Source: Spirochaetota bacterium
GTDB lineage: Bacteria > Spirochaetota > Spirochaetia > Treponematales > UBA12059
Direction of reading: 5' to 3'
Assembly (NCBI GenBank): GCA_022703505.1
Contig: JAKLDN010000003.1
Span: forward strand, 1-64,000
DNA: 64,000 bases
Shown here: positions 1 to 64,000 of the stretch, one piece after another
Layout of the letters: each line of letters begins with the position of its first letter
Numbering within the stretch: position 1 is the stretch's first letter
Translations under genes and position numbers: made by a program
Notes under the pieces: model-generated
The model's database searches: none
The model's input: the letters and a program-made list of their open reading frames with translations, nothing else
What the model was told of the DNA's origin: nothing

Positions 1-1
1 T

Positions 2-3000
2 CCCCGGGGGAGGTCCGTCCTCTCGGAGGTCCGCCTGGTCATCCTGGACGAGATCCACGCGGTCCTGGACTCCAAGCGCGGGGCCTTCCTGGCCTGCCAG
101 ATCGGAGCTCTGTCCCTCCTGGCCGGGGAGTTCCGGCGGGTGGCCCTCTCCGCCACGGTACGGCCGCCGGAGACGGCAGCCGCCTTCGTCGGAGGCCTGC
201 GGAAGGTTACCGCCGCCGGGGGGCGGCCGGGTTTCCGGTACGAGCCCCGGCCGGTGTCCGTCGTCGCTCCCCCCGCGGAGAAGAGGATCGACCTGGCCGT
301 GGAGTACCCCGAGCCGCCGCCCCCGGATCCGGAGGCCGGACCCGGGCTCCCGGAATCCTCCCGGTACGGGGTCCTGGTGGATACCCTGGCCGGGCGGATC
401 CGGAAGAACCGCTCGACTCTGGTGTTCACGGATTCCCGTCGCCGGGCCGAACGGATCGCCTTCCTCCTGAACGAGAAGGCCGGGGCGGGCTCCGCCTACG
501 CCCACCACGGCTCCCTCTCCAAGGAGGTCCGCCGCCTGGTCGAGGAGCGCCTCAAGCGCGGGGAGTTGCCTTGCGTGGTGGCCACGGGGTCCCTGGAGCT
601 GGGCATCGACGTGGGGTCCGTGGACGAGGTGGTCCTGGCGGGCTCCCCTCCCGCGGTGTCCCCGGCCCTCCAGCGGGTGGGGCGGTCCGGCCACGGGGTC
701 GGCCGGACGAGCCGGGGCCTCCTATTTCCCTTCCACGGGATGGACCTCCTGCGCGCCGCGGCCCTGGCCGGGGCGGTCCGGGACCGGGAGATCGAGCCGC
801 TGTCCCCGGTGGAGAATCCCCTGGACATCCTGGCCCAGACCGTCCTGGCCCTCTGCGCGGCCGAGGACCGGGGCGTGGACGCCCTCTACGAGGACATCCG
901 GACCTTCCCGCCCTTCCGCGACCTCTCCCGGGAGGCGTACGACCGGGTCGTGGAGATGCTGGCCGGGCGATACGAGTCCGCCCGGCTCCGGGAGCTCAAG
1001 CCCCGCCTCCGCTACGACCGTATCTCCGGCACCCTGGGCGCCGCGGAGGGAACGGTCCGGCTCCTCTACTCCTCCGGAGGCGCCATTCCGGACCGGGGGG
1101 TGTACTCGATGCGCCTTCAGGACGGTACCCGCATCGGGGAACTGGACGAGGAGTTCGTCTGGGAGCGGAAGGTCGGGGACGCCTTCTCCTTCGGGACCCG
1201 GTCCTGGCGGATCCGGGAGATCGGCCCCGAGGCCGTGGAGGTCGTGCCCCTGGACCGGCCCGCGGATTTCGTGCCCTTCTGGAAGGGGGAGGCCCGGTAC
1301 CGGAGCCCGGTCCTGGTCCGCAGGACCCTGGAGCTCTCCGCGTCCTTCGGCTCCGAAGGTTTCCCTCCGGGCACCCTGGACGGCCTGGGACTGACGGAGG
1401 AGGCCCGGGCCGCCCTGGCCCGCTTCCTGGAATCCCAGGCCCGGGCCCAGCAGGGTGTCCCTCTCGCCGGACCTGCCTGTCTCCCCCTGGAGCTCTGCTC
1501 CGACCCCGGGCTCCGGGGCGACGCGGTCACCGCGGTCCTCCACACCCTCCGGGGCGGGGCGGTGAACGAGCCTCTCTCCCTGGCCCTGGCGGCCGAATTG
1601 GAGGAGACCCTGGGGGTGAGGATCGAGACGGTGGCGGACGAGGACTTCGTCCTGGCCGTCCTTCCCCTCGTGCCGGGCGTGGTCCCGGATGGGGCGATCC
1701 GGGAGGCCCTCGGACGGTTGGGGGACCCGGACTTGAGGGAGCGTCGTCTCCGGTCCCGCCTGGAGGGATCCGGGGTCTTCGGGGCCGCCTTCCGGGAGGC
1801 CGCGGGGCGGTCCCTCGTCCTGCCCCGGGCGGGCTTCGGGAAACGTACCCCCCTGTGGATCACCCGGCTCCGGGCCAAGCGCCTGTTCGACGCGGTCAGC
1901 TCCTTCGGGGACTTCCCGGTGGCCGCGGAGGCCTGGAGGACCTGCCTGGTCGACCTCTTCGACCTACCGGAGTTCGGCCGGCTCCTGGACGGGATCTCGG
2001 GCGGAGGCATCCGGGTCCCGGCCTTCCGCACCCGGGCGCCCAGCCCCTTCGCCCGGGAAGCGGTCTGGCAGGAGACGAACCGGTTCCTGTACGAGGGGGA
2101 CGGGTCCGAGCGCCGGTCCGGGGTTTCCCTGTCCGATCGGGCGATCGAGGAGGCCCTGGGCTCCCCGGCCCTCCGCCCGGCCCTGCCCGCCGCCCTGGTG
2201 TCCGATTTCATCTCCCGGCTTCGTCGGGAGAAGCCGGGCTGGGCCCCCGAGGACGGCCCGGCCCTGGCGGAATGGGTCAAGGAGCGGGTCTTCCTGCCCG
2301 CGGACGAGTGGGAAGCCCTCGCGGCGAACCTGGGCGAGGCGGCGAGGGAGGCCCTGGAAGCGGACCCGACCCTGGGCGCCCGGATCGCCCGGATCCGCCC
2401 GGCCGGGGGATTCTTGGACCTGGTCGTCCACGAGGAGCGCAGACCCGAGGTCGAGGCGGATCCCCGGGCCCTCCTGGGGGAGTGGCTGCGGTACGAGGGT
2501 CCCGTGGATCCGGGGCGGGCCGCCGCTGTCCTGGGAATCCCGGAGGAGGAGGCCCGTGCCGCACTGGCCGCCCTGGCCGAGGAGGGCTCCCTGGCCGCGG
2601 GGGTGCGGGTCTCGGACACCTCCGGCGAGCTGTTCTGCGACGAGTCCAACCTGGAGCTCCTCCTCCGCCTGGCTCGGAAGGCGGCCCGGCCCTCGGTGGA
2701 TGAACGGCCCGCCTCGGACCTCCCCCTCTTCCTGGCGCGGCTCCAGGGACTCTCGGGGGACCGTCCGGAGCATCCCTGGGAGCCCCTGGCGGGCTGGGCC
2801 GCCCCGATCCGCCTCTGGGAGACGGAGCTTCTGCCCGCCCGACGGCCGGACTACGCCCCCGCCCTCCTGGACCGGGACTTCGAGGAAGGCCGGTGCCTCT
2901 GGTTCGGGGCGGGCCGGGAGACCGTCGGGCTCTGCGCACCCGAGGACCTGGACCTCGCCCTCCCGGATCGACCCGCGGAATCCGCCCTGGTACCGGAGGT

Positions 3001-3901
3001 CCTCGCGGACTTCTGGGCCCTCCGGGACGCCTCTGGCCTGGCCCCCGAGGACTGCGTCCGCTCCCTCTGGGAAGAGGCTTGGAGGGGTGCCGCGTCCTCG
3101 GATTCCTGGGAGACCCTCCGGTCCGGGATCCGGTCGGATTTCGGCCGCGCCGCGGCCGCCCTCACTCGATCCGAGTCGAGACTTCCGGAATCCTCTTCCT
3201 TCGGCGTCCCCCGCCGAATACCCCGGGCCCTGCGGGACCGGTGGCGGGGCGGGCCCCCCGTGGCGGGCCGGTGGTTTTCCCTGGGGGCGGAGGGGGATCC
3301 CGATCCCCTGGACCGGGACCAGCTGGACCGGGACCGGGTGCGGCTCCTGGCCCGACGGTGGGGGATCCTCTGTCGGCCCCTCCTGGAGAGGGAAGTCCCG
3401 GCCCTGGGCTGGGCGCGTCTGCTCCGGGCCCTGCGTACCCTGGAGCTGGCGGGGGAGATCCTGGCGGGGAGATTCTTCGCGGGACTCGGAGGCCTGCAGT
3501 TCATGAGTCCCGAGGCCTTCGAGCTCTTCCGGACCCTGGAGGACGGCGGGGGAATTTACTGGATGAACGCCTGCGACCCCGCCAGCTTGGCCGGGGTGGA
3601 GGTCGAGGGGCTGTCCTATGAACTCCCGGCCCGGATAGCTTCCACCAGACTCTGCTACCGGGGAAGCCGCCTGGCCGCGGTCTCCCTGCGGAACGGCCGG
3701 GAGCTGCGGATCCTCGACGACGGAGGGGATCCGGCCGGGGTCTTGGCCTTTCTGAGGATTCCCCGGACCCGACGGGTGGATCCTGAACGGAAGGTGGTGG
3801 TGGAAACCGCGAACGGCGCGGCGGCTGCGGCCGGACCCTATGCCGCGGTCCTCAAGGACCTGGGCTTCGAGGCGGACCGGGGGCGGATGGTCCTTTGGTG
3901 A
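2..3901 (+). CDS. lhr: Lhr-type ATP-dependent helicase, 5' end outside the window
   Basis: Large superfamily 2 helicase of the Lhr family, which translocates on single-stranded DNA and unwinds DNA or RNA-DNA hybrids in repair. The reading frame is open from base 2, upstream of the first ATG at 140, so the N-terminal RecA lobe with the Walker A motif is missing. Visible are the DEIH box near base 48, LSAT motif III (about 148-159), the second RecA lobe with the VFTDSRRRAER segment (422-454) and motif VI QRVGRSGH (671-694). The remaining ~1000 residues match the winged-helix and C-terminal Lhr regions in length. It ends with TGA just before a bidirectional terminator. Family assignment is firm from the motifs and length; the exact Lhr subclass is inferred. 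Confidence 0.85.
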   Translation, partial: PRGRSVLSEVRLVILDEIHAVLDSKRGAFLACQIGALSLLAGEFRRVALSATVRPPETAAAFVGGLRKVTAAGGRPGFRYEPRPVSVVAPPAEKRIDLAVEYPEPPPPDPEAGPGLPESSRYGVLVDTLAGRIRKNRSTLVFTDSRRRAERIAFLLNEKAGAGSAYAHHGSLSKEVRRLVEERLKRGELPCVVATGSLELGIDVGSVDEVVLAGSPPAVSPALQRVGRSGHGVGRTSRGLLFPFHGMDLLRAAALAGAVRDREIEPLSPVENPLDILAQTVLALCAAEDRGVDALYEDIRTFPPFRDLSREAYDRVVEMLAGRYESARLRELKPRLRYDRISGTLGAAEGTVRLLYSSGGAIPDRGVYSMRLQDGTRIGELDEEFVWERKVGDAFSFGTRSWRIREIGPEAVEVVPLDRPADFVPFWKGEARYRSPVLVRRTLELSASFGSEGFPPGTLDGLGLTEEARAALARFLESQARAQQGVPLAGPACLPLELCSDPGLRGDAVTAVLHTLRGGAVNEPLSLALAAELEETLGVRIETVADEDFVLAVLPLVPGVVPDGAIREALGRLGDPDLRERRLRSRLEGSGVFGAAFREAAGRSLVLPRAGFGKRTPLWITRLRAKRLFDAVSSFGDFPVAAEAWRTCLVDLFDLPEFGRLLDGISGGGIRVPAFRTRAPSPFAREAVWQETNRFLYEGDGSERRSGVSLSDRAIEEALGSPALRPALPAALVSDFISRLRREKPGWAPEDGPALAEWVKERVFLPADEWEALAANLGEAAREALEADPTLGARIARIRPAGGFLDLVVHEERRPEVEADPRALLGEWLRYEGPVDPGRAAAVLGIPEEEARAALAALAEEGSLAAGVRVSDTSGELFCDESNLELLLRLARKAARPSVDERPASDLPLFLARLQGLSGDRPEHPWEPLAGWAAPIRLWETELLPARRPDYAPALLDRDFEEGRCLWFGAGRETVGLCAPEDLDLALPDRPAESALVPEVLADFWALRDASGLAPEDCVRSLWEEAWRGAASSDSWETLRSGIRSDFGRAAAALTRSESRLPESSSFGVPRRIPRALRDRWRGGPPVAGRWFSLGAEGDPDPLDRDQLDRDRVRLLARRWGILCRPLLEREVPALGWARLLRALRTLELAGEILAGRFFAGLGGLQFMSPEAFELFRTLEDGGGIYWMNACDPASLAGVEVEGLSYELPARIASTRLCYRGSRLAAVSLRNGRELRILDDGGDPAGVLAFLRIPRTRRVDPERKVVVETANGAAAAAGPYAAVLKDLGFEADRGRMVLW

Positions 3902-3903
3902 AC

Positions 3904-3972
3904 CGGTTTCACGGCATCGCCGTGAAACCGATCAATAAAGAAACGGGGCGCACCGCGCCCCGTTTCTTTATT
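3904..3972. terminator. Tandem hairpins forming a bidirectional terminator
   Basis: Two perfect inverted repeats sit between the convergent helicase and EF-G-like genes. The first has 12-bp arms (3904-3915 and 3919-3930) with a 3-nt loop. The second has 18-bp arms (3934-3951 and 3955-3972) with a 3-nt loop, a GC-rich core and A-tract/T-tract flanks on either side, so it can act as an intrinsic terminator in both directions. The stop codon of the minus-strand gene (3968-3970) lies inside its right arm. Confidence 0.85.
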
Positions 3973-6064
3973 CTTCTTCTTCCTCCTGCACCCGGAAGGC
4001 CTGGGCCGCCTTGGTGACGTCCTCGGCGATCTTCCCGGAGATCGGGGAGTAGTGGTCGAACTCCACCTCGAAGGAACCGGTGCCGCTAGTCATGGCCCTG
4101 AGGTCGATGGAGTACCGCAGGAGCTCCGCCTGGGGAGCCTGGGCCTTGACCTCCACGATCCCGCCGCCCACGGGCTGCTGGCCGGAGATCCGGCCGCGGC
4201 GGCCGGAGAGGTCGGACATGATGTCCCCCAGGTACTTGTCCTCCACGAAGACGGTCAGGTTCATGATGGGTTCCAGGAGGACGGGACCCGCCTGGCGCAT
4301 GCACTCCCGGAAGGCGCCGCGGCTGGCGATCTTGAAGGCCATCTCCGAGGAGTCCACGGGATGCTCCTTGCCGTCCACGATCATGGTCTTGACGTCCACC
4401 ACGGGGTAGCCCGCCGTTACGCCGGCCTCCATGGCCTGGTGGATGCCCTTCTCGATTCCCGGAATGAATCCCTTGGACACGGCTCCGCCGAAGACCTTGT
4501 TCTCGAACTCGTAGTTCTTGCCCCTCTCCAGGGGCTCGATGTCGAAGACGACCCGGGCGTACTGTCCGTGCCCCCCGGTCTGCTTCTTGTGGGTGTACTC
4601 CGCGTGGGCCTTCTTGGTGATGGTCTCCCGGTAGGCCACCCGCGGGGTCCGGGTCTCCACGGCGATCTTGGCCCCGGTCTTGATCTTCTCCAGGATCATG
4701 TTGATCTGGAGCTCGCCCATGCCGGAGATGACGGTCTCCTTGGTCTCCCCGTCGAACCGGACCTGGAAGGTCAGGTCCTCCTCCGCGGACTTGTGCAGGA
4801 GCTCGGACATCTTGTCCTCCTCCTTCTTGTTCACCGCGGAGATGGCCAGGGCGTGGACCGGCTGGGGCAGGCGCAGGGGGGCGAAGGCGAACTGGTCGTC
4901 GTGCAGGGTCAGGGTGTCGTTGGTCTTGAGGCCCGCCACCTTGGAAGTCAGCCCGATGTCCCCCGCGCAGAGTTCCGGGACTTCCTCGAGCTTCTTGCCC
5001 TGGGCGCGGTAGAGCTTGCCGACCTTCTCCTTCTTGTTCTCCCGGACGTTGTAGAGTTCCGAGTCCGGAAGGAGCTTGCCGGAGAAGACCTTGAAGTAGG
5101 ACAGACGCCCGGAGAACTGGTCGATCTGGGTGCGGATGACCAAGGCGGTGGTCGGTTTGGCCGGATCGACCCCGAACTCGACTTCCTCTCCCTTGGCGTT
5201 CTTCACGATCTCGGGCTTGAGGGCCAGGGGGGAGGGGGCGATCCCGGCCAGGAACTCGAGGAGGGCCGCGCAGCCGGAGTTCCGGAGCCCGGCTCCCGCG
5301 AAGGCGGGCAGGATGCGGTTGGACGCGAAGGCCTCCCCGAGACCCTTGAGGATCTCCTCCTGGGAGAGCTCCCCGGCCTCCAGGTACTTCTCCATGAGCT
5401 CGTCGTCCCCCTCCGCGGCGGCCTCGGAAAGCCGGGCGCGGGCTTCCTGGTACGCCGAGGCGAAGTCCGCGGGGATGTCGGCGGAGGTTTCCTTCTGGTC
5501 CCCGGAGGCGGGCAGGGGGTAGGCCTTGCCGTTCACCACGTCGATGACGCCCTTGAAGGACGGCCCGGTCCCCATGGGAATGGAGACGGGAACGGGGTCC
5601 ATCTTGAACTTCTCCTTGATGTCCGCCAGGGCCGCGTCGAAGTCGGCGCGTTCCTCGTCCAGCTTGGAGATGAAGACGCCGCGGGGCTTTTCCCGCTTGT
5701 CCAGCTCCCGCCACAGCTTGATGGTCTCGATCTGGACTCCGCTCTTGCCGTCCACCAGGAGCAGGGCCGTCTCGCAGGAACGGAAGGCCAGGATCACGTC
5801 GCCCACGAAATCCGAGGATCCGGGGGTGTCCACGAAAGTGATATTCTTGCCCTTCCACTCCAGGTGGCAGAAGGCGGCGTGGAGGGAGATCTTGCGGGCG
5901 ATCTCGTCCTCCATGTAATCGCTGACAGTCTTGCCCGAATCCACGGTTTCCGGCTTGGAGATGGCTCCGCCGGAGAACAGCAGGTGTTCGAGCAAGGAAG
6001 TTTTTCCCGTCCCTCCGTGTCCCGCCAGGGCCACGTTCCGGATGAGATCGGTCGTAAAGGCCAT
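3968..6064 (-). CDS. Elongation factor G-like GTPase (EF-G2 type)
   Basis: Translational GTPase of the EF-G family, 698 residues, in the usual EF-G range. The start ATG at 6064 is preceded by AAGGAG; longer upstream readings are unsupported. The N-terminal G domain shows a P-loop GHGGTGKT (residues 15-22), a DTPGSSDF G3 motif (79-86) and SKLD at G4, followed by EF-G domains II-V (C-terminal GGG/RGRISGQQ region near residue 620). Canonical EF-G has AGKT, DTPGHVDF and NKMD, so this is the divergent EF-G-like paralogue found alongside true fusA in many bacteria. The catalytic histidine of G3 is a serine here. It stands alone between tRNA and helicase genes, not in the str operon. Translocation or recycling function is inferred from family only. 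Confidence 0.85.
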   Translation of the reverse strand: MAFTTDLIRNVALAGHGGTGKTSLLEHLLFSGGAISKPETVDSGKTVSDYMEDEIARKISLHAAFCHLEWKGKNITFVDTPGSSDFVGDVILAFRSCETALLLVDGKSGVQIETIKLWRELDKREKPRGVFISKLDEERADFDAALADIKEKFKMDPVPVSIPMGTGPSFKGVIDVVNGKAYPLPASGDQKETSADIPADFASAYQEARARLSEAAAEGDDELMEKYLEAGELSQEEILKGLGEAFASNRILPAFAGAGLRNSGCAALLEFLAGIAPSPLALKPEIVKNAKGEEVEFGVDPAKPTTALVIRTQIDQFSGRLSYFKVFSGKLLPDSELYNVRENKKEKVGKLYRAQGKKLEEVPELCAGDIGLTSKVAGLKTNDTLTLHDDQFAFAPLRLPQPVHALAISAVNKKEEDKMSELLHKSAEEDLTFQVRFDGETKETVISGMGELQINMILEKIKTGAKIAVETRTPRVAYRETITKKAHAEYTHKKQTGGHGQYARVVFDIEPLERGKNYEFENKVFGGAVSKGFIPGIEKGIHQAMEAGVTAGYPVVDVKTMIVDGKEHPVDSSEMAFKIASRGAFRECMRQAGPVLLEPIMNLTVFVEDKYLGDIMSDLSGRRGRISGQQPVGGGIVEVKAQAPQAELLRYSIDLRAMTSGTGSFEVEFDHYSPISGKIAEDVTKAAQAFRVQEEEEE

Positions 6065-6117
6065 AAGCGCTCCTTGATTGTTAAGGCCGGGGATCCCGAG
6101 CCTAAAGGACTGCCGCC

Positions 6118-6147
6118 ATGATAGAACCCGATTTTTCCGGTTGTCAA
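6118..6147 (-). promoter_or_regulatory. Sigma-70-type promoter of the EF-G-like gene
   Basis: On the minus strand TTGACA (6147-6142) and TATCAT (6123-6118) are separated by 18 bp, matching 6/6 and 5/6 of consensus. Transcription would begin near 6111, leaving a leader of about 47 nt that contains the AAGGAG ribosome-binding site. Confidence 0.7.
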
Positions 6148-6183
6148 GGGAAAAAGCCGGGGACCCCGGGCGGGGCGCTTCGA

Positions 6184-6213
6184 TTGACAAAGGATTTGCC
6201 TTCGGCCTAGAGT
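6184..6213 (+). promoter_or_regulatory. Promoter of tRNA-Pro
   Basis: TTGACA (6184-6189) and TAGAGT (6208-6213) with 18 bp between them lie just ahead of the tRNA, placing the start of transcription at about 6220, six bases before the mature 5' end. Confidence 0.65.
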
Positions 6214-6225
6214 ACGCGGGTATTC

Positions 6226-6298
6226 CGGGACGTTGCCTAGCGGCTAAGGCGCCAGCTTTGGGAGCTGGATATCGGCGGTTCAAATCCGCCCGTCCCGA
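6226..6298 (+). tRNA. tRNA-Pro (anticodon UGG)
   Basis: A 73-nt cloverleaf: 7-bp acceptor stem (6226-6232 with 6291-6297) and discriminator A at 6298; D arm with GCCT/AGGC; anticodon stem CCAGC/GCTGG enclosing a 7-nt loop with TGG at the anticodon position; T arm with GGCGG/CCGCC around the TTCAAAT loop. The CCA end is not encoded. It is the first product of its own promoter. Confidence 0.93.
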
Positions 6299-6302
6299 GA
6301 TT

Positions 6303-6434
6303 CCAGGCTGTTCAAAAAGCTCGGTTAGCTTTTTGGACAGCTGGCATTAAGGTAGCATCTTCTAACGTTCTCAATAGAACGTTGGAAACTGCAAGGGGTG
6401 GCCAATAAGTAGCCGACTTATTGGCCACCCCCGC
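6303..6434. repeat. Three consecutive strong hairpins between two tRNA genes
   Basis: Hairpin 1: arms 6309-6321 (13 nt; position 6308 pairs by G.U in the wider stem) and 6327-6340, flanked by CCAG (6303-6306) and CTGG (6341-6344) that extend the stem across one bulge. Hairpin 2: 6361-6371 with 6376-6386, one G.U pair, 4-nt loop. Hairpin 3: perfect 16-bp stem 6395-6410 with 6416-6431, 5-nt loop, with TGC/GCA able to extend it. Nothing coding was seen. They could be terminators, processing sites of a tRNA precursor or the remains of a small RNA gene. Confidence 0.75.
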
Positions 6435-6436
6435 AG

Positions 6437-6510
6437 GGGATCATAGCTCAACCGGATAGAGCAACCGCCTTCTAAGCGGTAGGTCGGGGGTTCGAGTCCC
6501 TCTGGTCCCG
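6437..6510 (+). tRNA. tRNA-Arg (anticodon UCU)
   Basis: A 74-nt cloverleaf: acceptor stem 6437-6443 with 6503-6509 (one G.U), discriminator G at 6510; anticodon stem ACCGC/GCGGT with loop CTTCTAA giving TCT; T arm 6486-6502 around TTCGAGT. The CCA is not encoded. No separate promoter is evident, so it may be read through from tRNA-Pro. Its 3' end is 2 bases from the stop codon of the convergent minus-strand gene. Confidence 0.92.
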
Positions 6511-6512
6511 CT

Positions 6513-7139
6513 TCATTTCATCAGGAATCGGACCTGGTACGAGGAAATCCCCAGCAGGGCCAGGGACAGGATGGCCCCGAGCCACTCGAGGCGCGCCTCG
6601 AAGAGGTAGGCGGCGCAGGCGAAGGCGAAGCTGGCCAGGACCCCCGCGGAGATCCAGAGGGCCACGTAGACACCCGCCTCCGTCACCGCCCGCTCCAGGA
6701 AGTACACGGCCGCGAAGATCCCGGCTATGGAAAGCAGGGGATTGAAGAAGAGTACGAAGGTGTCCGGACTGTCCGCGTACCGCACCGCCGAAACCAGGGC
6801 CAGGACCGTGAAACAGCCGAACTGGAAGGCCGTGAACCTCCGCAGCGCGGCATCGGACCTCACCGTGTCCTCGAAGCCCTGGATCAGGCGGGAAGCGGCG
6901 ATGGTCAGGGAAAAGGGCAGGAGGAAGCGCTCCCACCAGATCCGGAACACGAACAGGAAACTGCCGTGGACCTCCGGAATCCAGCCTAGGACCAGCATAT
7001 GAACCAGCGCGCAGGGGAGCCCCAGGGCCAGGCCCCTTCCGAAGCTTCGGGCCAGGGCCTCCTCCCGGTGGCGGGGGAAGAACCATGCGGCGACGGAGAG
7101 ATAGGCCAGGGGCAGTGCGAAGACGGGAAATGCGAACAT
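6513..7139 (-). CDS. Multi-pass membrane protein of unknown function
   Basis: 208 residues, not recognised. The protein is strongly hydrophobic, with about six predicted membrane segments. They start at the N-terminus (residues 1-20, before a charged PRHREEALAR loop) and end in the segment before the C-terminal QVRFLMK. No catalytic motif or lipobox was seen. The ATG at 7139 has only a weak Shine-Dalgarno (GCGGGA), and a possible promoter ends 10 bases before it. It runs convergent with tRNA-Arg and ends right behind it. It is followed upstream by another minus-strand gene with its own promoter, so the two may be separate units. Confidence 0.6.
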   Translation of the reverse strand: MFAFPVFALPLAYLSVAAWFFPRHREEALARSFGRGLALGLPCALVHMLVLGWIPEVHGSFLFVFRIWWERFLLPFSLTIAASRLIQGFEDTVRSDAALRRFTAFQFGCFTVLALVSAVRYADSPDTFVLFFNPLLSIAGIFAAVYFLERAVTEAGVYVALWISAGVLASFAFACAAYLFEARLEWLGAILSLALLGISSYQVRFLMK

Positions 7140-7149
7140 GGCGTCCCGC

Positions 7150-7179
7150 AGGGTAGCACGGGAATGCCGACCGGCGCAA
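7150..7179 (-). promoter_or_regulatory. Possible promoter very close to the start codon at 7139
   Basis: Minus strand TTGCGC (7179-7174) and TACCCT (7155-7150), 18 bp apart, each matching only 3/6. The -10 element is 10 bases from the ATG, predicting a leader of only a few bases. Weak when taken alone. Confidence 0.3.
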
Positions 7180-7205
7180 GCAGAACCGGGGTTATCGATT
7201 CGACA

Positions 7206-7667
7206 CTAATAAAGGGAGAGGAGTTCCAGGTGGTCCCGGGCCCATTCCCCGATTTTCCGGGATGTTTCGGACAAGGAATGGAGCCGCTCCCGGTTTTCCT
7301 CGTCTGCCGCCGCCTGCCGCAGGCGCTCGAAGAGGGCCCCCAGGCCTTCCTCTTCCGACCGGATCATCCGGAGCAAATCCGTCGCCGGATCCGCGCCCGG
7401 CGCCGGGGCCGCGGGTGCCGGAGAGGGCGGGGGATCGTTCCGTTCGGTTTCCCGGGGCAGGGGTGTATCCCTGCCCGCGTCCCCGGATCCCACGACCGTT
7501 CTGAGCAGGTCCGCCTGGCTCGATTTCTGGTCCAGGACGGACTGGAGGAGCCGTCCGACCGCGGGGTTCCCGACCCCGTGGGCGGATTCCCGGTACCTTC
7601 GTATCAGGTCCAGGTTGAGGACGGCCGCGTTTTCCACGGCGGACTTGAAATCGGACGGATAAGCCAT
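7206..7667 (-). CDS. Small soluble protein of unknown function
   Basis: 153 residues, not recognised. An N-terminal helical part (about 1-60) and a C-terminal helical part (about 95-153, rich in Glu/Arg with heptad-like spacing) flank a Pro/Ala/Gly-rich linker (about 75-95). No signal peptide, membrane segment or catalytic motif is visible. The ATG at 7667 lacks any Shine-Dalgarno, but a good promoter lies 8 bases upstream, suggesting a leaderless mRNA. It is divergent from infC, with which it shares a 177-base intergenic region. Confidence 0.6.
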   Translation of the reverse strand: MAYPSDFKSAVENAAVLNLDLIRRYRESAHGVGNPAVGRLLQSVLDQKSSQADLLRTVVGSGDAGRDTPLPRETERNDPPPSPAPAAPAPGADPATDLLRMIRSEEEGLGALFERLRQAAADEENRERLHSLSETSRKIGEWARDHLELLSLY

Positions 7668-7675
7668 ATAGAATC

Positions 7676-7704
7676 ACTGTACTACGCGTCATTTCAGCTG
7701 TCAA
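7676..7704 (-). promoter_or_regulatory. Promoter predicting a leaderless transcript for the gene starting at 7667
   Basis: Minus strand TTGACA (7704-7699, 6/6) and TACAGT (7681-7676, 4/6) with 17-bp spacing. Only 8 bases (7675-7668) separate the -10 element from the ATG, so transcription should start at or within a base or two of the start codon. Confidence 0.6.
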
Positions 7705-7772
7705 ACAGGCCCGATCGGGGGTCGAGGTCCGAAAAATCCCGGTCGGCAGGGCGGACAGCCGGGTACGACCCT

Positions 7773-7801
7773 TTGACTCGCCCCGTGAAGTATGGTAAAG
7801 T
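7773..7801 (+). promoter_or_regulatory. Promoter of the infC-rpmI-rplT operon
   Basis: TTGACT (7773-7778) and TAAAGT (7796-7801) at 17-bp spacing, followed by a leader of about 37 nt to the start codon of infC. Its position just before the first gene of a conserved operon supports it. Confidence 0.6.
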
Positions 7802-7844
7802 AGCCGGAAACTTCCTAGGCTAGGTGTATTCCGAAGGAGGCCGA

Positions 7845-8399
7845 TTGGCGGACAACAAAAACTTGCGGATCAACGAGCAGATCCGGGTTCGGGAAGTGCG
7901 GCTTATCGACGACAAGGGCGAACAGAGGGGCATCGTTGCCACCCTGGAGGCCCTGAAGATAGCCCGGGAGGCGGGTGTGGACCTGGTCGAGGTCGCCCCC
8001 CAGTCGAGTCCGCCGGTCTGCAAGCTGCTCGATTACGGCAAGTTCAAATTCGAGCAGGAAAAAAAGATCAAGGAAAGCCGCAAGAACCAGAAGATCGTCA
8101 AGATAAAGGAAGTCCGGATGCAGCCCAAGATCGACGACCACGATCTTGAGTTCAAGTCCAAGCACGTCCGGGAGTTCCTAGAGGAAGGAAACAAGGTCAA
8201 GGTTACGATACGGTTCCGGGGCCGCGAACTGGCGCACACCGAGATTGGCGAGGAAGTGCTCAAGAGCGTCCTGACCCATATCGAAGGATCCTACGTCATG
8301 GAGAAGCTTCCCGCCATGGAAGGCCGGTTCATGTCCATGATCCTGACGCCGAAGGCCGTCAAGAAACCCGTGGAAGTCAAGCCGCCCGACGGCGAGTGA
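7845..8399 (+). CDS. infC: Translation initiation factor IF-3
   Basis: IF-3 binds the 30S subunit, keeps it apart from 50S and proofreads the start codon-initiator tRNA pairing. The 184-residue product is the normal length and contains the N-domain signature NLRINEQIR, the linker rich in Lys and the C-domain segment RFRGRELAH. An ATG at 7824 would add seven residues, but AAGGAGG (7834-7840) sits four bases before a TTG at 7845, making TTG the likely start. A non-ATG start is known for infC elsewhere, where IF-3 represses its own rare start codon. First gene of infC-rpmI-rplT. Confidence 0.93.
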
Positions 8400-8433
8400 T
8401 TCCCGTATACTACGAAGATAAGGATGGATCGTC

Positions 8434-8634
8434 ATGCCCAAGATGAAGACGAAAAAATCCGCTGCCAAGCGATTCACGCTCACGGCATCCGGTAAGGTGA
8501 AATACAAGAAGATGAACCTTCGCCATATCCTGACGAAGAAGAGCGCCAAGCGGAAGCGGAACCTTCGCAAGGCCGGCTTTGTGGACGGCGGCAACGTCCG
8601 CATGATCAAGAAACAGCTTCTTCCCAACGGCTAG
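8434..8634 (+). CDS. rpmI: 50S ribosomal protein L35
   Basis: 66-residue, very basic protein starting [14 protein letters not shown], the standard L35 N-terminus, and ending [10 protein letters not shown]. It is a component of the large subunit. It lies 34 bases after infC and 83 bases before rplT, the conserved arrangement. The gap to rplT holds a GC-rich inverted repeat (8641-8646 with 8664-8669) that could attenuate or be the L20 translational control site; this is only a possibility. Confidence 0.95.
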
Positions 8635-8717
8635 CCCGCGGGGCGCTCCTTCCCCCGTTCGGGGCGCCCGGTCAGGACTTCCGTGAGAAGAGCGACAGAT
8701 AGCACAGGAGCGATACG

Positions 8718-9074
8718 ATGCCTAGAGCAGTAGACGGCACCCGCCGCAAGGACCATAGGAAGAAAATCCTCAAGCTGGCCAAGGGGTTCCGCGGCCGCCG
8801 CGGCACCAACCACAAGGCGGCCAAGGACGCCGTGGCCAAGGCCCTGATGTTCGCATACCGCGACCGCCGGGCCAAGAAGAACGAGTTCCGCACCCTCTGG
8901 ATCGCCCGCATCAACGCGGCTTGCCGTCCCGAGGGCATCTCCTACAGCCGCCTGATCGAGGGCCTCGCCAAGGCTCAGGTGGCCGTGGACCGCAAGGTCC
9001 TCTCGGACATGGCCGTCCGGGACGCGCCGGCCTTCAAGGCCGTCGTGGAGCGGGCCAAGGCAGCCCTGGCCTAG
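8718..9074 (+). CDS. rplT: 50S ribosomal protein L20
   Basis: 118 residues, starting MPRAVDGTRRKDHRKK and containing the L20 core FRGRRGTNHKAAKDAV and the RINAACR segment. L20 is needed for early assembly of 23S rRNA and in other bacteria represses this operon by binding its mRNA. CACAGGAGCGATACG gives a good ribosome-binding site. The next gene begins one base after its TAG. Confidence 0.95.
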   Translation: MPRAVDGTRRKDHRKKILKLAKGFRGRRGTNHKAAKDAVAKALMFAYRDRRAKKNEFRTLWIARINAACRPEGISYSRLIEGLAKAQVAVDRKVLSDMAVRDAPAFKAVVERAKAALA

Positions 9075-9075
9075 G

Positions 9076-9528
9076 ATGATCACCCTCGAGCAGGTCCGGG
9101 CCCTGGAGACGCGGGTCGAGAAGGCCCTGTCGGCCATCGACCGGCTCACCTCCGAGAACGCCGCCCTGCGGGACAACGTCTCCCGCGAGCAGAAGCGGGC
9201 GGCGGACCTGGAGCGGACCATCGAGGAATACCGCAAGGACCAGACCCGCATCGAGCAGGGGATCCTGCACGCCCTGGAGCGCCTGAACGCCTTCGAGGAC
9301 GCGATCCAGGATCCCGCTCCCTCGGCCGCCCCGCCCCCCCAGGCGGACAAGCCGATCCGTTCCGGGTCGGCGGCGGCCGTGCACGCGGCCCCGGCCGCCC
9401 CGGCGGCCCGGAAGCCGGCCGTCGAGCCTCGGCCCGCCGAACCCGTTCGCCCCGAACCCGCCTCCTCCGCCAAGGACGGGACCGATCCCGCCCCCGGCGC
9501 GGAAGAGGCGGAGCTCGAGATATTCTGA
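9076..9528 (+). CDS. Coiled-coil protein, probable ZapB-like division factor
   Basis: 150 residues. Residues 1-75 form a continuous predicted coiled coil with Leu/Ala heptads (LEQVRALETRVEKALSAIDR onward); the rest is Ala/Pro-rich and disordered, ending in acidic EEAELEIF. The fold and its position directly before zapA suggest a ZapB-like partner of the FtsZ ring, but the sequence alone shows only a coiled coil. Start ATG at 9076 is one base past the rplT stop, so it is translationally coupled to the ribosomal operon. Confidence 0.65.
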   Translation: MITLEQVRALETRVEKALSAIDRLTSENAALRDNVSREQKRAADLERTIEEYRKDQTRIEQGILHALERLNAFEDAIQDPAPSAAPPPQADKPIRSGSAAAVHAAPAAPAARKPAVEPRPAEPVRPEPASSAKDGTDPAPGAEEAELEIF

Positions 9529-9544
9529 TCCCGGGCGCGCCGCC

Positions 9545-9880
9545 GTGGCCGTCCAGACCCTGAGGATCGAACTTCTGGGCACCTCCTTCACGATACAGAC
9601 CGACGAATCGAAGGAATACATGGACGCCATCCTGGCCCATATCCGCCGGCGCGCCCAGGAGGTCCAGAAGAGCACCCGGGTGACGGATCCTTTGAAAACC
9701 TCCATCCTGGCGAGTGTCTATATCGTGGACGAGCTCTTCCGGGAACGGACGAACCGCTCCTCCCGGGAGGCCGACCAGGACGAGTTGGGCCGGGCCGCGG
9801 ACCGGCTGATCGAGCGTCTGGAGCGGGCCATCTCGGACCTGGAACCCGGACCGGGGCCCGAAAGCCCGGGCGCCCCTTGA
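9545..9880 (+). CDS. zapA: Cell division protein ZapA
   Basis: ZapA cross-links FtsZ filaments at the septum. The 111-residue product has the family pattern: an N-terminal beta segment (TLRIELLGTSFTIQTDESKEY), the YMDAILAHI helix, a middle helix containing LKTSILASVYIVDEL and a C-terminal coiled coil. Start is GTG at 9545. It follows the coiled-coil gene by 16 bases and precedes rpoZ. Confidence 0.85.
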   Translation: MAVQTLRIELLGTSFTIQTDESKEYMDAILAHIRRRAQEVQKSTRVTDPLKTSILASVYIVDELFRERTNRSSREADQDELGRAADRLIERLERAISDLEPGPGPESPGAP

Positions 9881-9941
9881 TCCGTCCGGGACGTCCCGAT
9901 ATAATTCCAGTTCCAGCAACGAGACGACAAGCGGAGAGCCC

Positions 9942-10133
9942 ATGATACTACCCTTCGAGCAGCTGATCGAGAACGATACCAACGCCTACGAGTTCACCGT
10001 GGCCGTCACCCGCCGGGCCTATCAGCTCGCCGTGCTCCGCACCCCCGAGGTGGAGAAGCACAACGGCAAGGTGGTCTCCCTCGGCATGCGCCAGATCTTC
10101 TCCGGCCAGGTTGTGTACCGCTTCATCGAGTAG
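9942..10133 (+). CDS. rpoZ: RNA polymerase omega subunit (RpoZ-like)
   Basis: 63 residues. The pattern LPFEQLIENDTNAYEFTV followed by AVTRRAYQL matches the omega subunit, in which a short N-terminal segment precedes a conserved helix of alternating Ala and Arg that latches the beta-prime subunit. It is shorter than E. coli omega (91) but near the length of spirochaete versions. Ribosome-binding site AGCGGAGAGCCC precedes ATG 9942. Its last codons overlap the predicted start of miaA. Confidence 0.7.
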   Translation: MILPFEQLIENDTNAYEFTVAVTRRAYQLAVLRTPEVEKHNGKVVSLGMRQIFSGQVVYRFIE

Positions 10134-11058
10134 GACCCTTCTCCTCTTCGGCCCGACGGCGTCGGGCAAGACGGCCCTCCTTTCGGAACTCTTCCTCGGA
10201 AACCGGGGATCCGGCTTGCCCCAGGCCGAGGTGGTCTCCGCGGACTCCATGCAGGTCTACCGGGGACTGGACATCGGCACGGCCAAGCCGGACGCGGGGC
10301 TTCTCGAGAATCTTCCCCACCACCTGATCGACATCCGCGATCCCTCGGAACAGTATACCGCCGGGGATTTTGTACGGGAGGCCGACCGGGCCTGCGACGA
10401 AATCCGAAGCCGGGGACGCCTGCCCGTGATCTCCGGAGGCACGGCTTTTTACCTGAAGAACTTCGTCTACGGCCTCCCGGATTCTCCCCCCGCGGACGCC
10501 CGGATCCGGTCCGAGGTGGAGCGGGACCTCCGGCTCCGGGGCCCCGAGGCTCTCCGGGCGGAGCTGGAGGCCGGGGATCCCGAGAGCGCCGGCCGCATCC
10601 ATGCCCGGGACCTGTACCGGCTCACCCGGGCCGTGGAGGTCCTGCGCCTGACGGGCCGGCCCCTCTCTTCCTTCGAGGTTCCCGCGGGACCCCGGGCGGA
10701 ACATGACCTCCTTCTCATAGCCCTGGACCGCCCCCGGGAGGAGCTGTACGCCCGCATCGACGCCCGGGTGGACGCGATGTTCGAGTCGGGCCTGGCCGGG
10801 GAGGTCCGGGGGCTCCTGGCCGCCGGCTACGGGGATGCGGACCCGGGGATGCAGGCCATCGGGTACCGGGAATTCCTGGAAGCCCGGAGGACCGGTTGTG
10901 CCCGGCTCCGGGACGTGCGGGACCGGATCGCCCTGGACACCCGCCGCTACGCCAAGCGGCAGCTCGCCTTCTTCCATACCCTGCCCGGGGTCGAGTGGTT
11001 TTCCGCGGAGGACGCGGAGGGGGTGCGGGGAAGAATACGGGAATGGGTGAATAAGTAA
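10111..11058 (+). CDS. miaA: tRNA dimethylallyltransferase MiaA
   Basis: Transfers a dimethylallyl group to N6 of A37 in tRNAs reading codons beginning with U. 315 residues. P-loop GPTASGKT at 14-21, SADSMQVYRGLDIGTAKP and the YTAGDF segment are diagnostic, as is FYLKNFVYGL. No ATG is available; TTG at 10111, inside the end of rpoZ (23-base overlap), is the only plausible start that retains the P-loop, so coupling with rpoZ is likely. The 3' end (EWVNK) falls inside a minisatellite repeat described separately. Confidence 0.92.
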   Translation: MCTASSSRTLLLFGPTASGKTALLSELFLGNRGSGLPQAEVVSADSMQVYRGLDIGTAKPDAGLLENLPHHLIDIRDPSEQYTAGDFVREADRACDEIRSRGRLPVISGGTAFYLKNFVYGLPDSPPADARIRSEVERDLRLRGPEALRAELEAGDPESAGRIHARDLYRLTRAVEVLRLTGRPLSSFEVPAGPRAEHDLLLIALDRPREELYARIDARVDAMFESGLAGEVRGLLAAGYGDADPGMQAIGYREFLEARRTGCARLRDVRDRIALDTRRYAKRQLAFFHTLPGVEWFSAEDAEGVRGRIREWVNK

Positions 11059-11104
11059 ATAGAGAGCCTCCCATTCACCCATTCACCTATTCACCTATTC
11101 ACTT
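11041..11104. repeat. Dispersed minisatellite locus 1 (inverted arms)
   Basis: Left arm GAATGGGTGAATAAGTAAATAG (in two 8-base-like steps) contains the last miaA codons; right arm (about 11072-11103) has four CATTCACC-like units in inverse orientation. Arms can pair to form a hairpin at the miaA terminus. Same family as the loci at 13623, 25311, 42265, 43658 and 53321. Confidence 0.75.
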
Positions 11105-11118
11105 CAACCCGCTATACT
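11090..11118 (+). promoter_or_regulatory. Possible leaderless promoter of the gene at 11127
   Basis: TTCACC (11090-11095, part of the repeat arm) and TATACT (11113-11118, 5/6) at 17-bp spacing. Eight bases separate the -10 element from the ATG, and no Shine-Dalgarno is present. Confidence 0.5.
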
Positions 11119-11126
11119 CCGCCCCC

Positions 11127-11606
11127 ATGGAACTCTCGACCCTGCTTGCCACGGTATTCCTTTCCTTCCTTCCGATATCGGAGCTCCGCGGGGCCATCCC
11201 CTTCGCGGTCGCCCGGGGGATGCCCCTGCCCGCGGCCTTCCTCCTGGCCGTGGCCTGCAACGTCCTGGTGGCGCCCGTGGCCTTCCTCTTCCTGGGCACC
11301 CTGCACGGATTGCTGTACCGGTGGGCCTTCTACGCCCGGATCTTCGACCGGTTCGTGGAAAAGGCCCGGGCCAAGGTCGGCGGATCCGTGGAGAAGTACG
11401 GATATTGGGGCCTTCTGGTCTTCGTAGCCGTCCCCCTGCCCGTGACGGGAGCATGGACCGGCGCCCTGGGGGCCTGGATCCTGGGCCTCCGGAAGCGAAA
11501 AGCCACCCTCTACATCGCCCTGGGGGTCCTGGCCGCGGGCATCGTGGTCTCCGCGGTCGTCGGCCTCGGGATCGGAGCCCTGTCCTTCCTGATCAAGCGG
11601 ATCTAG
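11127..11606 (+). CDS. Small multidrug-export family membrane protein (COG2426 type)
   Basis: 159 residues with four or so membrane segments. The opening LPISELRGAIPFAVARGMP and the later PLPVTGAWTGALGAWILGL are typical of the putative small multi-drug export family (Sm_multidrug_ex). Its transport role is not established for the family and no substrate is visible. No ribosome-binding site precedes ATG 11127; a promoter 8 bases upstream suggests a leaderless mRNA. uvrD follows by 13 bases. Confidence 0.75.
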   Translation: MELSTLLATVFLSFLPISELRGAIPFAVARGMPLPAAFLLAVACNVLVAPVAFLFLGTLHGLLYRWAFYARIFDRFVEKARAKVGGSVEKYGYWGLLVFVAVPLPVTGAWTGALGAWILGLRKRKATLYIALGVLAAGIVVSAVVGLGIGALSFLIKRI

Positions 11607-11619
11607 CGCGTACCCGGAC

Positions 11620-13626
11620 ATGAAGATCGATTTCCAGGGGGAACTCGACCCGGAGCAGTACCAGGCGGTCACCGCCGTCGAGGGGCCCGTGCTGATCATT
11701 GCCGGCGCCGGATCCGGCAAGACCCGGGTCATCACCTACCGCATCGCCTACATGCTGGAAAAGGGCATCCCCCAGTCCGCCATCCTGGCCCTCACCTTCA
11801 CGAACAAGGCGGCCCGGGAGATGGAGGAACGGGTCAAGGCCCTGACCAAGAAGAAGCTCCAGAGCCTCACGGTCTCCACCTTCCATGCCTTCGGGGTCAA
11901 GATCCTCCGGAAGGAGATCCACCGCCTGGGCTGGAAGGATTCCTTTTCGATCTACGACGAGACGGACCGGACCCAGCTGATCAAGGATTGCGCCCGGGAG
12001 ACGGGGTTCCGGATGGAGGGCTTCGATCCGGCCGCGGCGGGGGCCGCGTTCTCGGAGGTGAAGACCCGCAGGCGGGCCTGGGATGGGACGGACCTGTACG
12101 AGAAGGTCTACGAGGAGTACCAGGCCTCCCTCAAGGCCCACAACGCCGTGGACTTCGACGACCTGATCGTGAAGCCCATCGAGGTCTTTGAGGCCTTCCC
12201 GGACGCCCTGGCCAAGTACCGGGAGCAGTACCGGTACATCATGATCGACGAGTTCCAGGACACCTCCAAGATCCAGTACCGGCTGATGCGGCTCCTGGCG
12301 GACGACAACGTCTGCGCGGTGGGGGACGACGACCAGTCCATCTACTCCTGGCGGGGGGCGAACTACGAGAACCTCGTCCAGTTCGAGCGGGACTGGCCCC
12401 ACCGGAAGGAGGTCAAGCTGGAGCGGAACTACCGCTCCACCTCCACCATCCTGGACGCGGCCAACGCGGTCATCGCCCACAACGAGAACCGTAAGGAAAA
12501 GGCCCTCTGGTCCCCCTCCCGCACGGGGGGCACCCCCATCGAGGTCTACACCCCGGAGAACGAGGTCGAGGAGGCGGAGTTCATCGCCCGGGCGGTCAAG
12601 GAGGCCCGGCTATCCGAGAAGGTCCCCTACAGCGACATCGGCATCCTGATCCGCACGAACGCCCTGACCCGGAACCTGGAGGAGGCCCTCCTGGCGGAGA
12701 ACGTCCCGTACAAGGTCTCCGGGGGGACGAGCTTCTTCCAGCGCAAGGAGATCAAGGATGTGATCTCCTACCTCCGGGTCATCGCCAATCCCCAGGACGA
12801 CGTGAACCTGATCCGGATCCTGAACGTGCCCCGCCGGGGACTGGGGAGGCGGGCCCTGGAGCACCTTCAGGAGCGGGCCCGGCGGATGTCGGGCCCCCTT
12901 TTCGCGGCCCTGGAATCCCTGGCGTCGGACGGAGAAGCGGAGTTCCCCGAGCGGAGCCGGGCGGACGCCCTGGAATTCCTCCAGACGATCCGGGGCTACC
13001 GGGAGGAGATGCTGGGCCACCGCAACCTGGCCGCCAAGGTCCGGAAGATGGTCGACGGGATCGACTACTGGGGCTACCTGGTCTCGGAGAACCAGCACAG
13101 CGAGAAGGCCGCCCAGTGGAAGTTCCTGAACGTGGAGAGCCTCATCCAGTCCATCGAGACCTGGGAAAAGGACCCGGACAACCTGGATCCCTCCCTGTTC
13201 AACTGGCTCAACCGCATATCCCTGATCACCCGGGACGACCTGGACGAGGAGGCGGACGCCGGCAAGGTGAACCTCATGACCGTCCACGCCTCCAAGGGCC
13301 TGGAGTTCGAGGTGGTCTTCATAGCGGGCTGCGAGGACGGGATCATGCCCCACGCCCGGGCCCTGGCCGAGGGGGAGGGGAACCTGGAGGAGGAGCGGCG
13401 GCTTTTCTACGTGGCCGTCACCCGGGCCCGCCGCAAGCTCTACATCTCCGCCTGCCGACAGCGCCGCCGCCAGGCCCAGGCGGTGGACTGCGCCCCGTCC
13501 CCCTTCCTGGCGGAGATCCCGTCCCACCTCGTCACCTACTACGAGGAACCCGAGGTCACCGAGGAGGCCGCGGACGCCGTGTTCGCGGGTCTCAGGAAGA
13601 TGTGGGGGGAGGGGGTGGACAGGTGA
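11620..13626 (+). CDS. UvrD/Rep/PcrA-family 3'-5' DNA helicase
   Basis: Superfamily 1A helicase of 668 residues, close to Rep (673). Motifs: Q-motif LDPEQYQAV, Walker A AGAGSGKT (28-35), Ia LTFTNKAAREM, motif II DEFQD (near 209), III GDDDQSIYSWRGA, IV ERNYRS, V VHASKGLEFEVVF and VI VAVTRARRKLY. It unwinds DNA in repair or replication restart. Length and absence of the long C-terminal extension favour a Rep-like type, though UvrD/PcrA cannot be excluded. No clear Shine-Dalgarno precedes ATG 11620. Its TGA (13624-13626) is the first trinucleotide of a minisatellite array. Confidence 0.93.
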   Translation: MKIDFQGELDPEQYQAVTAVEGPVLIIAGAGSGKTRVITYRIAYMLEKGIPQSAILALTFTNKAAREMEERVKALTKKKLQSLTVSTFHAFGVKILRKEIHRLGWKDSFSIYDETDRTQLIKDCARETGFRMEGFDPAAAGAAFSEVKTRRRAWDGTDLYEKVYEEYQASLKAHNAVDFDDLIVKPIEVFEAFPDALAKYREQYRYIMIDEFQDTSKIQYRLMRLLADDNVCAVGDDDQSIYSWRGANYENLVQFERDWPHRKEVKLERNYRSTSTILDAANAVIAHNENRKEKALWSPSRTGGTPIEVYTPENEVEEAEFIARAVKEARLSEKVPYSDIGILIRTNALTRNLEEALLAENVPYKVSGGTSFFQRKEIKDVISYLRVIANPQDDVNLIRILNVPRRGLGRRALEHLQERARRMSGPLFAALESLASDGEAEFPERSRADALEFLQTIRGYREEMLGHRNLAAKVRKMVDGIDYWGYLVSENQHSEKAAQWKFLNVESLIQSIETWEKDPDNLDPSLFNWLNRISLITRDDLDEEADAGKVNLMTVHASKGLEFEVVFIAGCEDGIMPHARALAEGEGNLEEERRLFYVAVTRARRKLYISACRQRRRQAQAVDCAPSPFLAEIPSHLVTYYEEPEVTEEAADAVFAGLRKMWGEGVDR

Positions 13627-13735
13627 ATAGGTGAATAGGTGAATAGGTGAATAGGTGAATAGGTGAATAGGTGAATAGGTGAATAGGTGAATAGAATGCC
13701 CCATATTCACTCATTCACTCATTCACTCATTCACC
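13623..13735. repeat. Dispersed minisatellite locus 2, nine perfect GTGAATAG copies
   Basis: Nine perfect head-to-tail 8-mers GTGAATAG (13623-13694), a short spacer, then four units of the inverse type ATTCACTC (13705-13735). It sits between the convergent uvrD and rRNA methyltransferase genes, and both stop codons lie in the arms. The perfect copies mark it as a site prone to copy-number change. The arms are complementary over GTGAAT, so a large cruciform or terminator-like hairpin is possible. Confidence 0.9.
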
Positions 13736-14658
13736 TTTATCCACGTCAACTCGTGCTTGTTGTGCCACAGGTGCACGACCCGGCTTCCGGGGATGGCCGC
13801 GAAACGATCCGTGGTCGCTCGGTCGTACTCCTCGCCCTGCATCTTGATGGTGCAGACGAAATTCCGGGCCCGGCCGGAGTCCAGCCACTTCTCCACCCAG
13901 TCGTACAGCACCGGGGGGTAGCAGATCACGTCGGAGAAAAGCCAGTCCAAGGGATCAGAGTCCTCGGGCCTCAGGGAGAAGGCGCTGCCCTTCCGGAACT
14001 CGACCCCCGGCAGGGCGGCGATCCGGGGCTCCAGGGGGGCCCGGTCCACGGCCAGGACCGAGGCGCCCAGGCCCGCCAGGGCCCAGGTCCAGCCGCCCGG
14101 GGAGGCCCCCGCGTCCAGGCAGCGGTCCCCCGGTCCCGGCCTCTTGCCCGCAAGGACCAGGGCTTCCCACAGCTTGCGGTAAGCGCGGCTGGGGGGACCC
14201 TCCGTGTCCTCCTCGAAGCGGAGCTCCCCGTTGGGGAAGGGACTGGAGCAGGCAGCGGATCCCAGGAGAAGCCCCTCGTCCAACAGGGTGAAGGCTCCCA
14301 TGGGCGCCGGGGGCGGATCGAAGGGGAAGACCTTGGGCTTGGAGGGCAGGGGGGGGAGCTTTTCCGCCAGGAGGGCGGTGCGCCGGAAGAGCCGGGCGGG
14401 GCAGGGCGCCCAGTTCCGCTGGACCGAGCGCAGGGCCGCGGCGGCCTCCCCCAAGGATGCGAACTCCAGCAGGAAGGGCCGAGTCCAGATGTTGCGTACC
14501 CAGCGGGCGGGCAGGACCGGCCCGGACCGCAGCAGGAGGTCCCCGTCCTGGCGGTCCCATTCCCCGAGCTCCGCGAGCAGGTGCCGTGTCATGCCCGGGG
14601 CGGCGTGGTAGACCGCGGCCTCGAGGGGCCGGGCGCCCGGGGGGATCGCGCCAATCAC
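13723..14658 (-). CDS. RlmM-like FtsJ-type rRNA 2'-O-methyltransferase
   Basis: 311 residues. The C-terminal half carries the Rossmann SAM-binding motif DAGASPGGWTWAL, the acidic VLAVDRA strand end and a TIKMQGEEYD segment, the arrangement of FtsJ/RlmM 2'-O-ribose methyltransferases acting on 23S rRNA. The N-terminal region is divergent, so substrate assignment (C2498 in E. coli RlmM) is inferred. Start is GTG at 14658, overlapping the TGA of the upstream AAA-TPR gene by 4 bases. The last residues IKVNE and the stop are encoded in a minisatellite arm. Confidence 0.75.
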   Translation of the reverse strand: MIGAIPPGARPLEAAVYHAAPGMTRHLLAELGEWDRQDGDLLLRSGPVLPARWVRNIWTRPFLLEFASLGEAAAALRSVQRNWAPCPARLFRRTALLAEKLPPLPSKPKVFPFDPPPAPMGAFTLLDEGLLLGSAACSSPFPNGELRFEEDTEGPPSRAYRKLWEALVLAGKRPGPGDRCLDAGASPGGWTWALAGLGASVLAVDRAPLEPRIAALPGVEFRKGSAFSLRPEDSDPLDWLFSDVICYPPVLYDWVEKWLDSGRARNFVCTIKMQGEEYDRATTDRFAAIPGSRVVHLWHNKHELTWIKVNE

Positions 14659-17519
14659 AGGAGCTTGTACCTGCGGGCCGCCTCCACCAGTCGGCGGTTC
14701 CAGAGGTTCCGTTCCAGGAAATCCGAACCCGCGGCCGCGTCCTCGATCCGTCCGGCCCGCTCCTGCAGGTACTTGAAAGCCCGGGACAGCACGGTAGCCT
14801 TGTCCAGGGGCGGTTCCGCGAGCCGCTCCAGGAGCAGGAAGCAGAAAAAGAGGTAGGTGGAGAAGGCGGGGTGTTCGGCCGAGAGCTTGTCCTCCCGGGT
14901 CATGCGGTACACCTGGACGGCCCAGGCCCCCTCCCGGCGTTCCAAGCCCCGGGCGAAACACGCGTAGGCGGCCCGGAGATCCGCGTCGAAGGGGCGGAGC
15001 GCGGAGGCGCCGAAAGCCCTGCGCTCGATGCCGCGGTATCCGGAATCCCAGAAGAGCCTCTCCGCGGGATCGAAGGTACCGTGCTCCCAGGGGGGAAGGG
15101 CCTCCAGGATCTCCGCGGCCCCGCCGGGGTTTCCCCGGAGGAGTTCGAGTTCCGCCCGGAAGAATTCCGCCTCCCCGTCCCCCTCGTGGCGGGAGAGCAG
15201 GGTCCGGGCCTCCTCGTGGCTCCCGGCGTAGGCCAGGGCCCGGGCGTCCCAGATGTCCGCGCGACGTCCGGCCTCGTCGAATCCGTAGGCCCGGGCGATC
15301 GCGCGCACCCCCTCGAAACCGACCCGGGCTTCCTCGTAGCGGCCGAGCTCCAGATGGATCCGGGCGCGCAGGAAGACGCTGGCCGCCTCCCAGTCCCGGC
15401 GGAAGACGGCCTGGGAGGCCGCCTCGGCCTGGTTCGTCAGCTTGAGGGCCTTGTCGAGCCGTCCGGAGGCGAACAGGGCGACGGCCGTGAACCACCGGCA
15501 GAGGAGCCGCTCGTATTCGTCCCGGGCCGCCCCGGAGATATCATGGGCGTTCTCGAAATACTCGATCGACTCCTCCGGCCGCTCCCGCGCGAGGGCGCAG
15601 AGCCCCAGGAGGCGATGACAGCGGGCTTCCAGCTTGGGCTCCGGTCCACCCCGGGCGGAGAGCAGGGCTTCCTTCGCCTGCTTCGCCGCCTCCGGGAACT
15701 CCCTCCGGGCCAGGGAGAGCTCCGCCCGGAATAGGAAGGGGAGGCCCGGGGGAAGGGTCGAGCGGCTGTCCGTCTCCTCCAGTTCCGCCAGCCGGGCTGA
15801 CGCCCGGGCCTCGTCGCCGGAGACCAGGCAGGCCGCGAGCTCCCGGAGCTTCCGCAGGGCGGGGGGGATGTCCTTGTAGGCCTGCCGGGACTGATCCTGG
15901 GGGTCCTCCAGGGCGTCCGACAGCACGCAGTCGATCTCGAATCGCTGCCGGTCCTCTCCGGAAAACGCCTTCGTGGCCGACAGGAGGCCGAGGGAGGGGT
16001 AGGCCTCCCGATTCCTGTAAAGCCCGGTCAGGTACTCCGCCAGGGAAGCTTCGATCCGTTGGGCGTCCGTCCCCACGAAGGCGGAAAGCCTGCGGTTCGA
16101 CATCCTCGAGGCATTCCGGGGACCGGGACCCGAGAGGTAGCCGGTCCTGCCCAGGAGATCCAGGACGATCTGACGGGCCTTGGCTCGGAGCCCCAGGCTT
16201 TCCAGGAAGTCGTGGAACCTGGGGGTGTCCAGGACATTTTCGCAGAGACTGGCGGCGTACAGCGCCGCCGCCGCCTCCCGAGGCATGAGGCCCAGGATGG
16301 CCTCGGAGGGGGGCGGACCGGACGCGTGCTCGAGTTCGAGGAGGGCGCAGCGGTACAGGAGGGGCAGGTCGCCCCGGGCCCGGGAGAACAGGGACTTTCG
16401 GGTCTCCTCGGGGGCCTCCGGCAGGACCTCGGAAAGCTTGCCCGAGTATTCCTCGAAATCCGGGGGGGGCAGGTCCCATTCCAGGATCCCGTATTCGGGC
16501 CACGACTGGGGACAGTTCCGGGCGGTGGTCGCCACGATGCGTATGTCCGAGGACAGGAGCAGCTCCCCCAGGAGATCCAGGCTTTCCGGAGAGAACCGAT
16601 GGAGGTTCTCGCAGACCAGGATGGGCGGCAGACCGGCCCGGGACATGCCCCGGGCGTAGGCCCGCAGGACCAGGCCCATGAACAGGCGGTAGCCCGTCTC
16701 CATGGCCGGGGCCAGTACGGCCCGGAAGGGGCCGGCGAAAACGTACCGGTAGGCCGGCAGAAGGCGCTCGTAAAGCTGACCTTCGACGGAGCCGAGGTGA
16801 ACCCGGGCCTCGGCCAGGAAATCCCCGGTGATCCCGCAGGCCAGGGGATCGAAGGGCCGGGGGTTGACTGTCCCGCCCCGGAGGGTCAGGAATCGGTCGG
16901 GCGGGTAGCCCAGGGCCTCCAGGGCCCCGGCTACGGTCGCTTCCTTCCCGGTACCCGCGGCGCCCCTCAGGATCAGCACGTTCTTCTCGCCCCCGACCAC
17001 CAGTTCGCCGATCAGCTCGGATATGTTGGCCGCGGCCTTCTCCCGGCGGTAGAATTCCTGGGCGGTCCGGACGAGCCCGTCCAGCCGGTAGGAAGGTCCC
17101 AGGACCCGGGCCAGGCCGGAGCCCGCGGATTCCAGGTTCAGGTATCCCCGGGTTTCCCGGTCCGCCGCGGGACCCAGCCAGGCATCCTCGGGCCGGTCGG
17201 CCTCCGCCCAGGCTCGGTCCATCTCGGCCCTCAGGGTCTCCTCGTCCGGCCCCTCGTGCAGGGCCGCGAAGAAATCCATGGTGCCCTCGAAGCGGCTCCG
17301 GAGCAGGTCCCGGAAGGCAAGGAGGGCTTCGATCGCCTGGAGCCGCCAGAAGATGGAGCTCGAATCGAAGACCGCCACGAAGGGGTGTTCCCGGCCGGAA
17401 GGGCGGGCCCCGTAGTCCGCGGCGATCCGCTCCATCCGGGTCTGCAGGTCCGCAGCCCCCGGGGGGTCCATGCGCCGATGCTGCCCGTGGTAGTCGATGC
17501 GTACGTACAAGGCGATCAT
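14655..17519 (-). CDS. AAA/STAND-type ATPase with TPR-rich C-terminal half
   Basis: 954 residues, not assigned to a named family. An N-terminal domain (about 1-140) of unknown type begins IALYVRIDYHGQHRR and contains VAVFDSSSIFWRLQAIEALL; it could be a degenerate signalling domain. Then an ATPase domain with P-loop RGAAGTGKEAT and Walker B ILVCEN (residues about 180-420). The remainder is helical with TPR-like repeats (for example LGLCALARERPEESIEYFENA). Such proteins often act as signal-responsive scaffolds. ATG 17519 is preceded by GGGAGGG; the ORF could extend upstream but the extra codons are unsupported. Divergent from the HATPase gene. Confidence 0.7.
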   Translation of the reverse strand: MIALYVRIDYHGQHRRMDPPGAADLQTRMERIAADYGARPSGREHPFVAVFDSSSIFWRLQAIEALLAFRDLLRSRFEGTMDFFAALHEGPDEETLRAEMDRAWAEADRPEDAWLGPAADRETRGYLNLESAGSGLARVLGPSYRLDGLVRTAQEFYRREKAAANISELIGELVVGGEKNVLILRGAAGTGKEATVAGALEALGYPPDRFLTLRGGTVNPRPFDPLACGITGDFLAEARVHLGSVEGQLYERLLPAYRYVFAGPFRAVLAPAMETGYRLFMGLVLRAYARGMSRAGLPPILVCENLHRFSPESLDLLGELLLSSDIRIVATTARNCPQSWPEYGILEWDLPPPDFEEYSGKLSEVLPEAPEETRKSLFSRARGDLPLLYRCALLELEHASGPPPSEAILGLMPREAAAALYAASLCENVLDTPRFHDFLESLGLRAKARQIVLDLLGRTGYLSGPGPRNASRMSNRRLSAFVGTDAQRIEASLAEYLTGLYRNREAYPSLGLLSATKAFSGEDRQRFEIDCVLSDALEDPQDQSRQAYKDIPPALRKLRELAACLVSGDEARASARLAELEETDSRSTLPPGLPFLFRAELSLARREFPEAAKQAKEALLSARGGPEPKLEARCHRLLGLCALARERPEESIEYFENAHDISGAARDEYERLLCRWFTAVALFASGRLDKALKLTNQAEAASQAVFRRDWEAASVFLRARIHLELGRYEEARVGFEGVRAIARAYGFDEAGRRADIWDARALAYAGSHEEARTLLSRHEGDGEAEFFRAELELLRGNPGGAAEILEALPPWEHGTFDPAERLFWDSGYRGIERRAFGASALRPFDADLRAAYACFARGLERREGAWAVQVYRMTREDKLSAEHPAFSTYLFFCFLLLERLAEPPLDKATVLSRAFKYLQERAGRIEDAAAGSDFLERNLWNRRLVEAARRYKLL

Positions 17520-17536
17520 GCCCGGCCCTCCCGGCA

Positions 17537-17608
17537 GGAGTATACTCCATATTGATCCTGCGCGCACCGAGCGCGGTGCTTGCCCCTCGGGCTCCTATCC
17601 GATATCTT
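17537..17608. promoter_or_regulatory. Divergent regulatory region with a perfect 12-bp palindrome
   Basis: GGAGTATACTCC (17537-17548) is a perfect palindrome 18 bases upstream of the minus-strand ATG; it contains TATACT on both strands. Next is a 6-bp hairpin (17564-17569 with 17574-17579). For the plus strand, TTGCCC (17580-17585) and TATCTT (17603-17608) have 17-bp spacing and could drive the HATPase gene. The palindrome could be a regulator site; no factor is identifiable. Confidence 0.45.
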
Positions 17609-17675
17609 AATATTGTATCCAAAAAGTAGTACAGGAAAGCCCGGACCCCGGTCGGGGATCCCGGCGCGGTATGCC

Positions 17676-18251
17676 ATGACGCCGTATCTGGAATTCAGGG
17701 AAACGAAGAGCCTCGATCTGACGTTCCGGTTCTGTCCAGGCCAGGAGTTTCGCCAGGTGGTCGATGCCGTTCGGTCGGTCAAACTCCCGCCTCTCCCGCT
17801 CAACGAGGAGTTGGCTGCCTTCTCGGTGCTCGAGTTGCTCTCCAATTCGATCCGGGCTCACCGGGAGCGGGGCGTCCGGGAGGACGTGGAACTCCGGTAT
17901 TCGATCTCCGACAACCGCCTGAAGATAGAGATCCTGGACTCCGGCCGGGGCTTCGACCCGGGCCGCCTCCCGTACCGGTTGGACAGCCCCCCGGACTCGA
18001 TCGACCCCCGGTCGGAGACCTTCACGGAGTACCGCCTGAAGTACGGGAACGGTCGCTTCGGGATGGGCCTGCTGGCGGCACGGAAGACCTTCCCCGCCTT
18101 TTCCCTGACCTTCGTCGATCGGGACTTGAGTCCCTGTCCCTGGTACTCCGGGATGGTCCGGGGTACCCGGATCGTGCTGTCCGCCCCCCTGGCCTCGGAA
18201 GCCTGGGCGGAGGATCTGGAGGAACTGCCCCCTGCGGAGGTGGAGGAATGA
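17676..18251 (+). CDS. Histidine-kinase-like ATP-binding (HATPase) protein
   Basis: 191 residues from ATG 17676 (MTPYLEFRE). It has the GHKL ATP-binding motifs: N box VLELLSNSIRAH, G1 LDSGRGFDPG and a glycine-rich GRFGMGLLAARK, but no dimerisation or phospho-acceptor domain. Such stand-alone domains act as anti-sigma or serine kinases, or as output modules of signalling proteins. Upstream in-frame codons exist, so the exact start is uncertain. It overlaps the following PilZ gene by four bases (ATGA), so both are co-translated. Confidence 0.75.
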   Translation: MTPYLEFRETKSLDLTFRFCPGQEFRQVVDAVRSVKLPPLPLNEELAAFSVLELLSNSIRAHRERGVREDVELRYSISDNRLKIEILDSGRGFDPGRLPYRLDSPPDSIDPRSETFTEYRLKYGNGRFGMGLLAARKTFPAFSLTFVDRDLSPCPWYSGMVRGTRIVLSAPLASEAWAEDLEELPPAEVEE

Positions 18252-18586
18252 GCCGGGAACGCCGCGGGACGGACCGGAACCGGGGCTTCGCCCGGGCCGG
18301 TCTGGTGCCGTCCTTGTACGGGTACGTGGCGGACGTCTCGGCTCGGGGCTTCCGAGCCGTTTTCCGGGAGGACCCCCGCCTTTCCAAGGGGGCGCCCGTC
18401 GTGCCGGTCCTCTCCTTCTCCGAGATCGACGTGGAACCCTTCCCCCTGCCCTCGGAGGTCCGCTGGATCCGGGAAAAGGAGGGAGCCTGGGAGGTCGGGT
18501 TCTCGGTGCGGCTACCCATGCCCGCGGGTCCCGCGGAGAGGGATTTTTTCCGGATCCACGAATACTACCGGGACTCCGCCCGGTAG
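18248..18586 (+). CDS. Small PilZ-like c-di-GMP-binding protein
   Basis: 112 residues. The PilZ signature is present: RxxxR (Arg6 and Arg10) followed by DVSARG (29-34, D/NxSxxG), the two sites that bind cyclic di-GMP. The remaining beta-rich segment (VPVLSFSEIDV, GFSVRLP) fits a single PilZ barrel. It probably senses c-di-GMP for the adjacent HATPase protein, whose gene it overlaps by four bases. No experimental link is implied. Confidence 0.6.
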   Translation: MSRERRGTDRNRGFARAGLVPSLYGYVADVSARGFRAVFREDPRLSKGAPVVPVLSFSEIDVEPFPLPSEVRWIREKEGAWEVGFSVRLPMPAGPAERDFFRIHEYYRDSAR

Positions 18587-18661
18587 GCGGCCGTCCTTCG
18601 AAACCCCTCAAACCGCGCGGAACCGGCACCGACAACTATGGTAGAACGGTCCTGATTTGGC

Positions 18662-18690
18662 TTGACCCCCATCTTCCCGGGTGATAGACT
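18662..18690 (+). promoter_or_regulatory. Promoter of the RsbU-like phosphatase gene
   Basis: TTGACC (18662-18667) and TAGACT (18685-18690) with 17-bp spacing. The predicted start at about 18697 gives a leader of about 65 nt with CGAGGG as ribosome-binding site. Confidence 0.55.
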
Positions 18691-18762
18691 TTTTTGGACT
18701 TTTCATCGGGCGATCCCCCGGATCCGTCCCGGAGTCCGCCGAGTGATTTCCGAGGGTTCGCA

Positions 18763-20697
18763 ATGAGCATTCCGTCGATCGAGCAGATTCTCGAGTCCCC
18801 GCTGCCCATCAAGCTCATCGTGATGCTCGGGATGAGCCTCGTGTTCCTGTACGTGCGCAAGCGCGATACGGAAGGGTTCACCTCGGGGTATTTCTACCTC
18901 TTCGCACTCCAGGCGGTCCGGGACCTGATGTTCGCGGTATTCCCGGTCCCCCAGATCTACCTCGTTTCCGACCTCTTCGTGTTCGCGGCCCTGACCTACC
19001 TGGCCGCTGCCTCCCTGGGAGTCCGGGCCCTGGCCGCGGGGGTTTCCGTGGTGAACCTCGCGGCCGCGATCCTCTGCCTCGTCGACTATTCCATGCCCTT
19101 CCTGCCCTCCCTCCCGTTCTCACCCTTCAGCCTGGTCCCGGCCCTGGACGCGGCGGTCCTGGCGATCCTCCTGGCGGTCCGAGGCCGGAGCCTGGATCGG
19201 GCCTTGATGAACGCCGGGACCGTCGCCGCGGGCTTCGGCGCGGCCTACGCCGCCGCGGCCTTCTTCCTGGGATACGAGCACAGCCTGCTGCACAAGCTGG
19301 CGGTGCCCCTCTTCTATTTCTGGCCCCTCGGTACGGCGTTCTACCAGCTGGAGACCCATGAAGGACAGCTCGTCCGCGCCCTGGAGTACTACGAGGGGGC
19401 GGTGGATTCCATCTACAACCTCTCCGTGGAGACCGGATCCGCCATGCGGAAATCCTTCGCCATCTCGGACATGCTGGACGGCATGGCCCGGGTGGTCGTC
19501 GCGGAAACGGACGCGGACGGGGGAGCGGTCCTGTTGGTGGACGAGTTCGAGGACGTCGTGAGCGTCCGGTCCGTCCAGGGGCGTTTCCCTCCCCCCTTCA
19601 AGCTGCCCGAAGACCTGCCCCGGAAGCAGGAGAGGGTGGACGCCTTCGTCCGGCACGCCCAGTTCAAGCTCGGGGAGACCCTGTTCGGCGAGGCCGCCAA
19701 GACCGGGAAGCCGATCTTCGCACCCCAGGCGGAAGAGGACGGACGGATTTTCACGAACGGCCCGGAGGACTTCCTGCGGATCGGATCCCTGATGGCCGTC
19801 CCCCTCCTCGTGGAGGATACGGTCATCGGCGTCCTGGCCGTGGAGAGGCTTCCGGCCCGGGATCCCTTCACGGAGGGACAGTTCGACCACCTCAAGACAC
19901 TGGCCAACTTCGGGGCCCTGCAGATCAGCAACTTCTTCTCCTTCCAGGAAGCCCGGGAACGGAGCGAGCGCGAACGGGCCGCGAACATCGCCGCGGAGAT
20001 CCAGGGACTAATCGTACCCAAGAAGCTGCCGGACTTCCCCGCCGCGTCCCTGGGGGCCTTCACGGCCCCGGCCATCGGCGTCAGCGGCGACTACTTCGAC
20101 ATCCTGCAGACCCGGAAGGACCGCCTGCTCCTGGCCGTCGGTGACGTGGCGGGCAAGGGGGTCGCCGCGGCCCTGGTCATGGTCATGGTGCGGTCCATCC
20201 TGCACCTCGTGGCGAACACGGACAAGGACGCCTCCACCATGCTATCCTGGATCAACCGGGGAATTACCGGCAAGATCGAGATGGATCATTATGCCACCCT
20301 GGGCCTGGTGGACGTGAACCTCGCGACGGGTGAGGTGGAGTACGCGAACGCGGGACACCAGCCCCTCCTGATCTACCGCGCCCAGGAGGACGGCATAGAG
20401 TCCGTGGAATTGAAGAGCATTCCGATCGGCGTGGAGCGGGGCATGAACTACGCCCGGAAGCCCCTCAAGCTCCGGGCCGGGGACGTCCTGCTCCTGTACA
20501 CCGACGGGGTGGTGGAGGCCATGAACGCCCAGGGCCGACAGTTCGGCCGGAAGAGCCTGGGGTCTTCCCTGCTGCGGTGCCGCGAACTGTCCGCCCGGGA
20601 GACGGCCCTCAAGATCCGATCCGACCTGGCGAACTTCGTGGGGGACACGCGCCAGCACGACGACCAGACCGTGCTCGTCCTGAAGATGAAGCTCTAG
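18763..20697 (+). CDS. RsbU-type PP2C phosphatase with membrane and GAF domains
   Basis: 644 residues from ATG 18763. An N-terminal membrane region of about six segments (residues 15-205), then a GAF domain (about 230-395), a short linker helix and a C-terminal PPM/SpoIIE phosphatase domain with GVSGDYFD (near 440), GDVAGKGVAAALVM (near 460), YTDGVVEA (near 580) and DDQTVLV (near 635), the metal-binding pattern. It is predicted to dephosphorylate the STAS protein encoded next, in response to a signal read by the membrane/GAF part. The ATG is inside a longer open frame; GAGGG supports 18763. Confidence 0.88.
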   Translation: MSIPSIEQILESPLPIKLIVMLGMSLVFLYVRKRDTEGFTSGYFYLFALQAVRDLMFAVFPVPQIYLVSDLFVFAALTYLAAASLGVRALAAGVSVVNLAAAILCLVDYSMPFLPSLPFSPFSLVPALDAAVLAILLAVRGRSLDRALMNAGTVAAGFGAAYAAAAFFLGYEHSLLHKLAVPLFYFWPLGTAFYQLETHEGQLVRALEYYEGAVDSIYNLSVETGSAMRKSFAISDMLDGMARVVVAETDADGGAVLLVDEFEDVVSVRSVQGRFPPPFKLPEDLPRKQERVDAFVRHAQFKLGETLFGEAAKTGKPIFAPQAEEDGRIFTNGPEDFLRIGSLMAVPLLVEDTVIGVLAVERLPARDPFTEGQFDHLKTLANFGALQISNFFSFQEARERSERERAANIAAEIQGLIVPKKLPDFPAASLGAFTAPAIGVSGDYFDILQTRKDRLLLAVGDVAGKGVAAALVMVMVRSILHLVANTDKDASTMLSWINRGITGKIEMDHYATLGLVDVNLATGEVEYANAGHQPLLIYRAQEDGIESVELKSIPIGVERGMNYARKPLKLRAGDVLLLYTDGVVEAMNAQGRQFGRKSLGSSLLRCRELSARETALKIRSDLANFVGDTRQHDDQTVLVLKMKL

Positions 20698-20744
20698 GGG
20701 GCCGAGGAAATGCCCGATCTCTTGCTAAGGAGGGCCTGGGTACC

Positions 20745-21083
20745 ATGGAATTGAAGATCCGCAAGACGGGTACCAACTACATCATCGACGTCAACGGCGA
20801 GATGGACTTGTACAACTCGTACAAGCTCAAGGAGCTGGTGATGAAGATGCTGGAGAAGAAGGTTGAGCGTTTCATCATCAACCTGGAGAACGTCGACTAC
20901 ATCGATTCCAGCGGGATCGGCGCCCTCATCTATATCTGCTCCACCATCAAGAAGCAGGGCGACAAGCTGGCGATCACGAACATCCACGGTTCGGTGAAGA
21001 AGGTCATCGAACTCACCAAGCTCATGGGTTATTTCCCCATCATGAACAGCATCGAGGAAGCCATCCTCCGGATGGAGGAATGA
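20745..21083 (+). CDS. STAS-domain anti-anti-sigma factor (RsbV-like)
   Basis: 112 residues. The phosphorylated serine motif DSSGIGAL (54-61, Ser55/Ser56) is the hallmark of RsbV/SpoIIAA antagonists, which sequester an anti-sigma kinase when unphosphorylated. Start ATG 20745 has AAGGAGGG. It lies 47 bases after the phosphatase gene and four before the kinase-like gene, so the three form a partner-switching module. Confidence 0.9.
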   Translation: MELKIRKTGTNYIIDVNGEMDLYNSYKLKELVMKMLEKKVERFIINLENVDYIDSSGIGALIYICSTIKKQGDKLAITNIHGSVKKVIELTKLMGYFPIMNSIEEAILRMEE

Positions 21084-21086
21084 TCC

Positions 21087-21674
21087 ATGGATTCCGCGGA
21101 CACCACCTACCTCTCGGGCATCCATGAGATCCGGGTCGACGAGAACAGCCCCCTGTTCGAGAAGACCAACATGCTGTACAAGGAATTTCCGTCCGACTAC
21201 CGGCAGATCCGGTATTTCACCCTCCTGATCGTCCAGTCGGCCCCCCTGGAGATCAAGGAGATCAACCTGCTGGAGCAGCAGATCTCCGAGATCATCAAGA
21301 ACGCCGTCAAGCACGGGAACAAGTGCGCCCCGGAGAAAAAGGTCCGGGTCTGGTACGAGTTCGACGCCTCCCACGCCCACCTGATCGTCCAGGACGAGGG
21401 GGAGGGCTTCAAGGACCTGGAGACCTGGAACGACTTCAACCGCCGCAGGCTGGAGAAACTGGCGGCCCAGGACTTCGAGGGGCTCGCGGATTTCGTCTCC
21501 TTCCGGACCGACGACTCCGACGACAACGACGGCGGCAACGCCCTGTTCGCGGCCCTGGAGTACTGGAACGGCGGATTCGTCTACAATACCCGGCGGAACG
21601 CCGTGGCCATGCTCAAGACCTACCCCCAGCGCCACCTGGGAGTGATCCTCGAGGATCGGCCCGGCCAAGGTTGA
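21087..21674 (+). CDS. RsbW-like serine kinase / anti-sigma ATPase
   Basis: 195 residues of the GHKL ATPase type: N box EQQISEIIKNAVKHGN (Asn72) and G1 DEGEGF, the pattern of RsbW/SpoIIAB. It has a longer N-terminus than classical RsbW and lacks a clear extended lid sequence, so it may be a divergent member. It presumably phosphorylates the STAS protein and binds a target not encoded here; no sigma factor gene is next to it. It ends 51 bases before the convergent PilZ-type gene. Confidence 0.8.
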   Translation: MDSADTTYLSGIHEIRVDENSPLFEKTNMLYKEFPSDYRQIRYFTLLIVQSAPLEIKEINLLEQQISEIIKNAVKHGNKCAPEKKVRVWYEFDASHAHLIVQDEGEGFKDLETWNDFNRRRLEKLAAQDFEGLADFVSFRTDDSDDNDGGNALFAALEYWNGGFVYNTRRNAVAMLKTYPQRHLGVILEDRPGQG

Positions 21675-21725
21675 CGCTCCCGGGGAATCGTCCCGGGAAG
21701 CCGGTCCACGTCTCGCAAAAGTCTG

Positions 21726-22973
21726 CTAGAGCAGTCCCCTCATGGGAAGCCCCTCGATGCTGGTCGCGTCGTCGTCCGTGAAGGGTCGGCCGTATAGGTA
21801 CTCGAACAGGAAGCGGAAGTCCTCCGGGGCGATGTGGGTGAACGCCACCCCGTAGAAGGCCCCCTGCTCGTCCAGGAAACGCCGACGCACCACCCCGCCC
21901 GCGGAGAGGCTTCGCTTGCCCGTGGACAGGGCCACGACGATCTCGGAGCCCTCCAGAAGGGCCCTCTGCAGGGATTCGTCGGGGCTGCTGAACAGGATGC
22001 CCCCGGCGGACAGGTCGATGGTCTCCGTGGGGATCCCGGAGCCCCGGCGCGGGGCGTTGCGGAAGTACCCGTTGATCTTCAGGGACCAGGCCAGGACCTT
22101 GGCGAACTGGGCGAAGGTGTCCAAGACCCCCAGGTCGAAGGGGGCCTTGCCGGGCTGGCGGTTCAGGATGTGCACGAAGCCCACCACGTATTCCTGGAAG
22201 AGGACGGGGATCTTCAGCTCCGAAAGCACCCCCTCCACCCGTTTGGCGCGCTCGAACCGGGCCAGCTCGTCCTCCCGGTAGCTCGGCTCCACGCCCCGTT
22301 CCTCGAAGAGGGCCAGGAAGTCGTCCCGGGTCAGGATCCGCTGGGAAGCGTAGGGATCCACCACGGGGACCCCTCCGATCGCGGTGGGCAGGTAGTAGAT
22401 GCGGCCGTGCCGGGTCAGGAGCTCCTCCTCGATCCCCTCGGGTCCCCGGGACTTGAACATGACCACGGCCCGGTCGGAAGCGATCTTGGCGGCCTTGCGG
22501 TAGAACTCCTGCATGAGCTTCCGGATGTCCCGGGGCTCGAACTCCGGGTCCGCCTGGGGCTCCTCCACGGGGTCGAAGGCCCGGGAGGAGGGGAAGGGGA
22601 GCTCGTACCGCTCGCCCTTGAAGGAGAAGGAGACCGAGAGCCCCGCGGGAGGGGTCATGCGGGGATAGCGCCGGCTCAGGTTCTTCCAGACCGTGTCGGG
22701 CATCTCCGTGACCAGCCGGGCCTCCCCGGCCTCCTTGACGCGGGCCCGGAAAGCGACGGTCTGGCCCCGGACCAGGAAGGTGAAATCCAGGATGGAGCCC
22801 TTGACCAGGGCGTGGAGGGGCGCGGAGTGCCGGAAGACGAGGAATTTATCCCGCACCTCCGCGATCCGGACGCTCCACTCGGCCCCTCCCGCGGACAGGA
22901 AGATTTCCTGGTTTTCGTCCCCCGCGGCCCGGAGCAGGAATTCCCGTTCGACGCGCTTGACCGGCACCGCCAT
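21726..22973 (-). CDS. PilZ/YcgR-like protein of the DUF1577 type
   Basis: 415 residues. An N-terminal YcgR-like flagellar-brake barrel (about 20-110, FLVFRHSAPLHALV and FRARV), a SRRYPRM basic motif, a long helical and GAF-like middle part (about 140-305) and a C-terminal segment with TIDLSAGGILFS (D/NxSxxG). The two half-motifs are widely separated in sequence, as in spirochaete PilZ proteins that bind c-di-GMP. GGTGAGG precedes ATG 22973. It follows a lipoprotein gene by six bases, so both share a transcript. Confidence 0.6.
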   Translation of the reverse strand: MAVPVKRVEREFLLRAAGDENQEIFLSAGGAEWSVRIAEVRDKFLVFRHSAPLHALVKGSILDFTFLVRGQTVAFRARVKEAGEARLVTEMPDTVWKNLSRRYPRMTPPAGLSVSFSFKGERYELPFPSSRAFDPVEEPQADPEFEPRDIRKLMQEFYRKAAKIASDRAVVMFKSRGPEGIEEELLTRHGRIYYLPTAIGGVPVVDPYASQRILTRDDFLALFEERGVEPSYREDELARFERAKRVEGVLSELKIPVLFQEYVVGFVHILNRQPGKAPFDLGVLDTFAQFAKVLAWSLKINGYFRNAPRRGSGIPTETIDLSAGGILFSSPDESLQRALLEGSEIVVALSTGKRSLSAGGVVRRRFLDEQGAFYGVAFTHIAPEDFRFLFEYLYGRPFTDDDATSIEGLPMRGLL

Positions 22974-22979
22974 GCTGCC

Positions 22980-23684
22980 TCACCTTCCCGTGGGTTTCAC
23001 GGTCCGTATCGTCGGATCGAAGGCGCCCGGACTCTGTCCGGACGCCGCGGATTCCGGTTCCCGATTCAGGATTACCAGGTCCAGGCCCCAGCCCGGCCCC
23101 GGCGTTTCCGCGGCGAACACCTCACCGAAGATTCCTCCCGTCCCTGTCGAAAGGAGGATCGGGAAGATCCAGCCGCCTTCGGGCCGCGGAATCCCGCGCC
23201 CGAGCCTCCAGCCCAGGGGCCGGGAATCCGGTTCCAGCAGGTCCCCGACCATGAATTCTATCACATCCCGGGCATCCGGAACGGCTCCGTCCACCCGTCC
23301 TGCCAGGATGCCCTCCAGGAATTTCCGTGCCGCCGCGGCGGCTTCGGCCCGCGGTCCCGGATCGGAGCCGGACAGGTCTTCCAGGGGGCCCAGGGTGAAG
23401 TGCGACGGAAGGAGGCGTTCCAGGGGGCGGGATCCGATCAGGCGGTCCGGGGCGGCCGCCCTCAGGGCTTCCGTCCCGGGGACCGCGGGGACCGGGCGGG
23501 GACCGGGAACCCCGGGCGGGGAGGGACGTTCCGGGCTCCGGGGCTCCGGGGCGGCCGAGGCTGGCTCCACCGCGGGAACCCCGGGAGGTCCGGGTGGAGG
23601 GGTGCCCGCGGGGGAACGGGTGCAGGCGGCCAGGGCGATCGCGAGCACGGCCAGGCCGAGGCCGGCGTTGCGCGGAGGAATCAC
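22980..23684 (-). CDS. Predicted lipoprotein of unknown function
   Basis: 234 residues from GTG 23684. N-terminus MIPPRNAGLGLAVLAIALAAC is a lipoprotein signal with the lipidated cysteine at position 21. A Pro/Gly/Ala-rich linker (about 25-70) is followed by a compact domain (about 75-225, GRVDGAVPDARDVIEFMVGDL). No homologue recognised. Start GTG has no Shine-Dalgarno; a promoter 8 bases upstream suggests a leaderless transcript that continues into the PilZ-type gene. Confidence 0.65.
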   Translation of the reverse strand: MIPPRNAGLGLAVLAIALAACTRSPAGTPPPGPPGVPAVEPASAAPEPRSPERPSPPGVPGPRPVPAVPGTEALRAAAPDRLIGSRPLERLLPSHFTLGPLEDLSGSDPGPRAEAAAAARKFLEGILAGRVDGAVPDARDVIEFMVGDLLEPDSRPLGWRLGRGIPRPEGGWIFPILLSTGTGGIFGEVFAAETPGPGWGLDLVILNREPESAASGQSPGAFDPTIRTVKPTGR

Positions 23685-23692
23685 GATACCGT

Positions 23693-23722
23693 AGTATGGA
23701 GGCAGGGGGCGGGCGGGGTCAA
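23693..23722 (-). promoter_or_regulatory. Promoter giving a predicted leaderless lipoprotein-PilZ transcript
   Basis: Minus strand TTGACC (23722-23717) and CATACT (23698-23693) are 18 bp apart, 5/6 and 4/6 matches. Eight bases separate the -10 element from the GTG at 23684. Confidence 0.5.
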
Positions 23723-23786
23723 TGGAATCGGGCGGATTCGGCTTCCGGATCGATCGCGGAGTGTTCTCGGGCCCGGGGGAAGACCG

Positions 23787-24632
23787 ATGAGCTGGCGTCC
23801 CGGGGCGGAGCTCCTGGCCGCCCTGGAGGGCAAGCCGTCGCCCTGGGCGGATCGCTTCGTCCGTAGGGCGGGAGCCGCGGTCCACCGGTTCGGGATGATC
23901 CGGGACGGGGACGGAGTCCTGGCGGGGGTTTCCGGCGGCAAGGATTCCCTGGCCCTCTGCCTGGCCCTGGAGCTCCGCAGGCGGCGAGTCCGCGACAAAT
24001 ACCGGCTGGCGGCCCTCCTGGTGGATTGGGAGGACGCCCCGGCGCCGGCCGGGGATCTGGAGGACCTCGGGGCGTACTTCGAACTCCTGGGGGTCCCCTT
24101 CCGGGTGCGCTCCGCGTCCCGGGCATCCCCGCGGACCGGGGCCTGGGGCTGCTACGAGTGCGCCCAAGCCCGGAAACGGGAGCTCTTCCGGGCCGCCCGG
24201 GAGTCGGGGTTCGGAACGGTGGCCCTGGGCCACCATCTGGACGACATGGCGGAAACCCTGCTATTGAACCTGGTCCTTCACGGCCGCTTCGAGGGGATGG
24301 AGCCGGCCCGGTCCTTCTTCGGGGGCGAGGTCCGGATCGTCCGCCCCCTGTGCGACCTGCGGGAGGGGAGCGTGCGGGTTTTCGCGGAGCGCATGGAACT
24401 CCCCGTGCTGGCTTCGGATTGTCCCCGGGGCGTTGAAAATCCCCGGCGGCGAGCCAAGGACCTCCTTGTGGAGATGGGAAAAATCCATAGACTAGTACGG
24501 GAGCACCTTTTCGCCGCGTACGCGGGGGCTTCAGCGGCCGCGGAAGCGGATCGCGGGAAGGACCCGGAAGGCCTGCGGCCCGGGGCGAGGAAGACGGACA
24601 GGGGAGGGCGGACATGGAAATCCACAATCTAA
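23787..24632 (+). CDS. ttcA: TtcA-family tRNA thiolation protein
   Basis: 281 residues from ATG 23787 (ribosome-binding site GGGGGA). PP-loop SGGKDS at 49-54; CYEC at 122-125 and a third cysteine at 211 match the three ligands of the TtcA [4Fe-4S] cluster. TtcA forms 2-thiocytidine at position 32 of some tRNAs. HHLDDMAETLLLN is the second PP-loop family signature. The C-terminal ~40 residues are low-complexity. The gene overlaps the next (ComFB) by 19 bases, so the pair is co-translated although their functions differ. Confidence 0.85.
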   Translation: MSWRPGAELLAALEGKPSPWADRFVRRAGAAVHRFGMIRDGDGVLAGVSGGKDSLALCLALELRRRRVRDKYRLAALLVDWEDAPAPAGDLEDLGAYFELLGVPFRVRSASRASPRTGAWGCYECAQARKRELFRAARESGFGTVALGHHLDDMAETLLLNLVLHGRFEGMEPARSFFGGEVRIVRPLCDLREGSVRVFAERMELPVLASDCPRGVENPRRRAKDLLVEMGKIHRLVREHLFAAYAGASAAAEADRGKDPEGLRPGARKTDRGGRTWKSTI

Positions 24633-25309
24633 TGGAAGACATTGTGCGGGGTGCCGTGGACGAGCTCTTCGATTCGGAGGAGCGATCCCCGAAGCTGGGC
24701 TTCTGCACCTGCGCCCAGTGCCGGCTGGACGTGTCCTGCTACGTGCTCAACCGGATCCCCCCGGAGTACGTCACCTCCGGCCGCGGGGTCGTGCACGGGG
24801 AGACCGACTGGTCCGGCAAGGTCCAACGTACCGCGGACGTCCTCACCCTGGTCCGGGAGGGCTGGACCCGGATCAACCAGAAGAAACGGCCCCAGTACCA
24901 CCAGGGCTCCCCCGCGGTGTCCACGGAACTCCCTTCCGGCCCGGTGTTCAACTTCCCCTCCGTGATGGGCCGCCTGCTCAACGGCGTGGACTTCTCACCC
25001 CTCGCGGACATCCAGGTGGGGCTCTACCGGGAGGGCGAGCTGCTCCCCATGATCGACCCCAACTGGCAGAATCCCTGCCGGATCGTCCAGGAGACCGAGG
25101 GCCTGTACATCTTCTGGCCCCGCCCCCTGCCGGCCCGCAGCCCCGGGGAGGAGGCGGTGTTCCAGCTCCGGGTCCATTCGGAGCTGCCCGGTTTCGAGGA
25201 GGTCTCCCACTATTTCGAGCTGTCCCTGGTCGCCGAGCCCTCCGCGGTGGACCAGATCACCGTGCGCAAGGTGCACAAACTGCCGGATTTGTATGTGTTT
25301 CCGAAATGA
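24614..25309 (+). CDS. ComFB-domain protein
   Basis: 231 residues. The N-terminal ~80 residues match ComFB: IHNLMEDIVRGAVDEL, then a cysteine-rich CTCAQCRLDVSC and VLNRIPPEYV. ComFB was named for competence and has more recently been described as a c-di-GMP receptor in other bacteria. The C-terminal ~120 residues (LYREGELLPMIDP onward) are beta-rich and not recognised. The ATG at 24614 follows GGGAGGG and overlaps ttcA by 19 bases. With two PilZ-type genes nearby it is a candidate third c-di-GMP effector. Confidence 0.8.
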   Translation: MEIHNLMEDIVRGAVDELFDSEERSPKLGFCTCAQCRLDVSCYVLNRIPPEYVTSGRGVVHGETDWSGKVQRTADVLTLVREGWTRINQKKRPQYHQGSPAVSTELPSGPVFNFPSVMGRLLNGVDFSPLADIQVGLYREGELLPMIDPNWQNPCRIVQETEGLYIFWPRPLPARSPGEEAVFQLRVHSELPGFEEVSHYFELSLVAEPSAVDQITVRKVHKLPDLYVFPK

Positions 25310-25310
25310 A

Positions 25311-25390
25311 GTGAATGGGTGAAGGGGAGAATAGGTGAATCGGGAGAGATCCTCCGCCCTATTCACCCATTCACTTATTCACCTATTCAC
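25311..25390. repeat. Dispersed minisatellite locus 3 (inverted arms)
   Basis: Begins two bases after the ComFB stop: GTGAATGGGTGAAGGGG, AATAGGTGAATC and a spacer, then ATTCACCC, ATTCACTT, ATTCACCT and ATTCACG in the opposite orientation. The arms overlap the 3' end of the next minus-strand gene, whose stop codon is formed by the repeat. Confidence 0.85.
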
Positions 25391-25633
25391 GTTCCCCACA
25401 TACCCCATCAACTCGTACGCGGGGATCAGTTCCAGGTAATGCAGGATGTCCAGCATTCCCCGGGTCTCCGTATGCCGGATCTTCACGACCCGGAAGGCGA
25501 TGATCCGGGCCGAGGACAGGGGAAGGGGAAGGGGATACCCGTTGTGGTCCACGATCTGGTCGATGGACAGCCTCCCGGGGATCTCCTGGGTGTCCCCCTC
25601 CGGGAACACCACATAGTTCGTTTCGACGGTCAT
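25379..25633 (-). CDS. Small conserved-looking protein of unknown function
   Basis: 84 residues from ATG 25633 (two more from GTG 25639). It starts MTVETNYVVFPEGD and contains SIDQIVDHNGYPLP and ARIIAFRVVKIRHTETRG; it looks like a compact folded domain without signal peptide. Not recognised. No ribosome-binding site; a promoter lies 6 bases upstream. The C-terminal VNR and the TGA are encoded by a minisatellite unit. It is divergent from mraZ across 212 bases. Confidence 0.5.
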   Translation of the reverse strand: MTVETNYVVFPEGDTQEIPGRLSIDQIVDHNGYPLPLPLSSARIIAFRVVKIRHTETRGMLDILHYLELIPAYELMGYVGNVNR

Positions 25634-25639
25634 GGGCAC

Positions 25640-25668
25640 AGTCTATCGGCGCCGCAAGGGCGGCGCAA
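25640..25668 (-). promoter_or_regulatory. Possible leaderless promoter for the gene at 25633
   Basis: Minus strand TTGCGC (25668-25663) and TAGACT (25645-25640) with 17-bp spacing; 6 bases remain to ATG 25633. TTG and the TA..T frame match consensus, the rest is weak. Confidence 0.4.
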
Positions 25669-25721
25669 CGGGGACATTTCCCGGGTCTAGGGTCCAGATT
25701 CAAACCACTATACATCCGTTG

Positions 25722-25734
25722 TCATAAATTATGA
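25722..25734. other. AT-rich palindrome between divergent genes
   Basis: TCATAAATTATGA is a perfect 13-bp palindrome (one central base) inside about 45 bp of AT-rich sequence in an otherwise GC-rich region. It could be an operator or a melting site; no factor can be named. Confidence 0.45.
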
Positions 25735-25774
25735 TTATTTTTTCTGTCTCCTCGATTCCGTCTACTCTTGACGG

Positions 25775-25802
25775 TTGACAATGGAATTTTGAGGGATAGT
25801 AT
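25775..25802 (+). promoter_or_regulatory. mraZ promoter
   Basis: TTGACA (25775-25780, 6/6) and TAGTAT (25797-25802, 4/6) with 16-bp spacing. The predicted start is near 25809, immediately before four repeated boxes, so MraZ bound there would overlap the transcription start. Confidence 0.65.
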
Positions 25803-25810
25803 AGGATCAG

Positions 25811-25845
25811 GTGGGAAATAGTGGGAAATAATAGGAAAGAGTGGT
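25811..25845 (+). promoter_or_regulatory. MraZ operator: four boxes at 10-bp period
   Basis: GTGGGAAATA, GTGGGAAATA, ATAGGAAAGA and GTGGT-start each begin exactly 10 bp apart (25811, 25821, 25831, 25841). MraZ proteins of other bacteria bind TGGG-type repeats at 10-bp spacing before mraZ. The last boxes also overlap the ribosome-binding region, so binding would block both transcription and translation. Confidence 0.8.
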
Positions 25846-26289
25846 ATGGAACTCCTCACCGGTGAGTTCCGGAACACCCTGGACGAAAAGGGCAGGCTCT
25901 CCCTGCCCGCGAAGCTCCGTGGGGAGCTGCCGGGGAACGTTCTGGTCGTCACCCAGGGGATCGATTCCTGCCTCTGGCTCTTTCCGCCCGAGCAGTGGAG
26001 GGCCCTCTCCGCCAAGCTGCTCGAGCAGACCAGCCTCTTCCATGCCCGCGCCCGCCTGATCCAGCGCCGGATCCTGGCCCCGAGCCAGGAAATGGAGATC
26101 GACAAGGCGGGGCGCATCGCGATCCCCCAGGCCCTGCGGGAGTTCGCGGGGCTTTCCAAGGACTGCGTGATCCTGGGGATCACGAAGTACATCGAGATCT
26201 GGGACGCCGAGGCCTACAGGAAGTACCTGGAAGCCAACGAGTCGGAGTTCCTGGCGGCCGCCGAGGAGCTCGGCGGGCTGACCTTCTAG
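25846..26289 (+). CDS. mraZ: Transcriptional regulator MraZ
   Basis: 147 residues with two AbrB-like SpoVT/MraZ repeats: GEFRNTLDEKGRLSLPAKLR (about 6-25) and MEIDKAGRIAIPQALREF (about 83-100). MraZ forms a ring that represses its own division cluster. It is the first gene of mraZ-rsmH-ftsL-murF and has matching operator boxes directly upstream, consistent with autorepression. Confidence 0.93.
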   Translation: MELLTGEFRNTLDEKGRLSLPAKLRGELPGNVLVVTQGIDSCLWLFPPEQWRALSAKLLEQTSLFHARARLIQRRILAPSQEMEIDKAGRIAIPQALREFAGLSKDCVILGITKYIEIWDAEAYRKYLEANESEFLAAAEELGGLTF

Positions 26290-26297
26290 GTGCAGGG

Positions 26298-27335
26298 GTG
26301 GACATCGTCCACGTCCCGGTCCTCCTTGCGGAGGTGCTGGACCGCCTGATCCCGCCCCGACCGGACGGGCTCATGGTGGACGCGACCCTGGGGGAGGGAG
26401 GGCACGCCGAGGCCTTCCTTTCCCGGTACCCCGAACTGCGGTACCTGGGGGTGGACGCGGACGAGGTGATTCAGGCGAAGGCGCGGAAACGGCTTGCGCC
26501 GTACGGCGACAGGATCCGGTTCGCGCGCATGTACTTCGACGAGTTTTTCGGAGAGTTCCGGAAGGAGGTGGAAGAGGGGAGACAGGAGCGTCCCGGGATC
26601 GTCCTGTTCGACCTGGGCGTGTCCATGTTCCATTTCCGGGAATCGGGGCGGGGGTTCAGCCTCCAGGGCGATGAGCCGCTGGACATGAGGCTGGACAGCA
26701 CGACTGGGAGGACCGCCTCGGATCTCGTGAACGGGCTGGACCGCACGGAGCTGGAAAGGATCTTCCGGGACTTCGGGGAAGAGCCGTTTTCCGGGCGCAT
26801 AGCCCGGGTAATCGTGGAGGAGCGGGGCGGGCATCCCTTTTCGACGTCCAGCCGCCTCGCACAGACGATTTCCCGGGCAGTCCCGGGAAAGTTCCGCCAC
26901 GGCCGCATCCATCCGGCGACCCGGTGCTTCCAGGCCCTCCGGATAGCGGTGAACGACGAGCTGGGCCGGGCGGAACGGGCCCTCCGGGACGCGGCGGAAT
27001 CGCTGGAGGTCGGGGGGCTCCTGGGGGTCATCAGCTTCCATTCGCTGGAGGACAGGATCGTGAAGAACCTGTTCCGATCCCTGGCCCGGACCCCGGATCC
27101 CGAAGCGTCGGAATCCGACGCGGCCCTCAAGGGCGCGCCGGGCGCGCCGATACCTAAGACTAGGGGTCCCCTCCTCGAGATCCTGACCCGAAAGCCTATC
27201 GCGCCCGGACCGGAGGAGACGGCGGCCAACCCCGCCTCCCGGAGCGCGAAACTGCGGATCGCCCGAAGGGCGGATCCAGAACGACCGGCTCCGGACAAAT
27301 ACCGCGGCCGGAGAGAGGAAGAGCAATCATCGTGA
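26298..27335 (+). CDS. rsmH: 16S rRNA (cytosine1402-N4)-methyltransferase RsmH
   Basis: 345 residues from GTG 26298, which is supported by GCAGGGG and by the family N-terminus DIVHVPVLLAEVLDRL. SAM-binding DATLGEGGHAEAFL, DLGVSMFHF and ISFHSLEDRIVKNLF are diagnostic. It methylates C1402 in the ribosomal P site. The C-terminal stretch is Pro/Arg-rich. It overlaps ftsL by four bases. Confidence 0.93.
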   Translation: MDIVHVPVLLAEVLDRLIPPRPDGLMVDATLGEGGHAEAFLSRYPELRYLGVDADEVIQAKARKRLAPYGDRIRFARMYFDEFFGEFRKEVEEGRQERPGIVLFDLGVSMFHFRESGRGFSLQGDEPLDMRLDSTTGRTASDLVNGLDRTELERIFRDFGEEPFSGRIARVIVEERGGHPFSTSSRLAQTISRAVPGKFRHGRIHPATRCFQALRIAVNDELGRAERALRDAAESLEVGGLLGVISFHSLEDRIVKNLFRSLARTPDPEASESDAALKGAPGAPIPKTRGPLLEILTRKPIAPGPEETAANPASRSAKLRIARRADPERPAPDKYRGRREEEQSS

Positions 27336-27622
27336 AGCGCGTCCTTGCCTTATTCGCCATCCTTACGGTTCCCCTTCTCCTGCTGGCCACGGTGCGACAG
27401 ACCGCCCGGTTCCAGACCCTCCGCGCGGAGGCCCTTAGGTTGGAAGCCCTCCAGAAGGACTGGATCGAGCAGAACCGCAAGCTCCAGGCCGCCGTCTCGG
27501 TCCTGTCCTCCCGGTCCCGGGTAGACGAGGCCGCCCGGCAGAGCCTGGGCCTGTCGCCGGTCCGGCCGGAGGGCATCCTGCGCATCCGGATCGAAAGCCC
27601 CGGGAGCGGCATCGATGGCTGA
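27332..27622 (+). CDS. ftsL: FtsL-like division protein
   Basis: 96 residues from GTG 27332. A single N-terminal membrane segment (about 4-20, LALFAILTVPLLLLAT) is followed by a predicted coiled coil (LRAEALRLEALQKDWIEQNRKL) and a short tail, the FtsL architecture. FtsL with FtsQ recruits the septal machinery. Sequence similarity is low as usual; position between rsmH and murF supports the call. Overlaps rsmH by 4 bases and murF by 8. Confidence 0.78.
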   Translation: MKRVLALFAILTVPLLLLATVRQTARFQTLRAEALRLEALQKDWIEQNRKLQAAVSVLSSRSRVDEAARQSLGLSPVRPEGILRIRIESPGSGIDG

Positions 27623-29009
27623 GGAAGCGTCCGTCCTGTTCCGGGCGGACTGGCTTTCCGCCTCCGCGGGCGGGCGGCTTGCCGGGAATGCCGGCGCCGT
27701 CGTCTCCGCGGTGGAGGTGGATTCCCGGGCCGTCCGCCCCGGGGCCCTCTTCGCGGCCCTGCCCGGGGAGCGGGCGGACGGCCACGACTTCATCGTTCCG
27801 GCCCTGGCCGCAGGCGCGACCCTGATCCTGGCTTCGGATGAAGGGTGGAAGCGCCGTTCCGCCGTCCTGGACCCCGCCCTGGCCCGCGCCGGGGCGGCGG
27901 CCGTCCTGGTTCCGGACAGCCTCGCGGCCCTGCAGGAGGCGGCCCGGGCCTGGCGTCTGCGATTTCCGTCCCTGACGCGCGTGGGGATCACCGGATCCAG
28001 CGGCAAGACCACGACCAAGGAGTGCCTAGGCCGCATCCTGGCCCGGAAGTACCGGACCGCGGTGAATCCCGGGAACCTCAACTCCGAGATCGGCCTGCCC
28101 CAGGCGATGTTCCTCCTTCGGCCGGAGCACGAGGCGGGGGTCTTCGAGATGGGGATCAACCACGCCGGGGAGATGGACGCCCTGGTCCGGGTGTGGGAGC
28201 CTTCGCACGCCCTGGTCACGAACATCGGGACTGCCCACATCGGAATTCTCGGCAGCCGGCGGGCCATCGCCGAGGAAAAACGGAAGATTTTTTCCCGCAT
28301 CTCCGGCGCGGCCTTCGCCTGGGAGGACGACGAGTTCCTTTCCTTCCTGGCGGAGGGGCTTCCCGTCCCGCTCCGGACCTTCGGCCCCCGCACCCTGGAG
28401 GGTCTGGAGGGATTCCGGGACGCGGGCCTGGACGGCTGGATCCTTCGCTACCGGGGAACGGAGATCGCCTTCCCCCTGCCGGGGACCCACAACCTCCTGG
28501 ACGCCCTGGCGGCGATCGCCCTGGCGGCCGCCCTGGGCTGCGGCCCCGGGGAGATCCGGGAGGGGCTCGAGGGGGTCGAGGCCCTCTTCGGGAGGTCCGA
28601 GATCTTCCGGGGAGAGGTGACCGTACTGCGGGACTGCTACAATTCCAACCCGGATTCCGCCGCCCGGGCCCTGGAGTTCTGCGACGGTCTTTCCTGGCCC
28701 GGACGGAGAATCTACGCCCTGGGATCGATGCTGGAACTCGGAGCGGAATCCGGGGCCGAGCACCGGGCCCTGGGCCGTCGGGCGGGCTCCTCCCGGGCCG
28801 ATGCCCTGCTGTTCTTCGGCGCGGAGACCGTCGAAGCCGCCCGGGCCGCGCGGGAGGCCGGATTTTCAGGCCCCGTGGTCCAGACGGAGGATTTCGACGA
28901 ACTGGCCCGGGCGGCCGCCGAACTCGCCCGGGAAGGCGATCTTTGGCTCCTCAAGGCCTCCCGGGGCATGGAGCTCGAGCGCCTGACCGACATACTGAGA
29001 CGGGGGTAA
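27615..29009 (+). CDS. murF: UDP-MurNAc-tripeptide:D-Ala-D-Ala ligase MurF
   Basis: 464 residues. Mur ligase P-loop TGSSGKTTT (residues 126-134), the NSNPDSAARALEF segment of the C-terminal domain and the FEMGINHAGEMD motif. MurF adds D-Ala-D-Ala to complete the pentapeptide of the lipid II precursor. In many genomes murE precedes it; here murE and ftsI are not in the cluster and must lie elsewhere. Confidence 0.93.
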   Translation: MAEEASVLFRADWLSASAGGRLAGNAGAVVSAVEVDSRAVRPGALFAALPGERADGHDFIVPALAAGATLILASDEGWKRRSAVLDPALARAGAAAVLVPDSLAALQEAARAWRLRFPSLTRVGITGSSGKTTTKECLGRILARKYRTAVNPGNLNSEIGLPQAMFLLRPEHEAGVFEMGINHAGEMDALVRVWEPSHALVTNIGTAHIGILGSRRAIAEEKRKIFSRISGAAFAWEDDEFLSFLAEGLPVPLRTFGPRTLEGLEGFRDAGLDGWILRYRGTEIAFPLPGTHNLLDALAAIALAAALGCGPGEIREGLEGVEALFGRSEIFRGEVTVLRDCYNSNPDSAARALEFCDGLSWPGRRIYALGSMLELGAESGAEHRALGRRAGSSRADALLFFGAETVEAARAAREAGFSGPVVQTEDFDELARAAAELAREGDLWLLKASRGMELERLTDILRRG

Positions 29010-29012
29010 GCC

Positions 29013-30095
29013 GTGTTCCTGGAATGGATCTATCCGCTGGAAAAATACTTCTCCGCGTTGAACGTGTTCCGGTACCTTACCTTCCGGTCCGCCTACGCGG
29101 CGGTGACCGCCCTGCTGATCGCCTTCCTCTTCGGTCCCGCCATCATCGAACGCCTGAAGGTCTTCAAGTTCGGGCAGTCCGTCCGGACCGATGGCCCCCA
29201 GACCCACCTGGTCAAGACCGGAACCCCGACCATGGGAGGGGTCTTCATCATCCTGTCCGTGACCGCCGCGGTCCTGCTCTGGGTCGACCTCCACAACGTG
29301 TACGCCTGGATCTGCCTGCTGGCCCTCCTGGGCTGCGGGGCCGTCGGCTTCCTGGACGACTGGCTCAAGATCAAACGGAAGAACTCGGACGGGATCTCCG
29401 CCCGGCTCAAGCTTGCCCTGCAAGGGTTGGTAGCGGTCGCCGTGGTGGCCCTCCTGGCGGTGAACCGGACGGAACACACCACGATGCTGTACCTCCCGTT
29501 CTTCAAGAACCCCGTAGTGGACCTCGGGCTGTTCTACTATCCCCTGGCGGTGGTCTACATCGTGGGCTGGTCCAACGCGGTGAACCTGGCGGACGGCCTG
29601 GACGGCCTGGCCACGGGCCTGACCATCATGGCCCTGGTGGCCTTCTCCATCATCACCTACATCACCGGCCGGGCGGACTGGTCGAGCTACTTGGCCATAC
29701 CCTTCGTCCGGGGAGCCGGGGAGCTCACGGTCTTCAACCTGGCCCTGATGGGAGCCTGCGTGGGCTTCCTATGGTTCAACAGCCACCCCGCGGAGGTCTT
29801 CATGGGGGACGTGGGCTCCCTGTCCCTGGGCGGCGTCCTGGGGGTCCTGTCCCTGATCGTGAAGAAGGAGATCCTCCTGTTCATCATCGGAGGGGTCTTC
29901 GTCCTGGAGGAGGCCTCGGTCATCCTGCAGGTGGGGTACTTCAAGCTGAGCAAGGGAAAGCGGTTGTTCAAGATGGCGCCCCTCCACCACCACTTCGAGC
30001 TGGGCGGGTGGAAGGAGACCCAGGTGGTCATTCGGTTCTGGATCCTGGGAGGGCTCTTCGCGATCATAGCCCTCTCCACCCTGAAGATTCAGTAG
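29013..30095 (+). CDS. mraY: Phospho-MurNAc-pentapeptide transferase MraY
   Basis: 360 residues from GTG 29013 (CGGGGGTAAG upstream). About ten membrane segments. The motifs KTGTPTMGG, NAVNLADGLDGLA and FMGDVGSLSLGG, then PLHHHFELGG, are those of MraY, which makes lipid I from undecaprenyl phosphate and UDP-MurNAc-pentapeptide. It directly follows murF by three bases. Confidence 0.95.
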   Translation: MFLEWIYPLEKYFSALNVFRYLTFRSAYAAVTALLIAFLFGPAIIERLKVFKFGQSVRTDGPQTHLVKTGTPTMGGVFIILSVTAAVLLWVDLHNVYAWICLLALLGCGAVGFLDDWLKIKRKNSDGISARLKLALQGLVAVAVVALLAVNRTEHTTMLYLPFFKNPVVDLGLFYYPLAVVYIVGWSNAVNLADGLDGLATGLTIMALVAFSIITYITGRADWSSYLAIPFVRGAGELTVFNLALMGACVGFLWFNSHPAEVFMGDVGSLSLGGVLGVLSLIVKKEILLFIIGGVFVLEEASVILQVGYFKLSKGKRLFKMAPLHHHFELGGWKETQVVIRFWILGGLFAIIALSTLKIQ

Positions 30096-30104
30096 GAGGC
30101 GGGG

Positions 30105-31259
30105 ATGTCCGCGGGTTTCGAGGTCGAACGCACCTACACGGGTCGGGGAGGGGATACGTCCCTGCTCGCGGCCTCGGCCCTGCTCTTCGGCACGGGCCTG
30201 GCGGTGCTCTACTCCGCCTCGTACGGCTACGCCCTGTCCCTGCAGATGTCCGCCGCCCACTTCCTGTTGCGCCAGCTGGGGTACGCTCCCCTGGCCCTGA
30301 TGGTGTTCCTGGCCTGCGCCTTCCTGCCCGCCGAACGGCTCAAGTCCCTGGTGAAACCCCTGACCCTACTGGCCCTGGCCGCCCTCGTGCTGCCCTTCAT
30401 CCCGGGCATCGGGGTAAGCCGGAACGGGGCCACCCGTTGGATCGGGATCGGTTCCCGGACCTTCCAGCCCTCCCAGATCTTCCGGATCGCCCTGGTCCTC
30501 TACCTGGCCCATATCTTCTCCAAGAAGAGCGAACGGATCGGGGATGTGGTGAACTCCGCCCTGCCGCCCCTGGTGATCACCTCCCTGGGCGCCCTGCTCA
30601 TCTTCCTGCAGAACGACTTCTCCTCCGCGGTGATCCTGGTGCTCGTGGCCGCGGCCCTGTTCTGGGCGGCGGAAGTCCCGGTCCGCTTCTTCGCGGCCCT
30701 GGGGACGATCCTCCTCCCCTTGACGGCCCTCTCCGTACTGACCAGCGACTTCCGGCTCCGGAGGATCATCGGTTTCCTCTACCCCGGGTACGAACCCACC
30801 GCCCTGGGGTACCAGGTGAACGGATCCCTCCGGGCCATCCGGGCGGGGGGCTTCTGGGGCAAGGGGCTGGGCCTGGGAACCCTGAAGCTGACCAGCATAC
30901 CCGAGGTCCAGTCGGACTTCGTGTTCTCCGCCTTCGCGGAGGAAGCGGGGTTTCTGGGAGTCCTGGCCTTCCTGGGGCTCTGGGGCTTCTTCCTGTGGCG
31001 GGGTTACCGGACGGCCTTCCGGAACGAGGACCGCTTCCGGTCCTACCTGGCCTTCGGACTGTCCACAAGCCTGGGAATCCAGGTCCTGGTGAACATAGCC
31101 GTCGCCGCCGGCGCCCTTCCGGCCACCGGGATCGCCCTTCCGTTCTATTCCGCGGGCGGCTCGTCCTTCCTGGAGGCCGCCGCGGCCTGCGGACTTCTCT
31201 ACAACCTTTCCCGGGGAGCCCCGGGAACCCGGGCGGACACGGAGGTGCCCCATGAGTAA
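30105..31259 (+). CDS. ftsW: Septal peptidoglycan glycosyltransferase FtsW
   Basis: 384 residues, SEDS family with about ten membrane segments. GVSRNGATRWIGIGSRTFQPSQ and the QNDFSSAVI, SDFVFSAFAEE and FYSAGGSSFLEA segments are SEDS hallmarks; location in the division cluster favours FtsW over RodA. The ATG at 30105 follows AGGAGGCGGGG. Its last eight bases overlap ftsQ. Confidence 0.93.
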   Translation: MSAGFEVERTYTGRGGDTSLLAASALLFGTGLAVLYSASYGYALSLQMSAAHFLLRQLGYAPLALMVFLACAFLPAERLKSLVKPLTLLALAALVLPFIPGIGVSRNGATRWIGIGSRTFQPSQIFRIALVLYLAHIFSKKSERIGDVVNSALPPLVITSLGALLIFLQNDFSSAVILVLVAAALFWAAEVPVRFFAALGTILLPLTALSVLTSDFRLRRIIGFLYPGYEPTALGYQVNGSLRAIRAGGFWGKGLGLGTLKLTSIPEVQSDFVFSAFAEEAGFLGVLAFLGLWGFFLWRGYRTAFRNEDRFRSYLAFGLSTSLGIQVLVNIAVAAGALPATGIALPFYSAGGSSFLEAAAACGLLYNLSRGAPGTRADTEVPHE

Positions 31260-32085
31260 CGCGGCCGCGTACGACGTCCGACGGGCCGGGACCGCGGCGT
31301 CCCGGAAGGCCCCCCGGGGCTCGGATGCCGGCGAGACGGGCCGGAGGGTCCTCCTGGGCCTCATCGTCGGGCTGGTGCCCCTGGCCGCGGTCTCCCTCCT
31401 CCTGGTGTTCCCCGCCATGAAGATCTCCCGGCTGGAGATCTCCGGGGACACGACCCTGGGACGGGAGGAGGTCCTGCAATGGGCGGCCCTCCACGCGGTC
31501 GAGTACCTGGCCACCGTGGACTGCCCGCGCATCGCGGCCAACATCCAGGCCCATCCCCAGGTGGCGGAGGCCAAGGTCTCCCGCCTCTTCCCGAACGGGC
31601 TGCGGGTGACGGTTACGGACCGGAAGGCCGTGGCGGCGGTCCTGGCGACCGTGGACGGCCGGGCCGTCCCGGTGGGTGTGGACCGGGACGGGGTCGCCTT
31701 TCGGGCCCTGCCGGCGGGCAGCGAGGTTCCGATCCTCTCGGGGATCCGCTTCGAGGGGTTCCGCTACGGAGTGCGCCTTCCGGACACCCTCCTTCCCGTC
31801 CTGCGGTCCCTGGAGGCCCTGCGGGAGGCCGGGCCGGAGCTGCTCTCGGCCTTTTCGGAGCTGCGCCTGGTCCGGAGGCCCTACGGAGAGTTGGAACTCC
31901 TCCTGTATCCCCTGCAGTACCGCGTTCCGGTCCGGACACCCACGGTCTTGAACGCGGAATTGCTGCGCTCTATTATCCTCGTTCTCGACGTCGTGGAGAG
32001 GCAGGGACTTTCTCCGACCATTTCGGAGCTCGATTTTCGGACGGGCACGGTGGTCTACCGCGTCAAGGAGGGAATTTCTGGCTGA
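31252..32085 (+). CDS. ftsQ: FtsQ/DivIB division protein
   Basis: 277 residues. N-terminal cytoplasmic tail, a membrane segment (about 33-52) and an extracytoplasmic POTRA domain starting KISRLEISGDTTLGREEVLQ, followed by the beta domain. FtsQ links FtsL to the ring and to FtsW. Divergent, as usual, but the POTRA segment and the position between ftsW and ftsA are diagnostic. Overlaps ftsW by 8 bases and ftsA by 8. Confidence 0.85.
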   Translation: MSNAAAYDVRRAGTAASRKAPRGSDAGETGRRVLLGLIVGLVPLAAVSLLLVFPAMKISRLEISGDTTLGREEVLQWAALHAVEYLATVDCPRIAANIQAHPQVAEAKVSRLFPNGLRVTVTDRKAVAAVLATVDGRAVPVGVDRDGVAFRALPAGSEVPILSGIRFEGFRYGVRLPDTLLPVLRSLEALREAGPELLSAFSELRLVRRPYGELELLLYPLQYRVPVRTPTVLNAELLRSIILVLDVVERQGLSPTISELDFRTGTVVYRVKEGISG

Positions 32086-33316
32086 GAACCTGATCGTCGG
32101 ACTCGATATCGGCACGTCGAAGACCTGCGCCGTTATCGGGGAATATGCCGAAAGCGGCCTCCTGGAGATCACCGGAGTCGGAACCGCCCCGTCCACGGGC
32201 CTCCGCCGGGGGGTGGTCGTGAACATCGAGGCCACCCTCCGGTCCGTGGCCCAGGCCGTGGAGGCCGCGGAGCTCATGTCGGGACGGGAAGTCCGGGAAT
32301 GCTGGGTGGGGGTGGCCGGGGCCAACGTGGAGGGGATCAACTCCCGGGGCGTCGTGGCCGTCACCGGCAAGGGCCGGGAGATCACCCAGGCGGACGTGGA
32401 CCGGGTCCTGGAAGCGGCCCGGGCCGTGGTCATCCCCATGGACCGGGAGATCCTGCACGTGGTTCCCCAGACCTACATCGTGGACGACCAGAAGGGGATC
32501 CGCAATCCCCTGGACATGATCGGAGTCCGCCTGGAGGCGGAGGTCCACATCATCACCGGATCCGTCACGACCGCCCAGAACCTGGTGCGCTGCGTGAACC
32601 GCGCGGGCTTCAAGGCCGAAGCCTTGATTCTCCAGAGCCTGGCCGCCGCCAAGGCGGTGCTCTCCCAGGACGAGCGGGAGCTCGGCTGCCTCCTACTGGA
32701 CCTGGGGGGGGGGACCACGGACGCCCTGGTCTACAGCGAGGGCGCTCCGTACTACACGAACGTCGTGCCCGCGGGGGGCATCCAGGTCACCAACGACCTG
32801 TCCATCATGCTGAACATCCCCCTGGACGCGGCGGAGAAAATCAAGCTCCAGTCCGGCTGCTGCTACCTGCCCCTGGTGGATCCCGAGGAGACGGTCATCG
32901 TGCCCGGTGTCGGCGGCCGGCCTCCCCAGGAGGTATCCCGGCAGCGGATCGCCTCCATCATCCAGCCCCGGATGGAGGAGATCTTCGGGATCGCCCGGGA
33001 CCGGGTGGAGCAGATGGGGTATTCCCGCCACGTGAAGGGCGGGGTGGTGCTGACCGGGGGCGGAGCCCTGATGCCCGGTGCGGCGGAGCTGGCCACGTCC
33101 GTGTTCGACCTGCCCGCCCGGGTCGGCTCCCCCTACACCGTCGGGGGCCTGGTTGAGGAATACCGGAGTCCCCTGTATTCCACCGCCGTCGGCCTGGTGT
33201 TGGCGGGAGCCGAGCGCACGGCGCCCCGGACTCCGGAAGCCCGGCCTGCGGCCGACCGGAAGGGACCGGGGCTGGCGGGCCGCATCCTGGACTGGGTCCG
33301 CAAGGAGTTTTTCTAG
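32078..33316 (+). CDS. ftsA: Division protein FtsA with a probable CTG start
   Basis: 412 residues. Actin-like ATPase that anchors FtsZ to the membrane. Phosphate-1 motif GLDIGTSKT near residue 8-16, phosphate-2 DLGGGTTD, adenosine motif TGGGALMPGA and the C-terminal amphipathic tail (ILDWVRKEFF). The phosphate-1 motif lies before the first ATG/GTG/TTG (32213), so the real start must be upstream; CTG at 32078 is six bases after AAGGAGG (32065-32071). No other candidate start codon is in frame nearby. Overlaps ftsQ by 8 bases. Confidence 0.88.
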   Translation: MAENLIVGLDIGTSKTCAVIGEYAESGLLEITGVGTAPSTGLRRGVVVNIEATLRSVAQAVEAAELMSGREVRECWVGVAGANVEGINSRGVVAVTGKGREITQADVDRVLEAARAVVIPMDREILHVVPQTYIVDDQKGIRNPLDMIGVRLEAEVHIITGSVTTAQNLVRCVNRAGFKAEALILQSLAAAKAVLSQDERELGCLLLDLGGGTTDALVYSEGAPYYTNVVPAGGIQVTNDLSIMLNIPLDAAEKIKLQSGCCYLPLVDPEETVIVPGVGGRPPQEVSRQRIASIIQPRMEEIFGIARDRVEQMGYSRHVKGGVVLTGGGALMPGAAELATSVFDLPARVGSPYTVGGLVEEYRSPLYSTAVGLVLAGAERTAPRTPEARPAADRKGPGLAGRILDWVRKEFF

Positions 33317-33390
33317 AACGAGGAATCCGGAACGCGCCCATAACGCAACGAGCATCGAACCGAAGAACGCCGTGAACCTGGGAGGGGAGC

Positions 33391-34557
33391 ATGACGGTAG
33401 AACTGGTGGACGACAAGTCGGCGAATCCGACGGTGATAAAGGTCATAGGAGCGGGGGGCGGAGGCTCCAACGCGGTCAACCGCATGATCGCGGCGGGCGT
33501 CCAGAACGTCCAGTTCATCGCCGCCAACACGGACCTGCAGGCCCTGAGCAAGTCCCTGGCGGAGGTGAAGCTGGGCCTGGGGGCCAAGGTCACCCACGGC
33601 CTGGGCGCCGGGGGCAAGCCCGAGATCGGGGAAAAGGCGGCCCTGGAGGACCGGGAGGCCATCGCCCAGGCCGTGAAGGGCGCGGACATGGTCTTCGTGA
33701 CCGCCGGCATGGGCGGCGGGACGGGCACCGGCTCCGCCCCGGTCATCGCCCAGATCGCCCGGGACTCCGGGGCCCTCACCGTGGGGGTCGTCACCCGGCC
33801 CTTCGATTTCGAGGGCAGGGTCAAGGCCCGGATCGCGGAGGAGGGGATCGAGAAGCTCCGCCAGGCCGTGGACACCCTCATCGTCATACCCAACCAGCAC
33901 CTCCTGAAGGTCGTGGAGCGCCGCACCCCCATCCTGGACGCCTTCCGCTTCGCGGACGACGTCCTGCGCCAGGGGGTCCAGGGGATCTCGGACCTCATCA
34001 CCATCGCGGGGGAGATCAACATCGACTTCGCGGACGTGCGCACGGTCATGGAGGGCAAGGGCGACGCGATCATGGGAATCGGCTCCGCCTCCGGGGACAA
34101 CCGGGCCGTGGAGGCCGCGGAGAAGGCCATCTCGAACCCCCTGCTGGAGGACGCCCGGATCGACGGGGCCCGCAGCATCCTGATCAACGTCTCCGGAGGG
34201 GAGGACCTCTCCCTGACGGAATTCCAGGAGATCGTGAACCTGGTCTCCGAGAACGCGGATCCCGACGCCCTCATCATCCCGGGGGTCGTGCACGACGATT
34301 GCCTGGGGGACGAGGTCCGGGTCACCGTGATCGCCACGGGGTTCCAGAGATCCCTGAAGGCCGCGGACTCCACAGTCCGCCAGGAGACCCGGCGGGGCGC
34401 GGAGGACTACCTGACCCCGGACGAATGGAAGCGCATCACGGAGGTGCCCTCCCAGAAGAAGCAGTACCTCATGGGGCGCAACGATCCGGAGGACGAGCTG
34501 GACATCCCCACGGTCCTTCGGGACAAGCGCTACCAGGCGGAGAGGAACGAGGCGTAG
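33391..34557 (+). CDS. ftsZ: Division GTPase FtsZ
   Basis: 388 residues. Tubulin-like GTPase: [13 protein letters not shown] (near 22), tubulin signature GGGTGTG (108-114), NxxFAD-like T7 region and the C-terminal region ending [13 protein letters not shown] conserved tail peptide [13 protein letters not shown] matches the FtsZ C-terminal binding motif. It is 74 bases after ftsA, with GGGAGGGG before ATG 33391, and is followed within five bases by a Xer recombinase gene. Confidence 0.97.
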
Positions 34558-34561
34558 GGGC

Positions 34562-35440
34562 GTGGACGACCTCCTCGAGCGATACCGGGCCTACCTCCTG
34601 ACCGCCCGCAGGCGCAGTCCCCTCACGGCGGAGGTCTACCTCCGGGAGGCCCGCGGCCTCGCGCAGCGCCTGTCGGAGCGGGGATCGGACATCCGGACCG
34701 TGACCCCCCGGGAACTCCTGGAGTACCTCGTGGAGCGCAGGAGCTCGGGCCTGTCCTCCACCACCATGGCCCGGGTGGTGTCCAGCGTCCGCTCCCTCTT
34801 CCGCTTCCTCCGGCTGGAGAACCTCCGGGTCGACGACCCCTCGGAGCTCATCGAGACCCCCCGACTGGAACGGGCCCTGCCGGACGTCCTGGCCCTGGAG
34901 GAGATCGACCGGCTCCTGGCCAGCATCGACGTGTCGGATCCCGGCGGCGTGCGGGACCGGGCCCTGTTCGAGCTGATCTATTCCTGCGGCCTGCGGATCA
35001 GCGAGGCCGCGGGGCTGACCTTCGACTCGCTGTTCCTGAAGGAGAGGATGCTCCGGGTGACCGGCAAGAGGCGGAAGGAACGGATCGTGCCCTTCGGGGA
35101 GAACGCGGCCCGGTGGCTGGCCCTCTACCTGGACACGGCCCGGCCCGCCCTGGCCAAGGGGCGCCGGAGCGACCGGGTCTTTCTGAACCATCTGGGCAAG
35201 GGAATCTCCCGCAAGGGGGTCTGGAAGAGGTTTTCCCAGGTCCGCGACCTGTCCGGCGTGGGAGGCAAGGTGCATACCCTGCGCCATTCCTTCGCCACCC
35301 ACCTCCTGGCCGGGGGCGCGGACCTCCGGACGGTGCAGGAACTCCTGGGACACTCGGACATCGCCACGACCCAGATCTATACCCACGTGGATCCCGAGGC
35401 CCTGGGGGATTACCACCGGGAGTATTTTCCGAGGCGCTGA
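34562..35440 (+). CDS. Tyrosine recombinase, XerC/XerD family
   Basis: 292 residues from GTG 34562. N-terminal SAM-like domain, then the catalytic domain with Arg in [22 protein letters not shown] (His-x-x-Arg), GHSD and the nucleophile in TQIYTHVD. Family length is ~300. Paired with the second such gene at 39472, it should form the XerCD dimer-resolution complex acting at dif. Which is C or D is not decided. Its last codons belong to a short direct repeat. Confidence 0.88.
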   Translation: MDDLLERYRAYLLTARRRSPLTAEVYLREARGLAQRLSERGSDIRTVTPRELLEYLVERRSSGLSSTTMARVVSSVRSLFRFLRLENLRVDDPSELIETPRLERALPDVLALEEIDRLLASIDVSDPGGVRDRALFELIYSCGLRISEAAGLTFDSLFLKERMLRVTGKRRKERIVPFGENAARWLALYLDTARPALAKGRRSDRVFLNHLGKGISRKGVWKRFSQVRDLSGVGGKVHTLRHSFATHLLAGGADLRTVQELLGHSDIATTQIYTHVDPEALGDYHREYFPRR

Positions 35441-35477
35441 GCGGCGAAGCCGCCCGGCGTTTTCCCGAGGCGCTGAG
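35425..35477 (+). repeat. Direct repeat spanning the recombinase stop codon
   Basis: TTTTCCGAGGCGCTGAG (35425-35441, containing the stop TGA) recurs as TTTTCCCGAGGCGCTGAG (35460-35477), with a 5-bp GCGGC hairpin between. The repeat period is 35-36 bases. It looks like a small tandem duplication of the gene end or a site such as a regulatory sequence. Confidence 0.7.
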
Positions 35478-35564
35478 ACCTAAGGAGCGGCCCGGGCCGT
35501 CGAAGGCCGCACGGAAAGGCAAGCGCGGCGGGCACGGGCGGACGTAGTAGGGGAGGGAGAGTGT

Positions 35565-36308
35565 ATGAGAAGAACCGGCGTATCCTTCACGCTTCTCCTG
35601 GCCGCGGCGGCCCTCCTGTCATCCTGCGGCGGGGACTCCGACCTGAAGAAGATATTCGACCTGGAGGAAAGGAGCACCAAGGGAGCCCCCCCGTCCACGA
35701 TCGAGGACCTCAAGAAGGGGATCGCCCAGTATTCCCGGGAGGCGGACCGGACGATCGAGGCCACGGAGCGCATCGGGACCTATTGGAGGCTCCTGTCCGT
35801 CCGGTATATGGAACGCCGGATGTACATCGAGGCGTACGAGGCGGCCAAGGAAGCCCTGCGGTACTTCCCCGACAACACGGGCCTGTACTACACCATCGGC
35901 CTGGGGTTGTCCTACCAGGCCAAGATCGATTCCGTGGGAGGGGTCGCCGCCCAGGCCCTCCGGGCGGAACGCCTGGCCGCCGCGGAGGCCTCCTTTCTCC
36001 GGGCCCTGGAGTTCAACCCCCGGTACGGCCGGGCCCTCTACGCCCTGTCGGTGCTCTATGTCTTCGAGCTGGACCGACCCGAGGACGCCGGCCCCCACCT
36101 GACCCGGCTGCTCTCGATCGAGACGCAGAACGTGGACGCCATGTTCCTCCTTGCCCGGGTGCGGTATTCCGAGGGCCGCCTGGAGGACGCCGCGAACCTC
36201 TACGACTCCATCCTGGCGACTACCAAGGTGGAGGAGAAGCGGAAACAGGCGGAGGAGAACAAGAAGATCGTGCTGGACTTGCTGTATGAAGGGCGACCGA
36301 GACCGTAG
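35565..36308 (+). CDS. TPR lipoprotein
   Basis: 247 residues. Signal MRRTGVSFTLLLAAAALLSSC with lipobox cysteine at 21, then four or so TPR-like helix pairs (about 60-235, for example AAEASFLRALEFNPRYGRALYALSVLY). Probably a scaffold in the periplasm or outer membrane. No specific family name. GGGAGGGAG precedes ATG 35565. It overlaps dprA by 23 bases, and the treponemal order likewise puts such a gene before dprA. Confidence 0.72.
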   Translation: MRRTGVSFTLLLAAAALLSSCGGDSDLKKIFDLEERSTKGAPPSTIEDLKKGIAQYSREADRTIEATERIGTYWRLLSVRYMERRMYIEAYEAAKEALRYFPDNTGLYYTIGLGLSYQAKIDSVGGVAAQALRAERLAAAEASFLRALEFNPRYGRALYALSVLYVFELDRPEDAGPHLTRLLSIETQNVDAMFLLARVRYSEGRLEDAANLYDSILATTKVEEKRKQAEENKKIVLDLLYEGRPRP

Positions 36309-37269
36309 GCGGTTCCGCCTCGCCCTGGACCGAGTGCCCTTCCTCCGGGCCCGGGACAAGATCCGGGCGGATTCCGTCCTTGACCCCGGGGCCGGGCTTT
36401 CAGTACTTTCGCCCGAACGGCTGGAGACCCTCCTGGGAAGGCGGTTGGGCCCCCGGTCCCGGTCCCGCACGGCCCGCGGAGCGGGTCCCCTGGCCTGGAC
36501 TCCCGTAATTTGGGAAACTCAGGCGGAGAAGGACCTGGAGTGGTTCGAATCCTCCGGGGCCGATTTCCGCGCCTACGGGGACCCGGAGTATCCTCCGGTC
36601 CTCCGGGAGACCTCCCGGCCGCCCTTCCTGGTGTACTACCGCGGAGAGCTTCCGGATCCGGAAACGCCCCTCCTAGGGATGGTGGGCACCCGGTATCCCA
36701 CGGGCCGGGGCCTCGCGGAGGCCGAACGCCTGGCCGCCGAGGCCGCCCGCCTGGGGATCCCCGTGATTTCCGGGCTGGCCCGGGGCATCGACGCGGCCTG
36801 CCACCGGGGCAGTCTGGAGGCGGGAGGCCGGACCTGGGCTGTCCTGGGCTGCGGGATCGATTCAGTCTACCCGCCCCGGAACCGGGACCTGGCGGCCCGG
36901 ATGATCCGGACCGGCGGGGGCCTTCTGTCCGAGTATCCCCCGGGCACCGAACCCCTGCGGTACCACTTCCCGGAACGCAACCGGATCCTGGCGGGGCTCT
37001 GCCGGGCCGTCCTGGTCGTGGAAGCCCCCCGGGATTCGGGGGCCCTGATCACCGCGGATTTCGCCCTGGAGGAGGGGCGGGACGTGCTGGTGGCGGAAGC
37101 CTGCCTGGAAAGCCCCCGGTCCGAGGGCTGCGCCCGGCTTTACGCGGACGGAGCCCGGGCGGTTTCGGACCTCATGGAATTGGCCGAGGAATGGGGCAGC
37201 AGCCCCGATCGACGATACGCCGCGAGGGATGGGAGTCTGTTCGCCCAGACGACGGAACGAGGATGGTGA
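36286..37269 (+). CDS. dprA: DNA-processing protein DprA
   Basis: 327 residues from ATG 36286. DprA Rossmann core GMVGTRYPTGRG, SGLARGIDAACHRG and LGCGIDSVYPPRN match the family, which loads RecA on incoming single-stranded DNA during transformation. The N-terminal ~90 residues are divergent (no clear SAM domain). It overlaps the TPR gene by 23 bases and ends at TGA 37267, just before topA. Presence of dprA with ComFB is suggestive but does not prove competence. Confidence 0.88.
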   Translation: MKGDRDRRRFRLALDRVPFLRARDKIRADSVLDPGAGLSVLSPERLETLLGRRLGPRSRSRTARGAGPLAWTPVIWETQAEKDLEWFESSGADFRAYGDPEYPPVLRETSRPPFLVYYRGELPDPETPLLGMVGTRYPTGRGLAEAERLAAEAARLGIPVISGLARGIDAACHRGSLEAGGRTWAVLGCGIDSVYPPRNRDLAARMIRTGGGLLSEYPPGTEPLRYHFPERNRILAGLCRAVLVVEAPRDSGALITADFALEEGRDVLVAEACLESPRSEGCARLYADGARAVSDLMELAEEWGSSPDRRYAARDGSLFAQTTERGW

Positions 37270-37274
37270 GCGAC

Positions 37275-39488
37275 ATGGTGGATACGGAAACGACCTCGAC
37301 GGCGGGCTCCTCCGCGGACAAGAGCGGAATCAAGGTCAAGACCGCGACCCGGAAGAAGGCGACGTCCAAGGCCAAGGCCTCGAAGAAGCGGAGCGGAACC
37401 CTGGTGATCGTGGAGTCCCCCGCCAAGGCCAAGACGATCGAGAAGTACCTGGGCGGCAGCTACACGGTCCTGGCCTCCATGGGCCACTTGATCGACCTGC
37501 CCAAGTCCCGGCTGGGCATCGACCCGGACCGGGATTTCGAGCCCGAATACCTGACCATCCGGGGCAAGGCCAAGCTCCTCAAGGAGCTCCAGAAGGCGGC
37601 CAAGAAGAACCGCACCGTGCTCCTGGCCTCGGACCCGGACCGGGAAGGGGAGGCCATCTCCTTCCACATACGGAACGCCCTCCTGGCCAAGGACCCGGAC
37701 CTGGCCATCCGGAGGATCGAGTTCAACGAGATCACTCCCCAGGCCATCCGGGAGGCGGTGGGCCATCCCCGGGAGCTCGACGTCTCCCGGGTGAACGCCC
37801 AGAAAGCCCGCCGCGTCCTGGATCGCCTTGTGGGGTACCACCTCTCGCCCCTCCTGTGGAAGAAGGTCAAGAACGGCCTGTCCGCGGGACGGGTCCAGTC
37901 CGTGGCCCTGAGGCTCATCTGCGAGCGCGAGGCGGAGGTGGAATCCTTCATCCCCGAGGAGTTCTGGACCTTGGAAGCCTCCTTCCGGAAGGGCCGCCAC
38001 GTCTTTTCCGGGGAGCTGGTCCAGTGGAAGGGCGAGAAGCCCGAACTGAAGGGCGAGGAAGCGGTCAAGGCGATCGAGGAGGCCGTCACGGGGGCCGAGG
38101 CGACGGTGCGGGACATCCGGGAGACCGAGAAGACCCTGCGGCCCAAACCCCCCTTCACGACCTCCAAGCTCCAGCAGACCGCGGCCAACCGCCTGGGCTT
38201 TACCAGCAAGAAGACCATGCAGATAGCCCAGCAGCTCTACGAGGGCGTCAACATCGGCTCCACCCGCATCGGTCTCATCACGTACATGCGTACGGACTCG
38301 GTGCGCCTCTCCCAGACCGCCCTGGAGGACGCTCGCCGCTGGATCGGCCAGAACTTCCCCGCGGAACTTCCGGCGGAACCGATCGTGTACAAGACCGACA
38401 AGAAGGCCCAGGACGCCCACGAGGCCATACGCCCCACCACGGTGGAATACACTCCCGACAAGGTCAAGGACCACCTGACCAAGGATCAGCTCCGGCTCTA
38501 CACCCTGATCTGGGAACGCTTCGTGTCCTGCCAGATGACGAACGCCAAGCTCCGGTCCACGGCCCTGGACATCGGAGCCGGAGAGGGGATCTTCCGGGTG
38601 AACGCCTCCCGGGTGGTGGAGAAGGGCTTCTACAAGGTCCTCAAGATCTCCACGACCAAGGAGGACAAGGAAACCCTCCTGCCGGACATGGCGATCGGCG
38701 AGGTCCTGAAGGTGGAGGCCCTCGAGCGGTCGCAGCACTTCACCCAGGGGCCGTCCCGGTTCACCGACGCCTCCATCATCCGGATCCTGGAGGAGAAGGG
38801 GATCGGCAGGCCCTCGACCTACGCCCCGATCATCTCGGTCCTCCTGGAGCGCTACTACGTCACCCGTGAGAATCGACAGCTGGCGCCCACCACCCTGGGC
38901 CGGATGATCAACGAGATCCTGGTGGATTCCTTCCCGGCCGTGGTGGACGTGGGCTTCACCGCGGGCATGGAGGAGATGCTGGACCACGTGGAGGACGAGC
39001 GGCGGGACTGGGTGGGGGCCATCCGGGACTTCTACGGCCCCTTCAAGTCCAGGGTGGACGAGCTCATGGAGAGCCTCGAGTCCCTGCGGGGACGCCTGGA
39101 CGAGGCCACGGACATCGTCTGCGAGAAGTGCGGCAAGCCCATGGTCAAGAAGCTGGGCCGCTTCGGGTTCTTCCTGGCCTGCACGGGCTTCCCGGAGTGC
39201 CGGAACACCCGGTCCATCCCCCTGGCCAAGTGCCCCCGACCGGGCTGCGGAGGGGAGATCGTGGCGCGGCGCAAGGCGGGAGGCCGGGGCCGGGAGTTCT
39301 ACGGCTGCACCCGCTATCCCGAGTGCGACTTCCTGACCTACTACAAGCCCACCCACACGAACTGCCCCAAGTGCGGACAGTTCCTGGTGGAGCGATACGA
39401 CAAGAAGCGGGGGCCCTACAAGGCCTGCATCAACCCCCAGTGCGACTACCTGCACTCCCAGGAGGACGAGCATGCACCGGAGGATTGA
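37275..39488 (+). CDS. topA: DNA topoisomerase I
   Basis: 737 residues from ATG 37275; ATG 37263 is an alternative four codons earlier, but GGTGAG sits correctly for 37275. Lys-rich N-terminus (about 10-35), TOPRIM domain (VIVESPAKAKTIEKYL, DPDREGE), catalytic tyrosine in LITYMRTDS (Tyr337 by this start), and three C-terminal four-cysteine zinc ribbons (CEKCG/C, CPRPGC/C, CPKCG/C). It relaxes negative supercoils. It overlaps the downstream recombinase by 17 bases. Confidence 0.96.
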   Translation: MVDTETTSTAGSSADKSGIKVKTATRKKATSKAKASKKRSGTLVIVESPAKAKTIEKYLGGSYTVLASMGHLIDLPKSRLGIDPDRDFEPEYLTIRGKAKLLKELQKAAKKNRTVLLASDPDREGEAISFHIRNALLAKDPDLAIRRIEFNEITPQAIREAVGHPRELDVSRVNAQKARRVLDRLVGYHLSPLLWKKVKNGLSAGRVQSVALRLICEREAEVESFIPEEFWTLEASFRKGRHVFSGELVQWKGEKPELKGEEAVKAIEEAVTGAEATVRDIRETEKTLRPKPPFTTSKLQQTAANRLGFTSKKTMQIAQQLYEGVNIGSTRIGLITYMRTDSVRLSQTALEDARRWIGQNFPAELPAEPIVYKTDKKAQDAHEAIRPTTVEYTPDKVKDHLTKDQLRLYTLIWERFVSCQMTNAKLRSTALDIGAGEGIFRVNASRVVEKGFYKVLKISTTKEDKETLLPDMAIGEVLKVEALERSQHFTQGPSRFTDASIIRILEEKGIGRPSTYAPIISVLLERYYVTRENRQLAPTTLGRMINEILVDSFPAVVDVGFTAGMEEMLDHVEDERRDWVGAIRDFYGPFKSRVDELMESLESLRGRLDEATDIVCEKCGKPMVKKLGRFGFFLACTGFPECRNTRSIPLAKCPRPGCGGEIVARRKAGGRGREFYGCTRYPECDFLTYYKPTHTNCPKCGQFLVERYDKKRGPYKACINPQCDYLHSQEDEHAPED

Positions 39489-40368
39489 GGCCTACCTGGC
39501 CTACCTGGCCGCGGTGCGGAACCTCTCGCCCCGGACCGTGGAGTCCTACGGGAACGACCTGGCTTCCTGGGAGGCCTTCCTGGCCCTGAAGGGACGCGAC
39601 GTGGAGGACGCCTCGACCCAGGAGGTGCGGGGCTTCATGGCCGCCCGGGTCCAGGCGGGCTTCGCGGCCTCCTCGGTGAACCGCGCCCTGTCCGCCGTGA
39701 AGGGCCTGTACCGGTATTTCCAGCGCTTCCCGGGCCCCGCCGGTTCCGGGACGGATCCCGCCCGGGACGTGGAGGGGCTTCCCGCGGGGCGTCCCCTGCC
39801 CCGGTTCCTCTTCGAGGACGAGATGGGCGAGCTCATCGATTCCGCTTCGGGGAGCGATTTCGCGGAGGTACGCGACCGGGCCCTCCTGGAGCTCCTGTAC
39901 AGCACGGGATGCCGGGTCTCCGAGGTGGCCGGTCTCCGGCTCTCGGACGTGGACCTGGCCAAGGGCTCCGCCCGGGTGACGGGCAAAGGGCGCAAAGAAC
40001 GGGTCGTCTTCCTGGCCGATTCCGCCCGTGCGGCCCTGGCCGCCTGGCTTCCTTTCCGGGCCGCCAAGGCCGGGAAGGAAGCCCCCTGGCTCTTCGTGAA
40101 CGCCCGGGGAAACCGCCTCTCCACCCGGGGGATCGCCTGGCTCCTGGACCGGCGGGCCGCGGTCCTGGGCCTGGGGAAGCGGATCTCCCCCCACGCCTTC
40201 CGGCATTCCTTCGCGACCCACCTGGTGGGGCGGGGGGCGGACGTGCGGGTGGTCCAGGAACTCCTGGGGCACGCGAACATATCCACGACCCAGGTCTACA
40301 CCCACGTGGACCTGCAGCGCCTGCGGGAAGTCTACGAGCGGGCGCATCCTCACGGGAGCAAGCGATGA
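39472..40368 (+). CDS. xerC: Tyrosine recombinase XerC/XerD family (second copy)
   Basis: 298 residues. N-terminal core-binding domain, then [10 protein letters not shown] (Arg), [18 protein letters not shown] and TQVYTHVD with the nucleophile Tyr. Placement beside topA and hslV, as in Borrelia and Treponema, favours XerC; XerC and the earlier Xer differ clearly, so they are not a recent duplication. Start ATG 39472 lies within topA. Confidence 0.9.
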
Positions 40369-40898
40369 AGATACGATCCACGACGGTCCTGGCGGTGCGG
40401 CGAGGCGGCAAGGTCGCGATGGCCGGGGACGGCCAGGTGACCATGGGCGCCACGGTCATGAAGAGCAACGCGAAGAAGGTGCGGAAGGTCTACGACGGCA
40501 AGGTCCTGGTCGGTTTCGCGGGGGCCACGGCGGACGCCTTCACCCTCTTCGACCACTTCGAGGCCAAGATCAAGGAGTACTCCGGGGACCTGACCCGGGC
40601 GGCGGTGGAGCTGGCCAAGGACTGGCGGACCGACAAGATGCTCCGCCGCCTGGAGGCCCTCCTCCTGGTGGCGGACGCGGAGAAGACCCTGCTCCTGTCC
40701 GGGACGGGGGACGTCATCGAGCCCGCGGAGAGCGTCATCGCCATCGGCTCCGGGGGTCCCTACGCCTACGCCGCCGCCCTGGCCTACCTGGACGCCGGGG
40801 ACCTGTCCGCGGCGGAGATCGCCAAGCGCTCCCTGGGCATCGCGGCGGGGATCTGCATCTACACCAACGCCCAGGTGACCGTGGAGGAGCTGCCGTGA
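40365..40898 (+). CDS. hslV: ATP-dependent protease peptidase subunit HslV (ClpQ)
   Basis: 177 residues. [22 protein letters not shown] shows the catalytic N-terminal threonine at position 6, so a short propeptide of five residues must be removed. [13 protein letters not shown] and [13 protein letters not shown] are family signatures. HslV forms a double hexamer capped by HslU. Start ATG 40365 overlaps the xerC stop by 4 bases (ATGA). Confidence 0.93.
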
Positions 40899-42268
40899 CG
40901 GACGACTTCACCCGCCTGACTCCGGCCCGGATCGTGGAGGAGCTGGACCGGTACATCGTCGGACAGCTCAAGGCCAAGAAGGCCGTGGCCATAGCCCTGC
41001 GCAACCGGATGCGCCGCCGCAAGCTCCCCGAGGAGGTCCGGGAGGAGATCGCCCCCAAGAACATCCTCATGATGGGCCCGACGGGGGTCGGAAAGACCGA
41101 GATAGCCCGGCGCCTGGCCCGGCTCTGCGGCGCCCCCTTCCTGAAGGTGGAGGCCACCAAGTACACCGAGGTCGGCTACGTGGGCCGGGACGTGGAGTCC
41201 ATGATCCGGGACCTCATGTCCGCTGGGTTCCAGATGGTGAAGTCGGAGATGCTGGAGTCCGTCCGGGCCGAGGCGGAGCGCCGGGTGGAGGACCGGATCC
41301 TGGACATCCTCCTGCCCGGGATCAAGAGCGCCGCCGAGCCCGTCGGGGCCTCCCAGATCACCGTGGCCAATCCCCGGAGCGAGGGGGCCGACACCCGGGA
41401 GCGCTTCCGCTCCATGCTCCGGGAGGGCCGCCTGGAGGACCGGGAGGTCGAGGTTCTGGTCCAGGCCTCCCAGGGCCCCAGCCTGGAGCTCTTCGCGGGC
41501 CGGCAGATGGAGGGGATGGAGGAGGCCTTTTCCTCGATCTCGGGCCTCTTCGGGGCCAAGAAGAAGCGCCGGACCGTGACCGTCCGGGAGGCCCGGGCCA
41601 TCCTCCTGGCGGAGGAGACGGACAAGCTCATCGACCCGGACAAGGTGGCCGAGGAAGCCCGGTCCCGGGTGCAGGAGATGGGGATCGTCTTCATCGACGA
41701 GATCGACAAGGTGGCCACCCGGGAAGGGGCCCGGGCCGGGGGGATCGACGTCTCCCGGGAGGGGGTCCAGAGGGACATCCTGCCCATCGTGGAAGGCAGC
41801 CAGGTGAACACCAAGTACGGGATCGTGGACACCACCCACATCCTGTTCATCGCCGCGGGGGCCTTCAACGTCTCCAAGCCCCAGGACCTGATCCCCGAGC
41901 TCCAGGGTCGCTTCCCCATCCGGGTGGAGCTGGACGCCCTGTCCGCCCAGGACTTCCGCCGCATCCTCACGGAACCCGAGAACGCCCTGACCCTCCAGTA
42001 CCGCCAACTACTGGGCACCGAGGGTATCGAGCTCGTGTTCGAGGAGAAGGCCATCGACCGGCTGTCGGAGATCGCGGCCCGGGCCAATTCCCAGGCCGAG
42101 AACATCGGGGCCCGGAGGCTCCAGACCGTGATGGAGCGCCTCCTGGAGGAGGTTTCCTTCACGGCTCCCGAGAAGTCGGGCACGAAGGTGGTCGTGACCC
42201 CGGACTTCGTGGAGGAACGGTTCAAGGACGTGTTCGAGAAGCCGGATCTGGCGAAGTATATCTTGTGA
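40895..42268 (+). CDS. hslU: HslU unfoldase (ClpY)
   Basis: 457 residues from GTG 40895, overlapping hslV by four bases. Walker A GPTGVGKT (61-68), Walker B FIDEIDK and sensor regions [12 protein letters not shown], with the I-domain insertion in the middle, identify HslU, the ATPase that unfolds substrates for HslV. The C-terminus AKYIL is the conserved tail that docks into HslV. Its stop TGA is supplied by minisatellite sequence. Confidence 0.95.
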
Positions 42269-42334
42269 ATGGGTAAATAGGTGAATGGGTGAATGGAAGT
42301 ATCTATTCACATATTCACAATTCACCTATTCACG
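42265..42334. repeat. Dispersed minisatellite locus 4 (inverted arms)
   Basis: GTGAATGGGTAAATAGGTGAATGGGTGAATGG in the left arm, then ATTCACAT, ATTCACAA, TTCACCT and ATTCACG in the right. The hslU stop is contained in the first GTGA. About 80 bases separate the arms from flgB; no convincing promoter was recognised in that gap. Confidence 0.85.
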
Positions 42335-42414
42335 ATATCGAAAATTCGTCCGATCTACTAAACAGGGTTTTCGGTGTTCGGAAACCGAGGTTTGCGGGGA
42401 ACTAGGAGAGCGGA

Positions 42415-42834
42415 ATGTTCGAGGGTAACGCGTTCGGAAAGACGGTGGATCTCCTCCAGCGGTCCATGGACGTGGCGCTCCTGCGCCGGGACGTGATCGC
42501 GGACAACATGGCCAACTCGGAGGTGCCCAACTTCAAGCGCTCGGACGTCAACTTCGAGGCGGCCCTGAAGCGGGCCCTGGAATCCGAGCAGGTGAAGCCC
42601 GTCCTGGACCTGGCCGTCACGGACGAGCGCCACATGCCGCTCTGGCGCGCCAAGGATTACCGGACCGTGGAGCCCCGGCGAGTCCTGGACTACCTGTCCA
42701 CGTCCAAGAACAACGGTAACAACGTGGATCCCGAGCAGGAGCTCATGGCCTCCCTGCAGAACCAGCTGATGTACACCCTGATGGCCCAGGCCGTGAACTT
42801 CGAGTTCCAGCAGGTCAACCTGGTGTTGAGATGA
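42415..42834 (+). CDS. flgB: Flagellar basal-body rod protein FlgB
   Basis: 139 residues, typical of FlgB. The N-terminal LLRRDVIADNMANSEVPNFKR motif and C-terminal MAQAVNFEFQQVNLVLR define a proximal rod subunit. ATG 42415 follows CTAGGAGAG. First gene of a run extending to flhA. Confidence 0.95.
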   Translation: MFEGNAFGKTVDLLQRSMDVALLRRDVIADNMANSEVPNFKRSDVNFEAALKRALESEQVKPVLDLAVTDERHMPLWRAKDYRTVEPRRVLDYLSTSKNNGNNVDPEQELMASLQNQLMYTLMAQAVNFEFQQVNLVLR

Positions 42835-42857
42835 TGAAAGGAAACAGGAGATAGCGT

Positions 42858-43316
42858 ATGGGTCTGTTCAGTTCGATCAACATAGCCGCCACGGGGATGT
42901 CCGCGGAGCGCCTCCGCTCCGACGTCATCGCGGACAACATCGCCAACGCCTCCACGACCCGCACCCCCGAGGGCGGGCCCTTCCGGCGCAGCCGGGTGGT
43001 CCTGCGTCCCCGGGTGGACCAGCCCTACTTCCGCCTGCCCTTCCTGCCCAAGCAATGGGACAACGGGGTGGGCCGGGGGGTCCGGGTGTCGGAAGTGCAG
43101 AAGGACCAGTCCTCGCCGACCCGCCTGGTCTACGATCCGACCCATCCGGACGCCATCCAGAGCGGACCCCGGGCGGGGTACGTGGAGTATTCCAACGTGA
43201 ACATCGTGACGGAGATGGTGGACCTCATCGCCGCCTCCCGCGCCTACGAGGCCAACTCGGCCATCATTAACGGATCCAAGTCCATGTTCCTGAAAGCCCT
43301 GGAGATCGGGAGGTAG
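42858..43316 (+). CDS. flgC: Flagellar basal-body rod protein FlgC
   Basis: 152 residues. The conserved N-terminus (INIAATGMSAERLRSDVI) and C-terminus (EMVDLIAASRAYEANSA) are typical of axial rod proteins, with the NANIST-like INNA segment replaced by NIANASTTRTPEGG. Lies 23 bases after flgB; ribosome-binding site AAACAGGAG. Confidence 0.95.
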   Translation: MGLFSSINIAATGMSAERLRSDVIADNIANASTTRTPEGGPFRRSRVVLRPRVDQPYFRLPFLPKQWDNGVGRGVRVSEVQKDQSSPTRLVYDPTHPDAIQSGPRAGYVEYSNVNIVTEMVDLIAASRAYEANSAIINGSKSMFLKALEIGR

Positions 43317-43319
43317 TGA

Positions 43320-43661
43320 ATGGCGGTGAACAATCTTCTGCCCGTTGACATCGCGTCCGGCGACCTCATCCGGCTGGCCCGGACGAGCCCGCTCCATTAC
43401 ACCTCCTCGGGACAGCTCGGGAACGGCGCCGCCGCCAAGGGGCCCTCCTTCGAGGACGCCCTGCTCAAGGCCATGGACGGGGTGAACGCCTACCAGACGG
43501 AGAACACCTCCCTGGTCCAGCAGATGCTCGTCGATCCCGATTCCGTGGATGCCCACGACGTGACCCTGGCCATGAGCCGGGCCAACATGTCGTTGAACAT
43601 AGCCCGAACCGTCCTGGACCGGGTGGTCCGGGCCTGGAGGGATTTGATAAATACGAGGTGA
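43320..43661 (+). CDS. fliE: Flagellar hook-basal body complex protein FliE
   Basis: 113 residues. FSFEDALLKAMDGVNAYQ and the C-terminal SRANMSLNIARTVLDRVVRAW are the FliE signatures; it joins the MS ring to the rod. Begins three bases after flgC. Its stop codon TGA is part of the first GTGAAT of a minisatellite. Confidence 0.93.
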   Translation: MAVNNLLPVDIASGDLIRLARTSPLHYTSSGQLGNGAAAKGPSFEDALLKAMDGVNAYQTENTSLVQQMLVDPDSVDAHDVTLAMSRANMSLNIARTVLDRVVRAWRDLINTR

Positions 43662-43778
43662 ATGGGTGAACGGGTGAAGGGGTGAATAGGGGGACGATAA
43701 AGCAGGCGCGAGACCCGGTTTGGTGAAGCGCATCCGAGTTGATGCCCCCGATTCACTGTTTACTATTCACTATTCACG
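43658..43778. repeat. Dispersed minisatellite locus 5
   Basis: Left arm GTGAATGGGTGAACGGGTGAAGGGGTGAATAG overlaps the fliE stop; about 55 bases of unique sequence follow; right arm (43751-43778) has ATTCACTG, TATTCACT and ATTCACG in inverse orientation. It separates fliE from fliF by 147 bases. A readable mRNA hairpin would reduce the fliE-fliF read-through. Confidence 0.8.
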
Positions 43779-43808
43779 TTTTTCGTTCATCTAACTTGGG
43801 AGGGGAAC

Positions 43809-45515
43809 ATGAACGAATGGATGAAGAAATTCTTCGAACAGCTCAAGACCTTGTGGTCCAAGTGGACCCTGGTCCAGAAACTCATCCTCGCGGGCATCGT
43901 GCTGGCCGCGGTCGCGGGGACCGTGCTCCTCTTCCGGGTTTCCAGCGCGCCCACGATGGTGCGGCTCATCTCCACGCCCATCCGGTCGGACGACGAGCTC
44001 CGGCTCATCACCAGCCGCCTGGACGAGGAGCGCATACCCTTCGAGGTCGGGGAGGGGAACGTCCTGTACGTGAAGGACGAGAAGACGCGGGCCCAGGCCA
44101 ACGCGGTCCTGCTCCGGGAGGACCTGATCCCCAAGGGCACGGATCCCTGGTCGGTCTTCGCCATCGACCGGTTCACGGTCACGGACTTCGAGCGGAACGT
44201 CAACCTCCGCAGGGCGGTCGTCCAGGAGGTCCGGCGGCACATCGAGAGCCTCGGGGACGTGGACAAGGCCAACGTGGTGATCGAGATCCCGGAAAAGGAG
44301 CTCTTCACCGAGGACCAGAATCCCGTGACCGCCAGCGTCATCCTCTATCCCAAGCCGGGCAGCGACATCACGGCCAACCGCAAGAAGCTGGAGGGTGTCC
44401 AGAAGATCATCCAGTTCGCCGTGGGGGGACTGGCGCCGGAGAACATCGTCATCACGGACCAGAACGGGGTCGTGCTGAACGACTTTTCGAGCCTCGCGGA
44501 CTTCGACCGGCTGGAGCGGACCAAGCGGGAGCAGCAGCTCATCCAGCGCTTGGAGACCCAGTACCGCGCCGCGGTGCTCCGGGCCCTCCAGCAGATCTAC
44601 ACCGAGGACCGGGTCCGGGACCTGAACATCAAGATCGACATGGACATGAGCAAGAAGTCCGTGCAGACCAAGGAATTCCTGCCCTTCACCCTGCGCCCGG
44701 ACAACCCGACCACCCCCTACGACGATTCCGAGATCGTCCCCTCGGTGACCCGGTCCACCAGCGAGACGCGGTACGAGTACCAGGGCACGGGCTTCAACCC
44801 CGAGGGACCCGCGGGGGCCGAGGGACAGACCGCCCCGGCCTACAAGGACCTCCAGAACATGGTGGGCAAGGCGACCCAGACCCAGACCCTCCGGAACGAG
44901 GAGATCAACGAGCGGAACACCGAGGAGGACCGGTCGCCCAGCATTGACCGGGTCACGATCTCCGTGAACATCGACGGGATGTGGACCCGCAAGATCGACG
45001 ACAAGGGCCGGCCGGTGCTGAGGCCCGACGGCGGGATCGAGCGGGAATACGAGCCCGTGCCCTCCGCGGAGTTGAAGGCCGCGGAGGCCCTGATCCAGAA
45101 CGCCGTCGGGTACGATCGCGCCCGGGGCGACTCGGTCACGGTCCAGAACATCCGCTTCGACCGCACCGCCCAGTTCCGCTCGGAGGACGAGGAATTCCTC
45201 CGGCGGCAGCAGGTCAGCCAGATCATCCTATTTAGCCTGATAGGACTGGCCGTTCTCATGGTATCCTTCATAGTGTTCCGTCTGGTCTCCCGGGAGCTCG
45301 AACGGCGCAGGAGGCTGGCGGAGGAAAAGCGCGCCCTGGAGGCCCAGATGCTCCGGGAGAACGCCATACGTCAGGCGGAGGAGCAGAGCATCGAGGTGTC
45401 CATGTCCGTGGAGGAGCGCAAGCGCCTGGAACTCCAGGAGCACGCGATCAACATGGCCAAGGAGCACCCCGAGGACGTGGCCCAGCTCATCCGGACCTGG
45501 CTGAGGGAGGAGTAA
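43809..45515 (+). CDS. fliF: Flagellar MS-ring protein FliF
   Basis: 568 residues. Two membrane segments (about 24-42 and 470-490) bracket the periplasmic ring-building domains; the C-terminal cytoplasmic tail (EERKRLELQEHAINMAKEHP) binds FliG. FEVGEGNVLYVKDE and VIEIPEKELFTEDQNPVTASV match the ring motifs. GGGAGGGG precedes ATG 43809. Confidence 0.96.
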   Translation: MNEWMKKFFEQLKTLWSKWTLVQKLILAGIVLAAVAGTVLLFRVSSAPTMVRLISTPIRSDDELRLITSRLDEERIPFEVGEGNVLYVKDEKTRAQANAVLLREDLIPKGTDPWSVFAIDRFTVTDFERNVNLRRAVVQEVRRHIESLGDVDKANVVIEIPEKELFTEDQNPVTASVILYPKPGSDITANRKKLEGVQKIIQFAVGGLAPENIVITDQNGVVLNDFSSLADFDRLERTKREQQLIQRLETQYRAAVLRALQQIYTEDRVRDLNIKIDMDMSKKSVQTKEFLPFTLRPDNPTTPYDDSEIVPSVTRSTSETRYEYQGTGFNPEGPAGAEGQTAPAYKDLQNMVGKATQTQTLRNEEINERNTEEDRSPSIDRVTISVNIDGMWTRKIDDKGRPVLRPDGGIEREYEPVPSAELKAAEALIQNAVGYDRARGDSVTVQNIRFDRTAQFRSEDEEFLRRQQVSQIILFSLIGLAVLMVSFIVFRLVSRELERRRRLAEEKRALEAQMLRENAIRQAEEQSIEVSMSVEERKRLELQEHAINMAKEHPEDVAQLIRTWLREE

Positions 45516-45518
45516 GCC

Positions 45519-46628
45519 ATGGCCGCCCAAGCCCAAGCTCAAGCGCAGCCCCAGCCTCGCGGCAGGGGAGGGCAGTCCGGACCCGCCGCGGGAGGGGCGC
45601 CCGCCCCGGCCAAGAAGGCGATGAAGGTCAAGGACATGAACGGCCGGCAGAAGGCCGCGATCTTCCTGGTCACCCTGGGCAGCGAGATCTCCGCGGAGAT
45701 CTTCAAGCACCTGCGGGAGGACGAGATCGAGACCCTGACCTTCGAGATCGCCCGGCTGGATACGGTGGAACCGGAGCAGAAGGACCAGGTCCTCATGGAG
45801 TTCCAGGAGCTCATGATGGCCTCGGAGTTCATCTCCTCGGGCGGCATCGACTACGCCCGGGAACTTCTGGAAAAGGCCCTGGGCTCCCAGAAGGCCATCG
45901 ACATCATCAACCGGCTGACCAGCTCCCTGCAGGTGCGGCCCTTCGATTTCATCCGCAGGACGGATCCTGCCCACCTCCTGAACTTCATCCAGCAGGAGCA
46001 TCCCCAGACCATAGCCCTGATCCTGGCGTACCTGGAGCCCAGCAAGGCGGGGTACATCCTCCAGAAACTGCATCCGGATTTCCAGTCCGACGTGGCCCGG
46101 CGCATCGCCACCATGGACCGCACGAGCCCGGAGACCCTCCGCGAGGTGGAGCGCGTGCTGGAGAAGAAGCTCTCCACCCTGTCCAGCGAGGATTTCACCG
46201 CCGCCGGCGGCGTGGACTCGATCGTCGAGATCCTGAACCTGGTGGACCGCACCACGGAGAAGGGGATCATCGAGAGCCTGGAGGAGGAGAACCCCGAGCT
46301 CGCGGAAGAGATCAAGAAGAAGATGTTCGTGTTCGAGGACATCGTCCTTCTGGACGACCGGTCCATACAGAAGGTCCTGCGCGAGGTGGACGGACAGGAA
46401 CTGGCCAAGGCCCTCAAGGGCGTGGACCAGGAGGTCCAGGAGAAGATCTTCAAGAACATGTCCAAGCGGGCCGCGACGATGCTCAAGGAGGACATGGAGT
46501 ACATGGGTCCCGTCCGGCTCAAGGACGTGGAGGAAGCCCAGCAGAAGATCGTATCCATCATCCGCCACCTCGAGGAAACCGGCGACATCGTCATCTCCCG
46601 CGGAGAGGGCGACGAGCTGGTGCAGTAA
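45519..46628 (+). CDS. fliG: Flagellar motor switch protein FliG
   Basis: 369 residues. Rotor component interacting with MotA and FliM. N-, middle and C-terminal ARM-type domains are visible (VKDMNGRQKAAIFLVTLG; EHPQTIALILAYL with the EHPQ motif; C-terminal FEDIVLLDDRSIQKVLREVD containing the charged helix). The N-terminus carries a ~40-residue extension rich in Ala/Gln/Pro/Arg that E. coli FliG lacks. Three bases after fliF. Confidence 0.95.
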   Translation: MAAQAQAQAQPQPRGRGGQSGPAAGGAPAPAKKAMKVKDMNGRQKAAIFLVTLGSEISAEIFKHLREDEIETLTFEIARLDTVEPEQKDQVLMEFQELMMASEFISSGGIDYARELLEKALGSQKAIDIINRLTSSLQVRPFDFIRRTDPAHLLNFIQQEHPQTIALILAYLEPSKAGYILQKLHPDFQSDVARRIATMDRTSPETLREVERVLEKKLSTLSSEDFTAAGGVDSIVEILNLVDRTTEKGIIESLEEENPELAEEIKKKMFVFEDIVLLDDRSIQKVLREVDGQELAKALKGVDQEVQEKIFKNMSKRAATMLKEDMEYMGPVRLKDVEEAQQKIVSIIRHLEETGDIVISRGEGDELVQ

Positions 46629-46640
46629 GGAAGGTCGACC

Positions 46641-47567
46641 ATGGCGAAAACCGTCTTCCGTCCCCAGGAGATCGTGCCCCTCACCTCCAAGTACGTGCTG
46701 GACGGCCCGGATTCGGGCGCCGCCCAGGAAGCGGGGGGCGCCGTGGAGGCCCTGCCCCTGGATGAGTACATGGGTCCCACCGCGGACGATCTGCGCCGGG
46801 AGGCCGAGGCGTTCAAGGCGAACTGGGACAAGGAGCGGGAGACGATGGTCGCCTCCGCCCGGGCGGAGGCGGACGCGATCATACAGAAGGCGGAGGCCGC
46901 CGCCTTCGACGAGGTGAAGCGCCGGACGGACCAGGCCCAGAAGCTGAAGACCAGGGCGGAGGAGGAGGCCACCGCGGCCGTGGAGGCCGCGGAAGCCCGG
47001 ATCCGGGAGCTGGAAACCCAGGCCAAGGAGCGCATCGATTCCGTCCACAAGGACGCGTTCCGCAAGGGCTTCGACGAGGGACGGGAATCCGGCTACAAGG
47101 AAGGGAAGGCGGAGGTGGAACGCCTCACCGGCCGCCTGCACGCCGTCATCGAGCGGGCCCTGGACAAGCGCGGGGAGATCCTGGAGAAGACCGAGGCCGA
47201 GATCGTGGAGCTGGTGCTCCTGGTGGCCAAGAAGGTCGTCAAGGTCATCTCGGAGAACCAGAAGAACGTGGTCGTCCAGAACATCGTCCAGGCCCTGCGC
47301 AAGCTCCGGACCCGGAGCGAAGTCACGATCCGGGTGAACCTGGCGGACCTCCAGCTCGCGTCCGAGCACGCCAAGGACTTCGTGGCCATGGCCGAGAACG
47401 CCAAGCACATCCAGATCGTGGAGGACACGACCATCGACCGGGGCGGCTGCATCATAGAGACGGACTTCGGGGAGATCGACGCGCGCATCTCCAGCCAGCT
47501 GCACGAGTTGGAGGAGAAGATCCTGGACATCTCCCCGATCAAGGCCCGCGGGAAGCCGACGGCCTAG
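46641..47567 (+). CDS. fliH: Flagellar assembly protein FliH
   Basis: 308 residues. Long predicted coiled coil (about 50-145, Ala/Glu-rich), then a globular C-terminal part (EIVELVLLVAKKVVKVIS and DRGGCIIETDFGEIDARI) that matches FliH/YscL. It regulates the FliI ATPase. Longer than E. coli FliH (228). Begins 13 bases after fliG. Confidence 0.88.
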   Translation: MAKTVFRPQEIVPLTSKYVLDGPDSGAAQEAGGAVEALPLDEYMGPTADDLRREAEAFKANWDKERETMVASARAEADAIIQKAEAAAFDEVKRRTDQAQKLKTRAEEEATAAVEAAEARIRELETQAKERIDSVHKDAFRKGFDEGRESGYKEGKAEVERLTGRLHAVIERALDKRGEILEKTEAEIVELVLLVAKKVVKVISENQKNVVVQNIVQALRKLRTRSEVTIRVNLADLQLASEHAKDFVAMAENAKHIQIVEDTTIDRGGCIIETDFGEIDARISSQLHELEEKILDISPIKARGKPTA

Positions 47568-47577
47568 GGCGGGGATC

Positions 47578-48999
47578 ATGGAAAACCTTTCGAAGTACCT
47601 TTCCGTCGTGGATCGGACGGATCCGATCAAGTACACGGGCCGGGTGACCAAGGTCCAGGGACTCCTGGTGGAGTCCCACGGTCCCCGGGCCGTGATCGGG
47701 GAGGTCTGCAAGATCCTCATCCCCAAGACGGACCGGGCCGCCTTCGCGGAGGTGGTGGGCCTTCGGGGCGAGGCCGTCCAGCTCATGTCCTATTCGAACC
47801 TGGACGGCATCGAGGCGGGCTGCGCGGTGGTCGCCACGGGGGACCTCCTGTACGTGCCCGTCTCCAAGAAACTCCTGGGGCGGGTGCTCGATTCCATGGG
47901 AAGGCCCGTGGACGGCAAGGGGGACATCGTCTCCGACCAGTTCTATCCCGCCGTCGCCCAGCCCCCGGATCCCCTGACCCGCAGGCGGATCACCCGGCGC
48001 ATCGTGACCGGGGTCCGCTCCGTGGACGGCCTTCTGCCCCTGGGCAAGGGGCAGCGGATCGGGATCTTCGCGGGCTCCGGAGTCGGAAAGTCCACCATCC
48101 TGGGCATGGTCGCCCGGAACACCAACGCGGACGTGAACGTCATCGCCCTGATCGGGGAGCGCGGCCGGGAAGTCCGGGAATTCCTCGAGAACGACCTGGG
48201 GGAGGAAGGACTGGCCCGGTCCGTGGTGATCGTTTCCACCGGGGACACCCCGCCCCTTGCGCGCCTGCGGGGGGCCTACGTCGCGACCGCCGTCGCGGAG
48301 TACTTCCGGGACCAGGGGCTGGACGTCATGCTCCTCTTCGACTCGGTGACGCGGTTCGCCCGGGCCCAGCGGGAGATCGGGCTGGCCGTCGGGGAGCCCC
48401 CCACGACCCGGGGCTATACCCCCAGCGTCTTCGACTCCCTGCCGCGGCTCCTGGAACGGTCCGGCTCCTCCGACAAGGGCACGATCACGGGGATCTACAC
48501 GATCCTGGTGGACGGCGACGACATGGACGAGCCCATCTCCGACACGGTCCGGGGCATCCTGGACGGACACATCGTCCTGGAGCGGAGGCTGGCGGAACGG
48601 TACCAGTACCCCGCGGTGGGGGCCCTCAAGTCCATCTCCCGCCTGGCCAACGCAGTCACGGGCCCCGTGACCCAGAAGGCCATGGGGGTGGTCCGGAGGC
48701 TTCTGGCGACCTACGAGGAATCCGAGGACATGATCAACATCGGGGCCTACGTGAAAGGCACGAACCCCGCCATCGACGAGGCCATCGGCAAGCACGAGGC
48801 CATCCGGGAATTCCTCGTTCAGGGTATCACGGAGAAGGCCCCCATCACGGACACCCTGCGGAAGCTGGGGGATATCGCCGGAGTGGCCATACCCGCCTCG
48901 GAGATCTCCGAGTACGCTGATTCCGCACCGTCCCCGGTCCCGAAGGCCGTGAATACGGAAACCGCCTCGAACCAGGCCGAGGCCGGGACCGCGGTATGA
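47578..48999 (+). CDS. fliI: Flagellum-specific ATPase FliI
   Basis: 473 residues. F1-beta-like ATPase energising export: Walker A GSGVGKST (166-173), DVMLLFDSVTRFARAQREI Walker B, and LARLRGAYVATAVAE. The C-terminus has a short extra tail (PKAVNTETASNQAEAG). ATG 47578, ten bases after fliH, with GGCGGGG. Confidence 0.96.
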   Translation: MENLSKYLSVVDRTDPIKYTGRVTKVQGLLVESHGPRAVIGEVCKILIPKTDRAAFAEVVGLRGEAVQLMSYSNLDGIEAGCAVVATGDLLYVPVSKKLLGRVLDSMGRPVDGKGDIVSDQFYPAVAQPPDPLTRRRITRRIVTGVRSVDGLLPLGKGQRIGIFAGSGVGKSTILGMVARNTNADVNVIALIGERGREVREFLENDLGEEGLARSVVIVSTGDTPPLARLRGAYVATAVAEYFRDQGLDVMLLFDSVTRFARAQREIGLAVGEPPTTRGYTPSVFDSLPRLLERSGSSDKGTITGIYTILVDGDDMDEPISDTVRGILDGHIVLERRLAERYQYPAVGALKSISRLANAVTGPVTQKAMGVVRRLLATYEESEDMINIGAYVKGTNPAIDEAIGKHEAIREFLVQGITEKAPITDTLRKLGDIAGVAIPASEISEYADSAPSPVPKAVNTETASNQAEAGTAV

Positions 49000-49436
49000 A
49001 GCGATTCCGGTTCCGGCTGGAAAAGGTCCTGGAGGTGCGGCAGTACTACGAGCGGATCGCGGAGATGAAACTGGCGGCCGCGGCGGGGAAGTGCGCCCTC
49101 CTGGAACGGAATCTCGCGGAGAACGCCCGGGCCACCCGGGAGGCGGCGCGCCAGAGGTTCGGCGCCGGCCGGGAACTGCCCGACATGCGGACCGTGGAGC
49201 TGTACGCCCTCCGTCTCGCGGCCGAACGGGAACGCACCCTCAAGGCTCTGGCGTTCGCGGAGGCGGATCGCGAGAAGGCCCGCCAGGGTTACGTGGCGGC
49301 CAGCCGGGAAACCAAGCTCATAACCAAGTTGCGGGAGAGAGGCGAAGCGGAGTACTATCGCAGCGCCGTCCGGGAAGAGGTGAAGACCCTGGATGACCTT
49401 TCCCGGGCCGGCAAGAATATCGGACGAGATGAGTAA
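48996..49436 (+). CDS. fliJ: Flagellar export chaperone FliJ
   Basis: 146 residues, basic and almost entirely coiled coil (FRFRLEKVLEVRQYYERIAEM at the N-terminus). FliJ links the ATPase ring to FlhA. Overlaps fliI by four bases (ATGA). Family sequences are weakly conserved; position is decisive. Confidence 0.85.
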   Translation: MKRFRFRLEKVLEVRQYYERIAEMKLAAAAGKCALLERNLAENARATREAARQRFGAGRELPDMRTVELYALRLAAERERTLKALAFAEADREKARQGYVAASRETKLITKLRERGEAEYYRSAVREEVKTLDDLSRAGKNIGRDE

Positions 49437-49453
49437 GGTATAGAGGTAGAACG

Positions 49454-50086
49454 ATGCCTGCTTTCGGGAAACCCCGCGTCCTGGGACGCATACTCGTGAT
49501 GTTGGCGATCATCCTGGCCCTGATCCTGGGAGGTCTCGTCTGGTTCGATTACCTGGGACTCCTGGACCTCAAGGACACCTTCGCCCCGGTCTATCGCCTT
49601 ATCGGCCTGCCCGCGCGGAGGCCCGGGGCCCTGCCCGCGGATTCCTTGACCCTCCTGGAGGACGAGCGGAACGCCAAGCTCTACGAGGCCCTGGACGCGG
49701 TTCGGGAGGAGCTCGACGCCCGGTCCGGTTCCCTGGACGAGAAGGAGGCGGAGATCTCCCGGATCGCCCAGGAACTGGAAGAACAGCGGAAAGCCCTGGA
49801 AGATCGAGAAAAATCGTTCAACCAAACCGTCGAGTCTATCGAGAATAGAAAGGCGAACGTCGACCAGAACGCCCGGTACCTGTCGGGGATGCCGCCCAAG
49901 AACGCCGTCGAGATCCTGAAGTCCATGGACGATCAGATGGTCATCGACGTGCTCCGGGCGGTGGAACGGCAGGCCCAGGAAGCGGGGCAGGATTCGGTGG
50001 TGGCCTACTGGCTGTCCCTCCTGCCCCCGGACCGATCCGCAGCTATCCAACGGAAGATGGCGTCGAAGCCCGAACCGCTCGACTGA
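49454..50086 (+). CDS. flbB: Periplasmic flagellar collar protein FlbB
   Basis: 210 residues. One N-terminal membrane segment (about 12-32), a coiled coil (about 70-130, EEQRKALEDREKSFNQTVES) and a C-terminal domain with PKNAVEILKSMDDQMVIDVL resembling the MgtE N domain. This is the layout of FlbB, described in Borrelia as the base of the spirochaete motor collar, and the gene follows fliJ there as well. No clear Shine-Dalgarno GGAGG but AGGTAG precedes ATG 49454. Confidence 0.8.
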   Translation: MPAFGKPRVLGRILVMLAIILALILGGLVWFDYLGLLDLKDTFAPVYRLIGLPARRPGALPADSLTLLEDERNAKLYEALDAVREELDARSGSLDEKEAEISRIAQELEEQRKALEDREKSFNQTVESIENRKANVDQNARYLSGMPPKNAVEILKSMDDQMVIDVLRAVERQAQEAGQDSVVAYWLSLLPPDRSAAIQRKMASKPEPLD

Positions 50087-50146
50087 TCTTCCGCAGCGCG
50101 GCGGCTCCGGTTCCGGCCGACGGAACGAAAGGAGAGCGCCGCGCCT

Positions 50147-51409
50147 ATGCAGGCAGCCTCTGTCAGTGTCAATCCCTCCTCCCAGGTCCCCCAGGCGGAA
50201 CGGATTCGAGTTCCGAATCCGGCGGATCCGGGCGGCAAGGCCCCGCACGGGGCGTCGTTCCTTGCGATCCTGGGCCGGAGCCTGCGCGGCATGGCCGGGG
50301 CGGAACAGGACGCGGCCCCGCGGAGGAATCCGAGATCGGGATTCCCCGAACGGCCGATGACGAACCGCGGCCAGGCCTCCGGCGTCGCCGCAGGAGCCGA
50401 CCGAAGGGCCGGGCGGTCCGGAGTATCCGCGGACAATCAAGTCCGGGCCGATGCCGTGAACGCCGTCCGCCCGGGCCCCGACGCCGCCGAGGCGGCCATG
50501 GCCGTGACGCCGAAGGATGCAAAGCCGGCTGCCGCGGCGAACCGATCCGGCCCGGAACAGCTCGGCCCCTCACCCGGAAAGAACAATGCGGACGCGGCGG
50601 AACTCCGCACGAAATCCAGGGAACGGAAGCAGGACCCGGCATCCCGGACGGAAGACTCCGCCGCGGCCGCGGCGGTGCCCGTCCCCAAACCCGCGGCCCG
50701 TGCCGCCGAGGCGCGGACGCCCGCGGAGGAACCGTCCGTGGACGGACCCGGAGCGGGCCGTCGCCGCGGCGACCGGAAGGACTTGAAAGTCTCCGTGGTG
50801 GACCTCCGGATTCGCCCGGAGAATCCGGAGGCCGAAGGGGGCGGGAAGTCCGGCGGAACCACGGAGGGGCCGTCCACGGTCCGGGAAACCGTCTCGGCGG
50901 GGGCCCGGCAGGCGGAAGCCCCGGTTCCGGCGGACCGCCCTTCGAACTCCAAACCCGCCCAGGGCACCGGCTTCTCGGACATCCTGGCAAGGCACATCGC
51001 GGACGCGGGAGCCCAGGACATCGTAAAGGCCGCCCACATTGTCCTTCGGGACGGGGATTCCGGATTGATCCGTCTCCGCCTGGAACCGGAATCCCTGGGG
51101 AGCGTCAAGATAGAGCTGAAAATGACCGAAAAGAATATCACGGGCCGGATCGTCGTCGAAACGGACGAGGCCCGGAACGCGTTCGAGAAGAGCCTTTCCG
51201 GCTTGCGGGACGCCTTCGCGGAAGGCGGCTTCGAGACCGCCAGCCTGGAGGTTTCCGTGGGAGGCGGCCAGGCCGAGGGTGGCGGGGATCCCGCGGATTC
51301 CGGCGACGGCCCCTTCTTCACGGAGAGGCTCCGGGATTTCGATCGATCCCTGCCGGCGGCGCCCGACGTCCTGTACGGTAAGGACGGAAGGGTGAACCTG
51401 TGGGCCTGA
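50147..51409 (+). CDS. fliK: Flagellar hook-length control protein FliK
   Basis: 420 residues. The N-terminal ~260 are Pro/Ala/Arg-rich and disordered, typical of a molecular ruler; the C-terminal domain (about 290-400) has LIRLRLEPESLGSVKIELKM and LSGLRDAFAEGGFETASLEV, the Flg_hook signature that switches export specificity. AAGGAGAG precedes ATG 50147. Confidence 0.85.
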   Translation: MQAASVSVNPSSQVPQAERIRVPNPADPGGKAPHGASFLAILGRSLRGMAGAEQDAAPRRNPRSGFPERPMTNRGQASGVAAGADRRAGRSGVSADNQVRADAVNAVRPGPDAAEAAMAVTPKDAKPAAAANRSGPEQLGPSPGKNNADAAELRTKSRERKQDPASRTEDSAAAAAVPVPKPAARAAEARTPAEEPSVDGPGAGRRRGDRKDLKVSVVDLRIRPENPEAEGGGKSGGTTEGPSTVRETVSAGARQAEAPVPADRPSNSKPAQGTGFSDILARHIADAGAQDIVKAAHIVLRDGDSGLIRLRLEPESLGSVKIELKMTEKNITGRIVVETDEARNAFEKSLSGLRDAFAEGGFETASLEVSVGGGQAEGGGDPADSGDGPFFTERLRDFDRSLPAAPDVLYGKDGRVNLWA

Positions 51410-51481
51410 CGGATCGGGAGCCGAGGGTCAATGCGGCCGATCGGCAGGTTTTGCGAGTCGTAGCATATGGAGGCCGATAGA

Positions 51482-51916
51482 ATGGATTTTTCCGCGATGA
51501 TGAATCCCGCCGAATTGAACAGGACCCAGTTCGATGTGGACGCCTTCAACAAGTCCCTGAACGGCGGCAAGGCCTTCAAGCCCACCCTGGACAAGGATGA
51601 TTTTCTGAAGATCCTGATCACCCAGCTGCAGCATCAGGACCCGACCAAACCCATGGAGGATAAGGAATTCATCGCCCAGATGGCCCAGTTCTCCTCCCTG
51701 GAGCAGATGACCAACATGGGGCGGGAATTCGCCAAGGTCGCGTCGGTGCTCCGGGTCGGGGAAGCCCAGGGCATGCTGGGGAAGAACGTGGAAATCGTGA
51801 ACGGGTCCTCCTCGGTCACCGGGACGGTCACGCAGGTGATGCGGGGGGATTTCCCCATGGTAATGGTGAACGGAACCTTCTACGACCTCGCTCAGGTCGA
51901 GAAGGTCATCGAGTAA
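51482..51916 (+). CDS. flgD: Hook assembly protein FlgD
   Basis: 144 residues from ATG 51482; an earlier ATG at 51467 is in frame but GGAGG (51470-51474) is positioned for 51482. LDKDDFLKILITQLQHQDPTKPMEDKEFIAQMAQF is the FlgD family core (positions 40-75), which caps the growing hook. C-terminal TudorlFn-like domain is reduced to VMRGDFPMVMVNGTFY, so the protein is at the short end of the family. Confidence 0.9.
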   Translation: MDFSAMMNPAELNRTQFDVDAFNKSLNGGKAFKPTLDKDDFLKILITQLQHQDPTKPMEDKEFIAQMAQFSSLEQMTNMGREFAKVASVLRVGEAQGMLGKNVEIVNGSSSVTGTVTQVMRGDFPMVMVNGTFYDLAQVEKVIE

Positions 51917-51928
51917 GGAGGCCTCTCC

Positions 51929-53320
51929 ATGATGCGATCCCTGTATTCCGGCGTCTCGGGCCTGCAGAACCACCAGGTCCGGATGGACGTGCTCGGACAC
52001 AACATAGCCAACGTCAACACCACGGGATACAAGAAGAACCGTGTGAATTTCCAGGACCTCCTGTACCAGCAGATGTCCGGAGCCGCACGTCCGAACGAGG
52101 AGGTGGGCGGTGTCAACCCGAAGGAGATCGGCCTCGGGATGTCGATCGCCTCGGTGGACACGATCCACACCCAGGGGTCCCTCCAGACCACGGGGGTCAT
52201 GACGGACATCGCCATCCAGGGGAACGGTTTCTTCGTGCTCCAGAAGGGGGACTCCCGTTTCTTCACCCGGGCCGGGGCCTTCGGCCTAGACCGGGACGGG
52301 CGCCTGGTGAACCCCGCGAACGGGTACCGGGTCCAGGGCTGGAACGCCCAGGTCGTGAACGGCCGGGAGATCCTGAACACCTCCGGCGCCCTGGAGGACC
52401 TGGTCATCCCCGTCGGATCCAAGGATCCCGCCAAGGCCACCGAGCAGGTCTACCTCGCCTGCAACCTGGACAAGCGCGTCCCCGAGATCCCCGAAGGGGC
52501 CTCGGAGGAGACGATCCTCCGGGGGACCTGGCGGGTGGAGGAGAAGATCTACGACTCCTTCGGGATCGAGCACATCCTGCGCATCGAGTTTACCCGGGTG
52601 CCCGGCCAGCCGAACCAGTGGAACGCCGCGGTCACCGTGGATCCCGAGGCCGAGACGGCCACCAACACCGCGGCCGCCCTCGGGGAGGCCCCGGAGGGAA
52701 CGAACAACTTCATCGTGGAGTTCACCAACCTCGGCACCCTGCGCCGGGTGGCGGACGGCCAGGGCAACCAGAGCCCCGAGGAGGGGACCCTGGCGGTGAA
52801 CATAGCCTTCGACGTCCAGGACGCCACGGCGGAAGAGGGGGCCGGCCCCGTGCGGCAGACCTTCGCCCTGAACCTGGGGACCGCGGGCAGCGTCCGGAGC
52901 ACGGTGACCCAGTTCGCCGAGGCCTCCAGCACCAAGGTCTTCGAGCAGGACGGATACTCCATGGGCTACCTGGAGACCTTCAAGATCGACCAGTCCGGGA
53001 TCATCACGGCGGTCTACTCCAACGGATCGAACCGGACCATCGGGCAGATCGCCCTGGCCAGCTTCACCAACCCCGGGGGCCTGGAGAAGTCCGGGGAGAC
53101 GAACTTCGTGCAGTCCAACAACTCCGGCCTCGCGGATATAGGGCCCTCCGGCATCGCGGGAAAGGGCAAGATCATCGCGGGCACCCTGGAGATGTCGAAC
53201 GTGGACCTGGCCGAGCAGTTCACGGACATGATCGTCACCCAGCGCGGCTTCCAGGCCAGTTCCAAGACCATACAGACCAGCGACCAGATGCTCCAGGAGC
53301 TTCTGACGCTGAAACGGTAG
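51929..53320 (+). CDS. flgE: Flagellar hook protein FlgE
   Basis: 463 residues. N-terminal [32 protein letters not shown] axial motif and C-terminal [28 protein letters not shown]. Cys178 (in YLACNL) and Lys165 (GSKDP) occupy the same numbers as the residues that form the lysinoalanine cross-link in T. denticola FlgE; the cross-link strengthens the hook in spirochaetes. GGAGGC precedes ATG 51929. Confidence 0.95.
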
Positions 53321-53450
53321 GAGGTAAACGGTGGACGGTGAACGGTAAACGGAAATGATCCCCGGCCGCGGCAGCCACCTGCGTCGAAGCGTAGTCGTTA
53401 GTCGCGCACCGAAGCCATTTCTGTCCGCCGTCATCCGTCCACTGTCCACG
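53321..53450. repeat. Dispersed minisatellite locus 6 (degenerate)
   Basis: GTAAACGGTGGACGGTGAACGGTAAACGG (a degenerate 8-base series) directly follows the flgE stop; an inverse series GTCCGCCGTCATCCGTCCACTGTCCAC ends two bases before the flbD ATG. The middle ~70 bases are not repetitive. It resembles the other loci but with CGG replacing AAT in many units. Confidence 0.55.
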
Positions 53451-53452
53451 CC

Positions 53453-53650
53453 ATGATCGAACTCACCCAGCTTTCCGGCAAGACCTTCTGGATAAACCCG
53501 CACCAGATCGAATATATTGAGAAGAATCCCGACACGACGCTGATCATGCTGTCCGGGAAGCGGATCGTCGTGCTGGAGGGCGTGCCCGAGGTTCTGGGCC
53601 GGATCGTCGCCTACCGGCGGCAGATCGGGGCCTTCAAGAACGAGGAGTGA
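53453..53650 (+). CDS. flbD: Flagellar protein FlbD
   Basis: 65 residues of the FlbD family found between flgE and mot[23 protein letters not shown] and [15 protein letters not shown] are characteristic. Function is not well defined. No Shine-Dalgarno precedes ATG 53453, because the minisatellite arm fills the position; translation may depend on an unusual mechanism or an uncommon start. Confidence 0.85.
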
Positions 53651-53652
53651 GT

Positions 53653-54435
53653 ATGGATCTTGGTTCCCTGATCGGCCTAATCGGCGGTATAGCCTGCATC
53701 ATCCTGGCCATGTACACTTCGGGCGGACAGGTCGGGACCTATATCGACATTCCGTCCGTATTCATGACCATCGGCGGGTCCTATTGCGCCCTCCTGCTCA
53801 ACTACTCCCTCAAGGAGTCGATCGGGCTCTTTTCCATCCTGGGCAAGTGCTTCCGGGTGGAGGAGTTCGGGGAATCCAAGATCGTCGAGAAGCTCTACGA
53901 ACTGGCCGAGAAGGCCCGACGCGAGGGCATCCTATCCCTGGAGGAAGTGATCGCCGAGCTGGACGACAAGTTCATGCAGTCCGGTCTCCGGCTTGTCGTG
54001 GACGGGACGGACGCCGAGATCATCCGGAACCTCATGGAAAACGAGCTCAACGCGATGAACGAGCGCCACGCCCGGTGGCTCAAGATGATCGACAACTGGT
54101 CCAAGCTGGCCCCGGGATTCGGGATGCTGGGCACCGTCCAGGGCCTCATAGCGATGATGAAGAACCTGGAGGACAAGAGCCGCATCGGCCCGAACATGGC
54201 CGTGGCCCTGATCACCACCTACTACGGGGCCATCATGGCCAACTTCCTCCTGACTCCCATGATGGGCAAGCTCGCGGCCAAGGACGCCATGGAGACCCGG
54301 CTCCGGGAGATGATCATCGAGGGCGTCCTGTCCATACAGGCCGGCGACAATCCCCGCATCCTCCTTGTCAAGCTCACCTCCTACCTGGAGCCCGCGGACA
54401 AGAAGGAACTCATCGACAAGTACGGCAAGGACTAG
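53653..54435 (+). CDS. motA: Flagellar motor stator protein MotA
   Basis: 260 residues, four membrane segments. [22 protein letters not shown] and the cytoplasmic loop with charges contacting FliG ([11 protein letters not shown]) followed by [20 protein letters not shown], the MotA/ExbB signature. Starts three bases after flbD; motB follows by two bases. Confidence 0.95.
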
Positions 54436-54437
54436 AC

Positions 54438-55169
54438 ATGGCCAAGAAACAGCGGAAGGAGATCGGAGGGGGCACCGGGGAGTGGATCGTGACCTACTCC
54501 GACATGGTGACCCTGCTCCTCTGCTTCTTCGTGGCCCTCTTCGACGTGACCGACGTGGACATCACCCAGATGCAGGTGCTCATCTCCTCGATGAACAACA
54601 TCGGCATGGGAGCCTCCACGGGGGGCAACACCCTCTCGGTGGGCAAGCTCGCGGAACTGGGAAACACGGTATCAACCCTGCCCTCGATGGAGAAGGGCCG
54701 GCTCCTGGCCACGGCCAAGAAGAAGGCCACCAGTCTATTCCAGCCCGAGATCAAATCCAACAAGGTGAGGATCTCCACGGACGAGCGGGGGATCGTGATC
54801 TCCCTGGCCTCCGACGCCTTCTTCCGTCCGGCCAGCGCGGACGTGAACATCGAGGAAACCCGAACGATGCTGGTGCGTTTGGCGGAACTCCTGAAGAGCG
54901 ACGAGCTGGGAGGCCGCAAATTCCGCATCGAGGGACATACGGACGCCACCAGCACGGACCCCGCCGGACCCTGGCGGTCCAACTGGGAGCTCTCCGCGGC
55001 GCGGTCCCTCAACGTCCTGCACTACCTGACGGACTTCGGGGCGGACGAACGCCGCTTCCAGGTGGCCGGATTCGCCGACACGGTGCCCATCGCCTCCAAC
55101 GACACCGAGGAGGGCCGGGCCTACAACCGGCGGGTGGACATCATCATCCTGGACGAGGCCCACCTGTAG
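54438..55169 (+). CDS. motB: Flagellar motor stator protein MotB
   Basis: 243 residues. Single N-terminal membrane segment with the proton-binding Asp at 22 ([18 protein letters not shown]), then a plug region and an OmpA-like peptidoglycan-binding domain ([51 protein letters not shown]). Confidence 0.95.
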
Positions 55170-55186
55170 CCGGACTCAATTTCCGC

Positions 55187-55214
55187 GAAAGCCGGACAAT
55201 CTTTTCGCCGATCA
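55187..55214 (+). promoter_or_regulatory. Possible sigma-28-type promoter before fliL
   Basis: GAAAGCCG (55187-55194), 12 bases, then GCCGATCA (55207-55214). The second element matches 7/8 of the flagellar sigma-28 consensus GCCGATAA; the first only 4/8 of TAAAGTTT and the spacing is one longer than usual. Low weight. Confidence 0.3.
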
Positions 55215-55301
55215 TTACATAGGTGATGTTCCCGACAAGGGGACGCGGGGCCGCCCGGGACCCGGAAAACGGGCCGCCCCGTCGCAATGCGGAGGTACGG
55301 A

Positions 55302-55856
55302 ATGGGCGACAGCTTCGAAGAACAGGGCATGAACCTCAACGAAGACGGGGGAAGCGCCCCGGCTCCCGTTCGGGCCAAGGGGGGCGGCGCCGGCATCCTC
55401 CGCCTGCTCATGTGGATCGGCATCGCCCTGGGCGCCGTCATCTTCGTGGTGACCGTGGTGATCGTCACGGTCAACATCGTCAACAAGCAGGGCAAGCCCA
55501 TGACCCAGGTGGCCCTGGGGGAAAGCTACCAGAGGGCCAGCCCCGAGTACGAGTACTTCACCACCCTCGGGGAGATCCGGACCCGGACCATAGACAACGA
55601 GCCGTCCTCCATCGTCGTGAAGATCAACCTGGGCTTCGAAAAGGGGGACAAGGACACCCCGACAATGCTGACCGCCCGGATCCACCAGATGCGGGACAGG
55701 CTCCGCAACTATTTCAGCTCCAAGACCGCGGACTACCTCGCCCCGAAGAACGAACAGCGGCTCAAGGAAGAGATCCGGGAAGACCTCAACAACATGCTCA
55801 GCAAGCCTTCCATCAAGGAAGTCCTGTTCGAGAAGCTGGACGTGATCAAGATGTAA
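55302..55856 (+). CDS. fliL: Flagellar basal-body-associated protein FliL
   Basis: 184 residues from ATG 55302 (GGAGG at 55291-55295; the ATG at 55287 lacks one). One membrane segment (about 35-58), then the FliL periplasmic domain (TRTIDNEPSSIVVKINLGF, MRDRLRNYFSSKTADYL). FliL surrounds and stabilises the stator. Confidence 0.88.
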   Translation: MGDSFEEQGMNLNEDGGSAPAPVRAKGGGAGILRLLMWIGIALGAVIFVVTVVIVTVNIVNKQGKPMTQVALGESYQRASPEYEYFTTLGEIRTRTIDNEPSSIVVKINLGFEKGDKDTPTMLTARIHQMRDRLRNYFSSKTADYLAPKNEQRLKEEIREDLNNMLSKPSIKEVLFEKLDVIKM

Positions 55857-55913
55857 AACCGGCCTTGAACGCCGGTAGAATTCGTGCAATGATGGGACGC
55901 GGGAGGGGGAGGC

Positions 55914-56948
55914 ATGACGGAAGTCCTGTCCCAGGATGAGATAGACCAGCTCCTCACGGCGATCAACGCGGGGGAAACGGACGTGGAGGCCATCCGGCCG
56001 ACCACGGATTCCCGCAAGATCAAGATCTACGACTTCAAGCGGCCGGACAAGTTCTCCAAGGAACAGATCCGCACCGTCCAGATCATGCACGAGACCTTCG
56101 CCCGTCTCACCACCACAAGCCTGTCGGCCTCCCTGCGCACCCTGGTCCACGTCCACGTGGCCTCGGTGGACCAGCTGACCTACGAGGAATTCATCCGCTC
56201 CATCCCCACGCCGACCACCCTGGCCGTGGTCAGCATGGATCCCCTGAAGGGCCAGGCCATCCTGGAGATCGACCCCTCCGTGACCTTCACCATCATCGAC
56301 CGCCTGTTCGGCGGATCGGGGGAGGGATCCAAGCTCAACCGGGAACTCACGGACATCGAGCACTCCGTCATGGAGGGCATCATCGTCCGGATACTGGGCA
56401 ACATGCGGGAGGCCTGGACCCAGGTCATCGACCTGCGTCCCCGGCTCTCCCAGATCGAGACGAACCCCCAGTTCGCCCAGATCGTCCCCCCCACGGAGAT
56501 GGTGGTCCTCGTGACCCTGGAGACCAAGGTGGGGGAGATAGAGGGGATGATGAACCTCTGCATCCCTTACCTGACGATCGAACCCATCGTCTCCAAGCTC
56601 TCCGCCCAATACTGGTACAGCTCCGTGCGCCGGGGCGCGACGACGGAGAACCTGAACATCCTGAAGGAGAAGCTGTCCACCGTCGAGATCCCCGTCATCG
56701 CGGAGATCGGCAAGATCCAGGTTTCCGTCCGGGACGTCCTGTCCCTGCGGGCCGGGGACGTGGTCCGGCTCTACAACGTGAAGGTGGACGATCCCATGGT
56801 CCTGAACGTGGGCAACAAGAAGAAGTTCCTCTGCCGCCCCGGCGTGATCGGCCGGAAAATGGCCGTCCAGATCACCAAGAAGCTGGAGGACGTCGGGCAG
56901 GAGGAGTTCGAGGAACTTACATCGGAAGAAGGAGAATCCTATGAGTGA
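55914..56948 (+). CDS. fliM: Flagellar motor switch protein FliM
   Basis: 344 residues. N-terminal CheY-P binding peptide LSQDEIDQLLTAI (5-17), the middle CheC-like domain (SMDPLKGQAILEIDPSVTF) and the C-terminal SpoA domain that joins FliN. GGGGGAGGC precedes ATG 55914. Overlaps the fliN/fliY gene by 8 bases. Confidence 0.95.
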   Translation: MTEVLSQDEIDQLLTAINAGETDVEAIRPTTDSRKIKIYDFKRPDKFSKEQIRTVQIMHETFARLTTTSLSASLRTLVHVHVASVDQLTYEEFIRSIPTPTTLAVVSMDPLKGQAILEIDPSVTFTIIDRLFGGSGEGSKLNRELTDIEHSVMEGIIVRILGNMREAWTQVIDLRPRLSQIETNPQFAQIVPPTEMVVLVTLETKVGEIEGMMNLCIPYLTIEPIVSKLSAQYWYSSVRRGATTENLNILKEKLSTVEIPVIAEIGKIQVSVRDVLSLRAGDVVRLYNVKVDDPMVLNVGNKKKFLCRPGVIGRKMAVQITKKLEDVGQEEFEELTSEEGESYE

Positions 56949-58062
56949 CGGCGCCTTGTCTCAGGAAGAGATCGACTCCCTCCTGGCCGGCCTGGATACT
57001 GGCGGCGGCGGGGGCAAGACGGCCGCCGCTCCCGGTTCCTCGGGCGGGGGGAACGTGTCCCGGGAAGCCCAGTTCTTCAAGTCCATCCTCGAGGGCACGG
57101 CGGGCTCCCAGTCCCAGAACCTGTCCATGATCACGGGGCTGGACGTGACGGTCGGCGCCCCCCAGGTGGACCAGGTCCAGCGGGACGCGGTGTTGCAGTC
57201 CGTTCCGGAGGAGGTCCTGGCCGTCCAGATCGACATGACCGGCGGGATACCCGGGGAGCACCTGTTCATCCTTTCCAAGGAAACCGCGGTTCGGATCGCG
57301 TCCCTGGCCAACAAGGACGATTCCCTCACGGACCTGGACGACATGGCCATCTCCGCGGTCTCCGAATGCGTGTCCACCCTCACGGGGACCCTGATCACGG
57401 TCTTCACGGACCGCACCGGCAACCGCAGCCTCCAATCCTCCTCCGCCGAGGGGAACTACGTTCCCAAGGCGATGGTCCGCCTGCCCTCCGGGGACTTCAT
57501 CCGGGTGGTATGGCCGGTCAACATCGGAGGCAAGCCCGAGCAGTTCGTGGAAACCTTCTCCCTGTCCTTCGTCCGGGACGTGGTGGCCGCCGCGGGCGGC
57601 GGCGGGGCCCCCGCCCAGCCCGCCATGCAGGCTCCCGCCATGGGCGGCATGGGCGGCATGAACGCCCAGGCCATGGGGATGTATTCCCAGCCTATGGGCG
57701 GTATGTTCGCGGGCATGGCCAACTCCATGGGGGGGATGAGCCCGCCCAACGTCCAACCCGTCCAGTTCGCCAACCTGGCCATGCAGAGCGCCCCGCCCGA
57801 GGCCGGGAACATCGGCCTCATCATGGACGTCTTCATGGAGATGACCGTGGAGCTGGGCCGTACCCGCAAGCTCATCAAGGAGATCCTGGGCATGGGCGAG
57901 GGGACCATCATCGAGCTGGACAAGCTGGCCGGGGAACCGGTCGACATCCTGGTGAACCACAAGCTCATCGCCAAGGGAGAGGTCGTGGTAATCGACGAAA
58001 ACTTCGGCGTCCGGGTCACGGAGATCGTCTCTCCTATGGAGCGGATGAGCGACATGAGCTAG
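56941..58062 (+). CDS. fliN: FliN/FliY-type motor switch protein with CheC-like domain
   Basis: 373 residues, much longer than E. coli FliN (137). It has its own CheY-P binding peptide LSQEEIDSLLAGL (7-19), a CheC-like domain (about 45-215), a Met/Gly-rich linker with repeated MGGM (about 233-266) and the C-terminal SpoA domain (about 290-373, LDKLAGEPVDILVNHKLIA). This is FliY-like. In CheC/FliY phosphatases the motif is (S/D)xxxExxN; here Ser138 and Glu142 are kept but Asn is Ser145, so CheY-P hydrolysis may be lost. Confidence 0.88.
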   Translation: MSDGALSQEEIDSLLAGLDTGGGGGKTAAAPGSSGGGNVSREAQFFKSILEGTAGSQSQNLSMITGLDVTVGAPQVDQVQRDAVLQSVPEEVLAVQIDMTGGIPGEHLFILSKETAVRIASLANKDDSLTDLDDMAISAVSECVSTLTGTLITVFTDRTGNRSLQSSSAEGNYVPKAMVRLPSGDFIRVVWPVNIGGKPEQFVETFSLSFVRDVVAAAGGGGAPAQPAMQAPAMGGMGGMNAQAMGMYSQPMGGMFAGMANSMGGMSPPNVQPVQFANLAMQSAPPEAGNIGLIMDVFMEMTVELGRTRKLIKEILGMGEGTIIELDKLAGEPVDILVNHKLIAKGEVVVIDENFGVRVTEIVSPMERMSDMS

Positions 58063-58076
58063 AGAATCCGGCCGGC

Positions 58077-58102
58077 GGCGGGATCCCGAACCGGGTCCCG
58101 CC
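58077..58102 (+). terminator. Strong hairpin after fliN/fliY
   Basis: Arms GGCGGGA (58077-58083) and TCCCGCC (58096-58102) with an inner 4-bp stem (58085-58088 with 58092-58095) and a 1-nt bulge. It is followed by C-rich, then T-rich sequence rather than a clean U-run, so attenuation is more likely than full termination. Confidence 0.6.
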
Positions 58103-58157
58103 CTCTCCCCCCGGAAACCTCGAAATTCCGCTTATTTCTCTTTCCCGTCAATATCTA

Positions 58158-58186
58158 TTGCATTTCCGAATTCCGTGATGTAGAAT
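58158..58186 (+). promoter_or_regulatory. Internal promoter for fliO-fliP-flhA
   Basis: TTGCAT (58158-58163, 4/6) and TAGAAT (58181-58186, 5/6) with 17-bp spacing in an AT-rich patch. Transcription would start near 58193, right at the GGAGGGG ribosome-binding site (58194-58200), giving a very short leader. Confidence 0.65.
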
Positions 58187-58204
58187 ATATCCCGGAGGGG
58201 AAAG

Positions 58205-58843
58205 CTGAACATACCGTATCGCGTCCTGTGCGCGGTGGCGGTCCTGTGCGTGCTGTGCCCGTCGGCCTTCGCCCAGCCGACGCCGGGTACGGACGTACGC
58301 GGGACCGTGCCGTCCGCGGGACAAGGCTCCGCGGCGCCCGCCGCGGAAACGGATCTCGTACTGGCAGAATCCTCGGAAACCGCGAACGGGGGGAACCGGA
58401 ACGCCCTGTCCGACTCCGCCTGGCCGTATTTCCTGCGGATGCTGTTGACCCTGGCGTTCGTCCTGGGGGCCATCTGGCTGACGTTCCGGTTCCTTCGAAA
58501 GGCCGGCCGTCCCCGGATCGCCGAGGACGCCTTCGTCAAGGTTCTCGCCTCGGTCCCCCTGGGGACCGGAAGGTGGCTGTACGTCGTTTCCCTAGGAGCC
58601 AAGGCCTTCCTGATCGGCGCGACCGACTCGTCCTTGAACCTCATCCGCGAGGTGGAGGATCCGGAACTCATCGACGAGATGAAGCTCCGGGCCGCGACCG
58701 CTCCCCAGGCCGATACCCGGGATTTCGGCACCCTCCTTTCGGGCTTGCTTAAGCCCGTATCGAAGCATCGCGCCGATTCCGCGAAGGGGATTCCGGGCAC
58801 GGAGTTCCTGGCGCGGCAGAGGGACCGGCTGAAGAGATTCTGA
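58205..58843 (+). CDS. fliO: Flagellar biosynthesis protein FliO, probable CTG start
   Basis: 212 residues from CTG 58205; GTG at 58235 is the next candidate but would remove most of the signal segment and lies 34 bases from GGAGGGG. From CTG the N-terminus (MNIPYRVLCAVAVLCVLCPS) is a proper signal peptide and the ribosome-binding site is four bases away. A second membrane segment (about 82-100) precedes the FliO cytoplasmic domain (VLASVPLGTGRWLYVVSLGAK). FliO helps assemble FliP. Confidence 0.8.
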   Translation: MNIPYRVLCAVAVLCVLCPSAFAQPTPGTDVRGTVPSAGQGSAAPAAETDLVLAESSETANGGNRNALSDSAWPYFLRMLLTLAFVLGAIWLTFRFLRKAGRPRIAEDAFVKVLASVPLGTGRWLYVVSLGAKAFLIGATDSSLNLIREVEDPELIDEMKLRAATAPQADTRDFGTLLSGLLKPVSKHRADSAKGIPGTEFLARQRDRLKRF

Positions 58844-58871
58844 AGCCGTTCCCGGCGCACCGGGAGGGGAG

Positions 58872-59741
58872 ATGCAGAGCCGCCTCATCTTGGTCCTTGC
58901 GGCCGTGGTCTTTGCGGGATCCCTGCCGGCCGTCACGGCCCAGGACGCCGCCCCCTTCCCGACCGCCCCCCGGGACTCCGCGGTCAGCGTCCCGGTACCG
59001 GGCGCCGGGACGACGCCTCGGGCGGGTGCCGGCACGACCGGTTTTCCGGCCCCGCCGCCCGCGGTACCCTTCGTGGACCTGACGATCCGAAATCCACGGA
59101 ACAACCGGGAAGTGGCCTTTTCCGTCCAGCTCCTCCTGCTCCTTACGGTCCTGAGCCTGGCGCCCAGCATCCTCATCCTGATGACCAGTTTCCTTCGCAT
59201 CTCCATCGTCCTGGACTTCATCAAACGGGCCCTCTCCCTCCAGCAGGTGCCCCCGAACCAGGTCCTCCTGGGTATTTCCTTCTTTATGACCATCTTCATC
59301 ATGTGGCCCACCCTGGACCAGATCAACCGGGACGCCCTGACCCCCATGGCGGAGGGGCGGATGACCGTATCCGAAGCCTACCTGGCCGGAGAGGCTCCCC
59401 TTAGGCTCTTCATGTACCGGCAGATGGAGTCGAATCCCGAGAACATCCGCCTCTTCATGGCCCTCCGGGGCCTCGAAAAACCGACCACCCTGGCGGACGT
59501 TCCCACCTACGTCCTGATCCCGGCGTTCATCCTGAACGAGCTCACCGTTGCGTTCAAGATCGGCATATATTTATATATACCGTTTATAATTATTGACATG
59601 GTCGTGGCATCCACCCTGATGTCCATGGGCATGATCATGCTGCCTCCGGTCATGATATCCATGCCGTTCAAGCTGATCCTCTTCATCCTGGTGGACGGCT
59701 GGAACCTCATGACCCGGCAGCTCGTCGCTTCGTTCCGGTAG
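58872..59741 (+). CDS. fliP: Flagellar export gate protein FliP
   Basis: 289 residues. N-terminal signal peptide (residues 1-23), a variable stretch, then FliP core: LSLAPSILILMTSFLRISIVL, SFFMTIFIMWPTL, and VLIPAFILNELTVAFKIG. Four membrane segments. The region around residues 230-244 (IYLYIPFIIIDM) is encoded by an AT-rich rare-codon run (59563-59601), unlike its surroundings. Confidence 0.93.
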   Translation: MQSRLILVLAAVVFAGSLPAVTAQDAAPFPTAPRDSAVSVPVPGAGTTPRAGAGTTGFPAPPPAVPFVDLTIRNPRNNREVAFSVQLLLLLTVLSLAPSILILMTSFLRISIVLDFIKRALSLQQVPPNQVLLGISFFMTIFIMWPTLDQINRDALTPMAEGRMTVSEAYLAGEAPLRLFMYRQMESNPENIRLFMALRGLEKPTTLADVPTYVLIPAFILNELTVAFKIGIYLYIPFIIIDMVVASTLMSMGMIMLPPVMISMPFKLILFILVDGWNLMTRQLVASFR

Positions 59742-59750
59742 GAGGCGGAT

Positions 59751-60020
59751 GTGGACATAGGTGACGCGGTCAACCTGATGCGGGGCGGTATCCTGGAGAT
59801 CGTCCTGATCTCGGCCCCCATCCTCATCGTGGCCCTGGTGGTGGGCCTCATCGTCTCCATCCTCCAGGCCACCACTTCGATCCAGGAGCAGACCCTGACC
59901 TTCGTTCCGAAGATCGCCTCCATCCTGGCGGTCCTGGCCATCCTGGGCGGGTGGATGCTTACCCACCTGGCCCAGTATACCCGGACCTTGTTCGAGCTGA
60001 TCCCCATGGCGGCGAGGTAG
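59751..60020 (+). CDS. fliQ: Flagellar export gate protein FliQ
   Basis: 89 residues from GTG 59751 (TAGGAGGCGG upstream). Two membrane segments; LVVGLIVSILQATTSIQEQTLTFVPK is the FliQ signature. Confidence 0.94.
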   Translation: MDIGDAVNLMRGGILEIVLISAPILIVALVVGLIVSILQATTSIQEQTLTFVPKIASILAVLAILGGWMLTHLAQYTRTLFELIPMAAR

Positions 60021-60024
60021 GGGC

Positions 60025-60804
60025 GTGTTCAACGAGATCCTGGACGGCGCGGACCTCTTCTTCCTCATCGCGGTGCGGGTCCTGGCCATGGTCGAGACGG
60101 CTCCCCTCCTGTCCAGTGACGGGATACCCCAGGCCGCCAAGATCGCCCTGTCCGGTCTCGCCGCCGCCGCGGTCTTCCCCTGGGTCCGGGATGCCGGATA
60201 CCCCATTCCGGATACCATCGGCCCCTACCTGGCCCTGCTGGCCGGGGAAGCCCTCCTGGGGATCATCACGGGGTTTTTCCTGGTCGCCGTCCAGGCCGCC
60301 TTCGTGACTGCGGGACAGTTCTTCTCCCTCCAGATGGGCTTCGGGGCCTCCGAAGTGTACGACCCCCTGGCGGAGATCGAGATTCCCCTCATGGGACAGT
60401 ACCTGAACATCGTGGCCATGCTGGTCTTCGTGCAGGTCGGGGGTTTCCGCAACCTCTTCCTGATCGGGGTCCGGGGCTCCTTCCAGGCCCTTCGGGCGGT
60501 GGACTTGGTGATGCGCCGGGACGGGTTCTTCGAATACCTTTTCGGGGCCGTGTCCCTGCTGTTCAAGAACGCCATGACCCTGGCCTTCCCGATCCTGGGC
60601 ACCCTGATGGTCATCTCCGTGACCATGGGCCTATTGTCCAAGGCGGCTCCCCAGATGAACCTCCTGACGGAGGGCTTTCCCTTGAACATCGGGGTGGCCT
60701 TTCTCCTGCTCTTCGGCTCGCTTCCCTTCCTGATGGAAGCCTTCGCCCGGCTGATCGATGCGGGCTTCCTGGACCTGGCCCGGATGCTGGGGGGCACGGG
60801 ATGA
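60025..60804 (+). CDS. fliR: Flagellar export gate protein FliR
   Basis: 259 residues from GTG 60025. About six membrane segments; RVLAMVETAPLLSSDGIPQ and the GEALLGIITGFFLVAVQAAFVTAG motif are typical of FliR, which completes the FliPQR gate. Overlaps flhB by four bases. Confidence 0.92.
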   Translation: MFNEILDGADLFFLIAVRVLAMVETAPLLSSDGIPQAAKIALSGLAAAAVFPWVRDAGYPIPDTIGPYLALLAGEALLGIITGFFLVAVQAAFVTAGQFFSLQMGFGASEVYDPLAEIEIPLMGQYLNIVAMLVFVQVGGFRNLFLIGVRGSFQALRAVDLVMRRDGFFEYLFGAVSLLFKNAMTLAFPILGTLMVISVTMGLLSKAAPQMNLLTEGFPLNIGVAFLLLFGSLPFLMEAFARLIDAGFLDLARMLGGTG

Positions 60805-61988
60805 CGGCCCTGGCCCCCGACCTCCGAGCCTACCCGGCGCCTCCCCGGGTCCTCTCCCCGGCGGACATCCACCTCCAGTGGTTCGCCTCCCCGGAGGAGG
60901 AGGGGCGCACCGAGGAGCCTTCGGAGTACAAGCTCCGGAAGGCCCGGGAAGAGGGGCGGGTAGCCAAGAGCCAGGACCTGGTGGCGGCCATCGGCCTCCT
61001 GCTGACCGCGGTGACCCTGGCCATCCTGGCCCCCTGGATGCTCCAGACCCTGAGGGAGATGATCGTACGGTTCCTCAAGCTGTCCACGGAATCGGACATC
61101 GTGACCGACGGGGCCCTGGCCGCGGGCCTCTTCTTCCGGTACCTCCTCCGGCTCCTTCTGCCCCTGGCCTCGGTCGGAGTCCTGGCGGCTCTTTTCGGCA
61201 ACATCCTGCAGGTCGGGTTCCTCTTCTCCGTGAAACCCATCACCCCGGACTTCAAGAAGGTCGTCCCGAGGCTCGGGCAGTACTTCCAGAGGATCTTCTC
61301 GATGGAGGGCCTGTACAACCTCGGGAAGTCCATCCTCAAGATAGCGATCATCAGCACGGTGGCCTGGATCCTCGTGAACGGGGAGCTGGAGCGTCTCAGG
61401 AACCTCTACATGGCCCCCTTCTGGACCTCCGTCAAGCTGGTCTCCGGGATGATCCTGAAGCTCATCCTGGCCGTGGCGGTCACCCTCCTGGCCCTGTCCA
61501 TTCCGGACTACATGTTCCAGCGTCGGCAGTTTCTGGAGCGGATGAAGATGACCAAGCAGGAGGTCAAGGAAGAGCGTAAGATGCACGAGGGGGATCCCCA
61601 GGTGAAGGGCCGCCTCCGGGAGCGGATGCGCGACCTTCTGACCCGCAACATGGCGGTCAACGTCCCCAAGGCGGATGTCGTCATCACGAACCCGACCCAC
61701 TTCGCGGTGGCCCTGGAATGGGACCGCGAGTCCATGGCCGCCCCGATGGTGACCGCCAAGGGGATGGATGAGGCGGCCCTCCGCATCCGCCGCATAGCCG
61801 AGGACGCCCGGGTCCCGGTGGTGGAGAACCGGCCCCTGGCCCGGGCCCTGTACGCGGAAACCGAGATCGGCCAGACCATACCGGAGAAGTACTACCAGGC
61901 GATAGCCGCGGTCCTGGCCCACGTCTACGCCCTTTCCGACAAGGGCCGCCGCTACGCCCGGGCCGCCGGGGCGGAGGATCTGGCATGA
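60801..61988 (+). CDS. flhB: Export specificity switch protein FlhB
   Basis: 395 residues. Long N-terminal extension (about 1-40) before EEPSEYKLRKAREEGRVAKSQDL, four membrane segments and a cytoplasmic tail with the autocleavage motif NPTH (Asn297-His300). Cleavage switches export from hook to filament substrates. Confidence 0.95.
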   Translation: MTALAPDLRAYPAPPRVLSPADIHLQWFASPEEEGRTEEPSEYKLRKAREEGRVAKSQDLVAAIGLLLTAVTLAILAPWMLQTLREMIVRFLKLSTESDIVTDGALAAGLFFRYLLRLLLPLASVGVLAALFGNILQVGFLFSVKPITPDFKKVVPRLGQYFQRIFSMEGLYNLGKSILKIAIISTVAWILVNGELERLRNLYMAPFWTSVKLVSGMILKLILAVAVTLLALSIPDYMFQRRQFLERMKMTKQEVKEERKMHEGDPQVKGRLRERMRDLLTRNMAVNVPKADVVITNPTHFAVALEWDRESMAAPMVTAKGMDEAALRIRRIAEDARVPVVENRPLARALYAETEIGQTIPEKYYQAIAAVLAHVYALSDKGRRYARAAGAEDLA

Positions 61989-62026
61989 CCGGACGAACGC
62001 GCCGCCCGAGCCCGGAGGAGGCTTAG

Positions 62027-64000
62027 ATGTCCGATACCCAACGGGTCCTGAGGGACACCTTCCTGACGAACCGCTCGGACTTCGCCGTGGCCATCGGGGC
62101 CGTGGCGGTGGTCCTCATGATCATCATCCCGATCCCCACGGTGCTCCTGGACGCCCTGATGGCCTTCAACCTCACGATCAGCCTTTTGATCCTGCTGATC
62201 GTCCTGTATACCCGGAAGGCCACGGAGTTCTCCATCTTCCCGACCATGCTCCTGGTGACGACGATCTTCGGCCTGGCCCTGAACATCTCCTCCACCCGGC
62301 TCATCCTGACCCAGGGCAGCCGCTTCGACGGCCGCCTGATCCGCGCCTTTTCCACCTTCGTGGTGGGCTCCGGGGGCACCGAGGGCCTGGTGATCGGCTT
62401 CATCATCTTCATCGTGATCATCGCGGTCCAGGCCATCGTCATCACCAAGGGGGCGACGCGGATCGCCGAGGTGGCGGCCCGGTTCACCCTGGACGGTCTT
62501 CCGGTCAAGCAGATGGCCATCGAAAGCGAGTTCAACTCCGGGGCCATCACGGAGGAGGAGGCCCGGAGGCGCAAGGACGAGGTCCAGCGGGAGGTCGATT
62601 TCTACGGCCAGATGGACGGCGCCTCCAAGTTCGTGTCCGGGAACGTGAAGGTCGGGATCTTCATCTCCGTCATCAACATGCTGGGAGGCTTCGTGGTGGG
62701 CATGGTGATCCACTCCGAGAGCTTCCAGACCGCCATCGAGGCCTACACCTCCCTGACCATCGGGGACGGACTTCTGTCCCAGCTGCCGGCCCTCCTGGTG
62801 TCCGTGGCCACGGGCATCATCGTGACCCGGGCGAACTCCCAGGGAACCTTCGGCGGGGACGTGACGGCCCAGTTCTCCCAGAACGCCCGGATCTACTGGA
62901 TCGGGTCCGCGGTCCTGGCCGCCCTGGCCTTCCTGCCCGGCTTCCCCTGGTACGTCCTCCTTCCCATGGCGGCCTCCATGGCCTGGCTCGCGTTCCGCCT
63001 TTCCCGCAAGCAGCTCCGGGACGCGGAAGCCGCCAAGGCGCATCCCGCGGGCGCCAAGGCCAAGGGGGAGTCCGCCCAGGAGCTCTCGCCCGTGGTACCC
63101 CTGGATCCCATCAGCCTGGAGCTGGGCTACGGCCTCATCCCCCTGGTGGACCGGGACAAGGGGGCGGAACTCCTGGAGCGCATCACCCGGATCCGCAAGG
63201 AGAGCGCCCTGGACATGGGCCTGGTGGTGCCCCGCATCCGGATCATCGACAACATGCGCCTGGAGCCCAGCGAGTACTGCTTCAAGATCAAGGGTGTCGA
63301 GGTCGGGCGCGGAGTCATCCGGCTGGGCTACTACATGGCAATCAATCCCGGCGGGGTGACCGAGGAGATCCCCGGAGAGAAAACCCGGGATCCGGCCTTC
63401 GGCCTTTCCGCCCTCTGGATAGCCGAGGACCAGCGGGACAAGGCCGAGCGGGCGGGCTACACCGTGGTGGACGCCCCCAGCATCGTGGCCACCCACCTGA
63501 CGGAGATCATCAAACGGCACGCCTCGGAGATCCTGGGACGGCAGGAGATCCAGTCTATCCTGGACACACTCCGGAAGGACTATCCCGCGGTGGTGGAGGA
63601 CGCCCAGAAGCACCTCTCCCTGGGGGAGATCCAGAAGGTCATCCAGGCCCTCCTTCGGGAGCAGGTGTCGGTCCGCAACATGGTCGTGATCCTGGAGACC
63701 CTGGCGGACTACGCGGGCATCACCAAGGATCCCGGCTTCCTGGCGGAGAAGGTCCGCCAGGCCCTGGGGCGGCAGATCTGCCTGCAGTACGCGGACGCCA
63801 AGAAGGTCCTGCACGTCCTGACCATAGATCCGGACCTGGAGCAGAAGATCATCGAGAGCCGGGTGGAGTCCACGATGGGCAACATAGCCGCCCTGGAGCC
63901 GGCGGTGCAGCGGCAGTGGATCAAGGCCTTGACCCAGGCGGTCTCGGCGGTCCAGAAGCAGGGTTTCTTCCCGCTCATCCTCTGTTCGGAGGCGGCCCGG
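62027..64000 (+). CDS. flhA: Flagellar export protein FlhA, 3' end outside the window
   Basis: 658 residues visible, without a stop; family members are about 690-710, so roughly 40 residues are missing. Eight N-terminal membrane segments, the FHIPEP region (IAEVAARFTLDGLPVKQMAIE) and most of the cytoplasmic domain (VVDAPSIVATHLTEIIKRHA). FlhA is the export-gate motor/receptor. ATG 62027 follows GGAGGAGGC, 38 bases after flhB. Confidence 0.95.
   Translation, partial: MSDTQRVLRDTFLTNRSDFAVAIGAVAVVLMIIIPIPTVLLDALMAFNLTISLLILLIVLYTRKATEFSIFPTMLLVTTIFGLALNISSTRLILTQGSRFDGRLIRAFSTFVVGSGGTEGLVIGFIIFIVIIAVQAIVITKGATRIAEVAARFTLDGLPVKQMAIESEFNSGAITEEEARRRKDEVQREVDFYGQMDGASKFVSGNVKVGIFISVINMLGGFVVGMVIHSESFQTAIEAYTSLTIGDGLLSQLPALLVSVATGIIVTRANSQGTFGGDVTAQFSQNARIYWIGSAVLAALAFLPGFPWYVLLPMAASMAWLAFRLSRKQLRDAEAAKAHPAGAKAKGESAQELSPVVPLDPISLELGYGLIPLVDRDKGAELLERITRIRKESALDMGLVVPRIRIIDNMRLEPSEYCFKIKGVEVGRGVIRLGYYMAINPGGVTEEIPGEKTRDPAFGLSALWIAEDQRDKAERAGYTVVDAPSIVATHLTEIIKRHASEILGRQEIQSILDTLRKDYPAVVEDAQKHLSLGEIQKVIQALLREQVSVRNMVVILETLADYAGITKDPGFLAEKVRQALGRQICLQYADAKKVLHVLTIDPDLEQKIIESRVESTMGNIAALEPAVQRQWIKALTQAVSAVQKQGFFPLILCSEAAR

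Follow-up and report, generated by a model that had tools for sequence, protein, structure and literature searches.

The window, the whole 64,000-nucleotide stretch of DNA that was analysed, is part of a 3.66-Mb Spirochaetota genome and carries a division cluster in which ftsA is placed between ftsQ and ftsZ, all three on the plus strand. The ftsQ gene (divIB-like; 31252–32085) has an ATG start and encodes 277 aa with an FtsQ-type Pfam POTRA_1 domain (E 1.3e-10), and ftsZ (33391–34557) also starts with ATG and matches TIGR00065 (E 1e-130). The open frame of FtsA spans 31952–33316, and no ATG, GTG or TTG occurs in it between the upstream stop and the GTG at 32213–32215. The actin-fold phosphate loop of the protein, GLDIGTSKT, is encoded at 32099–32125, that is, 5′ of every such codon, and use of the GTG would cost 45 residues including this loop. 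Upstream of the loop lies a CTG (32078–32080), preceded by the Shine-Dalgarno sequence AAGGAGG (32065–32071) with the six-nucleotide spacer gaattt. The earlier note had placed the start of ftsA at this CTG, citing the position of the loop and an AAGGAGG exactly six bases before the codon, and both observations are exact.

Counted from the CTG, ftsA (32078–33316) encodes 412 aa with the Pfam domains FtsA and SHS2_FTSA (the family is TIGR01174 / PF14450 + PF02491). This protein scores 482 bits against TIGR01174 (cut-off 175.85; E 1e-144), with residues 5–375 aligned to positions 1–370 of the 371 in the profile, and since the match reaches profile position 1 the N-terminus has no missing part. 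A codon-usage model trained on the source genome puts the first coding codon of ftsA exactly at 32078. Together with the alignment of the CTG in 84 of 90 relatives, described below, this makes initiation at CTG 32078 in the source spirochete strongly supported, and the locus has the sequence properties expected of a genuine CTG start, namely no usable canonical in-frame start, a well-spaced Shine-Dalgarno sequence and a conserved NTG start column. We also looked for an RNA hairpin occluding the ftsA start, but the region folds more weakly than its shuffles (z +1.75), so the start is not occluded.

A comparison of the start codon in related species had been proposed, and running it revealed a phylogenetic depth that the earlier note had missed, as it had the overlap with ftsQ. 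FtsA loci were sampled from 59 relatives, the phylum and a genome collection, and were aligned at the phosphate loop. In two FtsA clades, whose 90 non-redundant rows are spread over four families (f1, f2, f4 and f5) within the same order, the aligned start is CTG in 84 (42/47 and 42/43) and TTG or ATG in the remainder, and AGGAGG stands six bases before the CTG in nearly all CTG relatives. The families with the CTG start include Breznakiella and a Gracilinema record. With one extra row that has CTG (L157) and two that probably have ATG (L120 and L124), the total comes to 85 of 93. The eight relatives with TTG or ATG (L064, L084, L119, L116, L125, L163 and, probably, L120 and L124) indicate that the CTG is not indispensable for ftsA, as these codons work there. 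In f3, the fifth family of the order, which includes a complete genome of 1,139,633 bp, and in other classes of the phylum, ftsA starts with ATG, TTG or GTG; a few loci outside the four families have a CTG directly 5′ of an ATG, and there the ATG was scored as the start.

On an FtsA tree (fasttree), in which some rows are partial sequences, we count seven changes of start codon, at least five of them forced by starred branches, and the CTG start may have arisen once or twice within this tree. A pattern combining the Shine-Dalgarno sequence, the CTG and the ftsQ stop, searched in 149 genomes of the order, matched 34 of them, and its reversed control matched none. Several of these matches are in genomes outside the set of FtsA loci that we read, and one (G198, family f3) sits on a contig different from that of the ftsA gene of the same genome. 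In another genome (G047:C158:7546-8563) ftsA seems to be split by an in-frame TGA and a frame change, reflecting either an assembly error or a broken copy. Judged from these comparisons, the CTG start of ftsA is real and has been conserved in four spirochete families over long evolutionary time. The earlier note had allowed that a sequencing error near the start might undo its claim; that a sequencing or assembly error deleted an ATG of ftsA is refuted because dozens of other, independent genomes have this CTG too, among them the complete chromosome of Breznakiella homolactica, NZ_CP067089 (L063), and we find no point in favour of it.

Across the 84 CTG rows conservation is among the strongest at positions −13 to −7, where A-12, G-10 and G-7 are invariant and A-13, G-11 and G-8 almost so; the spacing is usually six bases. 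Wobble sites of codons near the start, in contrast, are mixed (for example C37 T36 at +9). CTG makes up only 36% of the leucine codons within the FtsA genes of these relatives, and a purely coding leucine would therefore vary at the start column; the GC content of the CTG loci ranges from 36 to 72%. The same alignment bears on the possibility that FtsA starts elsewhere, whether in the upstream frame via a frameshift from ftsQ, at the ATC at 32093 or at a codon further downstream. Canonical codons are indeed present downstream of the CTG in some relatives, mostly GTG or TTG 15–18 bases after it, but their distance from the Shine-Dalgarno sequence, at least about 21 nt, is too large, and 42 of the 84 CTG loci have no canonical start at all between −60 and a point just past the loop. 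Furthermore, ATC 32093 is not conserved among relatives, and in an FtsQ-FtsA fusion a periplasmic tail would be attached to a protein of the cytoplasm. We consider a start anywhere other than at the CTG very improbable.

The ftsQ and ftsA genes overlap by 8 bases, the CTG included, so that the tail of FtsQ (K-E-G-I-S-G-stop) is encoded by the Shine-Dalgarno and start region of ftsA, and the ftsQ stop TGA (32083–32085) lies five bases inside ftsA. Of the 84 CTG relatives, 72 have the ftsQ stop at +5 relative to the ftsA start and a further 7 have it at +8 (79/84 together), and the FtsQ tails of the overlapping CTG loci are of the type K-E-[AG]-x-[SPAT]-[GDE]-stop. Translational coupling is common in operons, and the stop of ftsQ and the start of ftsA are close enough together for it.

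This overlap raises the question of whose sequence is being conserved, as FtsQ could account for some of the constancy of the C. The CTG would then still be the start, but its C would be kept because the FtsQ codon NCT specifies a small residue (S, P, T or A) before the last residue and the stop; the C is the middle base of this codon, and A, G or T there would give other FtsQ residues. The constancy of the stop position and of the tail type agrees with such a constraint. The T of the CTG, on the other hand, is a four-fold degenerate site of the same FtsQ codon and is nevertheless kept, which argues that FtsA needs it as part of a start codon. Two relatives, L119 and L064, have TTG with the overlap intact, and FtsQ thus tolerates other residues at this position. 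The CTG is also retained in four genomes, representing about three lineages, where ftsQ ends before it: L061 (stop at −4), L111 (−14) and L079 and L081 (−15). In L079 and L081 the usual KEASSG tail seems to have been lost through an indel close to the 3′ end of ftsQ, which leaves the stop 15 bases before the CTG. As the released lineages are only three and one of the releases, that of L079/L081, is recent, the constraint from FtsQ keeps some weight, although we regard it as an unlikely reason for the persistence of the codon. We favor the reading in which the CTG is maintained for ftsA itself; the relatives that keep it appear to be held there, because a single C-to-T step would give the better start TTG and only a few of them have taken it.

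If selection on start codons were relaxed throughout the clade, for instance by an altered initiator tRNA or IF3, the CTG of ftsA would be nothing special. We scanned 1.64 Mb (45%) of the source genome, read in stretches, with 1,399 genes called. Coding seems to extend at least 45 bases 5′ of the first canonical start in 25 of the 1,399; ftsA scores highest among these, and no other of the 25 has a strong Shine-Dalgarno sequence at its coding start. No genome-wide excess of CTG starts was found in the sets of 409 and 1,399 genes, in which CTG after a strong Shine-Dalgarno sequence is no commoner than other codons, and a search for an altered initiator tRNA in about 45% of the genome returned one tRNA-Met, with the GGG/CCC anticodon stem of a normal initiator. 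Within the sampled 1.64 Mb ftsA is near-unique as a CTG-started gene. What speaks for relaxed selection is tilS of the same genome (L200:12893; genome contig C8:196893), directly 3′ of an L25/Ctc-like gene, which also appears to start with CTG, preceded by AAGGAG, in 3/3 species of the genus (L214-L216); its start in the family's other relatives is mostly ATG, and the next canonical codon after its CTG is a TTG just 5′ of the PP-loop. The tilS gene escapes our test for upstream coding because its open frame has canonical codons further upstream. On balance a clade-wide relaxation seems improbable to us. For a 195-aa coding frame on the minus strand of genome contig C7 (C7:107739, in coordinates of the stretch read), coding also seems to begin 111 bases 5′ of the first canonical start; the codon there is a leucine codon and has no Shine-Dalgarno sequence.

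CUG accounts for 0.024% of bacterial start codons, and in E. coli it initiates with 0.86% of the efficiency of AUG (PMC11497404). We suggest, with a probability of roughly 0.78 for the reading as a whole, that the CTG at 32078 is the true and maintained start of ftsA, supported by its Shine-Dalgarno sequence, coupled to ftsQ and giving a low level of FtsA below that of ftsZ. The codon would be decoded by the initiator tRNA as (formyl)methionine, and as CUG initiation is intrinsically poor the rate for ftsA would be low. A strong, well-spaced Shine-Dalgarno sequence inside the last codons of ftsQ would make initiation on the CTG possible, and ribosomes terminating ftsQ five bases inside ftsA would most likely restart there. 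FtsA would then be supplied at a low level, coupled to ftsQ, beneath a well translated ftsZ, and dosage may be the reason for the selection of the CTG. The CTG may plausibly hold FtsA down relative to FtsZ, in view of the published CUG rates, the ATG start of ftsZ in 73/73 of the CTG loci and the persistence of the CTG even with TTG one step away. Keeping FtsA and FtsZ in proportion would fit the balance of division proteins known from E. coli, where FtsZ:FtsA imbalance leads to filamentation (PMC9628754). It is possible, though we hold it only tentatively, that the CTG was selected as a gate, in which free 30S subunits would fail to initiate and only ribosomes finishing ftsQ would start ftsA, with a low FtsA:FtsQ ratio fixed in this way in the four families.

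A start codon with roughly one hundredth of the strength of ATG in E. coli is normally not kept, and its retention by a division gene in four families stands out; ftsA of these spirochetes seems to be a natural case in which weak initiation has been selected. The relatives with TTG or ATG can serve as natural revertants for comparison with the CTG species. We point out that gene callers limited to ATG, GTG and TTG will place the FtsA start too far downstream in many of these genomes, and that ignoring the CTG in the source genome leads to an FtsA miscalled by 45 residues that has lost its first nucleotide-binding loop. In the open-access literature searched, we found no prior report of a CTG start of ftsA in spirochetes. 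The ftsA CTG belongs with the rare start codons found in coupled operons, and the open-access papers searched apparently leave undescribed that a division gene has conserved such a start in four families of spirochetes.

The gene order ftsQ-ftsA-ftsZ is the same in E. coli, and there too the start of ftsA overlaps the end of ftsQ (ATGA, 4 bases), which makes coupling to ftsQ plausible in both; unlike the spirochete gene, E. coli ftsA has an ATG start without a sequence like AAGGAGG before it. The start codon of infC is near-cognate with a mismatch in the third base, and is read by IF3 for autoregulation. In spirochete ftsA it is the first base that mismatches, and the gene encodes a division protein. 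Rare start codons are also fixed in Listeria, for infC (ATT) and rnhC (ATC) (PMC13068326), and infC (AUU/AUC) and Listeria rnhC (ATC) resemble spirochete ftsA as conserved genes with a rare start that has become fixed. Of about 68,900 reconstructed ancestral starts only 4 switched to CUG (PMC5622118), and such switches are sporadic, whereas in the spirochetes one gene, ftsA, keeps its CTG across families. The infC gene of the window itself starts with TTG at 7846, four bases after AAGGAGG, and not with the classical AUU or AUC.
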